Positions 1-64,000 of a DNA stretch of 64,000 nucleotides are shown here, piece after piece. The DNA is taken from positions 6,634,001 to 6,698,000 of the forward strand of contig CP110630.1 of the NCBI GenBank assembly GCA_026210745.1, in the 5' to 3' direction. Both the position numbers and the translations under genes were made by a program. A model generated the notes under the pieces. That model saw only the letters and a list, made by a program, of their open reading frames with translations, did not search any database and was not told the origin of the DNA. The stretch's first letter is position 1; every line of letters starts with the position of its first letter. This DNA is from Exobasidium rhododendri (taxonomy: Eukaryota; Basidiomycota; Exobasidiomycetes; Exobasidiales; Exobasidiaceae).

Positions 1-2
1 CC

Positions 3-284
3 AGTGTCATCACTGTGCAAGAACCGGCGTACGTTCTGCCCAACATCCACAGTCGTGCCATCGATCGAAGAGGAAGTGACAGCACGCTCGTCTCTGATGA
101 TGAATGGAGTGTCCACTACCTCGGAGAAGCGGAGGATGAGTTACAAGCCTCCCAACTACACCATCAAAACAACGCAATTCAAAACGCTGGTCGTCATTGT
201 CCTGCTCAACAGAATCGAATTGAATCAATCAACACCTACATTTGCGAGACGCACCTCACTCCAGTCGCAGCATACACACGATGA
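3..284 (+). CDS. Possible 3' end of an unidentified gene (partial)
   Basis: An open frame enters from the left edge and runs about 93 codons to a TGA. The readable part is polar and acidic (a DDEWSVHYLGEAEDEL stretch), then Gln/His/Asn rich, which suits a disordered C-terminal tail. No domain is recognisable and no start lies in the window. The final residues could be read-through past an unseen splice site. It points towards the minus-strand kinase gene, so the pair would be convergent. The sequence to the left of the window would decide whether this is real coding sequence. Confidence 0.35.
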   Translation, partial: SVITVQEPAYVLPNIHSRAIDRRGSDSTLVSDDEWSVHYLGEAEDELQASQLHHQNNAIQNAGRHCPAQQNRIESINTYICETHLTPVAAYTR

Positions 285-566
285 TCCTACGTCCCAGCAT
301 ATCGGCATGGCTTTGCTTCCACTTCGACTCCGACTCCTTCCTTTTTGGAATGGCATGACAACTTTTATGAGACCCTCGAACGATATCTATTACGCCCACG
401 TTTTGCTTCCACGATACTACTATACACTGTGTATATGCCACTTGCTCCCCCTTCTCCCTCTCAGCTCTTTGCAGCATTGTATTATTTAATGCTTCGGCAG
501 AACCTTTTCTGTTTCCTAGAAAAGCCAGAAATGAATATTTTGAACTCTCGTTTCCTTCCCTGCTCT

Positions 567-1424
567 CTACTCTGCCCCTTTCCAAAGGATGTCTTCTATG
601 CTCTTTATTCGGGTTGCTGGCTCCATGACGTGCTGCAGAAGGTATCGTCCATTCGGAATGTCGTTGTTGTCGGCTGCACAGTCAAGTCAGTACACGCTGT
701 ACTGACAATATCTTTCACAAAGTGTACTCTTTTTCTCTCTCTCACCTCTCCACGTCGCCTCCTCTTCATCCTTTCCAACACCGGTGGCCACATGTCGCAC
801 GATCAAACGAGCACGACTGATCACCTCATCACACTCCACTACCCATCTCTCATCATACATGGACGCAGCTCTTGCCCACTCCCCTTCATTGATGTTTGCA
901 TACAGACCTTCAAAGATGACGAAGCGGTGGTGAGATGAGATCTGTATGTCGCCAGCGATTGGGTCTTTCAGCCGATGAGAAAAGGAAGGGGCTTCCATCG
1001 TTGCGTCTGCTGGCAATGACCGCACTTTCGCGACAAAGTCAGCAAAGGCCTGTAGGAATGAGAGTGATTTCAACGTTGAGGAGGATCTGACGACCAAAAC
1101 TTCACGACTCCAACGGCATCTCACCTTGCCGTCAAAAGTCCAAGCCGCACCTCGTTTATCCCTCGCCAGCTGTGGGTCTGGCATAGCTTCCAGCTGAGCT
1201 CGTGTGAGATGCCAGCCGTCCATTCCTACGACGATAGCGACTTCCCCCTCTTCTCCTCCATTAAGTCGCGAGATGACGTGCCTTGCGAGCTGACTCTTGC
1301 CGCTCCCTGGAACACCGCATAGACCGACTAGGATCCTCTCCTCTCGGTGTGCATGCGATGCCGAGGACGTCTCATTGGCCCGACGGAGCAGACCTTCGAC
1401 CAATCTTGCGACCACTTCATCCAT
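567..1424 (-). CDS. Uridine kinase/phosphoribulokinase-family P-loop kinase (Yfh7-like)
   Basis: The spliced product has 236 residues. The Walker A motif GVPGSGKS sits at about residues 37-44. It is followed by a GMDGWHLT substrate-side motif and a DKRGAAWTFD stretch, then FEGLYA and RHVATGVGKDEEEATWRA. The last exon gives DNNDIPNGRYLLQH and a conserved-looking end. This order is that of the fungal Yfh7/uridine-kinase-like NTPases, small cytosolic or mitochondrial ATP-dependent kinases whose physiological substrate is not settled. I read two introns: 1050-1124 (75 nt, stop-free and in frame, so an unspliced reading stays open) and 674-745. Splicing the second restores the conserved W-R-A-D-N-N-D-I-P-N-G segment, which is strong support. 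The start is the only ATG ahead of the P-loop. The gene is divergent from the lactonase-like gene, 205 bp away. Confidence 0.85.
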
Positions 1425-1629
1425 CCCTTAGCTCGCCAGACGAAGAGCCAGTCCTGTCTTATAATTTAGATTTAAAGAAGGGTCGGAGACAACTGCTCCG
1501 ATCGGGAGAATAACGCGCTGAGAAGAACCCTAAAGTGGGGGAATTGTAGTTTCTGGACCTGTAGCTTTCCTGCTGTAACAACTACGACCAACTTCTGACG
1601 CCCGACACCTGAGTAGCGAGAGCAAGAAC
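1425..1629. promoter_or_regulatory. Divergent intergenic region between kinase and lactonase genes
   Basis: These 205 bp separate the start codons of two oppositely oriented genes, so both promoters and 5' leaders must lie here or overlap the neighbouring gene. I see no clear TATA box or shared operator. Confidence 0.5.
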
Positions 1630-3038
1630 ATGAGCTGCTCTTCTCCATTGCCTTCGACGTCATCTATCCTTGGCACCGCCGCCGCCTCTTCGTCCTTTAT
1701 CTGTCCGCGGATCCGTCACTTTGTCAGTGGGACGTTCAACAGTCCATTCCTACACCTCTTTTCTTTCGACACCTTGACTCGATCTCTCTCGCTCTTGTCG
1801 ACCTTGCCAGGGTATGGTCCGCACTCTTTCCTGACGGTAGGCAGAACATCGAATGCAGGAGCTGGAATCTTGGTAGACACAGTGTATGCAACGACATGGG
1901 CAGAAACGCCAGAGCTCATTGCTTGGCGAGTCAATTGGGACCAACAGGAAGTGAAGGGACTGGAATGGCTCGGGAACGTACCGATCAGTGAGTCCCAGAA
2001 GCTGTGTGTGATCTGTTTTCAAGGGATGTACAATCTGATCAAGTATCTTGATAAAAATGTACAACAGCTGCTACTTCGTCCTACGTTCACGTCCAGCCAC
2101 CGGCCTATGCATCTCTGACCAGCCCCTCCTTTGGCGTCCCCGCGTCGACGTCAAAGTACCTCTTCTCGGCTGGTGGTCCCACGGGAGAGATGCACAAGAT
2201 TGATAGCGAGACCGGTGCCTTGCTTAATAAGGAACAAGAGATTCTGTTCCTGAGAGGTGGTGAAAAGGACTTGGCGAAAGCAGACAAGACTCGTAAAGCA
2301 TTACGATACGGAGCTCATAACGTCGATGTTGGACCTCATAATCTAGCATACATTGCCGATGTGGGAAGAAACTCGATCCTCGTCTATTCTTATGATCCAT
2401 CATCTGGTCACTTGAGCTTTCTGAATGAAGTGCCTTCGCCGAGTGATCACGACGGACCTCGACATGTGGCACCTTCCTACTCTGGAAAACATGTGTTCAT
2501 GGTGACGGAGCATACATCATTCGTGGACGTCTTTCGAATAGACTCACCGGCAAAAGGAACACTATCCCACGTACAGCGTGTCTCGATCTTGCCAGATGAT
2601 GGTAGTCATCAGAATAAAGATTATCGCGGTGACACTGTACGACTGAGCCCCGATGGCAAGAGCCTCTTTGCTACTACGAGAGGAATGATACCGAGCATCA
2701 AGGGCTACGTCAAGGTGTGGGATGTAGAGGAAGGAAAGTCCTCTTCGTCATCGACTGTACTGTCCGAAAAGCTCATCTATCAGACTCGTAACAGTGGTGG
2801 AAAGGCCAATGCAATCGAATTTGCGCCTCGGTATGCCTCGCCATCATCATCAGCTGCTGCTACTCGCGATGCAGGGGAGGGATCGCGAGACTATGCTGTC
2901 CTCACCGATGATCAGGAGGGGTACGTCAGCGTGCTCGAATGGAATGGGCGTGACCTGCAGGACGTTGCGACTATCAAACTGCCCAGTCTAGACAGTGGCG
3001 AAGCACAAGGAGCGAGTCAAGCAGTCTGGCTCTCATAG
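1630..3038 (+). CDS. Lactonase-type seven-bladed beta-propeller (carboxy-cis,cis-muconate cyclase-like)
   Basis: Two exons (1630-1987 and 2068-3038; 80-nt GT-AG intron) encode 442 residues. After a short Ser/Ala-rich N-terminus the protein shows propeller-blade repeats: FVSGTFNSPFLHLFSFD near the start, then KYLFSAGGP, GAHNVDVGPHNLAYIADVGRNSILVYSYD, DGPRHVAPSYSGKHVFMVTEH and RLSPDGKSLFATTRG. These are typical of the lactonase / 3-carboxy-cis,cis-muconate lactonizing family (Neurospora CMLE fold), which acts on aromatic-degradation lactones in the beta-ketoadipate route. Many fungal members have no proven substrate, so only the fold assignment is firm. Splicing at 1988 joins the two halves in frame. 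No signal peptide is evident. The 3' end lies 54 bp from the convergent NUP192 stop. Confidence 0.82.
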
Positions 3039-3092
3039 AGAGTTGCAGTGGTGGTAGTATCTCCCATTCATTCATTTGTATTATTAAAGTCT

Positions 3093-6000
3093 CTAAATTA
3101 CATCAAGCTTCTCCAAAAGCGTTCCCTGCAACTTCCTCGCCGTCATGGAAAGAAACGCTCGCCTCTCTTCTGCAGAAGCGACGCCACTCGCGCTTTGTAA
3201 GGAAGCGATCACTTGACTTAGCTTTTCCAGCACCTTGGAAACGATCCTATTTCCTTCTCGAATCAGCGTCGCCGTTTCATCACCACCACCAATGACGCTG
3301 GGTGTCACGCTCCTCCTCAAGGAAGAAGACGTCATCGTAGCCAAAAGATCTGTTGACGTCTGGTGATGATTCTGGTGACTTTGGAGCCGCGTTTCCAACT
3401 CGATATAGTAGTCAAAGTGTCGGAAGAGCAGTATCAAGAGCATTTCGATGCAGTTCAGATTGAAGGATAGCTTCGACAGTAGCGCAGATTGCTGAACTTT
3501 GAACTTGTGCACGGCATACGATTTTCTCTTTGCTGGCGCCACTTCCTCCACCTCCTTGCCTAGCACGTCGATCCACTCGTCCAGTCGTATCGAATCAGCA
3601 CTCTCCAGTATACCCTGTACTTTGTCGAGCTGCAACAAGTTGACGTTACTATGACTTACAAATTCATCCAGAGAAGCCAAAGCGATGCCCAAACTAGCAA
3701 TGTGTGGCTGCCTCGTAGAGTGAAGACCGTACCTCCCTGTATTGTCGAATTCATCTGCCACGATCCCACCCCGATTACTTGCATGTGTGAACAGTGAAGC
3801 AGTGAAACAGGGGCGTACTCGCTTCCTTGCTTCGTCGCCTACACCACGATACTCGCTCGCCTTTGCGAGGTAAGCCAAGAGCGTTGTGAGGAACCTTCGA
3901 ACGCATTGACTAGCATGGACGTCGAACACGCTTTGCTCCGACTCTTGATCTTCTGACAAAGATCCAGGTGCCAATTGGCTTGCATCCTCTCGTTCGACTT
4001 CCGTATGCGGCAGAACTCTGCTCCTCCAGTTGTCCTCGTACAGGAAGCTGGCACTGAGAGCGAGGATAGAGTTGTGAAAGGAGGAGAGGGGATTTGGCGG
4101 TGCCAGAGCTTCATCGTCGAGGATCGGTAGCACAAACGTAAATAGTTGAATGAGAAGTTGAGCTTGGTCGATGGTCGAGAGGCTGACCACGTCCGATGTT
4201 GCATTCTTTAGCGAGACGAGCAGAGTGTTGCGATGAGCTTGCAAGAACGACAGTGCTTGCCGAGGAGCGGAGTGAGCGACAGAGTTGCCTCCCAGTCGAA
4301 GGCTCAAATTGGGCGTCCTGCCACTATTGTTACTATTCATACTGCCGCTGGTGAGACTGGCCAGGATACTGACGCTCAATTGCAACGCAGGCAGCAGGAG
4401 CGCTTCGTAACGGCTTGCTACACCTGGTACAAAGCTGTCCAGCTCATCGTATTCTTGCTTCTGCGCATACTGATAGTCTTGCTGAGGTCGAGCTTGCAGA
4501 AAGTCCACTTGAGACAGAACATCGAACACTTTGCCTTCTAGCAGCTTTTCCGCTCCCTGCTTCGACTGTGCCAGACGGTTAAAGAAGGCCATCGTAGACT
4601 CGTAGACGTACAGAGCGTTCAGGCTGCTAGGATCAGGTCGTAGGATCTTTTGCAGATCGAGATCCATCTCTCGTAAGTTGGCTACGAAGCTCTTCAGGTA
4701 GCCTTTCCTGTGAAGGATGTCGAGGAGCACATTGCGAGACGATGAGTTAATGCTGCTGCTGCTGGTACTGCGTTGTTGTAGTGAGCTGAGTCGATCAAAG
4801 AGGGTGAACGAGACTGTTCTCCAGACGTCAGATGCGTCCAAGGCATCCCTTGCGATGATAGGCACCAGTCTCTCAGCGTGGGATAGTAGCAGCGTCCTAC
4901 TCCTGCTGAGCAATAGACTCGATCGCTTTCCACTGCGCCGAGCATCATCACCTGCAATGGAGGAGAAGCCGGCAAAAGAGACCGAATCGTCGTCCATTTC
5001 ACTGACAGTGTCCGCATTGTCAAAGTCGTATTCGTCCCCCTCCAATTTCGATGATGACGGCGAAGACGAGTTCTTGACAAGTTGAATATAATTCACCAGA
5101 GCCGAGTACAGATTTCCCCGAGCGAGCATCGTTGTTCCGGATTCTACCATTGCTGCGATGAGATCACGCAACGTCGCCACCAGTCGATCGATTGATAGCT
5201 GATCGACGCCGTCCTCGTCCGTCTGGTCGTGTCGCAATTCCGTTAGCAGACCCAGCACAGCACCCGCAATCAAATCTAGTAATGCTGGATCACTCTCCAA
5301 GGAAGAGCCAGACAGCCTCGGTAGCAAGACAGACAAACACTCAAAGACAATGTTCGATCGACTATTCGCCTTCAGCAGACGATTCCCTCGAGTGAAGGCC
5401 ATGTCCAAGACGTTCCTCCACGATTGCATCGCACCTCTTCTAGCAAAGGCAATCACTCGATTGGCATTTCTTGCACCGATGTGCGCCAAGATCAGCATAG
5501 CGTCATGATCAAATTCTGCCCGTAATTTGCTCTCATTCAACTCTCCTCTTCTCTCCAATTCTTGTCGTGCAGCGGCGAGTAAACTGATGACAGACTTGAT
5601 GTCGAACTCGCGAGGTCCTGCAGCATTGGCACTCAAGGCTTGCGATAGGTCCAGGTTCTTCAGGATCGTCGGATTCTGAGCTATCTCTTCTCGAGCGTCA
5701 TGCCATTCGAAGTCGAAGCTGGAGAGCAGATCGAGTATGCGCATACCCCTCTTTTCGTAACGTTGACCCAATCCATCGTTGAAATCGTTGCTGTCTCCTT
5801 CCTCGTCATCGTCATCGTCGTAGTCGTCGTCGTCCTCGCCGAGGTTACTTCCCAACACGACCGAATCGTGACCTAGCAGCACTGCTATCAGCTGAGCAGC
5901 CGGTGCCCACATGCCGTCATTGCATAAAGTGTGGAGCTCGAGCGCTACGCCGCAGAGGAGATGACTACGAATGTGCAGAGAAGCAACGAGTGAGTCGACG

Positions 6001-9000
6001 GTGGTGGATAGGTGTCCGCCGTCCGGTCGAATGAGCTTGCCAAGGGAGCCTGTCTGCGTCGAAGTCCTCTTGATAGGCATATACGCCAATGCTTTCATCT
6101 GTTTGACAAAGAAGGACTCCTTTGTCCGCAAGTATCGTAGAGTCGCCGTGGATGTGAACGGATGTATGCAAAGGTTGTAGATAAGCTGATGGCACTTTTC
6201 CGCAAAGGCAGGCGACCTCTGCGAGAGTGTCAAGGTCGCCTCGTCTTGATCTGGACGTAGGAGTGTCAGAATGGCGTGCAAAGCGGAGGGTGGCGCATCG
6301 ATCGAGTTGGGATCAGGAATGATTTGGTCGTCGGCGTGGACAGCACGAAGGTCGAAGCCCAGCAGAAGGTGTGCAAGATTAGGCGCTTCCACTTCCAACC
6401 GCGTATTGACGAGCAGCAGGTCGAGGATGGCCAATCGTATGGCCTCGTTGGCGTCCGTGATAGGAGCAATGATTCCTTGAAACTCTGCATCCAGTGGGTT
6501 GTCGTCTTCACCAGCAATCTGCATCAAGGCAAGCGTCGCTTTGACATGAGAGTCCAGGTCCGTGTTGACCTCTTGCGCTTGTGCTTCCAGTCGATCTACA
6601 CAACCAGCTCGAACTACATCGGCTTCGTCGCTCATCTCCAGCAGTCCCACCAAACGATTCATCTTGCGATTGTAGCCCATCTCTCCAAATCGATCCACCC
6701 CACTGAAGGCAGAACTTCGAGCAAGTAAGCCCAAAATTCGCACCGCCAACAAAGCGATGTCGTCTCTGTCGCAGTTGATGTAGAGCGCGACCTGCACAAC
6801 ACTCTGATGGGCATGCAGTAGTAGTGTATCCAACGGCGAATATGACGATATATGTCCCACCTTTGTCACCAGGTCCTTGACAGCAAAGCGCCCACCGGAA
6901 GCAGGGATCACTGCATCGCTCAAAGTGGGCAGCAGGAGTTGCAGAAAGATGTCTTGAATGCGCAGTACTCTTTGAATGATTCGGAGGCAGAGTCGGACGG
7001 AATTGGAGTAGTAGAGTGTGTTGGCCCGATTCGTGTTGATGATCTGATATCCTGCAGGAGTTCCTGGCAAGCCATTGTTGGGATTGAGTATGCTGAGAAT
7101 CTCTTGCAGCAGCTTTCCGCCCGTCAGGATTCTTTTCATGATGCTGAAGCCTGAATGTGACACCAGCGCTGCTAGTGCTACTCCATTTGTGCTGCTCGGT
7201 TCGTCTGAGAGAAGACTGGAAAGGTCGTACGAAGCAAGACACCTCTCCACAAAGTCTAGACAAGCAGAAGTCACTCGCCATCGCTCTGCTGGTTCAGAGT
7301 ACTCTCTTGATCCGGCAGGCAGAAAGACAGTCTCAATGACGAAGGAGACATACGGATCTAGACCAGGCGCACGCTGACCCTGTCCAAGACCAAAATCGAT
7401 ACCCTGTTGAGCATGGACAGTGACGCTGGACCCAACAGCAGCAGTGATGGGATTGTCGCGTTGACGACTGGGAACGTGAACGAGCGACTTGAGGAAGTTG
7501 ACAAAGCTTGTGGTGGCCGGATATATTCGGGCAGGGGTCTCCACCATTTGGAGATCGTGAAAGGCGCCCAAAAAGTTGGAGGAGGAGGAGGAGGAGGTGA
7601 TGCGTTGGTTGCCGCCGCCCGAAGAGAAAGAAGGGGCAGAACCGAGCGCTTGGGTGTTCTCCAACATCGACCACAGTTGTGACGTGATCTTTGCAAAGTG
7701 ATTCCCAGTAGGATGAGCAAAGGCAGCCAGGGCGTCCAGGATCGACGCCTTCACTTCGATGATAATAGGGCAGGTGTAGAGCGAGAACAACCTTGGAACT
7801 AGTTCGTAAGTCGACTGCTGGTACAGTGCCTCACGAGCGGCAACGCTGTAAAAGGCCACATTGCGTAATAGTCGAAAGAAGCCTCGGAGGAGAATAGCGT
7901 CGCTGGGAGACATTGCATGCGATGCAGAGGAAAGAAGATTACCGTAACCTTGGTGATTCGTCGTGCTAGACGACGAAGCGCGGTAGCTTTCAATATACTG
8001 CTGCACCCAGTCAAAAAGTTTACTCCATGAGACCAGTCTCCCCTGCGACAGAAAACCAGTACCGCTTGAAGACGTGAGTTGAGGGGCGCTGGAATCTCCA
8101 GATGATAGGAGAGAGTACGCTTGCCAGGCGCAGTTGTTCCCTCCTGCCAGGGAAGCAAGCATCTCAAATAGTGCTCTTTGATGGCCAGTCTCGCGGACTT
8201 CAATAGCCCAATTGAGAAATCTCGTCCCCTTTCCCTCTGCTCCTTGCCAGAACGGTAGACCAGACTCAGGTCGAGCACGACAGAGAAGCGCAACGATATC
8301 AAAGAGAGCTTCGATGTCGTACCTCCTTGGTGGTGGCTCTGATCCTCCTCGAGAGTAATCGGTGCCTCTGCTACTTGCAAAAGCAGAGTCTTCCTCATAT
8401 CGTTGCAATTTGCGAAGGCTCGGCAGCATGACGGTGGTGAGGCTGAGGATGAGATCTTGTATCTGAACAAGTACATACTCTTGAAACTCTGCATCAATTT
8501 CAAATTCCGCTTCAGTCTCTTCGCTCCACTTGGACGCTATCGCTTCGTTGACATCATTCTCTTCCCCTTCCAGAGCGTCGATTTGTCGCTGGCGAAATGC
8601 CAAGACCTTCAGGACGAGAAAGTAGAAGGCATCTTTCGAGATCGCATCTAAAAATAGCTTCTGCGTACTGTCTTGCTGTAGCTTTAATTCGTTCGTGATA
8701 CCGGGGCTTCTCTTTGTAGCTTCGACTAGGAACAGACACCACTGCAGAACAGCCACGCTCTTGATCTGAGGAAGCTTCCACGCTTTTGTGGTGAGATCGG
8801 CGTGTATCTGCTTGACAAAATTTCGATCGTCGATCAGGTCAACCTGTGGAAGGCCAGAAGAAAGCTCCTCTTCTTCGCTCGGTAGCTCTAGTGCGTTGAG
8901 CAGCGTTGTCAAAATGTAAATGACCATGGCATCTGCTTGATCCTTTTCTTCCACGAGCGCTAACCAGTTGCCCAATGCCAATATTCCCCGGGAGGAGAGA

Positions 9001-9803
9001 CACTTTGAGACCGACAGCAAGTATAGTATGAGACCCAACTTTTGCCTCTCCTGCCTCATCATCTTGATTCTTTCCAGCTGTATCTCGTCTCCTAATCCCT
9101 GTTGCTGAGCATTCACGCTCTGTAATATCTGCTTAGTTTTCTCCATTTGACTTTTGACATCATCAATCTCCTTGAGTATCCTGTCTGGTAGTGACACCTT
9201 TCCAGCAAGAAGAGAATCGACGAGTTGTCTCATTTTTGCTCCCAGTTTTCTCGAAGCCAAGTCGTCTTCTCTTGACAGGGTCGCTGCTCCTCCAATCAGG
9301 TCTTGTAAACATTGGAAAGCTGCCAATCTCTCCCTGTGGAACAATATGCAAGCCACCTCCATAGCGCTCCTGCCCCATTTCGCCCTTGCTTCGAGTCCTG
9401 CTTGCAGAAGAGAAGCGGCATATCGTTCTGAGACGTCCAAATGCTGTGTCAAGGCGAGTGTTTGTTGTGCAAAATCGTCATTCAAGTCGTGTACCTTTCC
9501 CTCAATCGTTACCTTGCCTGTTTTTTTTTGATTGCGATGATTGACAGAGACGAACAACGTAAGCAAGCGTGCAGGTTGAGACTGGACCTTCTCACCTATC
9601 TCCCCAAACTCACCAGACTGTATCTCCTTCCTCTCCGCCTCATTGGGTTTCTTCGCACGAGCAAGATCGACCAATTCTGCTCTGCTACGATCGATGGCGA
9701 TATACCAATCATTCGAGTTGGCTACTCTTGCTGGACTTGCGATCGAATCCTTCAGCACTCTATGCAGCTTCTCAAAATGAGAAGGCACGAAAGCCGCCGC
9801 CAT
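3093..9803 (-). CDS. NUP192: Nucleoporin Nup192/Nup205 (inner ring of the nuclear pore)
   Basis: The product is about 2204 residues, an all-helical scaffold protein and the largest protein here. Nup192 is an inner-ring adaptor of the nuclear pore complex that binds Nic96 and Nup53. Family hallmarks are the N-terminal FEKLHRVLKDSI region, the conserved SGKVTIEGKVHDLNDDFAQQ block and the ASLLQAGLEARAKWGRSA block, followed by helical repeats to the C-terminus. I place a 96-nt stop-free intron at 9518-9613 (donor gtgagt, A-rich acceptor ...aacag). Removing it produces the conserved SGK-V-T-I-EGK join. I chose the ATG at 9803 (MAAAFVPSHF). An upstream in-frame ATG at 9947 would add 48 residues encoded by a CA/TG repeat, which look like leader sequence. 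An acidic DDDD loop encoded near 5800-5840 interrupts the helices. The protein is longer than yeast Nup192, as is usual in basidiomycetes. Confidence 0.93.
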   Translation of the reverse strand: MAAAFVPSHFEKLHRVLKDSIASPARVANSNDWYIAIDRSRAELVDLARAKKPNEAERKEIQSGEFGEIGEKVQSQPARLLTLFVSVNHRNQKKTGKVTIEGKVHDLNDDFAQQTLALTQHLDVSERYAASLLQAGLEARAKWGRSAMEVACILFHRERLAAFQCLQDLIGGAATLSREDDLASRKLGAKMRQLVDSLLAGKVSLPDRILKEIDDVKSQMEKTKQILQSVNAQQQGLGDEIQLERIKMMRQERQKLGLILYLLSVSKCLSSRGILALGNWLALVEEKDQADAMVIYILTTLLNALELPSEEEELSSGLPQVDLIDDRNFVKQIHADLTTKAWKLPQIKSVAVLQWCLFLVEATKRSPGITNELKLQQDSTQKLFLDAISKDAFYFLVLKVLAFRQRQIDALEGEENDVNEAIASKWSEETEAEFEIDAEFQEYVLVQIQDLILSLTTVMLPSLRKLQRYEEDSAFASSRGTDYSRGGSEPPPRRYDIEALFDIVALLCRARPESGLPFWQGAEGKGTRFLNWAIEVRETGHQRALFEMLASLAGGNNCAWQAYSLLSSGDSSAPQLTSSSGTGFLSQGRLVSWSKLFDWVQQYIESYRASSSSTTNHQGYGNLLSSASHAMSPSDAILLRGFFRLLRNVAFYSVAAREALYQQSTYELVPRLFSLYTCPIIIEVKASILDALAAFAHPTGNHFAKITSQLWSMLENTQALGSAPSFSSGGGNQRITSSSSSSNFLGAFHDLQMVETPARIYPATTSFVNFLKSLVHVPSRQRDNPITAAVGSSVTVHAQQGIDFGLGQGQRAPGLDPYVSFVIETVFLPAGSREYSEPAERWRVTSACLDFVERCLASYDLSSLLSDEPSSTNGVALAALVSHSGFSIMKRILTGGKLLQEILSILNPNNGLPGTPAGYQIINTNRANTLYYSNSVRLCLRIIQRVLRIQDIFLQLLLPTLSDAVIPASGGRFAVKDLVTKVGHISSYSPLDTLLLHAHQSVVQVALYINCDRDDIALLAVRILGLLARSSAFSGVDRFGEMGYNRKMNRLVGLLEMSDEADVVRAGCVDRLEAQAQEVNTDLDSHVKATLALMQIAGEDDNPLDAEFQGIIAPITDANEAIRLAILDLLLVNTRLEVEAPNLAHLLLGFDLRAVHADDQIIPDPNSIDAPPSALHAILTLLRPDQDEATLTLSQRSPAFAEKCHQLIYNLCIHPFTSTATLRYLRTKESFFVKQMKALAYMPIKRTSTQTGSLGKLIRPDGGHLSTTVDSLVASLHIRSHLLCGVALELHTLCNDGMWAPAAQLIAVLLGHDSVVLGSNLGEDDDDYDDDDDEEGDSNDFNDGLGQRYEKRGMRILDLLSSFDFEWHDAREEIAQNPTILKNLDLSQALSANAAGPREFDIKSVISLLAAARQELERRGELNESKLRAEFDHDAMLILAHIGARNANRVIAFARRGAMQSWRNVLDMAFTRGNRLLKANSRSNIVFECLSVLLPRLSGSSLESDPALLDLIAGAVLGLLTELRHDQTDEDGVDQLSIDRLVATLRDLIAAMVESGTTMLARGNLYSALVNYIQLVKNSSSPSSSKLEGDEYDFDNADTVSEMDDDSVSFAGFSSIAGDDARRSGKRSSLLLSRSRTLLLSHAERLVPIIARDALDASDVWRTVSFTLFDRLSSLQQRSTSSSSINSSSRNVLLDILHRKGYLKSFVANLREMDLDLQKILRPDPSSLNALYVYESTMAFFNRLAQSKQGAEKLLEGKVFDVLSQVDFLQARPQQDYQYAQKQEYDELDSFVPGVASRYEALLLPALQLSVSILASLTSGSMNSNNSGRTPNLSLRLGGNSVAHSAPRQALSFLQAHRNTLLVSLKNATSDVVSLSTIDQAQLLIQLFTFVLPILDDEALAPPNPLSSFHNSILALSASFLYEDNWRSRVLPHTEVEREDASQLAPGSLSEDQESEQSVFDVHASQCVRRFLTTLLAYLAKASEYRGVGDEARKRVRPCFTASLFTHASNRGGIVADEFDNTGRYGLHSTRQPHIASLGIALASLDEFVSHSNVNLLQLDKVQGILESADSIRLDEWIDVLGKEVEEVAPAKRKSYAVHKFKVQQSALLSKLSFNLNCIEMLLILLFRHFDYYIELETRLQSHQNHHQTSTDLLATMTSSSLRRSVTPSVIGGGDETATLIREGNRIVSKVLEKLSQVIASLQSASGVASAEERRAFLSMTARKLQGTLLEKLDVI

Positions 9804-10331
9804 GATCACAAGAGACGGTGGAACACGATAGGAGAGTACTGAGATGAAAGGCGAAAGAAGCGCACACACACACGCACACACGCAATTCAGAAGTGCCAAC
9901 TTAACGAGAGGAAGAAAGCAGGTCGAGGAAGGCATCGCGTCAAGCAAGCTTACCTAAGCAGTCAAGGAGATGCACACCGACTACAGCCGCCTGAGGCATC
10001 TGCTTTCTCGCGACGCACATATTCCAAGCGGGGCAGACTTGAGAGCATCAGTGTACGGGTCACGCTAACGAAGGTGAACGTTTACGTCGGTCGAGACAGG
10101 ACTAGACAAGAAAAGCGTGAAGGCCTTTGACTGAAAAACAGGGGTAAAGTGCTAAGAAGTGGACTGGGCTGCAATTCAAGGAAGCTGCATCAGATATGAA
10201 AGACTGAAAGAGAGGAAAGGGAGGTACATTGCTGCCACTGCCACTGCGCGAGAACGCCTATTTGCAATGAGCAAGACTGAAAGGTAGTGCGAAGAAGTAG
10301 TCAGTATAGCGATCTGTGTTCCATCTCATTC
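9804..10331. other. Intergenic: NUP192 leader/promoter and 3' UTR of the SLT gene
   Basis: Both flanking genes are on the minus strand. The stretch next to NUP192 holds a (CA)n-type run near 9865-9890, and the rest is unremarkable mixed sequence. No ORF, RNA gene or repeat is supported. Confidence 0.5.
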
Positions 10332-11627
10332 TTAGTCTACGCACTTATCGTAGATGCAGAATTCCTTGGCATAACCATCTTTGCCCTGTAGCCAACCGTT
10401 GAGCATCTGAAAAAGGGTAAGCAGTGAATGTCGGGGTCAGCACGGGTCGTGTCTTCAGCCAAAGTGTCCTTCTTCTAGCATCCCCCACTCACTTGGTAAA
10501 GGTAGTCCAAGCTGATCAGATGCGACGCGAAGTTTGAAGGGAAGGGAAGGGGAGGGAGGTGAATTGTGAGATAATAGATGAAGATGACACCTTAATGCGC
10601 ACTCACTTTTGCTGTGCGTAACACCCGTACTGTTCCTTTCGCACTTTCCAGACCGCTAACCCTTTCTCCCATCCGTTGTACTGAAGCAGACCATTACAAT
10701 AGGATCAGTCAATTCAGCCCCAGCGTACTCCATTGTTCTCTTTAAGCCACCTCCACTCACCTGTCCAATAGCCTCGAGTACATTGCCTCCATTGCTCCTT
10801 AGTGTTTTGCTGAATTCCTTTGCGCCCAGCCGGATGTTGTTCTTCACTGACCAGCAGTCTCCTCTGCAGCTGGCTGGAATGATTTGCATGATGCCTATCT
10901 CACCATTCGGTCCTGTCAGACCAGCATCGCAATGGGATTCTTGCATCGCAAAAGCCATCAGAAGGGTCGGATGGACATGGTACTCGGCGGCAATCTGCTT
11001 GAACTCGGTAAGATACTTTGCACAGGGCTTGAAGACGTCTCCAGTCACGACAGTCTCTGCAGAAACGATGCTCAAGTCGTCCATCTTGACGTTAGGTGGC
11101 TGCCAAGCACTGTCGATGTTGCAATTCAAGAAATGGATGTCTCCATTTGGACTATTTTTTGAAGCATTTGGATGGGGACATTTTCCCTGATAGACCCGGC
11201 TGTTGATGTCACTCTTTGTGTGGCTACTTGAAGTGCCCTGGTGAGAACTTTTCTCGTGAGTCTTGTGCGTCTTGCGGGGATGCGCGTGGTGGTGAGTAGC
11301 GTTGACACCATTGTGGTGATGGTGATCGAGATGATTCTGATGGCTTTTGTGGCCGCTCTGATCACCCCGGCCATCCTTCCTGTCGCGGTGCTTACTTTCT
11401 TTGCAGTCCTTTTTCTTGCTTCTTGCTTCGAATTGGCCATTGCTCTCCGCTCTTTCAACAACTTCACCCATCGAAGGTATTCCTGAGTCTTCGTTGGACT
11501 TTTTCGCGCGTTTCATCATGCCATCGGGACGACTGTCATTATTTTGCCGTTCTCCTTGTGCCTGAGCAGTAAAGGACGTCAAGAAGCAGGCCAGAGTGAG
11601 AGAGAGAAGAGTTGCTTGTAGTTTCAT
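10332..11627 (-). CDS. Secreted lysozyme-like protein with transglycosylase SLT domain
   Basis: Four exons give 344 residues. Residues 1-24 form a clear signal peptide (MKLQATLLSLTLACFLTSFT then AQA). Next comes a long Lys/His/Ser-rich disordered linker (HHHHNGVNATHHHAHPRK region). From about residue 205 an SLT (goose-lysozyme-like) domain follows: FKQIAAEYHVHP, then AMQESHCDAG with the expected catalytic Glu, GPNGEIGIMQIIP, and AIGQYNGW across the first splice. Such enzymes cut the glycan of bacterial peptidoglycan, so a secreted fungal copy may act against bacteria or remodel chitin-like polymers; this is inference. Introns are 10681-10760, 10512-10606 and 10407-10492. The third exon is only 19 nt (10493-10511). 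Its inclusion is supported by the continuous reading QQNLDYLYQMLNGW. The C-terminus holds extra Cys residues (EFCIYDKC) that probably pair. Confidence 0.88.
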
Positions 11628-12299
11628 ATTGACGTTGAACGATCAGTGAGGATGTGCAGATGGAGAGACGAGGGGGAGACGATGAGGGAGGGCCAGTGAC
11701 GAAACACGAGAGGCCAGCTTTTAAGGAGCGTTTGATTCGAAGAGAATGGAGGAAAAGTGAAAGGGGAAAAGTGGTGGCGGTGATGAGGTTCGAATATAGA
11801 CAGAGTAAGGAAGCTGTAAGAACAGACGAGACATTTAAAGCGGAGAAGGAGAAGACTCGAATTTTTGCAAGGCTCGTTTGTGCTTCCACCTCCTCTTCTT
11901 TGACCGTGAAGAGCAGGGCAATTTTCATGCACATTGACGCGGCGCCCAGTAAGGTGGACTCGTTGGGCGTTGGCGCTTGTGTCAACCCACTATTCTTTGA
12001 GGGCGGCACCGCTCCATTTCCGTCTGAGAAAAGGCTCCACCGATTCAGTCACCGAGCCTAGATTTAGTTTGACATGGGGTATGAGAGTAGAGAGGCGCCA
12101 TGGGGCCGGAAGAGCAAAGTGAGGAGGAGGAAGAAATTCAGGCGACAGTAGACCAGCTCTTTCCTTCCACCTTTCCCTGAATAGTCACTAGGTACTGCTC
12201 GTTGTCAGCATGCGGCCCGCTCCAGATTCCAGTCTCAGCACACCAAAAGATCCTGCTGACGTCCTGCGCTTGACAGACGGCATCTGTGGCGGTGGTAAC
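11628..12299. other. Intergenic: promoter of the SLT gene and 3' region of secreted protein A
   Basis: The segment upstream of the SLT gene is purine-rich on the plus strand (CT-rich on the transcribed side), as expected of a leader. The segment near 12190-12299 could hold an extra 3' exon of gene A: a gtaagt donor overlaps its stop codon and an open frame follows. Nothing else is supported. Confidence 0.4.
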
Positions 12300-13796
12300 T
12301 TACAATCCTGCAGGCTTGAGTAGTGCAACTTGAGCTGCCCGGCTCCCACGGTAAGTCTTCTTGCCCTTTGTTGGTCTTGCGGTCTCCTCATGTCGATCTT
12401 GCGGTTCAAGCATATCGATGCTTCCAAGTGCTGCCGCGTGCTTGTCGTCAGATGTCTTAGTATCCTCGTCGTCGTTATTGCTTGCGTCGGTTGTGGTATC
12501 AGCTCTTCTTCCTCTGAGCCTTCTACTCGAGCGTGAATCCTTGCAAGGTGTGTACGCAAAAGGCAAAGGATCGAACACGGCTGAAAAGGGGGGAAAGACG
12601 TCACAGCTTGACGAAACGTGAGCTTCCTTATGACGTCTGATTGAGCGCACTCCTCTGTGACTTCTTCGGCTTTCTCTTGCGGATACCACTTCCACGGCAA
12701 GGTCCTTGCTTGAAGTCGATGCAACTGGCAAACCGCCACGCAGGCCGATAAGGGACATTGGTCCGCTGTCTTTACTACCACTGGTCATCACTTCTGTCCC
12801 CATTCCCGCTGCAATTCTCCGCATTTCCCTCTTCTTCGCTGTCTTGGCAAGAGCACCTGCAGCCGACAATTTGGCCTTTCGTGCCAAGCGATAAGCGCTT
12901 CGCCATCCTGGATCGACATTTGCCGCATCCTGAAGTCTGGCCTGATACCATCCATAGATTCTGCTACCCTCCTTGAGCCGAAGCGGCATTTCCTTCTCCA
13001 CGTACGCTTCTGGTGGCATGCCGTAATGAAGGCCTACATTCATCGTCTTCGTCTTGAAGGATTCGAGTTGTATGCCGAATTCTCGTGTCTTTCGCTCTTT
13101 GTATCGTTCACGTCGATCTCGACGTTCTTGCAAGAGGAGAGGGTCGATCTCCTCCTTCAGCTCTGTATCGCTCGCTTTCTCACCTGTATCACCCCTCCTT
13201 GCCTCATCCTGTCCTTTCACCCTGTTTCTTCTTTTGCCTTCCCTGCGAATGATTCTTCTTCTCTTGTCCTGAACCAGTAGAATCACGTCTTCCTTCACTC
13301 CGGCAGCACGGAGAAAGGCAAGTAGAGCTCTTGTCAATTGTGTTTGGCTATGAAATCTGCTCATCACTTCATTGGCCTTCTCTTCGATGTCTGACTGAGT
13401 CGAGTCCTCCGCGATACCAGCAGCATTCAATTCACGAAAGAATTCCCCCTTGTCGAATGCACGTCGAGGCTGAAGTTCAGAGTCAGTGTTGATGTGGTTA
13501 GTTGAGGGAGCACGCTGTACCACCGCCTTGCTTGAACGAGCCCTCGAGTTCTGCTTGCTCTTTGCAATGACTTTCCCACGCCTTTTTTCCTCTCCATACT
13601 CATCTTCGGGATCAAAGGAGAGGTCGGATCCCGCCGAGCCATGGTACGAGGACGAAGAGGAGGAAGCGAGCACACTAGAAAAGTGTGGGGAAATCGAAGG
13701 GAACTCCAAGAGACTGTACCGCTTTCTGCCTGGCGTGGATGAGCCGAAGTGGATCAGTTGAAGAGTGAGTGCAAAAAAGAAGATACTTCCTTTCAT
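12300..13796 (-). CDS. Secreted two-module protein A (novel family, cluster 1)
   Basis: 498 residues with a signal peptide (MKGSIFFFALTLQLIHFGSS). I recognise no named domain. Two conserved modules can be seen by comparison with neighbours B and C. Module 1 is at about residues 117-182 (FFRELNAAGIAEDSTQSDIE, then RALLAFLRAAGVKEDVI and RRRIIRR). Module 2 is at about 245-310 (GLHYGMPPEAYVEKEMPLR, then YGWYQARLQ and PGWRSAYRLA). A basic linker (KRR, RRDRRERYKERK) separates them, and a Ser-rich tail follows that may be disordered. The ATG at 13796 is chosen because it begins the signal sequence; an in-frame ATG 29 codons upstream does not. The product is probably extracellular or cell-wall associated. 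The 3' end is uncertain: a 51-nt intron starting at the gtaagt over the stop would extend the protein by about 38 residues. Confidence 0.75.
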   Translation of the reverse strand: MKGSIFFFALTLQLIHFGSSTPGRKRYSLLEFPSISPHFSSVLASSSSSSYHGSAGSDLSFDPEDEYGEEKRRGKVIAKSKQNSRARSSKAVVQRAPSTNHINTDSELQPRRAFDKGEFFRELNAAGIAEDSTQSDIEEKANEVMSRFHSQTQLTRALLAFLRAAGVKEDVILLVQDKRRRIIRREGKRRNRVKGQDEARRGDTGEKASDTELKEEIDPLLLQERRDRRERYKERKTREFGIQLESFKTKTMNVGLHYGMPPEAYVEKEMPLRLKEGSRIYGWYQARLQDAANVDPGWRSAYRLARKAKLSAAGALAKTAKKREMRRIAAGMGTEVMTSGSKDSGPMSLIGLRGGLPVASTSSKDLAVEVVSARESRRSHRGVRSIRRHKEAHVSSSCDVFPPFSAVFDPLPFAYTPCKDSRSSRRLRGRRADTTTDASNNDDEDTKTSDDKHAAALGSIDMLEPQDRHEETARPTKGKKTYRGSRAAQVALLKPAGL

Positions 13797-14100
13797 GGCA
13801 GTGTCTCGTTTTGTACGTGGGAACAGGTGAAGTGGAAAAGGTGGCAAAGGGATGGTCAAGCTGCTACCGAGACAGACACGCATTCAAGATAAGAAGGGGA
13901 GACTATCATCAAGACCCACCTCGTGTCCAATTGTGCAATGACGCCGAGGAGGAGAAGCTGCATGAACAGTGCCGGCTGACTCGGCGCTGGTGTTCTAGCG
14001 CATTGATGAAGCTCGATAAGGAGAGGGAATCAGGGGTGTAGACTGGTCGCAAGACAGTACCTCCTCATTTGTAGCATGTGTAGACTCTTGAATTTTTTTA
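13797..14100. other. Short intergenic region between secreted genes A and B
   Basis: This holds the promoter of A and the 3' UTR of B, both minus strand. Only weak open frames on the opposite strand are present, and no repeats or TATA box were seen. Confidence 0.4.
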
Positions 14101-15591
14101 TTAGCTAGTATAGTGGTAGAGAAGTGACAGTGCTACTCCACAAGCGTACAGCTTGACCACCTTTGCATTAGTCTGTGGGACGTTGAAGAGCGAGCAGCCC
14201 CGAAACAGCTTCTCCCTCCTCTTTTTGTGGGTAGAGTTCATCAAGACCCGATCTCTTCTTCTTTTCTTGGGCCACAAAGGATCAAGAGATTGCTGCCAAC
14301 GATTCGGCAGCAACGTGCTTGTTTGCACCGCCGAGGCTTCTTGACTGTCAGCAACCTCTTTCCCCTTTGAGCTTCTCGATGCAGACGTGCTACTGCCCAG
14401 CTTAAGCCTCTCCATCCTCCCTTTCTCGATCACCGGACCACCGCTTACATACTGCGCCGCAAAAGCAGGCATCCTGTACATGTCTTGACGGAAAGACCCT
14501 TTGCCAAAATTATTGTCGTGGTTGTGTCTCTGATTCTTGAGTGAGAGAAGTGATCGAAGGTAGAAGTCCTTCCAGCTCTTCTCGACTCCGCGTAGACGCT
14601 GCAGTTTCGCTTGAAAATGCGCATAACTCTTAGGGCCCAAAGCAGTTCGGAGAGGTATCTCTTTCAGGGCGTACGTCGAAGGATGTAGGTCGTAGTGCAA
14701 ACCTGCCAGTGTCGCTTGCTCCTCAAAGTGCTGCAATTCTATAGCTCGAGCATTTTGACTGACTTTCCGATACTGAACGGTAGATCTGTCCATCTTTTCT
14801 CGCTCAAGATGTGTGAGTTCTTTCCTTCTTGCCCCTTTCCCTTTCCTGTTGATTCGCCTACTGCTAGATGCTTCCACTTCATCCTCTTCTTCTGCCCACT
14901 CGGTTCCTTCCCTTTCTGTCTGCTCTTTACGAACCTGATCTCTCCACCTTCGCCGGTACAGTCTGCTTCTGATTCTACTTCTTCCAGCACGAAACAATGC
15001 AATGACGTCTTTATCAACCTTAAGCTCGTCCAAATAGGCATACAGAGCCGCTCCGATGCTGTTCATGCTCGGGTAAGACGCAAAGGTCTCGAATAGGTCT
15101 TTTGTCTTTTCATCAATCTCGAGGGCTGTTGAATCTTTCGTGAGTCCCAAGGTGCGAAGTCTGGCTTTGAAGAACGTATACGTCAGCTCAGGTCGATTTG
15201 GTTGGTCGTGAGATGGCTGTGATTCAAGGTTGGACTTCTCTTCAGTCTTGAAAGCTTCGTTTGACGATGCAGTACGTCCTCTGGGCCGATGCATGTTTGC
15301 AGTGATACGACGACTGCTTGAAGACGAGGTTGGACTAGAGACCGGGCTATCTGCAGTATATGAAGTGTCAATTGACGATGGAGAAGACGAAGGTGAATAT
15401 TCTTGTGTGAAAGAAGGCGAGAGCTGTGGTGACGAGACTATAGATAGCGGCAAAGACCTCTGTGATGAAGATGGCGTCGAGGCTTCGGAACGTGCAATCA
15501 GATCAGACATCAGCCGCACCTTGTCGACAGATACCGCGAGACCAATGGAACCTACGATTACTGTGCACGCCAGACAAGACGATCTCTTCAT
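14101..15591 (-). CDS. Secreted two-module protein B (novel family, cluster 1)
   Basis: 496 residues and intronless, with a signal peptide at the chosen ATG (MKRSSCLACTVIVGSIGLAV). A long Ser/Pro-rich segment (about residues 35-125) precedes module 1 at about 138-206 (FKARLRTLGLTKDSTALEID, LYAYLDELKVDKDVIALF). A basic, acidic-patched linker follows, then module 2 at about 287-350 (GLHYDLHPSTYALKEIPLR, YAHFQAKLQ, KSWKDFY). The match to A and C covers both modules in the same order and spacing, so they are paralogues. No enzyme motif is visible. The C-terminus (LYACGVALSLLYHYTS) is mildly hydrophobic, which could suggest membrane or GPI-like anchoring, but it lacks a clear anchor signal. The function is unknown; an effector or wall-protein role is inference only. 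Confidence 0.77.
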   Translation of the reverse strand: MKRSSCLACTVIVGSIGLAVSVDKVRLMSDLIARSEASTPSSSQRSLPLSIVSSPQLSPSFTQEYSPSSSPSSIDTSYTADSPVSSPTSSSSSRRITANMHRPRGRTASSNEAFKTEEKSNLESQPSHDQPNRPELTYTFFKARLRTLGLTKDSTALEIDEKTKDLFETFASYPSMNSIGAALYAYLDELKVDKDVIALFRAGRSRIRSRLYRRRWRDQVRKEQTEREGTEWAEEEDEVEASSSRRINRKGKGARRKELTHLEREKMDRSTVQYRKVSQNARAIELQHFEEQATLAGLHYDLHPSTYALKEIPLRTALGPKSYAHFQAKLQRLRGVEKSWKDFYLRSLLSLKNQRHNHDNNFGKGSFRQDMYRMPAFAAQYVSGGPVIEKGRMERLKLGSSTSASRSSKGKEVADSQEASAVQTSTLLPNRWQQSLDPLWPKKRRRDRVLMNSTHKKRREKLFRGCSLFNVPQTNAKVVKLYACGVALSLLYHYTS

Positions 15592-15941
15592 TTTGGGCGA
15601 CCAGAGCCTGGCGAGTGAGGTCGAGATCGTTGTGGCAAGTGAGAACTCAAGAGATCCGTGAGATGCATCACCACAGCTCGCCCACCTCCAGTGATACGTC
15701 CACGCCCTCAAGATGCGCTGCTGCGCCCACTAGATTTTGCTTCACATTATCCCTTCCCTAGAAATATGTATACTCATCTATCAATCAATTTACATTGTAT
15801 CATACTGAAGCGAGTCTTCCAAGAGGGAATGGCTTGGAGATGAGCAGTAAATCGAATCCTTTAATCGAGATCGTGAGAGATGTTACGATGTCGCTGAAGA
15901 GCAGGGAAAGCCTTCTTCTCCGACGAAGGGATTATGTCAAT
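15592..15941. other. Intergenic between secreted genes B and C
   Basis: This contains the promoter of B and the 3' UTR of C. A TATA-like run on the minus strand lies near 15765-15775, about 175 bp ahead of B's ATG. It is AT-richer than its flanks. No other feature is supported. Confidence 0.4.
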
Positions 15942-17072
15942 TCACCTCGAAGAACCAACACCGTCCTTTGGAGCTACAAGACCTGACCTTTTCTTTGTGA
16001 TCGCCCAACTCTTCACTTCCGTCAACACCATCTTCATCTTGTTTTGCCCCAAGGTGCGTTGCGGCGGCGGCGATGGAGCTCGCTCTCTCGTTTCATCTTC
16101 CACATCTTGTACTGCTTCTACGGTGTTCAAGTCTATCGGCTTGGCCCAACTTGGTCTTCTTATCAGCTTAATTGGGAGTTCTGCTCCTCCGCGGCTCCTT
16201 GCGTAGGATTGCTTCTGTATAGTGATCGATCTATTCGCGACTCTGTACTCTCGAATCCATTCCTTATCGATCTTCAGAGCTCGCTGGAGTTTACTTTGAT
16301 ATTGGCAATAGCTACTAGCACCCCACGTTTGCCGGAAAGGTATCTCTTTGAGTGCATAGGAAAATGCATCAAGTCCGTAGTGGATATGATTGTGTAAGAG
16401 CCTATGATAAAAGTCTTGCAATTGGACATGGTGTGCTAGGCGCTGAGATTCCTGAAAATGTTCAATGCCCTTCGAAATGTTTTCTCTCCACGCACCATGC
16501 TCTGTGTCAAAGAATCTGGCTCTCTCTAGTGACTCGACTCCCATCCTGTGATACTGCCTCGAGTTCTGCTTGTTCATCGCTTGTGCTATCTTTCGTCGTG
16601 TAGCATAGAAGAATTGAATCACACTTTCCGGGACCCCAATGCCGCGAAGGTAGATCTTGAGAGCCTTGGTTGGATGAGGAAGTGCTGGATACTTCTTCAA
16701 TAGATTGTGTGTCTTCTGGTCGATCTCATGTGCTGTTGAATCGGCAGTCAGTCCAGTAGCTTCAAGTTCCTGTCGGAAGACGACGGGGTGATAGATATGC
16801 TGCTCGGGCAAGTCATCAGTTGAAGTAGTGGCTGCATCGGTATCAACAAGGCGCTTCTTCGCTTTCTTACATCTTGTTCTCGACCGTTGAAGGGTCGATG
16901 TAGCAGGCATGGAGCTCTCAGATGTTTCTGATTGAAAGAGCACTGATGGCGAAGGCAGATACTCTTCAGATGAGCAGGAAGTGTCAATGTAGAGCCCCTT
17001 ACTCGACGGCAGCGAATGACATAGGGCACACCAAGAGGCAACGAGAATGATCACGCAGACATTGTTGACCAT
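15942..17072 (-). CDS. Secreted two-module protein C (novel family, cluster 1)
   Basis: 376 residues and intronless, the shortest of the tandem triplet. The chosen ATG opens a typical signal peptide (MVNNVCVIILVASWCALCHS). Module 1 (about residues 98-162) reads FRQELEATGLTADSTAHEID, then TKALKIYLRGIGVPESVIQF and RRKI. Module 2 (about 218-280) reads DFYHRLLHNHIHYGLDAFSY, ALKEIPFRQTWG, YQSKLQ and KEWIREYRVA. Module 1 is closest to B (the DSTA-EID core) and module 2 shares the (A)LKEIP[LF]R signature with B. The gene lies head to tail with A and B on the same strand, which fits tandem duplication. Two cysteines follow the signal peptide. No known domain was recognised. Confidence 0.77.
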   Translation of the reverse strand: MVNNVCVIILVASWCALCHSLPSSKGLYIDTSCSSEEYLPSPSVLFQSETSESSMPATSTLQRSRTRCKKAKKRLVDTDAATTSTDDLPEQHIYHPVVFRQELEATGLTADSTAHEIDQKTHNLLKKYPALPHPTKALKIYLRGIGVPESVIQFFYATRRKIAQAMNKQNSRQYHRMGVESLERARFFDTEHGAWRENISKGIEHFQESQRLAHHVQLQDFYHRLLHNHIHYGLDAFSYALKEIPFRQTWGASSYCQYQSKLQRALKIDKEWIREYRVANRSITIQKQSYARSRGGAELPIKLIRRPSWAKPIDLNTVEAVQDVEDETRERAPSPPPQRTLGQNKMKMVLTEVKSWAITKKRSGLVAPKDGVGSSR

Positions 17073-18033
17073 TCCTCGAGAGAAAGGTGATGTGAGTGGG
17101 AGGATGGCCAAGCGACTCCGTTGGGGCAAGGACAAGTCGATGTCCTCTTCTCAATGAGAATGTATGAAGGGCTGGACGCCTTACCGCTTGACCTCTGTTT
17201 CTTTTATTGTCTGTCCATCACTCACTACGCCAGCGATCAGCCTTCGGTGTCATTCGGTACAGCTTACCATATTGGTACCTCCTTTTGCTCGTTGGGAGGC
17301 GATGTGGGGGCGTGACCTCGCGTATTCTTCTTTTCCATGCATGTGTCGGCGTATTCGGTCGGCTGGTACTGTCGATCTGTTGTACTCATATTTCTTATCA
17401 CTTGACAGGTCTCCCTGTGATCAAGTATATACTTATTCGTCTCTCGTTGTGATGTCCCGCGCCTCAGCAAGCTACACTAATACTGCCTGGATGCATTCCC
17501 TCTTCACCTTGAACGACAAATAACGCCGCCACTTAGCACGCTCTTGTTCCCACTCTCGGTCTTCCTATGTCGGGGAAAGGCAGCAGTGAGACCTTGGAAA
17601 TCCACCACGAATGCAACAGCAGTGATCACTATCGACACACATTCGCTCCGCCTCTGTTGTCTTCGTTTCATTGTTCTCCCTCTCTGCAGAGAAAGTCCTT
17701 AATTCTCTCCCTGGCTCAGCTCGTGTGTATCAGAGCTGTCGATTTTGTGCCAAAGCGCGTCAGGCCGAAATTTCTGTCTAGACCTACAAATTATCCGAGG
17801 GAGAATGCGGCCCTTTCAATTCAACAATCCTGAGGCAATTTAAGTGTAAAGCAATCAGATGCAATACAAGCAGCTCTTGAGAGTAACACATGGCTTACCA
17901 AATAAACTTTGGGCGGCTTTCCCTCTCCCATGCCTGAACCCCGTTGCGCTGCAAATATCTTAATTACACTCCTGAAGAATTGTTCCCTCCCATTTTCGAC
18001 TCAAAACCACAACACCCATCATTCTCACTCGTA
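17073..18033. other. Divergent intergenic region (promoters of C and SCS7)
   Basis: About 960 bp separate the two start codons. The SCS7-proximal part is a long leader containing an in-frame non-conserved extension (see SCS7). A TATA-like run (tatata) lies near 17427. The open frames present are short and unconserved in character. No RNA gene was seen. Confidence 0.45.
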
Positions 18034-19329
18034 ATGGCCGCCGTTGCGACTTCAACTGCCACCGACCTCTCTGGTCCTTCCAAGACAGCCGCCACACAGC
18101 GAGTACGATTGATTTCGTCTGCTTTGCTTTCCAAGCACGACAATTTGAACTCGCTCTGGGTGTCGTACAAGGGAAAGGTCTACGATATCACTGAATTTGC
18201 TCCCGATCACCCGGGTGGCGATGATCTCGTCTTGCGATATGCCGGAAAAGACATGGGTGACATCATGGAAGATGCCGATGAACATGTGCATTCTGAAAGC
18301 GCCTACGAGATGCTAGAGGAGTACTGCATTGGTAGATTGCCACTATCACAAGAGGAGAATGGTCTCGTTGCCCCCATCAGTGAAGGCGGTGCAGACTTCA
18401 CCGGCAAGGATGAGTCGGTCATCATCACCGATGACTTTGTTCCACACGACACTGACAACAAGGCTGACTTTAAGAAACATGCCTTTTTGGATCTCTCTCG
18501 ACCTCTGATCATGCAAGTCTGGAATGCCAAATTCAGCAAAGACTTCTACTTGCAACAAGTCCATTCACCTCGTCACCTCAAGGAGCCCGCTCAGCTATTC
18601 GGTCCATGGTATTTGGAGATGTTCACTCGAACGAATTGGTACGTCGTCCCGATCGTATGGCTTCCCATCGCTATCGGACTCTTCTTTCGAAGTGCGTATC
18701 AATTCTCTCAGTGGGGCAAGGAAGACCTCGGTTCTGGATTCGCACCCGCTGCAACGGCTGCTGGTGCTTTTGTCAATATGACTACGAAAGGTTACCATCG
18801 TGATGCACCCCTCCTGTCTGCTTTGACACAATCCGAAACTGGTTCTGCTTTGAGTCAAATTACAAGTGCATCTTTAGTCACGGCTACCGGGTTCGTCTTC
18901 TTGGGCGTATTCATTTGGACGATTCTCGAATACGGCATGCATCGATTCTTATTCCACGTCGACAATTTCCTACCTGATCGACCTTTCTTCATGATGCTGC
19001 ACTTTTTGCTACACGGTATCCATCATTACCTACCGATGGACCGACTCCGACTCGTCATGCCGCCGCTTCTCTTTTCTGCCCTCTCCTACCCGTTCACCAG
19101 ATTAGCATACGCGCTTTTCCCTGTGGCTGTTGCGAATGGAATCATCAGCGGCGCCTTTTTCATGTACGTTGCCTACGACGTCATGCATTACGCATTGCAC
19201 CACACAAAACTGCCAGCATACATCAAGGAGATGAAAAAGTACCACTTGGAGCACCACTACAAGAACTACGAACAAGGCTTTGGTGTTACCAGTCGATTCT
19301 GGGACTACGTCTTCGGTACTGAGCTCTAG
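18034..19329 (+). CDS. SCS7: Fatty acid 2-hydroxylase with cytochrome b5 domain (sphingolipid alpha-hydroxylase)
   Basis: 431 residues and intronless. The N-terminal cytochrome b5 domain shows the heme-ligand motif FAPDHPGGDD, with the second heme His in the EDADEHVHSE region. The C-terminal fatty-acid-hydroxylase domain carries the di-iron histidine boxes EYGMHRFLFH, HFLLHGIHHYLPMD, YDVMHYALHH and KKYHLEHHYKN, interleaved with hydrophobic membrane segments. This is the ER enzyme that 2-hydroxylates the very-long-chain acyl group of ceramides. The ATG at 18034 (MAAVATSTATD) is preferred. The open frame continues 30 codons upstream to 17944, but that part looks like leader sequence. Length and domain order match yeast Scs7/FA2H. 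Confidence 0.94.
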   Translation: MAAVATSTATDLSGPSKTAATQRVRLISSALLSKHDNLNSLWVSYKGKVYDITEFAPDHPGGDDLVLRYAGKDMGDIMEDADEHVHSESAYEMLEEYCIGRLPLSQEENGLVAPISEGGADFTGKDESVIITDDFVPHDTDNKADFKKHAFLDLSRPLIMQVWNAKFSKDFYLQQVHSPRHLKEPAQLFGPWYLEMFTRTNWYVVPIVWLPIAIGLFFRSAYQFSQWGKEDLGSGFAPAATAAGAFVNMTTKGYHRDAPLLSALTQSETGSALSQITSASLVTATGFVFLGVFIWTILEYGMHRFLFHVDNFLPDRPFFMMLHFLLHGIHHYLPMDRLRLVMPPLLFSALSYPFTRLAYALFPVAVANGIISGAFFMYVAYDVMHYALHHTKLPAYIKEMKKYHLEHHYKNYEQGFGVTSRFWDYVFGTEL

Positions 19330-19612
19330 TGACCCAATGATGCCTTGCTTTGGTCTTTCTCATTCTGAACTCTTTCACGCTTTTAGTATTCCCCCTTGTG
19401 TAGCGGCACATGTACTATACTTAGAACTTCACAGCTTACGTTTGACACACATCTTTTACATTATGATTCCATTGAAAAGTGATTAGAGTGATTAGACGTA
19501 GGCGAACCGTTGATTGATACACGGGCAAAGCAGGGCATATACGGAAGACGATAGCTGGCAAAACGGAAGTAAGGGCGACCTCTATTCGAAGGACTGCGAC
19601 CAATGGCACTGC

Positions 19613-20543
19613 TTAAACCTTAAGAAGCTCTTCAATTTTGGAAGCCATCGTGTGTGGCTTTGCTGTGGGTGCATACCTCTCGACGACTTTGCCGTCCTTG
19701 TTGATGAGGAACTTTGTGAAGTTCCACTTGATTCCTTGTGTGCCGAGCAGACCTGATTTCTCTGCCTTCAGGTGTTTAAAGACCTCATTTGTGTTGCTGC
19801 CGTTGACATCGCTCTTTGCCATGATATCCTGGAGGGAAATAGGGATTTGTCCAAGAACTTGTAAGAGACGCCATCGAATAGTCTTGCATGTCTCATCTGC
19901 CACTTGCATTCTAAGGGATTAATTACTTACGAATGAGACACCATAGTTCTTTTGGCAGAAAGCACCGATACCTTCGTCGTTCTCAGGGTCTTGACCAGCG
20001 AATTGATTGCAGGGGACTGTGTCATGAGAAGGAACGAGGGCGAGAAAAAGCACACAGAGGAAGGCAAGGAGGGGATGTAATGGGTGAGTAAGATCTCAGT
20101 CCGACTGATTAGTAGCCGATCTTATTGCCTGACTCACAGCCTAGAATGACGAGACCCTCATCCTTGTACTTCTTGTTCAGCTCTTCGAGCTCTTCAACTG
20201 TAGGTCGAGAAGGAAGAAACGTATCAGTATGCGAATGTGTCGATACAGTGTCGCCTCTTGCCACTCACACTGAGGGGTGAAACCGCACTTGCTTGCAGTA
20301 GAGAGGAGGAAAGTTCGAGCATGGGAGGAGGAAGTCAAGACGAAGAGCAAAGGAGAAGAGGCAGGATAAGGGCGTAGACGATATCAATGTCAGCACAAAC
20401 ACTCTCGGCACATCGTGAACTGGGCGGAGCATCACACCAAATACTCATGTATTGACAATCAGGACAACCTTTCCTTTGAGAGTGTCAAAGTCGAGTGATT
20501 GTCCCTTTGGCTTCTCTGCCTTGAGCGAATAGAAGTCTACCAT
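19613..20543 (-). CDS. Thiol-dependent glutathione peroxidase (Gpx3/Hyr1 type)
   Basis: Five exons give 161 residues, the normal length for this family. It reduces hydroperoxides using thioredoxin or glutathione, and in yeast it senses peroxide for Yap1. Visible motifs are VVLIVNTASKCGFTPQ with the peroxidatic Cys, ILGFPCNQFAGQDP, AFCQKNYGVSF with the likely resolving Cys, and KWNFTKFL with the active-site Trp/Asn. Introns read as 20298-20448, 20198-20268, 20017-20137 and 19829-19930. The first has no usable GT donor: the frame reaches ACA-TGA directly, and only an AT-AC intron rebuilds N-T-A-S-K-C-G-F. The ATG at 20543 (MVDFYSLK) matches family starts. An upstream in-frame extension to 20750 might encode a targeting peptide but looks like leader. 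Confidence 0.88.
20298..20448 (-). other. Probable U2-type AT-AC intron (intron 1 of the peroxidase gene)
   Basis: This 151-nt intron begins ATGAGT and ends CTCTCTAC. The donor is the usual GTGAGT consensus with A in place of the first G, the form reported for U2-type AT-AC introns; the U12 donor ATATCC is absent. Joining ...AAT AC to T GCA AGC gives N-T-A-S, exactly the family sequence. Canonical GT-AG alternatives nearby either meet a stop or delete conserved residues. Confidence 0.72.
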
Positions 20544-21194
20544 AGTTGGTCGAGTGCTATGGTGGTGCGTATGCCGGTATATGAGCTTGGGTATGGGAGA
20601 ACGGGTATTTGATACGGGGGGCGTAGACAGATGTGTGCGTAAGATACGATACAATACGCCTTTTATTCCGTCGCTGATACTCTTGCGTGAGTACTCTTGC
20701 GTGAAAAAAAAAGAGGAAAAGGCAAAAGATTGATCGTGATCCCCGGGCAACCTACATAAAAGCGAAAGTGTTTCACCTTTCTTATTTTCTATTGTTCATG
20801 GTTGTATATCACCATGTTCGATTATAATATCTCCGGTACAGCCTCTGTATCGTTGAGCCTTATGGCTACTCTAATCGCATTAAATAATCTACGAGAGGCC
20901 CTTATGATCTGTCAGTGTGGGATGATCCGTCGCGTCATCTAAGTGTTTCATACAGTGCATACAGACAGAATACACTATGCCGGTGTCTGCGCTTAAGTCC
21001 AGAGAACCATCTAAGAAACCAAAAAGCCGATCACTAGGTGCATGCGACTGAGATCAAACGGACTTACGCCGTGCCCCCCAAAACCTAATCGAACGGCCTT
21101 CGAGGGAATTTTGTCTAACGTTACTTTCTTGGCCTTTCTGACACAGTGCTGGCCCTTCTCCACGGGAGGCAGTGTGTAGTGGTCTATTCTGGTC
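20544..21194. promoter_or_regulatory. Divergent promoter region of peroxidase and VPS34
   Basis: About 650 bp lie between the two start codons. A 14-nt-period tandem repeat lies 135 bp ahead of the peroxidase ATG and is followed by an A-run. No recognised oxidative-stress operator was identified by eye. Confidence 0.5.
20678..20704. repeat. Two tandem copies of TACTCTTGCGTGA
   Basis: The 13-mer TACTCTTGCGTGA occurs twice, separated by one G, in the leader/promoter of the peroxidase gene. It could be a duplicated factor site or simple slippage. Confidence 0.8.
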
Positions 21195-24123
21195 ATGGAC
21201 AAGGATTTCTACAGCTTTGCAAAGTTATGCGACGTCCAGCTGCCATTAACCTTGAGGATGTGAGTGGAATGCGTCGAGGAACAGGCCCTCGAGAAGGAAG
21301 AGCAAATGCTAAAAGGCGCATCTCCACAGCGCTTCCTTGCAAGGACGTACCATCCCTCCTCGGGACATTTACATCACCGTCCGACTCTTCGCCGACAACA
21401 AGCCCCTCACGCCGGCCTACCAGACTTCGTACAAGTACTTCAAGAAAGGTTCGTCGTCCTCGTCCTCGTCGAACTCATCGTTATCGTCGCTCTCGAGGGA
21501 CTTCAACGAACTCATCGTCTTCCCCATCAAGCTTGCCGATCTTCCACTTTCTTCTCAAGTCACCTTTACAGTCTGGGATGCAGCCGATATATCTGATATC
21601 GAAGAGCGATTTGAGGCAGATGAGGCAGACATGAGGGGCAGCAAAGACATCAAATTCACCAGGATAATCGGCGGAAGCACGCTGAAGCTGTTCGGGAAAA
21701 AGGGAACACTGAAAAAGGCGTCCCATCGCCTCTTTCTCTGGCCAGATCAGGCGGGCGATGGAAGTGCGGAGACATCGACTCCTAGCAAAATTGCGCACGA
21801 ACCGAACAAGAAGCGAGATGAGATGGCAAGACTCGAGAAGGTAGGCGATGATAGCTTTCGAATTCAATGCCCGCACTGACTGACTGGACTTGCTCTTCTT
21901 ACCTCTCCGCCAGCTCATCAAACTACACGAGCGATCAGACTTGCCCCATCTTCTCTGGTTGGACAAATTGGCGTATCGACAGATAGAGAAAGTTCACGCC
22001 GAGGAATCATTGCAGTCGAACGACATCTACCTGTACATTGATCTACCTCGTTTCGAGACCCCGATCGTGTATTGCGAGCAGGAGACCATCAACCTTCCAC
22101 CCTCTGTCAACACGAATGCGCAAGCAGCTCAAGGAGGAAACACCTATGCTGATCCAGCTACGGCTTCATCTGCCTCTCGTGGAATCGATGCTAGTCTATT
22201 TACAGTGTACGATGGCGACATGCTTATGGAGAGGGAGAACCTCGTGGAAGCCAAGCACAGACGGCTCGTCCGAAGCCACAGAAGCGGGCCCTTAGATCGA
22301 GAGCTGAAGCCAAACGCAAAGGTCCGGGACGAATTGAATGTAAGCAGGCCGGAGATTGTTCTACTCAGTATGATAGGCATGGGCGCTGACCGTTCCTTTG
22401 CCCTCTACAGGACATCCTCTCGTACCCCCCCACAAGACCGCTGACTACCAGTGAATCGGATCTGCTGTGGTCCTTCCGATTCTACCTCACCCGATTCGAA
22501 GCAGGACTCACCAAGTTTCTCAAATCTGTCTCTTGGACGGATCAAGGAGAAGCGAAGCAGGCGACGGAAGCGCTAATGCCAATGTGGAACGAAATAGGCA
22601 TGGACGATGCACTGGAGCTGCTTGGACCCGGCTTCAAGGATGGACGAGTGAAAGCTTATGCTGTCAAGACGTTGGAAAGAGCAGACGATGAAGAGCTGCT
22701 CTTGTACCTGCTTCAATTGGTCCAGGCGCTGAAGTTCGACATTGATTTGCCCTCCGTTCCGACAGCGACTGTTACCAAGAAAGGACAGACTAGCTCGAAG
22801 CCATCAATGACGTCTATGGACCACACGTACGTACCATCCCCTTCATCCTCTTCTGGTGCAACTACTGCAGTCAATAACTCCTTTGAGGAAGGTGGCTTAG
22901 CCAACTTCTTGATACGAAGGGCGATCAAAAATGCAATTCTGGGCAACAATTTGTACTGGTATCTGGAGGTCGAGTGCGAAGACCACAAATTCGGCAAGAT
23001 GTTCCGACGAATAAGGAGCGTCTACCTGGATCGATTGGGGAAGAGTACGCAAGGGGCCGCACTGCGCGAGACATTCCGACGTCAAAACGAACTTCTCAAG
23101 GTGCTTTCATCGCGGGCAAAGGAGTTGCGACTATCGAAGGACGCTCGACCGAAGAAAATTGAGAAGATGAGGGCCATGATCAACGACGCCAGGAATGGAC
23201 TAAACACTTTCGATCCGCCTCTCCCTCTGCCGTTGGATGCGCGAGTTCATGTGACCGGCATCAAGGCCGAGAGCAGTTCCGTCTTCAAGAGCAACCTATT
23301 TCCTCTTTTGCTGCAATTCGAGACGCAAGACGAAGACCAAAACACCTACTCCGTTATCTTCAAGAATGGAGACGACTTGCGACAGGATCAATTGGTCATA
23401 CAGCTGTTCTCGCTGATGGACCGGCTGCTGCGCAACGAAAACTTGGATCTCTGCATCACCCCGTACAAGGTCTTGGCAACAGGGGCCGTGGATGGGATGG
23501 TTCAGTTCGTAGAGAGCACTACCCTGGCAAGCATCTTGAGTCAGCATCAGAACAATCTTCAGAATTACATGAGGAGTCATCATCCCGACCAAAGTGAAGA
23601 AGCCATCTTCGGAATCAAGGCAAGCGTTTTCGAGACGTACTTGAGAAGTTGCGCAGGCTATTGTGTCGTCACGTACCTACTAGGAGTCGGCGATCGACAC
23701 CTCGACAATCTCTTACTAGCACCCGACGGTCACTTTTTCCACGTCGATTTCGGCTACATCTTGAACAGAGACCCCAAACCATTTGCACCCGCTGTCAAAT
23801 TGTCAAAGGAAATGGTGGATGCGATGGGCGGAACGACATCGATCCACTACATTCGATTTAAGAAATTCTGCTTCACTGCGTTTATCACTCTACGGAAGAA
23901 CAGTAATTTGATCTTGAATCTGATCAATCTCATGATCGACGCCAACGTCACCGACATTCGCCTGGAGCCGGACAAAGCTGTGCTGAAAGTTCAAGAGAAG
24001 TTCAAATTGGATCTGAGTGATGAAGAGGCGATTCAATTCTTTGACGAGATGCTCAACGAGCCCTCGTATATGACGCTCATGTTCGATCGTCTTCATGGAG
24101 CAGCACAGTTCTTCCGCAGCTGA
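21195..24123 (+). CDS. VPS34: Class III phosphatidylinositol 3-kinase Vps34
   Basis: Four exons (21195-21259, 21330-21840, 21914-22339, 22411-24123) encode 904 residues, close to yeast Vps34. It makes PI3P on endosomes and autophagosome precursors in complex with Vps15 and Vps30. The N-terminal C2 domain begins DKDFYSFAKLCDVQLP and contains IYITVRLFADNKPLT. The helical PIK domain holds PLTTSESDLLWSFRFYLTRF. The kinase domain has FKNGDDLRQDQLV, the catalytic loop GVGDRHLDNLLL and the activation start HVDFGYILNRDPKPF, ending in a typical short C-terminal helix (MFDRLHGAAQFF). Splicing exon 1 to exon 2 gives the conserved L-R-I-A-S-L-Q-G join. The first exon is short, and its ATG is the only one in frame before the C2 domain. 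It is convergent with BBC1. Confidence 0.95.
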
Positions 24124-24245
24124 TCTGCACTCACCCCCCTTCCCTTATCTTCCCCTTCCTAGCCTTGTATACTGTGCATTTGTAGCAATAACGTATTCAT
24201 TAAGAGTGGTATGGCATTACAGAAAGTCGTGACGACAGCGTCCAT

Positions 24246-27200
24246 CTACAGCGCTAGCCAATCCCTCGGTGCCAGTCGAAAGACGCGCAGCAAGCCACTC
24301 TTGACATCGTCCAATCGCAGACTGACTTCTTCTGGTCCTTTGCCCCTCTTGCCCTCGATGCCGGCAACAAGAATGCAGCGCAATTTCCTCTTCTTGGCTT
24401 CCGATTCAATCACGCATGCATACGTCGGGTCGTGAGCACTGCCAAAGGTAGCATGATAGGACGCCAAGCCCTTCTTGCCCTTCAAATCGATGCCGTGCAG
24501 GGCAATAATGTCGCCCGCTCGGATCTCATCGGCGCCTACGTCAATGGGTGTGGTGCCTGTCTGAGCTAAGATCATCGCACCAAAGGATGATCCTACCGAT
24601 GGCAGCAAGTCGTTGTTGCCTCCTCCTGCTGAGGCTGTAAGCAGTGCGGCGATGAAGCCCTTGGAAGAACCGTCTCCCATATTTGACTTTGCAGAATGGG
24701 ACGCCACAGCATGCCGGGCTACTTGACTTCCATACTTTTGCGACCAATAGTGTAGCTGTTCTGCATTTGGTCGGCTTGGTGCAGGATTGTGACGCTGTTT
24801 TAATTCAGTTGCTTCCTCCTTGATGTCATCGTCGTCAAAGTGTACCTCGATCACTGTGGAGCTGTAGTCTTCAAAGATGATCTCGACCTTGATCAGGTGT
24901 CGTTTGCCGATATTCTGCGTCGAGACGATGGAATTCGCATCGGACCGGAGCAGCGAGGGGGGCAACTTCACAGGGATGCCATGTCTCCACCACTGGCTAG
25001 AGGGCATCAGATCAAGGTCTCGAGCAGAACGTGGTGCGACTTCCTGCAATGTTGAAGTTCGCTTCGGTGTCTCTTCTGTAGTAAGACCTGCAGGGGCAGG
25101 TATGACGTCCTCCTCCACCAAAGGCGGTGCGAAATCTCCTTCTGCGATGGGAAGTGGGTGTCTTGGAGGAGCTCTAGAGGGCGCACGAGGCGAAGGACTG
25201 ACGGGTAAGGGAGGTGGTGTGACGACTGCATCTCGCAAGTAGACGAAGTCTTCGTCCTCCTCTATTTCACCATCTTGCCCCTTGCTCGTTTCGCGGGAGT
25301 GGGTTGACTTGGGAACAGGGGGCCGAGAGAGCAGTGAAGCACGTCGAGCGAGGGAAGTGTCATCTGACATGCTGATCTGAGACATCCTTCTCTCTATTGC
25401 CGATAGTGCTACTGGTGGAGGGCTCTTTGTCGGGATGGGAGGCGGACTGAAATTAGACGAGGGCCTGGTAGGTGAACGCAGAGATGGCGCTCGTGTGGGA
25501 AGAATGGTGGGAATTGCTTCCTTTTCCTCTGTTGCTTCCTCTGCTTGAGGAGCTTCGTCCCCTTCTTGCTCTTCAGCCTTTTCTGTCATGAGCGTGTCCT
25601 GATGCGAGGGTGCGGCGCCAGGTGAGGTCACAAGGACAGAAGATCTTTTGAGGGGCATGGGTGCGCCCATGATTGGCTGTCCTCCCATCTTGGCCATCCT
25701 TGCAGCAATACGGGCTCTCCTCTGTCGATCTTCTTCTTCTTCAGTCAAGTCTTCCGGCTCGGCAGCTATGCTAGGCTGGACTACAGGCTCTTGTGTCGAT
25801 GCTCCCAATGACTCACCTACCCCCTCTTCTGTTTCCTCGTCTCCCTCATCGTCAGACAAGTCTACTGGAACAGCCATACGAGGCTTGGGTTTCGCTAGAA
25901 TTGTCGATTGCCGGCTAATGTCCTCTGTCGCTGTCGAATTCGTCCCATCTGCTGTCCTCTCCGCTTCCACTGCGGCAGAATTCTGTCGACTGGCAGAGGC
26001 GGGAAGAGGAAGAGCACGAGTAGGAGCAGGAGAGGATGTTCGCTCTACTTCGCCACCAACTGGCATGCTTGACTTTGGAATGGGAGGTCGTGCACTGGAA
26101 GGTCGTGCACTCGGTGGTCTTCCAATCACACTATCTGGTCTTGGAGGCGGCGCATTGGCTGGTGGGGGCGATGACACTGTCCGTATAGGTGATGAGATGA
26201 TGGCATCGGTCTTTTGGAAGCCTTGTTGTTCTTGTTCTTGTTCTTCTTCTTCTTCTGCCTCCTCCCCCTCCTCTTCTGCTTCGTCGGGAGATCCTCCAAT
26301 CTCCCCGGCTTCGCTCAAAGATCCCTTCCTGATATCAGCATCTTCCCTCGGCGTGCGAACAAAATCCTCCAATCGCTTCGTATTTTCATCTAATTCCCCC
26401 TCTGAGATTGGCGTGCCTATTTCATAGTCCGAGGTCACATCAGAAGGGGCCAGCTCAGCTCGGCCTTCTTCATCTTCCGTCGTTGTCAGACCGGGCTCTT
26501 CTGTCAGGTGTTTGATTCCTTCGCCGATAAGAACTCCCCCTCCCGCGCCTACGTCTCCTACTGCAGTTGCTTTAGATGCGGAGATGGTCTCGTCACGCTC
26601 GTTAGGAGAAGACACGCTTGAGTCCTGTTTGCCGGGATCAGCAACAGCTCTGTCTTCCTGGGATGCTTCCGTCACTAAATTAGAAGAAGCCGAGCTCTTC
26701 TTCTTGCGTGGGGGAGCTGTGCGTCGAGGCACGGCAAGCGTCTTCCCAGACTGAATTGGTTCCTGCGCCATCTCTTTCTCGTCCGCAGCAGGCGACACAG
26801 GTTCTTGCATCTTGACTGGAGGAGTTGCGTCGGATTCGGTAAAGCTCTTCTGCTTGGAAGGCGGAGTAGGAGCACCGAAGAGAGCAGGACTACCGCCCAT
26901 TCTTCTGCCGCCCAATGCCGCCATTCTTTTCGCGATAGCAGCCCTCCTTTCACTTTCCTTGTCCTCTTCAGTCTGCTCGCCTTCTACTTCTGTGTCCTTT
27001 CCTCCCTCTGTACTCGCCTCATCGAGCGCCACGGCAGCATTACCTACTTCTGCTTCCTTTTCAGCTTCATTGAGACTCGTCGCTTCTGCTGCTTGATCTG
27101 ATGTCGACTCCTTCGTTGCCTCCTCCTGACGTTCACTTGAAACTTGTATTTCTGGAGCTTGAGGTGCAGCCACAGACGATGCTGCTTGTGTAGAGCCCGC

Positions 27201-28343
27201 TCCCATTCCCGCTAGTGCTACGTTCCTCCTGTCCTCTCCAATCTTCCCCGGTGCTGGCTTTGGAGGTGCAGATGGTTTTAAAGCAGCTGTCTCTGATGTC
27301 GATCGATCATCTCCTTTCTGCAGAGCAGCCATTCTCTCCTTGAGACTCATCTTTATACTGCTCTGAGCATCGGCTGCACTGAAGCCTGCACTACCTTGAC
27401 TCTGAGCTTCAGATTCGCTTTGCAGGGATGCAGGTGAAGGACTCGACACGGCAGCAGGTGGTGCTTTCGCGATACTGGCTGCGGGAGTTGCTCTTGCTTG
27501 TTGAGCCGGTGATGTGCCTGGCAGGACTGGCTTCGGGGCTCCAGGTGCTGGTGCAGGCCTCTTCCATGCCCCTGGCTTTCCTTTTGGTAGTGGTGGTGGT
27601 GCTGTTGCATCTTGTGGCTTGTTGAATGCTGCGATACGGGCGGCTAGACCACCAGGCTTAGGCGCCAATGGTGGTAAAGACGGCTTCCGTTCGACGGGAG
27701 AACTGACAGTCTCTGTAGATTTGGAACCCATCGCTGCAGATGCTGGATGTTGATCAGATGTACTGACAGGGACACTCTCCTCGACCCCTGACTTGGAAAG
27801 CACTTCTGCTTCCACCTCTTTCGCCGTTGGCTGTTGTTGTTTTGGCGCCAAAGGTTCACCCGTTGGCTCTTGCTCGACAGGTGTGGTCTTCTGAGGGAGA
27901 GGTTCCTCTTGTGTCGCTTTTACGTCGGGAGCTGACTCTGTTCTTTCTTCGGCAAGGGAAGGTATAGCAATTGTCGGTGGTAGCGATGTCTCTTGCGACT
28001 TTTGTGGGGCCGCTTGTACATGACCAGCAGGAAAGGTGCCCCGCTTGGATCCATCTAATGTTTCCCCTACCAACCACTGATCTGGCTCCTCATCTTCCTC
28101 ATCCTCATCCTCTTCATCTTCATCTTTCGGAGCAAGGGACAGAACGCGAATTGTGTCGCCTTTTGCGAAGCTCAAGTCCTATATAGGGGTAAGGTAAGGT
28201 GTGGTTTTGTCAGATCGTCAGCATCCTACTTCTCTCCATTAAAGTGGAGCTCTGCTTCTGGCACATAGACTCACATTCTTATGAGGGGACTTGTATCGCT
28301 TGCTGGCGATCGCCTCGTAGGGAAATGAAGGGAACGATGCCAT
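24246..28343 (-). CDS. BBC1: SH3-domain actin-patch/endocytosis protein Bbc1 (Mti1)
   Basis: Two exons (28275-28343 and 24246-28178) give 1333 residues. The N-terminal SH3 domain is split by the 96-nt intron: FPYEAIASKRYKSPHKN joins DLSFAKGDTIRVLS, then the acidic insert, QWLVGETLDGSKRGTFPAGHV. A very long Pro/Ser/Glu-rich disordered middle follows, with repeated KPSLPPLAPKPGG-type proline motifs and paired RRAAIAKRMAALGG / RRARIAARMAKMGG helices. The C-terminal quarter holds the conserved Bbc1 region: MPSSQWWRHGIPVKLPPSL, GDIIALHGIDLKGKKG, HDPTYACVIE and RLDDVKSGLLRVFRLAPRDW. In yeast Bbc1 restrains Las17/WASP-driven actin assembly at endocytic sites. Starting at the upstream exon is required to complete the SH3 fold. 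Confidence 0.9.
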
Positions 28344-28625
28344 CTTCAATGCGCTGTGAGGCGTCAGGCGGGTCAGGCGATTCAATGCCTGGACGTTGGG
28401 AAGACCGACGTATGGATCGAAGTAGCCCGACTTAGCCAAGTGCTCTTTGTTCGTCCGCTCCAGGGCGAGCACAGACCACCACGCGATTCAAGTGCGTTGG
28501 CGTGGCGGGGCATTGTTCTCATTCGTGAGCTCTAATCGTTGGTACACTTGCATACTAAGAAAAGTTCGAGATGGTAAGAAGTACATGATTGCCTGATAAA
28601 GTGAAGGCATGGAGAGTAATATCGT

Positions 28626-31178
28626 TCAAGCACCCAACTGGTCTCTCCAGCTCTCATACTGCTGAATCATCTCTTTCGTGATGCGCCTTCTGACGCCCAA
28701 GGCGGCCGATTCGAGATGTTGCTGCCTGATGCACTTGGCATGCAGGTCTTCATTCATGGCTTTCAGGCCCGCTTCCTGGCAGATAGACACCATTTCTGCA
28801 CCCGAGCAGCCATCAGTCTGAGAGAGGGATGGAGAGGGGGGGCGGTCATGATTCGTGAGGCTCATACTCATACTCTCTTCGCTGCTTTTTCACTTTGACT
28901 CACCATGGCTGCAATCTTGTCCAAGTCGATCTCTTCTTCCAACGCCATGTTCGCAGCTCGAAGCGCGAGGATCTGCCTTCTGGCCTCAAGATCTGGTGGG
29001 CCGACGTAGAGCAGTCTATCCAGTCTTCCCGGTCTCAAAAGAGCGGGATCGATCACTTCAGGCCGATTTGTTGCTGCCACCACAAGGACATTGGCCAATT
29101 CCTCCACCCCGTCCATCTCGTTGAGAAGTGTAGCGATGAGTTTATCTCCGCTTGCACTTTCGGAGCCTCTCGTTGTCGTGAGTCCATCAATCTCATCGAA
29201 AAAGATAATGGAAGGCGACGCCGCTCTTGCTTTTCGAAACACTTCACGCAACGCTCGCTCGGATTCACCGACATACTTGTTCAGCAACTCCGGCCCCTTC
29301 ACTGCGATGAAGTTCAGACCACTCTCACTCGCCAAAGCTCGAGCGATGAGTGTCTTGCTGCATCCGGGAGGCCCGTATAATAGAACACCCTTTGGTGCAC
29401 TGATCCCCAATCTTTCCATCGTACCGCGATACTTCAACGGCCATTCAACACACTCTCGGACCTTCTGTTGAATCTCCAATCCATTCTGGCCGGGTGCAAT
29501 GTCGTTCCAGGTCACCTTGGGTAGCTCAAGTGAGATTTCTCGCATAGCAGAAGGTCGAATGAGAGCTTGTGCAGCAGTGAAGTCGGCGTATGTCACACCA
29601 GTCGGTGAGGTAGCTTTACCGCTGCTAAGATCCAGCTTCTCTATTTGCTGGCCCAAATCGTCCGGCTCTACTTCTCGAGACACAGCTCGCATTCCCGCTT
29701 CTCGGACAAGAGCAGAAAGATCAGCGCCTACGTATCCGTGCGTTCGATTTGCTATGTTCCGTATCTGTTCTTCTTGCATGAAATGAGGCACCCCCCGTAA
29801 CAACACTGTCAAGATCGAGAAACGACCTTCGCTCGTAGGTATACCAACTTCTATTTCTCGATCTAGTCTACCTGGTCTTCTCAATGCTGGATCAATGGCA
29901 TTCGGCCGATTTGTAGCAGCAATGACGACGACTTTCGACGATTCTCCTGTGCCGCTCAAACCGTCCATCAAGGTGAGCAGGGTGGCTACGACTCTCTTTT
30001 CGACCTCCCCAGCATCGTCACTGGACCCATCGATACCATCCCTCCGTGGAGCCAAGGCGTCGATCTCATCGATAATGACGACACTCGGTGCATTGCGCCT
30101 TGCCCTGGCAAAGACCTTTCGAAGCGCTCGTTCCGTTCCACCATGAAGACTACTCGACAATTCAGGTCCCGATATAATCTCGATAGACTCCACATCGACA
30201 CATGACTTCGCAGCACTGAAGGCCAGTGTTGTCTTTCCAGTTCCTGGAGGGCCGTACAGAAGCAGACCTCTGGGTGGCTTGAGTCCATATCGCTGAAAGA
30301 TTTCTGGCCTTCGAAGAGGCATCTCCACTAGTCGTTTTAGCTCCTCAATCTGTTGATCCAGTCCCCCTAGTGTAGCATAGGCGCTTTCCTCCTGAAGTTT
30401 GACACTTTTCTGGGCTGAAGAGACATCAGCGACTTCTTTGCTCAGACCCTTGATTGTGATCCTAGAACTTCTTGAAATGATCGCGCTTCCTAAAAGACTT
30501 CGTTTGTGTACTTCTGCAAGTGCCGAGGGAACATTTGCCGGCGATTGCATGGGTACTTGCTCTACCGAACAGATCCTCAATTTGTAGTTGACAGACTGGA
30601 AGCTTAGAGCGACTACTTGATCAGGTACTACGTACTGCGAAGAGACTGATACGTAGGGAGCACCAGTCAGCATGGGTGAACTGATCACGATCTTCCTCCC
30701 ACACACTCACGAAGACGTTCTCTGACCCAGCATTGGAAAAGCTCTTCAAACTCAAAGTCAGACGGTACCGTGCTCCCTGACGCCTCTAACATCTCTAGAT
30801 CCACTAGCTTTGCCTTTGGAATGGGAAGCTCAGCTGCTCCGTTGATGGAATACAATCTGGCCGTCTTGTACTGTCCAGCTCCTTCTAAAAGTCTAGAAGG
30901 CAGGCATATCTCTGTATGAGAGGATAAGAGCTCAGTAAGAAGCATTGACTCTGAGGAGGAGATCACTCACCTCCCACATCGGCAGTGCTTTTCGGCCAGA
31001 TGTTTGCAAGCCGTACGAGCGATTCAGAGTCACCTGAACCTTGTAGTAGGACGACAGCTGGTGAGGCGGCTTGTATGCCCAGAGCTTTCAATGTGAGGGG
31101 ATGTGCGTACGATCTTGCACTGATAGATGATGTCGATGCCTGTGATAGGACGATTCGGAGGTCATCACCTGCTTTCAT
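28626..31178 (-). CDS. AFG2: AAA ATPase Drg1/Afg2 (60S ribosome maturation)
   Basis: Four exons (30971-31178, 30711-30911, 28904-30645, 28626-28817) encode 780 residues, the same length as yeast Drg1. The protein has an N-domain and two AAA modules. D1 has GPPGTGKTTLAFSAAK and VVIIDEIDAL. D2 has the family-specific Walker A GPPGCSKTLIARAL and IIFFDEIDGL, each followed by ATNRP sensor segments. The last exon gives TDGCSGAEMVSICQEAG and the C-terminal helix. Drg1 strips Rlp24 from cytoplasmic pre-60S particles. Introns are 59-86 nt and all GT-AG. The ATG at 31178 (MKAGDDLRIV) begins the N-domain, 257 bp from the divergent MVP1 start. Confidence 0.93.
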
Positions 31179-31435
31179 GCTGGTGTGTAAACGTCAAGAG
31201 GTCGACTTCGGCACCTTATGCAGGATGTCGAGGTAAGTAAAGGTTCGAGGCTAAAGTTGAGTGGTGCAACTTCTCAAAATCACACCTCACGTGGGTGTAG
31301 TCTGGGAGAATGCGCATGGGCCAGGCAATTTCGATTGTCACTGTGATGCAACCCACCCCTTTAGCTTGGCATACACGACGAAAGGCAGCTCCCACCTCCT
31401 AGCTTGTTAGCACATCGTCACCGTAGAAGCCAACG

Positions 31436-33329
31436 ATGATCATTGCCGACCAAAAAGATAATGGTGGAGGATCTGCTATTATAGAGGCCTACTCGATAGA
31501 CGATCCATGGACCTCTTCGTCCTCTATATCGCAGCAGAGGTCGGCTGCGACGACATCGAGTCGACCACTGACGTGGGCGGCAGGCAGCGATCGGACTAGC
31601 AGCAGACTTCAGTACCAGGCTTCGGATGCGACAGAGGAAGATACAGCAGGTGCTAGGCTGCCAGACATATACGAAAAGACATGGGAGCTGTGCAGAGCGG
31701 CGGAGCAGGGCAATGACGTCGATATCTCTCTTGGCCAACTCGGCAAGGTGGTGCGATGTGCTCAGGCTATAGGAGCGGCTGATGTTGAGCAGGTGAGTCA
31801 ATTCCCCGACGTAAATCGTTCAGTCAGTCATGCACCCTCTCGCTCTCGTCTGATTCTTTTCCCGCAAATCTTTACAGATCATAAACATGACGTGTGCCGC
31901 TCACTCGTCCCACTGTAATAAGCAGGACTTTTCCCTAGCTCTTCTCTTAATTGCCCAAATTCAGTCAAGACAGACTCCCAGCACTCAAGTCGCAAATCAG
32001 ATACTAAGTTCCGGCATTGATATACCTGAACCGCTACTGGACCTTGACAAACTCCACGCATCAACACTCAAGACAAATACTCAACGTCACTACGCTACTG
32101 TCTCCAGCCCTTCCTCTACTGATCCTTGGGACGCTCCAGCGAAAGATCCGCCTTATACGAGACCAGGCTTGCCTACTTCAACGTCAGCATTCACAACATC
32201 AGCCCTGCGTGGATGGGGCAACGACGAGAGCGAAGGCGAGATAGCCAGCGGCACCAAGTCACCCCTCTCTGCGCCAGTCTACGTCAATCCAAACCCGACG
32301 TCGGTACATTTGCTACCAGACTTGGGAGGTTATCTGTTCTTTCGCCATGTTCTCTACCTCGTCAAGACACCGCTCTCATCCGGCGTGAAGAGAAGATATA
32401 GCGACTTTGTCAGTCTGCATGAATATCTCGTCACTCGATACCCATTCCGACTTGTTCCACCTCTTCCTCCTAAAAGACTCGCCTTACCACATATGAATAG
32501 GACACAGGCCGTCGGATCAGGACAACAAGACATCTTCTTAGAGCAGAGAAGATTGGCACTCGCACGCTACACTCGCAACATCATCAGTCATCCAGTCTTA
32601 CGAAAGGACGGCATTATAGTGTCCTTTTTCAGCACGAACGTAAGCAATGGAAGCAGTAATAGCACGGAAGAGAACGCCAGTTCGTGGAAACACCCTGGTC
32701 TGAGCGACAACATCGTAGAAGAAGGCTTAGACGAGAGCTGGAAGCTAAGTGAAGCTGAGCAGATAAATGTACCAGTCGATATGGAAGACAAACTAGCACT
32801 GACGAAGAAGATGGTAGGGGTGATTGTGGACCGGTGGAATAATACCGTGGCCGTCTTTGAGCGTCAAGTCCGTCGAATGGAAGCGACATCAGCTGAGTCT
32901 ACTCGTTTGTCACTATCCCTCTCTTCTTTGATGGAGGTGGAGACACAGACGTACCAAGCTTCCCATCTAAGTAATACGTTTGGATTGGCCACGAATCTCT
33001 TGATCTCCAACAGTCAAGATTATTCTGATCTATCTACTGCCCGATTTCATACGCTACAGAACACTCTTGACGGACTCAAGAACTCTCGTGATGTGTGGCT
33101 CTCGTTGAAGGATCTCTTCAAACGGTATGAGAAGTTTGGAAGTGATCCGATTCGTGAATTATTGAATCGAATTGAAATCAATCGAAAGAAGTGGAAAAGC
33201 ACCATTGAAGAGAAAAAGGTGCAATGGAAGGAAAATTGCACACGACTGAAAGAAGAAGTAGAATATATTTCCCATCGTTTGACTTTTCGTTTTGACTGGC
33301 GCGCGCCTCGATCTTGGCCCTGGATTTAG
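31436..33329 (+). pseudogene. MVP1: MVP1 sorting nexin, 5' part, interrupted by a transposon
   Basis: Exons 31436-31792 and 31878-33264 encode the first 581 residues of an Mvp1/SNX8-type sorting nexin, which retrieves cargo from endosomes. A low-complexity N-terminus is followed by a helical segment (TWELCRAAEQGNDVDI). The PX domain shows FFRHVLYLVKTPLSSGVKRRYSDF and PFRLVPPLPPKR. A BAR-type coiled region then runs VPVDMEDKLALTKKM to KWKENCTRLKEEVE. At that Glu the frame enters foreign sequence and reads 21 unrelated residues before TAG. The missing last 70 residues, beginning LDQKLIQRFERR, lie 4.25 kb downstream. The truncated product would lack the end of the BAR domain, so the allele is probably non-functional or altered. 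No other disabling change is visible. Confidence 0.88.
33256..33264 (+). repeat. Left boundary direct repeat AAGTAGAAT
   Basis: This nonamer lies at the end of the intact MVP1 reading frame. It matches the right boundary copy at 8 of 9 positions (AAGTCGAAT). It is read as the footprint of recombinase-mediated insertion rather than a staggered-cut duplication, because the central base differs. Confidence 0.65.
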
Positions 33330-33368
33330 ACTTTGAAATCACGAAGATTCTCGTGTTCTCGTGACTTC

Positions 33369-33396
33369 CAAAATCACGAAGATCTTCGTGATTTTG
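33369..33396. repeat. 28-bp perfect palindrome near the left end of the element
   Basis: Each half-site reads CAAAATCACGAAGA and the halves abut without a spacer. A partial copy (ATCACGAAGATTCTCGTG) lies about 30 bp to the left. It may be a recombinase or regulator binding site. The 14-mer following it (GATTTTGCAAATTT) recurs as a direct repeat at 37449 near the right end. Confidence 0.85.
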
Positions 33397-33523
33397 CAAA
33401 TTTTTATTTTTTGACTGGTTGTGCGCGCGTTGAACCCCTTTTTTAGATTGGGCTTTTCCCCCCTACAGAAGATCTCATCTCACCCCCCCCACCACCACCC
33501 TGGCATTGGTATACCATAATACT

Positions 33524-34432
33524 ATGCCTTTCAGACCTAAGAGACTTGACACAGATGCTGCTAGGAAGAGGAGGGAAAGGGTAGAGGTGCAGAGCCGCAA
33601 AATTGCCCATCATCATGAGCATCCACACGCCTACATTGATCTGGAAGACAGGACTAACATTACCATCAGTGCTGGCCATAAGACCATTATGCAGCGCTTC
33701 TCTCCTACCTCAACAAGGTCAGCTGCCCGTCTCAACGAGATGTACAGGGAGGGATGGGAGCTGAAGGAGTCTCTTTACAAGTCAGCGCTGGAGAATTTAG
33801 ATGATCCTGATCGTCACGGAGCACTGGTGGTTCATTTGGGGATATGGTACAATTTTGGTCGGCAGATAGGTTGGACACGGGAACACATCAGATGCAAGCC
33901 TGCTTCAGACAAGATGCTTGACTGGATTCATTCATTCTTTATGTCATTTGTCATCATCTTGGACTCCCTACTTGCAGAAGACTTCAGAGAGGAACTGGAC
34001 ACTCGGGAAGAAGGTTTTGAATGGATGGAATCTCTCTTCCCCGCTGGTGATTGTAGTCTTCTACATCCATGGTATGCACTGGCTGCCGTCATACAAGGCT
34101 TCTCGACAGAGAGTCATAGAGACAGCAGGGATTCAGATCCAACTATCCTCATCAATTTTGGGTGTAAGGTGGTCATAGAGGTGGAAGGGTCGGCCGTATG
34201 TCTCCACCCGGGAGATGTCCTCTTCTTCAGAGCTAATATGGAACACAAGGTCAGACCAACGGATGGAACTTCAGAAGAAGACATGGCAAGGAGATATGCA
34301 GTAAGTCTGTCAATGAGACGGCTGATAGTGCTGAAAAAACAGCTCCCTTCCATGGAAGTCCGAGATGTAGAAGGTGCTGGATCCTCAACAAGGATACCCC
34401 GTGTAAGAAGCAAGAAAGCTCATGTACCATAA
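33524..34432 (+). CDS. 2-oxoglutarate/Fe(II) dioxygenase, TET/JBP-like, carried by the element
   Basis: 302 residues and intronless. The double-stranded beta-helix core is visible in the C-terminal half: ESHRDSRDSDPTILINFG supplies the iron ligands His198 and Asp200, HPGDVLFFRANMEHKV supplies the distal His241, and the Arg256/257 pair in MARRYAVSL fits the 2-oxoglutarate-binding Arg. The HRDSRD form with the GDVLFFR strand resembles fungal TET/JBP enzymes that oxidise 5-methylpyrimidines in DNA and are known to travel with fungal transposons. The N-terminus is basic (RPKRLDTDAARKRRER), suitable for nucleic-acid or nuclear targeting. The ATG is the first in frame, just after a C-run. The substrate is inferred from resemblance, not shown. 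It is convergent with the recombinase gene inside one element. Confidence 0.75.
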   Translation: MPFRPKRLDTDAARKRRERVEVQSRKIAHHHEHPHAYIDLEDRTNITISAGHKTIMQRFSPTSTRSAARLNEMYREGWELKESLYKSALENLDDPDRHGALVVHLGIWYNFGRQIGWTREHIRCKPASDKMLDWIHSFFMSFVIILDSLLAEDFREELDTREEGFEWMESLFPAGDCSLLHPWYALAAVIQGFSTESHRDSRDSDPTILINFGCKVVIEVEGSAVCLHPGDVLFFRANMEHKVRPTDGTSEEDMARRYAVSLSMRRLIVLKKQLPSMEVRDVEGAGSSTRIPRVRSKKAHVP

Positions 34433-35128
34433 TTAGACCAATAGACACAATTTAGACCACCCCAAAGGATGTTCAACGGTGTGAGAAAAAAATTTCAAAA
34501 AAATCCTTACAGGCATCCGAATGGATGAAATGAATATTTTTCTGCCACACACTTTTTTGAAAAAAATCTCTTACAGGCATCCTAATTGTAAACACTTATT
34601 GTGAGCCACTGAGCCATGCTAGAGACATGTTTGATATCATTTTAGAAAGTTCAGAGGTAGCATATTTTGTGGTTTGAAGCGTTTCAAGAGAAAAAGGTAG
34701 GTGTCTTGTACACAGTCTGTTGAACATTTGCGTTTTTTTTTTTTTCAAAATCCTTACACGCAAGGACAATCTAGAGCCTGACGGTGACTTGCTCAGACAT
34801 GCTAGAGACATGGTTAAGGACACTATCAAGAGATCAGAAGGAGCATATTCTATGGTCTTAATATTGTGTCAATTGCATGATACAAATTCATCTCATAATC
34901 TGTCAAAGAAGTGTTGCTTCAAGAAAATTAGGGCATACGTGAGCAAATATTATTGCTTAGTTAGAGCCATGTAAAATAGGGAATGGGAGCCAAATGCTTG
35001 CATCTCAAGGTAGGACTACGCTTGATGATGTTTTGGGAAGTTCATAAGGAGCATATTATGTGGGTTAAACAGTTTGTCAATTACATGTCATGTCACTGCT
35101 CAGTTGTACGTTGGAAGATACAGATAAT
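34433..35128. repeat. AT-rich spacer with degenerate direct repeats inside the element
   Basis: The spacer between the two element genes has no ORF. It contains CTTACAGGCATCC at 34506 and 34570, CATGCTAGAGACATG at 34615 and 34798, and three related AGCATATT segments near 34659, 34842 and 35050. This suggests about three decayed units of 180-210 bp. As the common 3' region of two convergent genes it may hold both terminators. Confidence 0.6.
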
Positions 35129-37120
35129 TCAGCCTTTTTGCACTACTCGTATATCTTTTTCTTCAGCCTTTATTGCATCAATGTATCTACGCAATGTCAA
35201 GCCAGGACCACCATATGCCTCATAGAATGCCTTTAGATCCTTATTACGCTTGAGATACCCATCATAGATCTTCTTGCGTAGACTGTACACTTGAGCATTT
35301 CCCCCTTTGTCCTTCTTGCGCATAGCGGGGGTCCAACGGCACAAAGCCAGAAGGTTCTGACTTGCATTGCCCAATTCCCATTGCTTAACAACCTCCTCTA
35401 CTGTCTTTACAGATGGTATTCTCAGTGGCAGCGGCCTGCCAGGAGCTATGTGCGGCGTCCCACTTGCCAGAGCAGAAGCAGCGTTGGCACCAATAGCAAC
35501 TGCTGCAGAGGTGCCGGCAAGGTGTTCCAGTTGACTGTTGACGCTGTTGACTACACTGGGTGTTGCTGCTGTGTTTGCGGTGCCAGCCTGTGCCTGCACT
35601 CTCTGTGAACCCTGCAACAGTGCTTCTACAAGGCTGACGTTGGTCTGCTGCATTATACTGAGTTGTTTCTCGAGCTTTCCAAGGGCGTACTGGAAAGACT
35701 CTATCATGCGGTCCTGTCCTGACATTTGTGCACCTGCAAAGTAGCTACCTCGGACGTTGTCTCCACCTGGATCCTCCATATCTCCATGATACTCTTCTTG
35801 CGTAGCAACCTCTTCTAAGAGGTAGTGAGCCAACATGTTGGTACGCTCCCCTTTAGACCAGCCACCCCACCACAGGGCACGCGTAATGGACTGCCTCTGT
35901 TCTCCATACAGGTGTGCGTGTAATACCGCGTCTTGTGCTCCGCCGCGTCGGAAACAGTGAGACGTAAATTTGCCCTGCTGATTCTTCAGCATACTGTTGA
36001 TATTCTCTATCTGACCCAACATTAAATTGATCTGTGCTGCTTCCATCCTTGTGCCAGTCTGCAGACGGCCCACCTTCTTGTCTGGTGCAGGAAAGATGTG
36101 ATCGGTTGGCCTTGGCTCATGTCCGCAAACAAGTTTCCAGTAAGCATGCCACCGTTGATATGATGAGACAGCATCTACCAATGGCCGTCCAGGCAGGAAG
36201 TAGAGCTGGTATACGTTGGCTTTGTTCAGTTCATACTGATTTGTTTTGCGGAATGCAATTGTCACTTCCAGATAGGGATTGTTTCCCGGAGAAGAGAATT
36301 TGATTGTTGAATGTATGTGACGCCATAGCATTGAGCAGATCTCATCACAACGTGCCCAAAGCCTGTAAGCCAGGATCATGTAGAAATGCATGAACTCTAA
36401 TTGTGTACGCTCACTTGTGATGAGATGTGGTGTTGCGTCAAAGGCAAGTAGCTTTGTCTTGATGTCCTTTAGGATGACGGACAGATACTGATAAAGCATT
36501 GGTAGAGAGCTTTTGCTTGCAACCAGAGAGCGCTTCACTTCACGCATCTTGCTTCTGAATAGGTTCAGATACCTCTTACTGAAGACAGGATTGCCCGTCC
36601 ATTCTCCTTCTGTGGTCTTGTGCCAGCCAGTTTGCGGAGCACTATCACAGTTGTGTACAGTAAGGAAGTGCCATTTGAGCGCTGCGTGCATACTTTGCAG
36701 TGTGCTTGAGTTGGCATCGGCCAGTCTCACACGCTCTTGTAACCAGGCGCGGCAGAGCCTTTCACTGTGCTCACCAAGCATGTCTAGGCCGTCTTTAAAT
36801 GTACAAGAGCTGCCTAATGTTGCAATCCATTTCCTGAAGCGTACAATATTCTGCTTGTATGATTTAATTGTTCCACTCGACAACAAATGATCTTGAACGT
36901 ACTGATCACCAAATGCATCATCCCATTCATCTGCAATCTCTGCGTTGGGCATTGCTTCTGTTGTATTATTGATCTCTGCTGACTCAATGTTGCCAACGGT
37001 CTCTTTTGTGCTAGACGGTGCAACATCATCTTCCATATCAATGACCATTCCCAGCTGCAGATTAGCTTCTGCCAAGAAGTGCTCAGCGGCACGAGTAATC
37101 CTTCCTCTATGATTGGACAT
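35129..37120 (-). CDS. Crypton-type tyrosine recombinase with Gcr1-like C-terminal domain
   Basis: 663 residues and intronless. An N-terminal SAM-like core-binding region (SSGTIKSYKQNIVRFRKWI) precedes the catalytic domain. The active-site set is visible: Arg257 in AYRLWARCDEICSMLW, His388 and Arg391 in SHCFRRGGAQD, a Trp cluster in ALWWGGWS, and the nucleophile candidate Tyr433 in MLAHYLLEE. After a coiled segment (FQYALGKLEKQLSIMQQTN) and a low-complexity linker comes a C-terminal region of about 85 residues (VVKQWELGN, LCRWTPAMRKKD, YSLRKKIYDGYLKRN) that looks like the Gcr1_C DNA-binding domain found in fungal Cryptons. It would excise and integrate the element through a circular intermediate. 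All catalytic residues are intact, so the element may be active. Confidence 0.85.
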   Translation of the reverse strand: MSNHRGRITRAAEHFLAEANLQLGMVIDMEDDVAPSSTKETVGNIESAEINNTTEAMPNAEIADEWDDAFGDQYVQDHLLSSGTIKSYKQNIVRFRKWIATLGSSCTFKDGLDMLGEHSERLCRAWLQERVRLADANSSTLQSMHAALKWHFLTVHNCDSAPQTGWHKTTEGEWTGNPVFSKRYLNLFRSKMREVKRSLVASKSSLPMLYQYLSVILKDIKTKLLAFDATPHLITSERTQLEFMHFYMILAYRLWARCDEICSMLWRHIHSTIKFSSPGNNPYLEVTIAFRKTNQYELNKANVYQLYFLPGRPLVDAVSSYQRWHAYWKLVCGHEPRPTDHIFPAPDKKVGRLQTGTRMEAAQINLMLGQIENINSMLKNQQGKFTSHCFRRGGAQDAVLHAHLYGEQRQSITRALWWGGWSKGERTNMLAHYLLEEVATQEEYHGDMEDPGGDNVRGSYFAGAQMSGQDRMIESFQYALGKLEKQLSIMQQTNVSLVEALLQGSQRVQAQAGTANTAATPSVVNSVNSQLEHLAGTSAAVAIGANAASALASGTPHIAPGRPLPLRIPSVKTVEEVVKQWELGNASQNLLALCRWTPAMRKKDKGGNAQVYSLRKKIYDGYLKRNKDLKAFYEAYGGPGLTLRRYIDAIKAEEKDIRVVQKG

Positions 37121-37236
37121 GTTCTGGTGTGACGCTTCAGCTGATTGCGTTGATTTCCCTGCCTTCTACCAGCTATGGTCTTGCTTATTATTGTGATTTG
37201 TGAGACGGTGGAGTTCCTCAGGGCGCACAAAGTCAG

Positions 37237-37483
37237 GTCAATCCAGTCAAGTAGTGAAATGAGACGGGTCAATCCAGTTTCTGCATTAAAAGTCAATCCT
37301 GGAGGCATATGCAGCATATTTTTTGGCCTGCTACGCAGGCATTTTGGGAAATAAGCACATATGCCCTGTTGGATTGACTTTGCATTTTGAAGTGGCAAAC
37401 ATCTCCCAAACACTCTGACGCGTTCAACATGGCCCTTTTGGCAGGGAAGATTTTGCAAATTTGCGGGCTCGGCTCGGATTGAC
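37237..37483. repeat. Clustered GTCAATCC octamers and nested inverted repeat at right end
   Basis: GTCAATCC occurs three times on the plus strand (37237, 37268, 37292) and twice inverted (37371, 37476). Between them, GGCATATG at 37304 pairs with CATATGCC at 37358 around an inner hairpin (GCCTGC-TAC-GCAGGC, 37326-37340). The cluster lies upstream of the recombinase start and next to the element end. It is a candidate recombination or autoregulatory site. Confidence 0.7.
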
Positions 37484-37505
37484 TCACGCGTCAATTGCAT
37501 CGGAT

Positions 37506-37514
37506 AAGTCGAAT
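37506..37514 (+). repeat. Right boundary direct repeat AAGTCGAAT
   Basis: This is the right copy of the boundary nonamer. Immediately after GAA the MVP1 frame resumes (TTG GAT CAA), so the host reading phase is preserved when the 4250-bp unit between the repeats is removed. Confidence 0.65.
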
Positions 37515-37726
37515 TGGATCAAAAATTAATTCAGAGATTTGAAAGGAGGAACAAACGAGTAAGAGTGGCTCTTTGGCATGAAGTGACTCGATTACAAGTG
37601 TTGAAGAATCTGATTCTAGAGGACTGGACCGTTTTTGCTCGTAGTGAAGCAGTCAACTTAGCAGCAACAAAGCAAGCCGCTGAAGAACTGGTGGTCGCTT
37701 TGAATGGACTGACAGTACCAAATTAG
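37514..37726 (+). pseudogene. MVP1: MVP1 sorting nexin, 3' part, separated by the insertion
   Basis: Seventy codons continue the BAR-domain end of the interrupted sorting nexin: LDQKLIQRFERRNKRVRVAL, WHEVTRLQ, then a helix to LNGLTVPN and TAG. The ...E-x-D-Q then R-R then W-E-V pattern is the one expected at the Mvp1/SNX8 C-terminus directly after KEEVE. The fragment has no stop or frameshift and no start codon or promoter of its own. Its intact state implies a recent insertion or ongoing excision. It is convergent with BRO1, 87 bp away. Confidence 0.82.
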
Positions 37727-37813
37727 AGATAATGTTGCTGTGTGAAGATCAGAGAAATGCAATAGATACCAGTCTTTTACCCGGTCTTTGTTCGGCCTTA
37801 TTTCGCAGACGCC

Positions 37814-40800
37814 TCAATAAGGAGATTGCCAGCGGTTCTGTTGAGGCTGTTGGGGAGGAGGCGGCTGAGAATACTGTTGTTGCTGCTGCTGCTGCTGCTG
37901 CCGTTGATATGGCAGCGGGGGAGCAGGAGGAGGGGGAGCGTAGCTGGAGTATGATGGCTGTCGCTGCTGCTGCTGTTGTTGATTTGGTAGAGGTGGTGGT
38001 GGTGGGCCTGATCCTGATCGGGAAGCAGCAGGATAGCCCTGCCGAGGGTATTGAAACGATTGTTGTGACAATGAAGAGAGTGGCGGTGGTGGCAGATGAG
38101 ATGGCTGGGAGTAGGAGACGTTCCATTGAGGTGGTGGCGGCGGAAAGGAGGACTGCAGATTCTGCGACTGCGGTGTGGGCGTCTGGTGGGAAGAATGGTA
38201 GTTCGAGAGAGATGACGAGGGAGGAGCAGCAGGAGAGGAATAGTGGGATGGTGAGGGAGCGGACTGATATTGATTATAGGAAGATGGCGGTGGCGGGGGA
38301 GCAGAAGAGTACTGCTGTTGAGAGGGCAAGGGTGACGGAGTGTAGCTCGTAGTGGGTGGTGGTGGTGGCGGACCTCGGAAAGCTTGACTACTTCCAAACG
38401 CACTGTCCAAATCCCCATACGGCGATGACTGTACAGCGGAATGCATGTATGATGTCAAGGGTGGGGGTGGTAGTGGCGCTGCTGCGAGGGGCGTACTGGG
38501 AGTAGGCGACATGGATCCCCGGTAGTTCATCGTAGACGCCGGTCCTAGTGAGCTTTGGCGACTGTTGCCGCCACCTCCAACATTCATCCGATGAAAGGCG
38601 CTGTCCAACGAGTCTCCGCCGCCATTGTTGCTGCTTCCTTTGGACTGCCACTCCACTTCGCTCAACAGCCTCTCCCTTTGAATGCTCCGTTCTTCGGAAA
38701 ACGATCGTGAGCTCCTTCGAAGTGCTGTGGCAATCTCTCGAAGCTCGGTGTAGAATGAAAGTGCCTTTCCTAGACCGGCTCTCACCTGTGCATTGGAATC
38801 TTTCGCCCTTCTTAATTGACTGATCAGGCGTTCCCTTGCGCTGTTCTTCTTCTCCCACTCCTGCCCGATCGATCGGCCTCTGTTTGACTCGTTTAATCCT
38901 TTCCATTCGAGTGTCAAGTCTCCGAGCACCTGCTCCTGGTCGCTGACATTCCGAGCTATACGCTGCGTGATAGCCCGGAACTTGTCCAATTCCTGCTGGA
39001 ACAGCTGCGTCTGTGACTCAGCAGATGCTCTCCGATTTAGGATCAGTAGATGTGATATGTCGTCTGACTGCACTCGACTTCGTAATTCTGCCAGACTGTC
39101 TGTTCTTTCCTTCTTTATACGTTGTAGCATGGAGAGGTGCGATTCAATCGATGCCACGTTCGCATCGAGTGCCCCGCTTTGCGATTCCATGCCTCCTTCA
39201 TCGTCCTGCAGCAAATCGACTAGCTGGCTGCTCGCATTTACGCTGCTGCGAGAAGAGGTGACTGTCTCGGCAAAAGCACGATCTAGACTCTCATTGCCGC
39301 CCAAGAGTATACGAATAAGAGGCTCCGACTCGTTCCACAGCTGTCGAATTGCTACATCGTTTTCCGCAGCTTGTTCCAGTGCTTCTCGATTCCTCTTGAT
39401 ATCGCTACGTAGTGATTTTGTTTCCATTCCACTGGGGGATTGATTCCACTTGTCGCCATACCGTACTCGCAATTTCTCACAGATTGCCGCCTCCTCGTCC
39501 AGTGTTCTCTTTGCTTCTTCCAGATCTCCTCTTGCCCGCTCTCGAGCTGAATCGACACTTCTCAAGCCTTCGTCGATGGCCTCTGAGCCAGAACCCAGAC
39601 CATCCTGACCTCTTGAGCCTCCTCCTTGAATTTCTTCCTCGGCCCAACCCCTCACTTCTGCACCTGGATCCAAAAGATCTTGAAGACCATCGCTCTTGTA
39701 CCGCTTCAAGCCACGCGGGAGCGTCATGTACTCCAGCGCTGCTTGCAACTGCCCGTCTGTCAAGGCGACCCTTTCACTTTCTCCTCGAACTAATTTCGCC
39801 TTCTCTTCACTGTACATACTGGCAGCTTCGTGCACGCCCAGCGGGACCAAGGAAGAGAAGAGGTCGTTCGAAGGCGCTCCTCCCGACGTGTTTGCACCAA
39901 TCAACTTTTGGACCTCAGCACTGCTGTAGATCTCTTGGATCGAGATGGGTTTGGCAGTGGCAAGAGGTTCGATGACGGGTAAGGTTGATTCGGTAGGGAG
40001 AATGTCGTGGTAGATGAGGTCGTTGTCCTTCACTGCCGACGCCTTACGCAAAGCGACCAGTGCAAGATGAGCGTCGATGATGGTCTTGAGCGAGGCAGGA
40101 GCATCCAAGGGTAGTGTCGACTCTGACTTGTCCTTGCTGGCGGTCATATTGGTGCCAGCAAATGTGAGACAGACCTTTTGCGCTTCTTTGGCGATGGTCT
40201 CGGCAAGCGTCAAGCGAACAAGGCAGGCTCCATGCGAACCCGTGGTGGAATCGACAAGAGCTCGATGATACTGCGCGACTGATGCAAAGTACTTTGCCTT
40301 CGTCTGTAGGGATGGCAAGGTAAGCGACCAAAGGTGGTGCACAAGCTCTGACGATGTTCGATGCAACTCACCTGCACCAAGAGACCCCATGACCGCTCAA
40401 AGATACCCCGAGTGGCCCATTCCTTCACATCATCAGCTAATGCTACGTACATGACAGTCACCTGTGCAGCCAATCGAGCTACTAGACTGCCGCCCTTCTT
40501 GTCTTCCAGCGTCCTCTCCCAGAATACCTCAGTGGCCTGTGCCAACTGAATGTCCACCAGCCACTTGACTACATCTTTCGACATGTCTGAAGAAGGCGCA
40601 TGAAGGAAGTTGTCGTTTATGTAAGACAGCATTCCAGCTGCCTGTCGCAAGGAGGCGTAAGCCAGTTTGGTCCCAGAAGCAGATGTATTACTAGCGGATG
40701 CTGCCACCTCTGCACTGAGAGAGGAGGAGCCGACGCCATTGTGAACTTCTGCAGGCGCAGATGACGAGACACCCGAGGTCAGTCGATTCGTCTTTGCTCC

Positions 40801-41234
40801 TATCGAGGAGAGAACGGCTGCAATGTTGAAGATGATGCTAGCCTTTTCATACGCCAAAGAGTGCTGCGATATGGGTTTGGAAGTGAAAGCGTCCTTCCTG
40901 GAGAGCGTGCCAGGTGTTTGTCATGCGTGAGTATGCTGGACATCTTCGCTGCGTGCAATCGAACTTACCATGGAAAGGGGACCCTCAGCTCCGGAAAGCG
41001 CAGCTCTAGCATCTCAAGCATATGAAACCATTTGTAGAGCAGGTCTCTCGCTGTAGTGTCGCTGCCAGCACCTTGAACTGCATCCTGTCTAGCCCGATTC
41101 AGTGAATTGAGTTGGTCTTTGAAGCTCTTTGCATCCTGTCCGTATGAATTAGAGATGAGGGACCCGACTGCAGCGGCCAGATCCACCTCTTCCGTCTGTT
41201 TAGAGGGGATGCGAAGAAGAGGGGACTGTGCCAT
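37814..41234 (-). CDS. BRO1: BRO1-domain endosomal protein (Bro1/ALIX family)
   Basis: Three exons (40969-41234, 40372-40897, 37814-40303) encode 1093 residues. The BRO1 domain starts [16 protein letters not shown] and continues with [38 protein letters not shown], the diagnostic [17 protein letters not shown] and [16 protein letters not shown] helical V-like middle follows ([22 protein letters not shown]-type heptads). The last 270 residues are Pro/Gln/Ser rich with PPPPP runs and a glutamine tract, as in Bro1 and ALIX tails. Bro1 binds ESCRT-III Snf7 and recruits deubiquitination at multivesicular bodies. The BRO1 start resembles filamentous-fungal Bro1 more than Rim20. A plus-strand open frame under the tail is a codon-repeat shadow. 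Confidence 0.9.
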
Positions 41235-41454
41235 GGCGCTCTCAATCGCTCTAATTCAGGCAAGGGAAGGAGAGCAAGAGAAGGCGACCGCGAGGCTTGA
41301 CTTGAGGAACGAGCAACAAACGGGTCGGAGGTCAGTGCGTAAGACTCCAATTTGGTGAGTGCGCGTTCGCTTCTGAACGTTCAGCATTCGAATCGACCCA
41401 AATCAATTCTACACACGACTAGTGCTTAGCTCCGCCCTGTCTGCACATCTATCA

Positions 41455-42558
41455 ATGGTCCAAGTACCAGAGACAATCCATCGTGGTGAAGGCGAGGAGG
41501 AGGAGGCGCTCCTGCTCGTTGGTGCAGGGCGACCTCAAATGAACCTGCAATTCTATGACCTATCTCACAAGGGTGTCCAGCATTTCCTCCAAATAGTAGA
41601 GCGGGATGCCAATGCCTTTCTGACAGGATGCGTCGACTCGGTGAGGCAGTACCTGTATGCTGATCGATTCCGCTCGGAGTGGAGAGCGGGCAGAGGCCAA
41701 GGTAGACATGCGAAGATGCCGAAAGTCAGAAGTATCACTATCTGTGTTCGACCAATGGGAGGTATTGCTCATACTAAAGGTAACATACTCGATGATCAAC
41801 ACAAAGAGGTACGTCAGCCGAGATATGTACTTGCCATGGTATTTGCCGACTAGAGGGCTTACTTCTTGCGTCGATCTTGCAGATTCATCTCAGTGCAGAC
41901 TATGTCCTTCAACAATTCCAGTCGTCGAAGCCTAGCCCAAATTCGACACCCACTGGCCAGCCAGCTCCGTCTACTCCGACACCGACTTCGGTGGTGGCTT
42001 CAGAAGCAAGATCTGTTGTCTCAATTAAAGATGATCTCCACACCGTTGCAAAGAAGGAGATTAAAGGTGTCATCGTTCACGAGCTCGTCCACGCATTACA
42101 GTGCACCGGAAAGGATACATGTCCAGGCGGTTTGATCGAGGGTATTGCAGACTGGGTACGACTGCAAGCTAACTTGGCACCTCCGCACTGGACAAAAGTG
42201 CCAGAAAAGTGGTCTGGAAAGAAGTGAGTGATAGGTAGTGCTGCAAATTGCGATGACGGTCGTCTCATAGCTTCTTCGTCCTCAGTTGGAATTCGGGTTA
42301 TCAGACGACAGGTGAGAATGAGAGAACATATCCTTTTACTCGCCCTTAAGAATTCTACTCACTTACTATTTTGTAACAGCGTATTTCTTGGTCTGGGCTT
42401 CCCACCATCTTCACGAACCTGATCTGGTTCCCATTCTCAATCAAGCTTTATATTCTCACACCTGGAAAGAGGGAGAGCTATTCCGCTCGCTTTTCAATCA
42501 GGACCTCGACAAGCTATGGAAAACATACAAGGAGGAAAACGGGGGCAGTAAGGAGTAG
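41455..42558 (+). CDS. Basic-secretory-protein-type metallopeptidase (BSP family)
   Basis: Four exons (41455-41808, 41883-42223, 42286-42311, 42380-42558) encode 299 residues. The zinc motif HELVHALQ is followed by GGLIEGIADWVRLQANL, the Glu-rich second motif of the BSP peptidase family of plants, bacteria and fungi, and by WNSGYQTTAYFLVWAS. The 26-nt third exon is needed to write the conserved WNSGYQTT. No signal peptide is visible at the chosen ATG (MVQVPETIHRGEGEEEE), so the product may be cytosolic or unconventionally secreted. The 5' portion (NLQFYDLSHKGVQHFLQIV, DDQHKEIHLSADYVLQ) is also typical of the family. Divergent from BRO1 by 220 bp, it lies just outside the secreted-protein block. 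Confidence 0.85.
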
Positions 42559-42621
42559 GCGATCACATTTTGTCCCCACACACAGTGACAAGGAAATGTG
42601 GAAAGAAGAATATGATATCTT

Positions 42622-43214
42622 CTATTCGTCCCTGTAGATGCACTGGAAAGCGCTGATTTCGTTTGCCGGTGCGGACAGATGCCTCGAATCGGCTCTTTCA
42701 CTCCCGTCTTTGATGCTCAGGTCTACACAGCCATGACCGATGTTCTCTGTCATCTTGTATGTCTTCTGAGTGTGCTTGAGTAGTGGCCCATCAGTCTGAA
42801 AGTCGCAGGAGTCAGTATTCGTTCGCATAACCTTCGGAGAGGAGGATTTCAAGCCATATTCGTCAGGTATTAGGTCTGGGTATGACAACAGCAACATCGA
42901 CTCACAACACTATCGACGACCTTTGACTTGTTGCTGAAATTATCAATCATCATCGATTTGAATTCACCAGCGACACACTGGGACTGGAACCCGGCGACAT
43001 CTCCGATCTTCAGAGATTTGGCAACGTTCGTTAAGGTCGGCTGGCATTCCAAGACGACATAATCGACGGGAGGAAACTCGTCCAGGCTGAGGCATTCGGA
43101 ATTCTTGTAGAAGCTGATACTAATTGGTCGATCGTTATCTGCGTCAGATCTGGCGATGGCGGCAAATGTGCCAACAAAGAGCAGTACAGCGGCGAAGGGA
43201 TGTACCACGAGCAT
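42622..43214 (-). CDS. Small secreted Cys-containing protein, homologue of the repeat precursor
   Basis: Two exons (42906-43214 and 42622-42795) give 160 residues with a signal peptide (MLVVHPFAAVLLFVGTFAAI, cut near ARS). The mature part has five Cys (41, 57, 80, 126, 155). It shares with the divergent repeat-precursor gene the pattern ISISFYKNSEC (ITFYTERNC there), then CVAGEFKS (CLSGVFKS) with Cys at residue 80 in both, and a phase-0 intron directly after the Val that ends exon 1. They are therefore divergent paralogues. No named domain was recognised. Size, secretion and cysteines fit a small secreted, effector-like protein, but function is unknown. Confidence 0.75.
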
Positions 43215-44149
43215 CGTAGGAGTGGTAAGCAGAGAGGTGTCCAGACAGACAAAGAAGGCGCTCAGTACCCTCCAAGACTACAGCTTGCTACCGTCGCCAA
43301 GATACAGGACGAAATCAAACTTTACTTTTCATGATTTAATCAAAGAAGGGCTGAGAAGAGCAAGATACACTTGCCTCCTATGCCAAGGATTCCACTGCCG
43401 GAGCAGCAAAGCAGTAGGGAGCAACGGCGAGAAGGGGGCCGCTTTCCTTCGGGCATTTGACCGCAACTACCTACTTGGGTCGGAGTTTCACTGCTTGTCG
43501 CACGCACAATGTCACAAAGAGTTTTGACGAGAATGTCAAATGAGGGGGAGGGCAGCACATTGAGGCCGTTCACTTCATCGCGTGCCTGATTTCATTTGGA
43601 AGTGCTTCATCTGACCCCAGCCGCTCTGCTTGGTCTTAGTCATGCTCTGCAATATACACACAGTCGAGGAGGTGTGGGAGGAGGACAAAGGAGAACGGCG
43701 GACATGTCTTCAACTGGCCTAAAAATCGACGCCCACGCATCGGTCCACAATCTCTGCAGTCACAGTCTGATCGCGGAGTGCGTAATGGATGGCAAGGACA
43801 GCGGAAGGGTCCAAGGAGTAGAAGACTGGATCAGAGTAGGGATACAAGCGAGATGGCAGGATTACTCTGTCCTCCTCCTCCTCCTCCTTCCTTCTCGAGA
43901 GCCCCAGCCAACAAGCTTGGAAGAGCAACACATTCGACGGAGCACGACGGATGCTCAATGAGTGGCTTTTTGCACGCCATCCTTTCAGGCCATTCTCCCT
44001 ACGGTATAGTGTCGTTGGGTGGAGTGCGGCGATGATAGTGTATGTATATAGACGCCGTCCCCCTTCGACTTCTTCCCTTTCCTCTAGTCTCTACGCTCTC
44101 TCTTCCCCTTTCCTCCTCCTCCTCCTCCTCCAGCCCAACCTCGCCCACT
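43215..44149. other. Divergent intergenic region of the secreted pair
   Basis: About 935 bp separate the two paralogous start codons. A TATA box and a CT-rich leader precede the plus-strand gene. Several short open frames on both strands (for example around 43596-43961) have no signal peptide, domain or family likeness and are not called. Confidence 0.45.
44041..44051 (+). promoter_or_regulatory. TATA box of the repeat-precursor gene
   Basis: TATGTATATAG lies about 100 bp upstream of the ATG and is followed by a CT-rich initiator/leader stretch, a usual arrangement for strongly expressed fungal secreted genes. Confidence 0.55.
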
Positions 44150-45523
44150 ATGCTTATTCTCCCTGCACTCCTCTTGGCATTCCTGCCCTTTGCCATGCTT
44201 TCACCAACGGGACCCTCGGGCTCTCCAGGATCCCATCGAGACTATCAGATCACGTTCTACACGGAAAGAAATTGCAAGACGACGACGACTGGCCACGCTC
44301 ACCCACTTGCTTGTCCCTTTTCCGAGGTCGCTTCTTCGTCCAACGCACATCGTGCCACGCTTCACCCGCAGACTGCACCTCTGCCTTGCTTATCTGGTGT
44401 ATTCAAGTCTTACCGCATTCCCAAAGTCGATGGTGACTCGGTGATCGAAGTGGTGAGTACGCTGGAATCATTGTTGCTGCTAGACATGAAATTTCTGACC
44501 TACTTCCCCTTTGCTCGTTCACCTCTCTCTCAGGGCGTCGTAAACACTGCCAACGCATGCCACCTCAAAAGTCGACCCAACATCTTCTTCATTGGCCAGA
44601 GTCACGAACCCTCCCTTCAATCTGGATGCCACAACTTCGACGGACCTCTGGATGGTATCACGACTCCGCAATATCCCTTGAGTGTCAAGTGCGACACAGC
44701 CAATTCCTTCAAATGTGTGCACACCTCGCGAAAGTACTCTGTCAGCGCTGATGCCAGCAAGGGACTGGATGGGATGTGGACGTTTGGACCCGTCTTTAAC
44801 GAAAGCCCTGCCAAGATACAAGCACGGTCATCTGAGCACCGTGATGACATTGGTGTGCCCCTTGCAGGCAAGGCTATAAAAGAGTCTAAGGGCACACGTA
44901 CCCATGTTGGAAAGGGAGGCAGCACGTTTAATCATGATTGGTCCAATGGCTTCATCTTTGAAAAGGGAGTGACAGCCACGGAGGACAGGGTTGCCAACTC
45001 AAAGCGTGAGGTGCACAAGAGTAGTGGCTCTGTGCGCTCTGGAGACGTCGATGGCTCAGATGATGACAAGCACCCGGTCATGGTGAAGGAGAGTCCTGAA
45101 CTTGAGCGAGACTGGTCGAATGGCGAAATTTTCGAAAAGGACGACAAGACGAAGAAAATCACCCTCCCTCCTCTGAAGCGTGAGGCACACAAGAGTGGTG
45201 ATATCGGCCAAAGCGGAGGAGAAGGCGAAGAAAAGCACCCAAAGCTTGTGCCACATACTCCTGAACTCGATCGCGACTGGTCTAATGGTCAGATCTTTGA
45301 AGGGATCGGCAAGGAGCACAAGCAAGTCAAGCCTCATTTGAAGCGTGATGCACACAAGATCGGTGGTGCTGGCGATAATGGAGACGTGAATGGATTGGGT
45401 GAGGAAAAGCACCCAAAGCTGGTGCCACACACGCCTGAGCTTGATCGTGACTGGTCCAACGGTCAGATCTTCGAGAAGGGCACCAAGGATCGAAAGAGCA
45501 TTGTGAAGCCTGACTGGAAGTAG
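44150..45523 (+). CDS. Secreted Kex2-processable repeat protein (peptide precursor-like)
   Basis: Two exons (44150-44452, 44534-45523) encode 430 residues. The signal peptide is MLILPALLLAFLPFAMLSPT. An N-terminal domain (about 30-190) with seven Cys resembles the neighbouring small secreted protein. From residue 235 four repeat units follow, each with the core DWSNG-x-IFE (at 236, 294, 349, 406) at spacings of 58, 55 and 57. Three dibasic KR sites (258-259, 316-317, 371-372) are each followed by EVHK, EAHK or DAHK, reminiscent of KR-EA junctions trimmed by Kex2 and a Ste13-like dipeptidyl peptidase. Units 3 and 4 share KHPKLVPHTPELDRDWSNGQ exactly. Kex2-processed repeat proteins include pheromone precursors, smut repellents and ustiloxin-type RiPP precursors. 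Which, if any, applies is unknown. The 81-nt intron is stop-free. Confidence 0.82.
   Translation: MLILPALLLAFLPFAMLSPTGPSGSPGSHRDYQITFYTERNCKTTTTGHAHPLACPFSEVASSSNAHRATLHPQTAPLPCLSGVFKSYRIPKVDGDSVIEVVSTLESLLLLDMKFLTYFPFARSPLSQGVVNTANACHLKSRPNIFFIGQSHEPSLQSGCHNFDGPLDGITTPQYPLSVKCDTANSFKCVHTSRKYSVSADASKGLDGMWTFGPVFNESPAKIQARSSEHRDDIGVPLAGKAIKESKGTRTHVGKGGSTFNHDWSNGFIFEKGVTATEDRVANSKREVHKSSGSVRSGDVDGSDDDKHPVMVKESPELERDWSNGEIFEKDDKTKKITLPPLKREAHKSGDIGQSGGEGEEKHPKLVPHTPELDRDWSNGQIFEGIGKEHKQVKPHLKRDAHKIGGAGDNGDVNGLGEEKHPKLVPHTPELDRDWSNGQIFEKGTKDRKSIVKPDWK
44927..45520 (+). repeat. Four in-gene repeat units of about 55-58 codons
   Basis: The units are separated by KR codons. The last two are nearly identical in DNA and protein, the first is most diverged (HDWSNGFIFEKG), and the fourth stops after its core. 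The gradient suggests stepwise duplication from the 3' side. Confidence 0.85.
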
Positions 45524-45823
45524 AGGTGGGTGAGCGAAGAGGTCAGCGGCGTTGCACGGATTGTGTCGCTGCGCGACTTTGGCCCTTCCGCATCTACAGT
45601 GTCATCAACTCCACCCCTTGGAATTTTCCCTCGAATGCAATGATATAGCTTTTATCCCACCCCTTCGAGGAGAAGTTCAGGGAGACCGTGTGCTGCGTGA
45701 ATTCAGAAAGTGTGCAATACGAATTTAATTCGCTTTAGTGAGACGATTTTTACAGACGCACTGAAGATTGAATCTGATGGGGAAGGCAGTTGTAGTAGTA
45801 AACGATTAATTCTGCACTCCATC
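45524..45823. other. Convergent 3' region between the repeat precursor and gene D
   Basis: 300 bp between two stop codons, holding both terminators. Nothing else was seen. Confidence 0.4.
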
Positions 45824-46864
45824 CTACCATCTACTGCGATAGGTGGAAGAGACGTCCTCTGGAGAAGAGGGACTGTCAAAGTAAGCACTTGAGCCTGCTT
45901 CACTGTACTCCGTGACTGGCAGCCTGATCGAGCGAGGCCTTGTCACCTTGGGTCCCTTCCAGTAGTCTGGCGTTTGCTCCCCTTGCTCCCTCTGTGAAGT
46001 GTGTGTCTTCATCGAGCCACTCCCGTCGCCCTCTGGAAAGAGGCGTCGACTGCTCTTTCTGGGCGTATCTACTGATCTGTGAGTCTCAGTCGATTCTTCT
46101 CTCTCCTTCCCTTCCGGCCTCACAATTACACGATTGGCCTTCATACCGTTGGAGTTGTCTGACCAGTGCTTTGCTCGGAGGTCTTGGTACCCCTTTCGCC
46201 ACTCTTCTGGGACGTTCTTCATGTTCATGAGGTTCCTTAATTTCGCTCCTAATTCGGAAGAGGTGTACGGTTCTACCCTTCCCACTTTCAACAGCCTGGA
46301 ATGAAAAGCCTCTGGTGTCATGCTGTCCATGTCAAGACCATTTCGAAGGAGCTTCTGTTCAAACGCTTGATACTGTAAGCTTCTGACCTCTCCGATACCC
46401 GTCGTATTCATCAATTCTCCCTGCTCTTTCACTGCATCCCTCAGCTTTTCGTAGCTCGATCTGGTGGACTTTCTTCTCCTCACCGTTCTCATATGATCCA
46501 GCACGCTCTCGTTTACTCCCTTCAACTCAAGGTACCTGTTGGACAGCGTTGTGAATCGACCGCCTTGGTTAGGATACTTATCCAGCACCCGTTGCACTTC
46601 TTTGTAGATCTCCTTAGTGCTCATGCTCTTGTCGAGCTTAGAATGACTCAGCTCTTCCCAGAATTGATACTCTTGTGGCGTCTTGGGTTCGATCTTGCGC
46701 TTGTATCTCGATTCCGGTGAGAGTGTAACGTCTGACAACTGCGCAGAAAGTCGACTCCTGGACGAAAATGCAGGAGACGAACTACTAGTCGACCATTCTT
46801 CCATCGGTGCGGTTCGACAGAGAGCAAAAAGCAAGGCGAAGAAAACGAACAAAGTAGCCACCAT
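45824..46864 (-). CDS. Secreted two-module protein D (novel family, cluster 2)
   Basis: 346 residues and intronless. The chosen ATG gives MVATLFVFFALLFALCRTAP, a clean signal peptide. An in-frame ATG at 46921 would add 19 residues in front of it and cannot be excluded. Module 1 (about 67-132) reads FWEELSHSKLDKSMSTKEIY, YLELKGVNESVLDHM and RRRKS. Module 2 (about 165-234) reads FEQKLLRNGLDMDSMTPEAF, then GAKLRNLMNMKNVPEEWRKG and YQDL. Identity is highest with E (GGRFTTLSNRYLELKGV versus GGRVTWQARMYLEQIGI). The order, size and end motif (W-x3-Y after each second module) match A-C. A Ser-rich, basic tail follows. Function unknown. Confidence 0.75.
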   Translation of the reverse strand: MVATLFVFFALLFALCRTAPMEEWSTSSSSPAFSSRSRLSAQLSDVTLSPESRYKRKIEPKTPQEYQFWEELSHSKLDKSMSTKEIYKEVQRVLDKYPNQGGRFTTLSNRYLELKGVNESVLDHMRTVRRRKSTRSSYEKLRDAVKEQGELMNTTGIGEVRSLQYQAFEQKLLRNGLDMDSMTPEAFHSRLLKVGRVEPYTSSELGAKLRNLMNMKNVPEEWRKGYQDLRAKHWSDNSNGMKANRVIVRPEGKEREESTETHRSVDTPRKSSRRLFPEGDGSGSMKTHTSQREQGEQTPDYWKGPKVTRPRSIRLPVTEYSEAGSSAYFDSPSSPEDVSSTYRSRW

Positions 46865-46983
46865 CCATCGAGAAGAGTGACCCCTAGAACGAGCAGAGTA
46901 TAGGAGATCTAGCAGTACCATATTGGTCTAAGGGATTAGCAGAAGGAAAGGAAATTTACGCAGAAGAGTTGGAAGAAGGAACC

Positions 46984-46990
46984 TTTTATA
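46984..46990 (-). promoter_or_regulatory. TATA box of gene D
   Basis: TATAAAA on the minus strand lies about 120 bp ahead of the preferred ATG and 63 bp ahead of the alternative upstream ATG. This spacing slightly favours the downstream start. Confidence 0.5.
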
Positions 46991-47091
46991 CACTCCTCTC
47001 AGGAAGCTGCGGTAGGTTAAAGGCGATCTTGAATTGACGCCTCCGACACTGCCTCGGACGATGCGCTCAGGCGTAACCTCGGTGCACTCGT

Positions 47092-48597
47092 TCACCGACG
47101 CTGCGGCCATCGAACGTTGGGGCGGTACCCTTTCGGGGCTAGTATGCTCGTCGTTGGTCGCGGATTGGCTTGGGGACTCGAGCGCGGCAGAGTACTCATT
47201 CTCGCCGCGCTCGTCGTCTTCTTGACTTTGGCTTTACCTTTATAATTGCACCTATCGTCATCACCGTCATTATCTGGACCGGACGGGATTGATGATTCGA
47301 ACCTTTGCTGTGAAGTGCTCTTCCCCCGAGACGATGAAGCAGCCAATCTTGCAGGCCTGGGCTTGCCGAATGCCCAGGAAGGACTGGGCTCCAGATGTCG
47401 AATGACGGCAGTCTCTTCTTCATCACGCTCTCCCTCTTCTTCAGAAATGCTTCTTCCTTCCTCACCTTCCAACACCTCTTTCCCTTTTCCTGACCTTTGC
47501 CTTTCTCTTCGTTCCAGAAAAGCCTTCTTGTGTACCACTGCCATCGCCTTCTTTCGCAGTGTTCGATACTCCTTTGTACTTGGTGCTAGCTCCTCTTCCA
47601 GGATTGTCTCGTCGGGTAGATGTGATGCTGATGCGAATTCTTCCTCCCTGCCTCGCGAAGAGCAGCCTTCCTTGGAGCTGTCGAAAACCTCGCACCGACC
47701 CGACAGCTTCCTGCATCTCATCGACCTTGGCTTCTGGTCAGTCCAAGCTTGAAGGCGTAGCACTCTCGTAGGACTGCCAGGTGCAATGTCTTCTTTGACA
47801 GACAGAGATTCCTCCTCCTTCTCCATCCTAGCCGCACTTGCTCGTCTGTAGTACGCCCTTCTCCACGCCTGCCTACTCAAAGTATTTCCATGAAGCGCGG
47901 TGTATTCCTCCCTCCATTCAGCAGGTACGTTCAGTGCCTTCATATGAACACCCAAACGATGCCCGAATTCTGCCGTTGAGTACTGCGTCGTGTCAGTTTT
48001 GATCCAATGATCGTTGAACTCTTTCGGTGTCATGGTCTGAACGTCAAAGCCCTTCTCTGATAGGAAACTGGCAAATTTGGCGTTCTCATAGGTGACCCAT
48101 TCAGTTCGTGCGGTGAGATAGTCTGTGAACCCAGTCTCTCTCATACGATGTCTCCGAGTAGCTGCTTGTTCTCGCGCTGTTTGTCTCTTTCTCGACAGCA
48201 GGAAATCATCGATGACAGTCCCTTCGATACCTATTTGCTCCAAGTACATTCTGGCTTGCCATGTCACTCTGCCTCCCCTGTTACTATATTTCGAAAGAAT
48301 ACTTCCCAGTGCCTGGTTTATGTCCTCTCCCGACATGCCGTCGTGGATTTCAATCTTTTGTAGATCTTCTGCGATGGCGTCGTGCTGTCGATGAAGCTTA
48401 TAAGGCTGTGCAGGATGCGTCCTCTTTTCACCTACTTCCGTCTCGAGGTTGTGAGGGTGTGACGAAGATTCACCCTTTATCTCCAAAGGCGTGATCACTA
48501 CAGCTCCCGAACCATTCACCGGTGTGGCAGAGCTGTTGGGGAGAGTGTTAAAGGAGACAAGGATGAAGATCACGACTCTTACCCATTCTAGCATCAT
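47092..48597 (-). CDS. Secreted two-module protein E (novel family, cluster 2)
   Basis: 501 residues and intronless. The signal peptide is MMLEWVRVVIFILVSFNTLP, cut near SSATP. Module 1 (about 75-140) reads AEDLQKIEIHDGMSGEDINQ, YLEQIGIEGTVIDDFL and SRKRQ. Module 2 (about 172-236) reads FASFLSEKGFDVQTMTPKEF, FGHRLGVHMKALNVPAEWRE and EYTAL. A tail of some 260 residues is highly charged (EEEGERDEEE, KGKAKVKK) and looks disordered. It is the direct upstream neighbour of D on the same strand, and D and E are evidently tandem duplicates. Two adjacent ATGs (48597, 48594) make the start ambiguous by one codon. No known domain was recognised. Confidence 0.76.
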   Translation of the reverse strand: MMLEWVRVVIFILVSFNTLPNSSATPVNGSGAVVITPLEIKGESSSHPHNLETEVGEKRTHPAQPYKLHRQHDAIAEDLQKIEIHDGMSGEDINQALGSILSKYSNRGGRVTWQARMYLEQIGIEGTVIDDFLLSRKRQTAREQAATRRHRMRETGFTDYLTARTEWVTYENAKFASFLSEKGFDVQTMTPKEFNDHWIKTDTTQYSTAEFGHRLGVHMKALNVPAEWREEYTALHGNTLSRQAWRRAYYRRASAARMEKEEESLSVKEDIAPGSPTRVLRLQAWTDQKPRSMRCRKLSGRCEVFDSSKEGCSSRGREEEFASASHLPDETILEEELAPSTKEYRTLRKKAMAVVHKKAFLERRERQRSGKGKEVLEGEEGRSISEEEGERDEEETAVIRHLEPSPSWAFGKPRPARLAASSSRGKSTSQQRFESSIPSGPDNDGDDDRCNYKGKAKVKKTTSAARMSTLPRSSPQANPRPTTSILAPKGYRPNVRWPQRR

Positions 48598-49271
48598 GAG
48601 AAGTTTGCGAGGGATACTTTAGGATGCGATGACTGAGCATCTGATGAGAATACTCTGTGTATCCTCTCGCAAGTCTTGACTTTGTTGAAGCGCTCAGTGG
48701 CAATGCAGCGTGTTCTATTCGCCTCGCCTCACTCCACACACCTCGGTCCTCTGAACTCTCATGCGGACCGTGCCGAGCGCTTTCATCTCATAGCGCCAAT
48801 CGCTCGCTACGTATCGGACACTTGCTTGGTTCCTCTCAGCATTCACCCCTTGATTGGCATAGTGTTTGTCACCGTATATTTCGGAGAGAAAGAGGCATCG
48901 TGGGGGACTGTATTCACAACGACTCTTCGGAGACTTTGTGGGCGCGGTGGTTGATCAATTTGGAGAAAAATTAAGAAACAGGAAAGTCTCCGTGAATACA
49001 AAATCCACTGAATCTAAATTCGTGAGTTTGTATTGTTATGTGGTTGACTTGCGCGAGCCATCGTTCTGAAGCAATGTCTCCGGCCTCGATGGGAGAGTCC
49101 TGTCCTTGTCGACGCCAGGGAGCGCAGCAACTATTGCCATAGCTTCCGCAAGGTATATAAGAAGAGCGATCCGATGTGCGAGAATTAAGCTTCCCAACAC
49201 TACACTCCAACGCCAACTCCTTCTTTTTACTTCATTCTTCTCCCCCTCATAAGCGAAACGGCCCTTCTAAC
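48598..49271. other. Divergent promoter region between E and the NAD(P)-binding gene
   Basis: 674 bp with a TATA box for the plus-strand gene (next entry). The E side shows no obvious TATA. No ORF with coding character was seen. Confidence 0.45.
49154..49160 (+). promoter_or_regulatory. TATA box of the NAD(P)-binding gene
   Basis: TATATAA lies about 112 bp upstream of the ATG. A CT-rich leader follows. Confidence 0.55.
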
Positions 49272-50212
49272 ATGAGGATTGCAATCTTTGGCGCAAGCCG
49301 AGGTGTCGGTCTCGAAGTATTACTTCGACTGTTGAATGAAAGTGATCCTGATTTGGAAGTGCATGTTCTAGTTCGAAACAAGCGCTCTTTCCAAGGCGTG
49401 CTCGAAGCGCACTCATTGGACTCGGATAAAGTTCGCCAGGTCCGCATCTTTGTCGGTGACGCTCTACAAGCAGATGCTGTGACAAAGTTCATTGTTGATG
49501 TAGCCAGTGCAGGACCGATAGACTATGTCATCAGTAGCCTGGGAGCACTTCCTGTCTACTCCGTCTGGAAGCCGCTCACTATCAGGATGCCAGAGGGAAT
49601 GGAGCGCGTTTGCTCCGAGTCTATGAGCAATATCTTGGAGTCTCTGGAGGCCGTTGCCGCTCAACAGCCAGACAAGAAAGCACCCCGCCTCATCGTCGTC
49701 AGCTCCAACGGAATGGGCAAGTCAAGTCACGATGCTCTACCGATGGTGTTGCGCCATTTCTGTGAGTGTCGCGGTAAATATCTTGACAGGATGCGTCGAA
49801 TTGAAGTATCTGAATGAGTATATTCCCTGTCTCTACTCCCGTTGAACCTTCAGACTCAAGAATTTTGGATACACCACATGCTGACAAACGTCTGATGGAA
49901 GAGCTTTTGCATAAGAGATACAACATCCCCTCTGTCGATTTCAACCGCAAAAAAGGAGAGCGTCCGAAGAAATTGACCGTGTTTGACAGCAGTAAGCTCT
50001 TCATCATTCGCCCCTCCCTGTTCACAGATGGTCAAGCAAAGGGCACTGTGCGTACTTCCGAGGATGTTCTGAGGAGTGCTTGGATGATCACTCGTAAAGA
50101 CACCGCCGCCTACATCGTCGGGAACTGCATGTCGATCGGAGACAAGACAATAGAGAAGAGGGATAAATTTGCCTCTATCGAGTGGAAGAACGGTCTAGTG
50201 GTCTCCAACTGA
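49272..50212 (+). CDS. NAD(P)-binding Rossmann protein (NmrA/atypical SDR-like)
   Basis: Two exons (49272-49761, 49854-50212) encode 282 residues. The N-terminus MRIAIFGASRGVGLEVLLRL holds the GxxxGxG dinucleotide motif, followed by VHVLVRNKRS (beta2 with a basic cofactor-selecting Arg), VGDALQADAV, DYVISSLGA and PRLIVVSSNGMG. The second exon gives DKRLMEELL and KLFIIRPSLFTDG, as in atypical short-chain reductases of the NAD(P)H-binding (NmrA/YwnB) group. Such proteins serve as reductases or redox sensors. The substrate cannot be told from the sequence. It is predicted cytosolic. The phase-1 intron restores a continuous frame. The gene is convergent with the Zn2Cys6 regulator, 74 bp apart. 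Confidence 0.82.
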
Positions 50213-50286
50213 AGCTATGGTCCGGAACAGCCGTCATTGATGCAATCTCCGCCCAAAATTATGTGCAGAGGAATAGAACAACAGCC

Positions 50287-52314
50287 CTACTGAAAGGACC
50301 ATTGCAGCTGTCCCCAAAGCGAGTCGAAAAGATCCGTGTCCACAATCGCATCCCATTCTGACGGCATATCTGTGCTCATATCTGGTGTATACTCCCCTGC
50401 GCCTTGATATGAGATTGCTTCTTGCTTGGTGATACTTTGTAGATTGTCTTTGCAGGATGTCAGCCTTGCACGAGCTTGTCCGATTGATGGTGTCTCCACC
50501 ACCAGTGCCATGGGAGTAGTGAGCAGCTTCTGAGTAAAGTCGAGCAGGCGAAGGGTGAGAGAACCTTGATTTGCACTCATCACATTTGACATTGCTTCTG
50601 TCGCTTCGCTGAGAGTCTCAAAAAGAGTAGAGGCGAGTGTGCTTCTCCAAGGAATTTCATGGGGCTCTACGCTTGCCGTCGACGTAGTATGTGAGAATGT
50701 AAGCTTCCGGAGCAAGTGAGGATTTGTGTGTGTATCTTCGGGTATATTTGCGAGATGGGCAAGTAGTTTAATTGCTGAAGTGCACCTGAACAAAAGCGAC
50801 TCTACTCGTGAGATGAACAACAGAGGATCTTGAATTGTACGAGGAACTAAGAGGACCATAATAAGGTTCTCCCGAACAGCAGCTGCTAACAATTGACTAC
50901 CTTTCAGACCGGATTCAACCGACACTGGAGTCGTAGCTACCAAGGCCTGCCGAAGTCGATCACAGAGACAAATGAAGTCGATGTCTTGCGAGGACGAGTT
51001 TGTTTCACCATTGAGTTGGTAGAAGAAGTCAGGATAGCTATCGAGCACTAGCGATGTCATCTGCGAAAAGCTGGCAAAGAGTACAGCTTGGTCACTTTGA
51101 GACTCAGGATGAGACTCAGGAATGGTGTTGCCGGTGAGATAACCGGAAGATTGATTAAGCTGAGAGAATGTCCACACAGTAATCAGCGAGAGAACGGCGC
51201 CTAGATTCTCTAGAAGTGTTTGCTCTTCAAGCCTCAAGCTTGTGATGTCGCTCTGGAGCTGAGACATGAGCTGGCAAGAGAGGGCGAGATAGGTGACACC
51301 CTCTCTCGCTCTAGTGTGCGCGATACTGTTCCAAGACAAGAGTGTCGACACTTGGCAGGTGTGCAGTATTGTCTGTCTGTACCCTACACTGGACAGCTGA
51401 GCATCACCAAAGTAGCGCTGAGCCTCTTTCAGGAGCAATTTGCTCCTCTGCCCATCACCTGCTCTTGTCATTGTCAGGCCTTCACTTGCAATGATTGCTC
51501 GAAGTGCTTTACTTATTGCTGAGCCTCTGCTCGAGGCGAAATTTATCGATATGCAGTGCGCAAGCGGGTGAACCTTTGACCATGTGTTGGCCAATTGAAG
51601 GAATTCATCATCGCCGAGGCTCACATCGCTCTCCGCACTCTGTACGCTGGAGCTGAAGTGAACGCTCTCATCTCTAGCCAATGACACTGCTAGGTAGGAT
51701 GACAGCTTCTGTTCTGCTTGCCCGAGGCGACTGAATTTATGCTTGCAAGCCTTGATGAGATCTTTCACTATCAGTGGCATCAGAGCATCGTAGACAACAG
51801 CAGGACACGGCCGTTGCTCTTTCATCTCCTCCTCCCCATACTGTAGAGTAGGTGCCTGCTCTCTCATGTAGATCTGCAAGGCCATGCTAAATGCATTCGA
51901 AGGCAACAACGGACTGCCAAAGATCTCTGCGAAAATGTTGTCTAGTACTTCTTTGATTGTCTTCAATTCTGAATCGACGCCGAGAGCTGAAGCATTCGAC
52001 ACCCTCGATCCAGGTCGCTTCTGTGTCGGCCTTCCCATCTGTGAAGACGGATCATAAACGCACGCATGATCACCATTGCCGCCTGGCACTTCAGAGCCAA
52101 GCTTGCAAGCAGCGCATGGCAAGTTTCCACTACATTTCTGTGACGTAAAGAGAGTAGCACGAAAACGTTTTCTTTCGTTTGAGATCCGACCTCGCTCATC
52201 TGAGATTCAAATAGTTCCCACCATCACTGCACTACTTACCACTTTTCTCTTCCGGCAGGCTCGACAGCTGGCACGCAATTTTGCCTGTTGCTGCACAGTA
52301 TCACAGTCTTTCAT
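50287..52314 (-). CDS. Zn(II)2Cys6 fungal transcription factor
   Basis: Two exons (52240-52314 and 50287-52137; 102-nt intron) give 641 residues. The binuclear zinc cluster is split by the intron: SCRACRKRKV joins KCSGNLPCAACK, then ...GDHACVYD, giving Cys spacing 2-6-5-2-14, the DNA-binding domain of Gal4-type regulators. A basic linker (GRPTQKRPGSR) follows. The middle and C-terminal helices, including QRYFGDAQLSSVGYRQTI and REGVTYLALSCQLMSQLQ, fit the fungal-specific regulatory domain, though weakly. The target pathway is not evident; the convergent reductase is a possible but unproven partner. The short first exon is essential, since without it the zinc cluster is incomplete. Confidence 0.88.
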
Positions 52315-53840
52315 GTGTGTATGCAGAAGAGGACAAGGGAAATTTTCCCAGATCTCTCCTCACCTCCGACGATCGAATCTGGCTTTGCCTATTTGTTTTG
52401 AGACATATGTGGGTATATCTACCTTGTTTCCTCTTTGGGCGGTATTTGTTTGGGTGACTATCAGTAGAAAGCAGAAGGGGGAAAAAGAGATTTTGCGTCG
52501 CAGTGGGGGAAGTAAGCTTGCGGCCCTTGAAGATAAGATGCGCATGAATGTTTGTGGTTTCCCCCTTCCTGTAGTAATGTACTTGCATAGCCTTTCTTAA
52601 AATTCAGAGGCAATAATAGGTTTAAGAAATCTTTCGAGGCACAGACAGATGCAACCTTAAGCATGAAAGGGACCTAATCATCTGTGCTAAGTAAAGAGCT
52701 AATACTATAATACCTCTGTAAGTCCCTTCTAGCTACATCGCTTATATCGACGATATCGATACGAATACAGAATCGCGTCGGCTCTGATGGGCTGCTGTGG
52801 GAAAATGAAAAAAAAAATCGCCTTTTAGGGACTGATTTACTCATTTATGTTGAACGCGTTTTGATACATTTCGATCATGGATAGGGAAATAAAAGAGAAT
52901 CCAATAGTCCCTTCCGGTGTTTAATCGAAGAGAGCTAAGTTGCAGCAGCGGGTAGCATGGCCCACAATCAATACGAAGAATTAGTGGTTCGAGAGTAGAG
53001 GACAAACAAGTCTAGAGCCCCCGTTTCAGAACTTGACCGTCCTAAATATGTATCGCGGTCATAAGATAGGAACTCAAGTCGGTAGAAGGACACTCTAAAT
53101 CGTGCCAGATGATAAGACTCCTCTCCATACGTGCAGCCAGCCGCTTGCCTATCCGCTTATCGCGGTCCACTTTCCTTAATCTTTTTTCCCATAGAGAAAG
53201 GGAGGGTGGGATACCGCTTAGAGTGGCACCACTCCTGCATGTAATCCCCCTCTGTCTGTCTGGTACTATGCCTCGGTGACTGCAGCAGATATTGTATTCC
53301 CCACCAAACAAACAGTCTTGCCGGGAAGCACTGTACTGCACGACGGTGGAGACTGCACCGGCCACCTGTCGCGCAGTCAGGACAGCCCTTAATTGTTTTT
53401 AGTCTGCTTGCGTTTCTAATTAGGATCATCGACCGGGACACCTTTTTCATCGCTTCTTCTCTTTCGTTCCTTCTGTACATGTCCTTCTCTACCCTCCGAT
53501 CCCCTTTTCTCCTTTCCCCTCTTCCATCTACAAACACGGACGACAAGTTTACCTACCACGTCATTCAGAAACACTCATCCACATACACATCGTCTTCTTT
53601 GGTACTTCTGCGCGGAGTTCGGAGTGTCAAAAGTCGGTAATTGCAATTGCAGCTTTACGCACTGACACCTACCAAATAGAGATAGAAGAGTGGGACCAAT
53701 TAGAGGTGCAAAAAAACGCGCCATTAATTAACGATAGTCACAAAATAACTCTCGCGGATTCTGCAACGGGAAAAAAAGTGCAGCTCCATAAAGTATCGTC
53801 GTCTTTTCGCATTCAGTTCGTTTGTTCCCAGTAGATTCAC
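52315..53840. other. Long divergent intergenic region (1.5 kb)
   Basis: This lies between the start codons of the Zn2Cys6 factor and the 915-residue protein gene. CT-rich sequence around 53400-53550 looks like leader. A-runs lie near 52805 and 53711-53775. I scanned for tRNA B-box-like sequence, CDS with domains and repeats and support none. Confidence 0.45.
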
Positions 53841-56588
53841 ATGACGACAGCAGCTTCATCGGTTCCTGGGAGGCAGTCTTCGCTTTCGTCAATAAGAAAT
53901 CATTATAGCAAGGACGTCGATAGAATTGCAGGGGAACCACTCATCTTCAGAGGAGACGGTAGTCAAGATAGCTCCCTCTCTCTATCATCATCGAATCTCT
54001 ATCGACAGTCAGTGGCAGAATCTGCGTCAAGTGTAGACACCACTCCACCCGTGTCAGAAGTCTACAGCAATCATAGAGGTAGTAATTCAGTGAAAGAAGG
54101 CTATACGTCATCGCCTCGTCACTCACTGAAGGTGTTTACCCGTACGCCCCCTCCAAACTCACCGCTACCACCGCTGCCATTGAACTCGCCGACCTATTCA
54201 CAAAAGGACAGCGTGCCGTCTATCCCTGGCAAGCCAAAATTGCAGCCAAAGCGAGGCTATTCACGTAGTCCATCGCCCATCACCGAAGATTCCATCCTAC
54301 CTATCGAGCCACGGCAGCATCAGCAACCAGCAATGGAGATAGCATCCTCAATCGCAAGTCTGGAACCATCCCGGCAACGTCCTCGTCGAGAAGATTATTC
54401 AGAGGTGGAACATTCCAGACCCATGGACTTTGATTTCGAACACCCAATGCACCACCAGCCGCCAGTCTCCTTCTCTCAGGGACAGCCTCTCCCTCGTGTA
54501 CGTGCTCATCAGACACGCCCACTTGACAGCCAGGATCTAGGCGTCACAGCGACAACAGCTTCCGCCGCAAAGAAAGCGCCCTTACCCTCTCACGGACCAA
54601 GCTACAGTAAATTTGGATCCCACTTTGACAGTGGGAGACAATCGGAGAAGGCGTTCGGCAATCATCTCCCAGCAATCATCACGACTAGCAGCGCGCGGAT
54701 ATCGACTTCATCTTCGTCACCTACCTTTTCTGCTGGCAACGGCCCTATGTTGCTGAATGGTGAAACCAGCCAGAGAAGGAAAAGCCCTGCGACGAAGTTG
54801 CCGTATACGTCCAGTACGGCAGCGTTCAATCGATCCCCACCGTCCTCCAGCCGAGGTCCGTCTGAACGAGGCATCGAGATAAGCAAGCGACTCGAAGGCG
54901 TGCTGGGCAAAGCAAGTGATTCAACTCCAGATAGATCTTGGTCAGGCAACGGTAGTAACGGAACGAGTACAAGCCGACAGAAACGAGCAACATTGTTGTC
55001 ACCTACTAGTCAGAATTTCCGTGGAGTCGAGCAAAGGGCAATCGCTCCAGTCGACGATGTAGTTATGCACGACCAAGATGGGGAAAGTGCTGATGAAGCC
55101 TTGTATCCTGGCGACGATCTTGAGGAGGACGATGCAGACGATGCGGGAGAAGAGTACGGGGATGACTACGACGAGGATGAATTTACATATGTGAATGTGC
55201 CTGCTCAACATTTTCCGCATTTGCCTGCCCAACGCGCCTCCAAGTCATCCAGATATGCTGAAAATGACGAAGTGGCCGATCAGATCGAAGCTGCTTGGGC
55301 GGATGATGCCAGTGTAACCGATGCCAGCGATCTGGCTTCTACTCATCGTTACCCGACATATCAAAGTCGTGTGGAGAATGTTGCAATGCCTCAAGTGCAG
55401 CAAATGAGACGAGGACAGAGCTTGCAAAGCGAAAAGGTTGCAGTAGGAGAGACGTTCGAAGTAGCAGCTCTTCGAAGGCAAGTCGAGCAACTCCAAATGG
55501 CACTCAAGATGCAGATGGTGAATGAAGCTGATTCGCATTCACATGGTCGAGGTTCTTTGTCTTCTCAAGTACCCTACCAGACACCCCCTACCTCGCGCGT
55601 GTCGAAGAGATCTGCTTCCAACGGTGTCCGGTATCCCTTTGGGGTCCCGAGCCCGGAACCCAGTCGAGAAAGCTCCACCCTAGGCAGCAGAAAGAAAGCA
55701 GTTCCGTCGCAACAAGGCTACCAAGGGGAGCAATACCTTGGAGATTCCCACCATATGGACCCCTACCACCCCAGTCAAATGCCAAGCAACTATCACGCCG
55801 TGGAACAAGACTACTATCATAATCGCCGCCCTGCACCTCAATATAGTCCGCCTCACATGCAAAAATTGCAGCAACAAGACATGGAGGATTATCGAAGGAT
55901 GCTACAGAACCACAAAAGAGTCATCAGTGACCCTCCCACGATGAGCAGTATACTTGCGGATGAGTCTGCATCTGCCTTTGTTCGAGATGGTGAATCGCAA
56001 CGAATGGAAGAATTGTCGAAAAAGATCGAAGCTTTAGAGCGCATGTTTCAGACTTCTTCCACCATTTCGCCTGATCATAGTGAATCATCGAACCCGACCA
56101 TTAGAACACATGAGATGTCAAGAAATCAAAGTAATCCTTCATTCCAACCATCTCAACATGCAACTAGAACACAGAGGACGCCTTCCGTAAGCACGGTGTC
56201 CACTCAAGCAGGCTCGTACTATCGAGCAAGGTCCCCTGCTAGTGCATTCCATTACAATCCAACACCCTATTCGCCTGACAACTCGCTCGACAAAGGTGAC
56301 ATTCACCAGATGCAATCATCCGGCTCGCAAGACAATTCCTCCAACTCATCACTTGCTCTTCCACGCAGAAAGGGCGTTGCTCGCTTCATCATGGGTGTCG
56401 GTGCAAGTCGAGAAAGCTTACCTAGAGATGCGGACGGCAATCTCGTCCCTACCATGCAAGTCAGCTGGAGTCGAAAGAGGAATATACAAATTGCAAAGCC
56501 GGTAGTGACTGGCACCAAGTTGAAAGTTGGTCCAGGTCGTGGACGCATGGTCATAAAACCGACAGCCTCCTCCCCCGCCGCCACATAG
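53841..56588 (+). CDS. Large, mostly disordered protein of unknown function
   Basis: 915 residues in one uninterrupted exon. No domain was recognised. The sequence is Ser/Pro/Gln/Arg rich (PPPNSPLPPLPLNSPT, SPSPITEDS), with an acidic block at about residues 425-460 (DDLEEDDADDAGEEYGDDYD). Two short predicted coiled coils follow, VAALRRQVEQLQMALKM at about 540 and RMEELSKKIEALERMF at about 720. The end is basic and apparently conserved in style (RRKGVARFIMGVGASRE, SWSRKRNIQIAKP, GPGRGRMVIKP). Such architecture suits a scaffold or phosphorylation-rich signalling or cell-polarity protein, but that is inference. No signal peptide or membrane segment is present. The ATG follows an in-frame upstream stop region. 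Long upstream and downstream gaps suggest complex regulation. Confidence 0.78.
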   Translation: MTTAASSVPGRQSSLSSIRNHYSKDVDRIAGEPLIFRGDGSQDSSLSLSSSNLYRQSVAESASSVDTTPPVSEVYSNHRGSNSVKEGYTSSPRHSLKVFTRTPPPNSPLPPLPLNSPTYSQKDSVPSIPGKPKLQPKRGYSRSPSPITEDSILPIEPRQHQQPAMEIASSIASLEPSRQRPRREDYSEVEHSRPMDFDFEHPMHHQPPVSFSQGQPLPRVRAHQTRPLDSQDLGVTATTASAAKKAPLPSHGPSYSKFGSHFDSGRQSEKAFGNHLPAIITTSSARISTSSSSPTFSAGNGPMLLNGETSQRRKSPATKLPYTSSTAAFNRSPPSSSRGPSERGIEISKRLEGVLGKASDSTPDRSWSGNGSNGTSTSRQKRATLLSPTSQNFRGVEQRAIAPVDDVVMHDQDGESADEALYPGDDLEEDDADDAGEEYGDDYDEDEFTYVNVPAQHFPHLPAQRASKSSRYAENDEVADQIEAAWADDASVTDASDLASTHRYPTYQSRVENVAMPQVQQMRRGQSLQSEKVAVGETFEVAALRRQVEQLQMALKMQMVNEADSHSHGRGSLSSQVPYQTPPTSRVSKRSASNGVRYPFGVPSPEPSRESSTLGSRKKAVPSQQGYQGEQYLGDSHHMDPYHPSQMPSNYHAVEQDYYHNRRPAPQYSPPHMQKLQQQDMEDYRRMLQNHKRVISDPPTMSSILADESASAFVRDGESQRMEELSKKIEALERMFQTSSTISPDHSESSNPTIRTHEMSRNQSNPSFQPSQHATRTQRTPSVSTVSTQAGSYYRARSPASAFHYNPTPYSPDNSLDKGDIHQMQSSGSQDNSSNSSLALPRRKGVARFIMGVGASRESLPRDADGNLVPTMQVSWSRKRNIQIAKPVVTGTKLKVGPGRGRMVIKPTASSPAAT

Positions 56589-56691
56589 ACAATCTTCATA
56601 GAATTCATATTAATATACCCACCTATACATGCTGAATTATATCACCATCGCATGCCCGGTTGCATCAAACCCACCTTCTGCTCTTCAGCTT

Positions 56692-56714
56692 TCTCTCTCT
56701 CTCTCTCTCTCTCT
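56692..56714 (+). repeat. (CT)n microsatellite
   Basis: About 11 CT dinucleotides in the 3' flank of the preceding gene, likely to vary in length between strains. Confidence 0.9.
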
Positions 56715-57289
56715 GTGCATCTTCTGTACTATTTGCTACATTCATTCTGTGCTTCTCTCTTCTTTACTAGCTTCGGATCTCTCCACCTTTGCAATTTACT
56801 ACATAAAACTTGCCAAAATAGTAGCCTTGACCACTGTACAAAAGACACCGTGAACACAGGAAGTCGGGCAAGGATTTTGACATAAGAAATACAGCAGAAA
56901 GGGGCGTCAAAAAGGGGGAGGAGGGGATAAAGACTTCTTGGGGCGCGTCAACGTTTATCCCGGCCGACATGAGCCAGTTTTGAACTTTTGTACCCTTGCC
57001 ATTCTTTCCCCCAACAAGAGCAGCGTCAATCTAAACTTTACGGCCCCGGCTCTGTATTTGACGTTGCGGATTTTCTTATTTAAAATTCGCGACAACAGCC
57101 CATCTAGCCGCGGCATCAGCATAGTGTGGGGACATGGCAATCGTACCTCCTTTAGAATCCCTGCAAGCAATTCCTATACATAGTGTGTCACCTTGATGAG
57201 GTGTGTGATCGTGTCATTATAGCGACCCCTTGATATTTCGAAGAGAGCTCACGCCACTCCTTGCTTACTTTGAGAGGGTCGTGCTCCAG

Positions 57290-57312
57290 TGGGGTGATCC
57301 GTCGACACGTGA
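57290..57312. promoter_or_regulatory. SRE-1 decamer with adjacent E-box upstream of HMG-CoA reductase
   Basis: GTGGGGTGAT (57290-57299) is the exact reverse complement of the sterol regulatory element ATCACCCCAC bound by SREBP. A CACGTG E-box follows at 57307-57312. SREBP-type bHLH factors (fungal Sre1) bind both classes. The site lies about 610 bp before the HMG-CoA reductase ATG, the classical sterol-regulated gene. Confidence 0.6.
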
Positions 57313-57906
57313 GCAGTCTATGCAAATCATTCTCCAAAGCGTGTTCTAAGCTTTTAGCGCCTAAGGAGAGTATAGTATCTCATTTCGATTTAAAATAGTT
57401 TAGAAGCCTCTCTCTCTCTCTCTCTTTTTCCCCCAATTCTTCCCATCTCTTCCCTTTCCCTCCGACTGAACGGAGTTAGATCACCTTTGCTGCCATTGCG
57501 GAAGCACCCGCAAGAATCAGTACAGTAAGCTGTAAAGCTCTTCAGGACTCATCGACGGGCCACAAAGCGACCAATTGGAAGATTTGACAATCGTGCGAAC
57601 CGTTTTGAAATCTCTCCACAGCCTCTTTACACATTTGACCCTCGTTCTTTCCTTAGTTCTCCAACGCTCATTACTCCGCCGCGTCTCCTGCACCATCCAT
57701 CACATTTCGTTCCGAGTCCCATTTCCAACAGATAATGAACATTCTATGAACCAAGGCGACCCTTCTTCAGCAATCAGCATCAATACCTCACCTATTCCAC
57801 CTCGACATACTGTGCCGTACATAAACTTCAAATTACCAGGACGTGTGGCAGCAGTACACCGTTCAGACGCCCAGTGGCCTTCCTCTCCTTCCACTGCCTT
57901 CTTACC

Positions 57907-60900
57907 ATGTCCTCGATTATTTCTCTGCCCCGCACTCTACTCCGGCAACTGGCTGCTCGGGCCACACAGAACCCCATAGAGGTCATTGTTTCAATATTTG
58001 TCATAGTCACCCTGGCGTACTTTCAACTCCTTCATGCGGTCGCCACGTCCAACTTCTTTGAACCTCTCAACTTGGAAGCAAGGGGGCTCGCAACAGCATC
58101 CGCAGTCTATGTCAATGGGAGAAATGTAACCTTCTGGGAGCAGGAACCTGGCAGCAGCTTGTCATCTCGTAATCTTCACTTTATTCGCAAGGCAAATTCG
58201 AACGAGTGGGTCCCACTTAGCAATGCAAGTGACATTCTGATAGAGGGCTCTAGTGTAGCAAATAGTAATCGCTTCATCATCGAACCAATCTTGCTCGCCG
58301 ATTCAGAAAAGGAAACGTCACCCTTACTCTCGAACCTAGTGAAGGAGATTCAGTCGTCCATCTTTGCCACACTCGAGACTGGTCAAGTCGGGACTGACAC
58401 TTACGCCGTCCAAGACGAAAGCCTGGATCTCAATGGATTTGCATTTGGTAGGATCAGTGCAGATTGGGAAGGCTACTCGAATCAGAGAAAGCGACTGATA
58501 GAGCAGAGTAATGATCCAGGTCGGCTGCAACCTACGGTAAACGAATGCTTCAAAGAGAGAGTAGTGATGAACAAGGAAGCAAATCGAAGAAACCTGCAAT
58601 TGGTCACACTTGTCTCTGATGAGGATATGCACAACAATTTCTCTTCAAGAAGACTGGAAGAACTGCGGAGCGTTCGTTGGGTTGCCTATGCCCTGAGAGC
58701 ACTCGTCATGCGTTTCTGGGCTCTTGTCAAGGTGAGTAGAAGCTGGAGATCCAGCCTGAGAAGGGTTACTTTCGGTGCTGAACCTACCTTGTCTTACACC
58801 TTCCTTTGGCCGCCATCAGCGTGCAGACTCGGCCGACATCTTTGTCATGCTCATGGCGTATATCCTGATGCATGGAACCTTTGTGAACTTGTTCCTCTCC
58901 ATGCGGAAATTCGGAAGTAATTTCTGGTTGGGAGCGGCGGTCTTGACATCCTCTATTTGCGCATTCATGTGTGCCTTGACGATGTCGTACCTGCTGGGAG
59001 TTACTGTGGAGCCAATCTGTCTTTCGGAGGCTCTGCCTTTCTTAGTGATTATCGTTGGATTCGAAAAACCGTTCCTTCTCACAAAGGCAGTCTTTACTCA
59101 TCCGGCCATTGCACCACCGGAACCGTCTACTCCCAACAAAGCGAATCCTAGCCTTCTCCTGTCCGCCTTGAATGATTCTCAACAAGTGGCAGCTCGGAAA
59201 AGGATGCAGCAGCCAGCACAGCCGGACAACGGAGACGGATCCACCGACGAGATGACGACTGCCTCGCAGGAAGAGAGCTTTGTTCAAGCACTCACAGCTC
59301 GACTACAGACGGAGCCTAGTCTGCGATGGTCAGCACCGACTCCTGTCCCGGCAAAGGAAGTCGTTGCTTCTGCGGTGGACAAAGTGGGTTATCAACTCAT
59401 GCGAGATTATGCTATTGAGATTGCTGTCATGGCGGTAGGAGCTACGTCTGGCGTCAGTGGGCTCCGTGAATTCTGTCAATTGTCCGCCTTGATCCTGATT
59501 TTTGACTGCGCTTTCCTCTTTGCCTTTATGGTGGCTACTTTGACGATTATGGTCGAGGTCCATCGAATCAAGATCATGAGGGGTATGAAGCGATTGACAC
59601 CAAGCACTCCACCCAATGTCGACTCAGACATCGACACACCTGCCTCGCCCACTCTATCATTAAAGACTAACAGCAAAGTAAAGAAGGAAAGGAGCAGTGA
59701 TAAGTTGGACAGGAACCAGCAGTCCCACGCCCGACCACTGTGGAGGACTATCATCAAGTTGATCATCGGAAAGGTGCCCTTCGAGCAAAGTCGACCAGAT
59801 ACAAAGGAGAATCCGGTCGCCAAGTTGAAGCTGCTCGTGGTCACTGCTTTCCTTACGCTGCACTCTCTCAACCTCGTCTCTACCCTGACAACACAGTCGG
59901 CCATTTACCGGCACCAGTCCACAGGCGAACCGACGCTCTATCGAACAGTGGTCGAGTCGAGCAACGTCTTTCGCATGAAGCCGTCTTCGCCACTGATTGC
60001 TCCCCTCTTGAGCAAGCTCGCCTCCTTCCAACCAAGCGATGTTGATCTGTTTGCCAAGATTCAGGATCCAATCGTCTTTGTCCTGGTGGACAGCTCTCTC
60101 GGTGCTTCTTCTTCGAAGTCGGCTTTAGGAAATGCGGCCTTGAATGCCTCTGGTGGTCAAATAGAGCCTTCCGGTTTAAACGCCTCCTCCTCATTCGCTT
60201 CTCACGTCGTCAGTAGTGTGAGCAGCAGCAGCAGCAGCAGCAGCAGCGGCGGCAGTACTAGAGGCTCTTCTTCTCTCGCTGTGTTGGATTCATTCATGAG
60301 CGGATGGACGATCATCGTTGGTGATCCAGTGATCAGCAAGTGGATCTCGATTGCGCTGGGCATCAGCATCTTCTTGAACGCCTACCTGCTGAAAGGGATT
60401 GCAACTGGAAATGCAGCAGTAGCAGAGGGAAATGCGGCCGGTGCTGCTGCCTTTGCTGCCGCTCGAATGATTGGCGCTCACTTGAATCGAGAGGAAAGCC
60501 AAAGACCTCCTCATCTTCGATCGAAGTCGCTGGAAAAGCCACCTTTGACGACTCGAGATCGGTCTAGCGAGAGACTGGCACAGTATCACAAAGGTCTAGT
60601 GAACAACGCTCTCACTCGAACGCAAAAGCCTGAGGCTATCATCGTTCCAGAGTGGAAGGCAGGTCGAGAAGCAGGCACGAACAGCAGCGAAGGAAACGGG
60701 GACGAGGTGGAGATGAAAGACGACGCAGAAACCACACCACAACTTGGATCACAATCCTTTGGTGACGAGGTGACGACGGACAAAAGTATGCCGCGCACAT
60801 TTGAAGATGTCGTTGAGCTGTACGCCGAAGGTAGCGGTGTTGTGTTCCTGTCGGACGAGGAGGTCATTCTCCTCGTCCAGAAGGGCAAGCTGGCAGCGTA

Positions 60901-62323
60901 CGCTTTAGAGAAGATCTTGCAAGACCACGAGAGGGCAGTCTTGATCCGTCGAGCTGTCATCTCACGATCGTCCAACACGAAAACGCTGGAAAACTCGCTC
61001 CTGCCGCTGGTCGGGTACAATTACGCGCAGGTGATGGGAGCATGTTGCGAGAACGTCGTCGGATTCATGCCCTTGCCCCTTGGCATCGCCGGTCCGCTCA
61101 ACATCGATGGTCAATTGGTGCCGATTCCCATGGCCACCACCGAAGGTACGTTGGTGGCTTCTACGTCGCGGGGCTGCAAGGCCATCAACGCGGCAGGAGG
61201 AGTGACCTCTGTCCTGACGCAAGATGCCATGACGAGAGGGCCCGCTGTGGAGTTCAGCAGCATTACGCAAGCTGCGAAAGCAAAGCGATGGATCGACTCG
61301 CCAGACGGCGCTTCTACCATCAAGGAGGCCTTTGACTCGACGTCTAGATTTGCTCGCTTGTCGTCCTTGCGGTGTGTCATGGCTGGGCGAACGCTCTACA
61401 TCCGATTCGCCACGTCCACTGGTGATGCCATGGGGATGAACATGGTCTCCAAAGGGGTGGAAAAAGCACTCGACCTCATGTCGGAAAGATTCGACATGAC
61501 CATCTTGAGTCTCAGTGGCAACTACTGCATCGATAAGAAGCCAAGTGCGATCAATTGGATCGAGGGGAGAGGAAAGAGCGTCTGCTGTGAAGCCGTCATT
61601 CCAGCAGCAGTGGTGAAGACCGTTCTCAAGACGACAGTGAAGAGTCTCGTCAATCTGAACATCAAGAAGAACTTGATTGGAAGTGCCATGGCAGGAAGTA
61701 TTGGTGGCTTCAACGCTCATGCTGCCAATATCGTCGCTGCCGTCTTCTTGGCAACCGGTCAGGATCCAGCGCAGGTTGTGGAGAGCAGTATGTGCATGAC
61801 GTTGATGGAAGCGATCCCATCCACGAAGGGCGCTGTCGAGGACGATTTACTCGTCACCGTTTCCATGCCTTCGATTGAAGTGGGAACCGTTGGCGGCGGA
61901 ACGATTCTCGCACCGCAAAGGGCTCTACTGGAGATGTTGGGCGTCGCCGGCTCTTCCAAGGAGATTCCAGGAGCAAACGCTCAACGATTAGCACGTATCA
62001 TTGCCTCTGCCGTCATGGCAGGGGAGTTGAGTTTGATGGGCGCCTTGAGTGCTGGCCATCTGATTCAAGCTCACATGAAGCACAACCGAAGTGTGCCACC
62101 GACACCGGGTAACGTCACACCCACTAGTGTTTCCAGCTCGAATGGATTCCTGGGCATCACCACTTCGATCAGCACAGGTCGATCAGAGACCCCACATCGA
62201 TTCCAGAGTAGCATGACACCACTCATTGCACCACCCGTCACCTCTGGCCCGCCATCTCGCAACTCGCCTGTCGGAGCTGCCAGTGCCAAAGCCGCAGACC
62301 GAAGAGCCTCTTCGACGCATTAA
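57907..62323 (+). CDS. HMG1: 3-hydroxy-3-methylglutaryl-CoA reductase
   Basis: Two exons (57907-58731, 58820-62323) encode 1442 residues. It reduces HMG-CoA to mevalonate with 2 NADPH, the committed step of sterol and isoprenoid synthesis, in the ER membrane. The N-terminal half has a first membrane helix, a lumenal insert, and the sterol-sensing domain (FVMLMAYILMHGTFVNLFLS, LPFLVIIVGFEKPFLL). A Ser/Gly-rich linker with an AGC microsatellite precedes the catalytic domain: NYAQVMGACCENVVGF, ATTEGTLVAS (catalytic Glu), SLSGNYCIDKKPSAINW (Lys), ATGQDPAQVV (Asp) and SAGHLIQAHMKHNRS (His, then the Ser at about 1366 equivalent to the AMPK target of animal and fission-yeast enzymes). A Ser/Pro-rich tail of about 75 residues follows. 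The protein is long relative to the roughly 1050-residue yeast enzymes. Confidence 0.96.
60221..60246 (+). repeat. (AGC)n microsatellite encoding poly-Ser in HMG-CoA reductase
   Basis: Nearly nine AGC units encode serines inside the lumenal/linker segment ahead of the catalytic domain. Length changes would stay in frame. Confidence 0.9.
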
Positions 62324-63297
62324 GGAAAAGTTCGTCATTAGCAAACGATTTAAATTGTACATCAGCATTCACGCAAGACATTCATAGTTCGGATGTAATT
62401 ACTCTCTCATTCACCACCTCGCCCTTCACCGCCCGCGTGTGTGAGACACGGCCGTTGCCTTCTCCTCACCTTCCCCTCCCCTATCATATCCCCTTTCCTC
62501 CCCCCTCCTCTCATCTCTCATAGCGGTGTGTAATCTTGACAAGAATTGGCTAGATGGTATCAAGGGTCGTTTGAGCAGAGCAACACTACGACTGTGACTG
62601 AGACGGAGATAAATGGATAGATGTGTGCATCGTCACACTCTACATGTGATCAAAGGTGACATCATATATACGTTGCGAATTCTCTTCCTTCCATCTACGG
62701 CCATAGAATCATGAAAATACCGCATCCCGTCCGATCTGCGAAGTCAAGCATGATATCGCCTAGTCAGTACTGCGGTGGGGGACCACGCGGGAATCCTGGG
62801 TGCTGTAGTTTTTTGCTACCATTTCCTCTTGAACATCTCTTTTTTTTGTAATCGACAATGTTCTCTCAAGGGGTCCCACGATCGACCACTCACTTGCAGG
62901 GAAGCGGAAGAGCCGCTCTCAGAAGGGAAAGGCCGGTAAGAAGAATGACAGCTTCTTACGTAAGACGCCTGTTTGAGTGCGGTATAGGCAGTAGTGCGCG
63001 CTACTGCCCTCCAAAGTGGAGGAGGAGGAGCTTAGAATCGTTCTAGTGTGGGAAGGCTTGGTTGACGTAAACCACTTACCTCGACGACCCTGGTGCATGC
63101 ACTTGCCTGCCCGCTCCTTGCTCGGACGGTCGATCACTCGCGCAGCATCGGCACATGCAACAAAAGCCACAGGCAGCAATTTTTCGTGGTCTTTAGTTGC
63201 AGCAACAGAGCGAGTATCGCTGCGTGAAGAATCACTTTTAAATCAACTGCTTCTGAAGCGGTTGTTCCATACGGCTCCCTCCTGTTCATTGCCAGCT
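62324..63297. other. Intergenic region between HMG-CoA reductase and the DHH gene
   Basis: A pyrimidine tract lies at about 62459-62522. Around 62870-63080 there are splice-like signals on both strands and a short Lys/Arg-rich open frame, but no convincing start or family match, so no gene is called. Confidence 0.4.
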
Positions 63298-64000
63298 ATG
63301 GCGCCGCCGCTCAAGAAGAAGCGTAAAGTGAGCAGCAGTCCTGAGTCACCCGATTCGATTGTAGCGCCCATGCCGGAAAGAAAGAAAACCAAGGGAGAGT
63401 CGGAAGCTTCTTTGGCACCCGAACAAGTATCGAGGCTCAGTGACGAGAATCCAATCTGGCCTGCTCCAGCTTCCACGATAGCTAAGGCGACCGAGTTCAT
63501 CAAGAGGGCAGCTCGATCAAATGAAAGAATCCTGCTCATACCAGACAAGGATGCGGACGGACTTTCAGCTGGAATGATCATGAAACGAACACTGGTACAT
63601 CTGGGAGCGAAACCGGAACTGATAGTGGAGCACCACATCCCGTCAGGTAAGAATCCAGCGTCCGGTAGTCAGCGAGAGGCGTTAGAGAGCTACAAAGCAA
63701 GATGGATCATCGTTCTCGACCAAGGCAGTCCAGCAGGACCACCTCTAGTGAAAGGAGCAGAAATGGGATGGCAAAGTGAGGAGGAAGGAGCTGTCAGGAC
63801 GATGGTCCTGGATCATCATTACGTGACGGATCTTGACACCGAAGGGCCACAGGGAAGTCTTCTCTTAAATGCTTGCAAGTCTGAGCCAGTATCCACGAGT
63901 GCCTTGCTCGCCTGGGTAGTCTGTAGGCCGATGTGGGAGGAGGGGAGCTCGATTGACTATCTGGCTATCATTGGAACGTGCGGTGACCTCTCCATCAATG
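63298..64000 (+). CDS. DHH-family phosphoesterase, N-terminal part (runs off the window)
   Basis: 234 residues are visible and the frame is open to the end. After a basic N-terminus (MAPPLKKKRKV) and a Ser/Pro/Glu-rich stretch, the DHH fold appears: ILLIPDKDADGLSAG (metal-binding DxDxDG at 83-88), WIIVLDQGS (141-143) and TMVLDHHYVTD (the DHH signature at 172-174), with AIIGTCGDLS closing the visible part. DHH proteins are Mn-dependent phosphodiesterases or nucleases of the RecJ/GdpP/prune superfamily. The eukaryotic fungal branch is poorly characterised. The basic segment resembles a classical monopartite nuclear localisation signal, so a nuclear role is inferred. The start is the first ATG after a pyrimidine-poor leader. 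Further introns and the DHHA1 part would lie beyond the window. Confidence 0.85.
   Translation, partial: MAPPLKKKRKVSSSPESPDSIVAPMPERKKTKGESEASLAPEQVSRLSDENPIWPAPASTIAKATEFIKRAARSNERILLIPDKDADGLSAGMIMKRTLVHLGAKPELIVEHHIPSGKNPASGSQREALESYKARWIIVLDQGSPAGPPLVKGAEMGWQSEEEGAVRTMVLDHHYVTDLDTEGPQGSLLLNACKSEPVSTSALLAWVVCRPMWEEGSSIDYLAIIGTCGDLSIN

Follow-up and report, generated by a model that had tools for sequence, protein, structure and literature searches.

Introduction

Fungal DNA transposons are known to carry enzymes of the TET/JBP type, as the original prediction for the locus described here had assumed; 11 such transposon lineages have been described, in three fungal groups (Kojima 2025, PMC12730594). 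Companions mentioned in the account of CryptonF by Kojima and Jurka (2011; PMC3212892) include a C48 peptidase and a fused Mariner; an extrachromosomal circle is proposed there as the Crypton intermediate, and the word 'dioxygenase' is absent from that paper. In the plant-parasitic fungus Exobasidium rhododendri, a tyrosine recombinase gene and a gene for a putative TET/JBP-like dioxygenase share one Crypton-like element.

A mobile element with two genes

The genome searched comprises 17.6 Mb in 4 contigs, of which the window, the whole stretch of DNA analysed, covers 64 kb (C1:6634001-6698000); positions without a prefix refer to this window. The element occupies 33256..37509 (4,254 bp), its ends being set by comparison of its copies. 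A unit of 4.25 kb had been predicted at 33256..37514; the left end and the size stand, but the right end lay 5 bases too far. Five letter-identical copies, the window copy included, are present in the genome. A sixth (L022) lacks one base in the recombinase gene and is otherwise identical, and the seventh (L021) carries a different dioxygenase. The recombinase gave 8 matches in the genome, equal to 7 loci, two of the matches being halves of one frame-shifted gene (C1:6537050-6539037), while the dioxygenase was found at 8 places, 7 of them adjoining the 7 recombinase loci. Within this genome both genes occur in all seven copies, in the same order and orientation and between the same ends, and the dioxygenase frame is open in each. 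The insertion sites are unrelated, with different flanks at all seven copies. Because the dioxygenase adjoins every recombinase locus at unrelated sites, the pairing is not due to chance, and 33256-37509 is a mobile element. The two convergent, uninterrupted genes lie in one unit where they had been predicted, and recombinase copies lacking the dioxygenase were not found in the genome, all 7 loci being paired.

The element is bounded on both sides by AAGT (33256..33259 and 37506..37509), a short direct repeat which is found at both ends of all seven copies. The left flanks are A/G-rich in appearance at the seven sites, too few for a consensus beyond AAGT. Terminal inverted repeats were not found: the end 30 bases match in inverted orientation at only 7 of 30 positions, and none of the 25 inverted pairs listed, out of 31, lies at the element ends. 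Near C1:992403-992503, the left end of L021 and part of the adjoining flank form a tandem repeat with a 100-bp period. No relatives of the element were confirmed in viral contigs or in bacterial and archaeal genomes.

In the window the insertion interrupts a host gene on the plus strand for an Mvp1/Snx8 sorting nexin. The 5' part of the gene (31887..33255) has PX and BAR matches, and the 3' part, which is cut off by the insertion, lies at 37510..37726, where the joined frame stops. Joining the flanks over one AAGT gives a single open frame of 529 aa; one AAGT therefore came from the target, or is exactly restored. This locus is the only full-length match to Mvp1 in the genome, another locus matching the PX part at 34%.

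Recombinase and dioxygenase

The recombinase gene (35129..37120, minus strand) encodes 663 aa, with a catalytic domain at about residues 203-452 (35765..36514, minus strand). R257, K292, H388, R391, W418 and Y433 are present, and these include the intact Arg/His/Arg/Tyr set of the original prediction (R257, H388, R391, Y433). The predicted structure is Cre-like, with the catalytic residues intact; no PDB chain matched the recombinase by sequence, either as a single sequence or as a profile. Residues 569-626 (35243..35416, minus strand) form a GCR1_C-like C-terminal region that falls below the Pfam cut-off, at 15.4 bits against 23. In the recombinase family, for which alignment A2 used 17 of 26 non-window matches and excluded P0023-P0031, a GCR1_C match at E <= 0.1 was found in 4 of 18 members, the window's included. 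Recombinase relatives also occur in Ceraceosorus, Jaminaea and Parajaminaea. Whole-genome Pfam searches for GCR1_C and Tet_JBP gave 0 matches and are uninformative, the controls having been equally silent. The description as Crypton-like is upheld by the fold, the catalytic residues, the short terminal repeats and the lack of terminal inverted repeats. A Starship-like captain (DUF3435) was considered as well and rejected, only 1 of 18 family members having matched (E 0.0026) and the element measuring 4.25 kb.

The dioxygenase gene lies at 33524..34432 on the plus strand and encodes a predicted TET/JBP-like 2-oxoglutarate/Fe(II) dioxygenase of 302 aa from its ATG, with the motif HRDSRD...H...R. 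The HRD...H...R ligands that had been predicted are present as H198-x-D200, H241 and R257, alongside D203 (residues are counted from Met; alignment numbers are 2 higher). The HxD...H...R ligands are kept in the window copy and in 4 of the 5 other aligned members, L021 having HxN; this alignment (A1) excluded P0003 and P0032, annotated forms of the enzymes of L021 and of a further locus, L023. In structural alignment of a dioxygenase model of low to modest confidence, the top six rows were all NgTET1 or CcTET; the best AlkB row scored 1.6-2.9 Z units lower and aligned over a shorter length than these two. Foldseek alone listed no TET among 50 matches. Searched against the PDB, the family profile gave weak matches to Naegleria TET (E 0.004 and 0.005), the other match being one irrelevant chain (E 0.32). 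The Pfam TET/JBP family (PF12851) matched at 19.8 bits against a cut-off of 34.9, which is a detection threshold and not a biological feature, and matched weakly in other members too. The predicted TET/JBP affinity thus agrees with the PDB profile match and the structural ranking, with Pfam below its cut-off; taken together, the modelled fold and the family profile support a TET/JBP-like enzyme, for which 5-methylcytosine would be the substrate.

The protein database held only three further relatives of the dioxygenase, in a search that requires shared 5-residue words. Origin from a host gene was considered and rejected, no host-like homologue having appeared in the genome or the protein database within the reach of these searches. 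Independent host-like homologues, which would have weakened the original prediction, were not found in these searches, and the only other homologue found in the genome belongs to another transposon.

A second version of the enzyme

The copy L021 (C1:988387-992503) matches the window element at 93-100% per 100-bp block on both sides of the dioxygenase, with 88% in the block containing the left switch point and 98.1% identity across the 2,760 bp to the right. Its dioxygenase gene matches that of the window at only 52-72% per block, the enzymes being 53% identical, and the stretch of roughly 300 bp that follows the dioxygenase is mostly missing. Between window and L021 the recombinase pair has a dS of 0.06, while the dioxygenase pair has a dS of 1.8, which is near saturation, and a dN of 0.41. 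The L021 enzyme is nearer to two database relatives (62-63%) than to the window enzyme (53%). A 53%-identical enzyme within a near-identical backbone shows, at the level of sequence, that recombination put one version in place of the other, and L021 is a cassette exchange in an otherwise unchanged element. Both versions evolved under constraint, with a dN/dS of 0.22 (NG86) or 0.30 (LWL85). Against a simple story, L021 has lost the metal-binding Asp, which is replaced by Asn.

CpG content and host methyltransferases

CpG in the element has an observed/expected ratio of 0.54, with TpG/CpA raised (1.35 vs 1.13); for 111 host stretches of the same length, which overlap and were all taken from this 64-kb window, the ratio lies between 0.74 and 1.02. 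Outside the swapped stretch 33480-34747, the window and L021 backbones differ at 58 positions, of which 51 are transitions and 25 fall on CpG, against 219 CpG positions among 2,985 (p 2e-14). This pattern of loss is the usual scar of 5-methylcytosine, and suggests that the element has been methylated. The 268-bp left leader upstream of the dioxygenase (33256..33523) is the only one of five parts measured that is not CpG-depleted (14 CpG, observed/expected 1.10), and it holds a repeated palindromic motif at 33336-33399. The region between the two stop codons (34433..35128) contains diverged repeats. The 21-bp motif CAGAGGTAGCATATTTTGTGG has four diverged copies (34652, 34835, 35043 and 37306), three of them between the two stop codons and the fourth ahead of the recombinase gene, and these may possibly be binding sites.

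Two loci in the genome have cytosine methyltransferase domains. One is an open frame of 2,287 aa that combines a DNA methylase domain with SNF2 and helicase domains, which we take to be DNMT5-like; the second C5 methyltransferase locus is in pieces. One copy of the element (L018, C1:5098022-5102275) ends 216 bp behind the stop of the DNMT5-like frame (C1:5102492-5109355), possibly by chance, since this proximity was noticed post hoc.

Dioxygenases in other transposons of the genome

The eighth place found with the dioxygenase (L023) encodes an enzyme 26% identical to that of the Crypton in alignment. Its gene is convergent with one for a 706-aa SWIM/ZSWIM-type transposase-like protein, and a perfect 9-bp repeat flanks the two genes, together with inverted repeats of about 24 bp that match imperfectly (L023:3952-7571). 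A duplication of 9 bp is typical of MULEs. In the search for inverted repeats, 10 bp with at most 1 mismatch gave none and 14 bp with at most 3 gave one, a hit of a kind seen in 0 of 2,000 first-order resamples. Judged by sequence, L023:3952-7571 is a MULE-like transposon whose second gene encodes an enzyme distantly related to the Crypton dioxygenase. The transposase has a relative at C2:1569888, but in the vicinity of that gene there is no dioxygenase of this kind. The L023 dioxygenase is preceded by a perfect inverted repeat of 17 bp, and the Crypton likewise has a palindrome in this place.

A Harbinger-type element is present in three copies of about 4.79 kb that are at least 99.96% alike (L046, L047 and L048; 1921-6710), with AGT on both sides. 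It encodes a DDE_Tnp_4 transposase, a Myb/SANT-like protein and a protein of 421 aa that shows the pattern HRDTSD...H...R and matches 2OG-FeII_Oxy_3 weakly. The frame of this last protein is broken in two in one of the three copies, that on C3. By sequence, membership of the Crypton enzyme family was undetectable and no PDB match was found, and the Harbinger-type dioxygenase is not claimed to be of the TET/JBP type. A stretch of the Crypton intergenic region (34500..34737), which L021 largely lacks, is 87% identical to Harbinger-type intergenic DNA over 239 bp, and this shared DNA points to exchange between the two kinds of element.

A deletion derivative of the Harbinger-type element (L049:4688-6836) has lost the transposase region and keeps most of the dioxygenase, with an internal stop. 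Relatives of the Harbinger-type dioxygenase (36-37%) are found at C1:3760, C1:7119159, C2:7433 and C3:7425 (L050), each within 8 kb of a contig end, and there may therefore be a subtelomeric family that shares this type of enzyme. L050 is CpG-depleted (0.43).

Discussion

The locus is probably a recently active, CryptonF-like Crypton with a TET/JBP-like DNA dioxygenase as its second gene, which would act as follows. The Cre-like recombinase would excise the element as a circle by means of its AAGT ends, and the circle would insert at a single AAGT elsewhere; the copies, their ends and the empty site are observed. The host would place 5-methylcytosine on CpGs of the element through the DNMT5-like and the second C5 methyltransferase. 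The dioxygenase may then oxidise 5-methylcytosine, so that promoters stay open or the DNA is free of the mark at transposition; the enzyme would in this way benefit the element by an anti-silencing role. The dioxygenase segment itself is exchangeable, as the cassette in L021 shows.

That two unrelated insertions came to lie side by side by nesting is negligibly probable: nothing was found in its favour, and the seven copies, with one gene order and orientation between the same ends, rule it out. A quite improbable reading is that the enzyme is another 2-oxoglutarate oxygenase, AlkB-like or cupin-like, which acts on alkylated bases, RNA or protein; the lead of NgTET1 and CcTET over the best AlkB row, with longer alignments, speaks against this, and among catalytic matches the sequence profile reaches only TET. 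The dioxygenase might instead write a mark, producing, in the manner of JBP or CMD1, a hypermodified base by which the element or its circle would be labelled or protected. TET/JBP enzymes span several chemistries, PMC12730594 leaves such roles possible, and the scars of CpG decay indicate that the element was not free of 5-methylcytosine over its history; the nearest solved structures, however, are 5-methylcytosine oxidases, and the list of open reading frames of the element gives no sign of a third gene, for instance one for a glycosyltransferase, so that a writing role seems unlikely.

It is decidedly unlikely that the dioxygenase is a passenger, brought in by recombination and tolerated by an autonomous Crypton to which it is of no use. 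The metal ligand has been lost in the L021 version, and the intergenic DNA common to the Harbinger-type element indicates that exchange happens. A passenger would not be expected to keep an open frame in 7 of 7 copies, nor to show a dN/dS of 0.22-0.30 between two versions at a dS above 1, and a second version, 26% identical, is kept in another class of transposon. Beyond the anti-silencing Crypton, a wider reading is offered tentatively, as a real possibility: the dioxygenase may be a tradable anti-silencing module. Families that transpose by quite different chemistry, through a tyrosine recombinase, a MULE-like enzyme or a Harbinger-type DDE transposase (the last with another dioxygenase), would each hold one within a single small fungal genome, and recombination would swap the module into elements that otherwise stay the same. 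If this were true, the contest between a methylation defence and a demethylating counter-defence could be watched as an evolving cassette. The letter-identical copies, and two dioxygenase versions on one backbone, one of them without a metal ligand, make the anti-silencing role testable, and the host, with a compact genome of 17.6 Mb and two methyltransferase loci, would help to test what has long been assumed of transposon TETs.

The predicted dioxygenase resembles NgTET1 and CcTET in fold, in its HxD...H...R set and in the position of a base-contacting Asp, but is only 11-14% identical to them in structural alignment and is encoded inside a Crypton. The recombinase shares with Cre the predicted fold and the catalytic residues of the tyrosine recombinase core, but is a fungal protein with an added C-terminal region, and its copies lie at dispersed AAGT sites. 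With CryptonF (PMC3212892) the element shares the lack of terminal inverted repeats and direct repeats at the termini that are short (4 or 6 bp in CryptonF); the recombinase may also resemble that of CryptonF in a GCR1_C-like C-terminus, for which the match here is below threshold. In a search confined to the open literature, no earlier report of a Crypton with a dioxygenase was found. The main text of PMC12730594 contains none of the terms 'Crypton', 'tyrosine recombinase', 'Ustilagin', 'Exobasid' and 'MULE', and 'MuDR' appears in it solely in one introductory passage on other enzymes.

With the transposons of PMC12730594 the element has in common that a DNA transposon bears its own TET/JBP-type dioxygenase, that related enzymes occur in transposons of one genome that are themselves unrelated, and that the enzyme presumably counters methylation-based silencing. 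It differs in its mobilising enzyme, a tyrosine recombinase in place of DDD/E transposases or a Helitron enzyme, and in its host, an Exobasidium in place of Pucciniomycetes, Agaricomycetes and Pezizomycetes. TET-carrying fungal transposons are thus known, while the tyrosine-recombinase element and the Exobasidium host are apparently new. If the present reading is true, TET-carrying transposons extend to both, which suggests that mobile DNA can profit from a demethylation-type enzyme irrespective of its mode of transposition.
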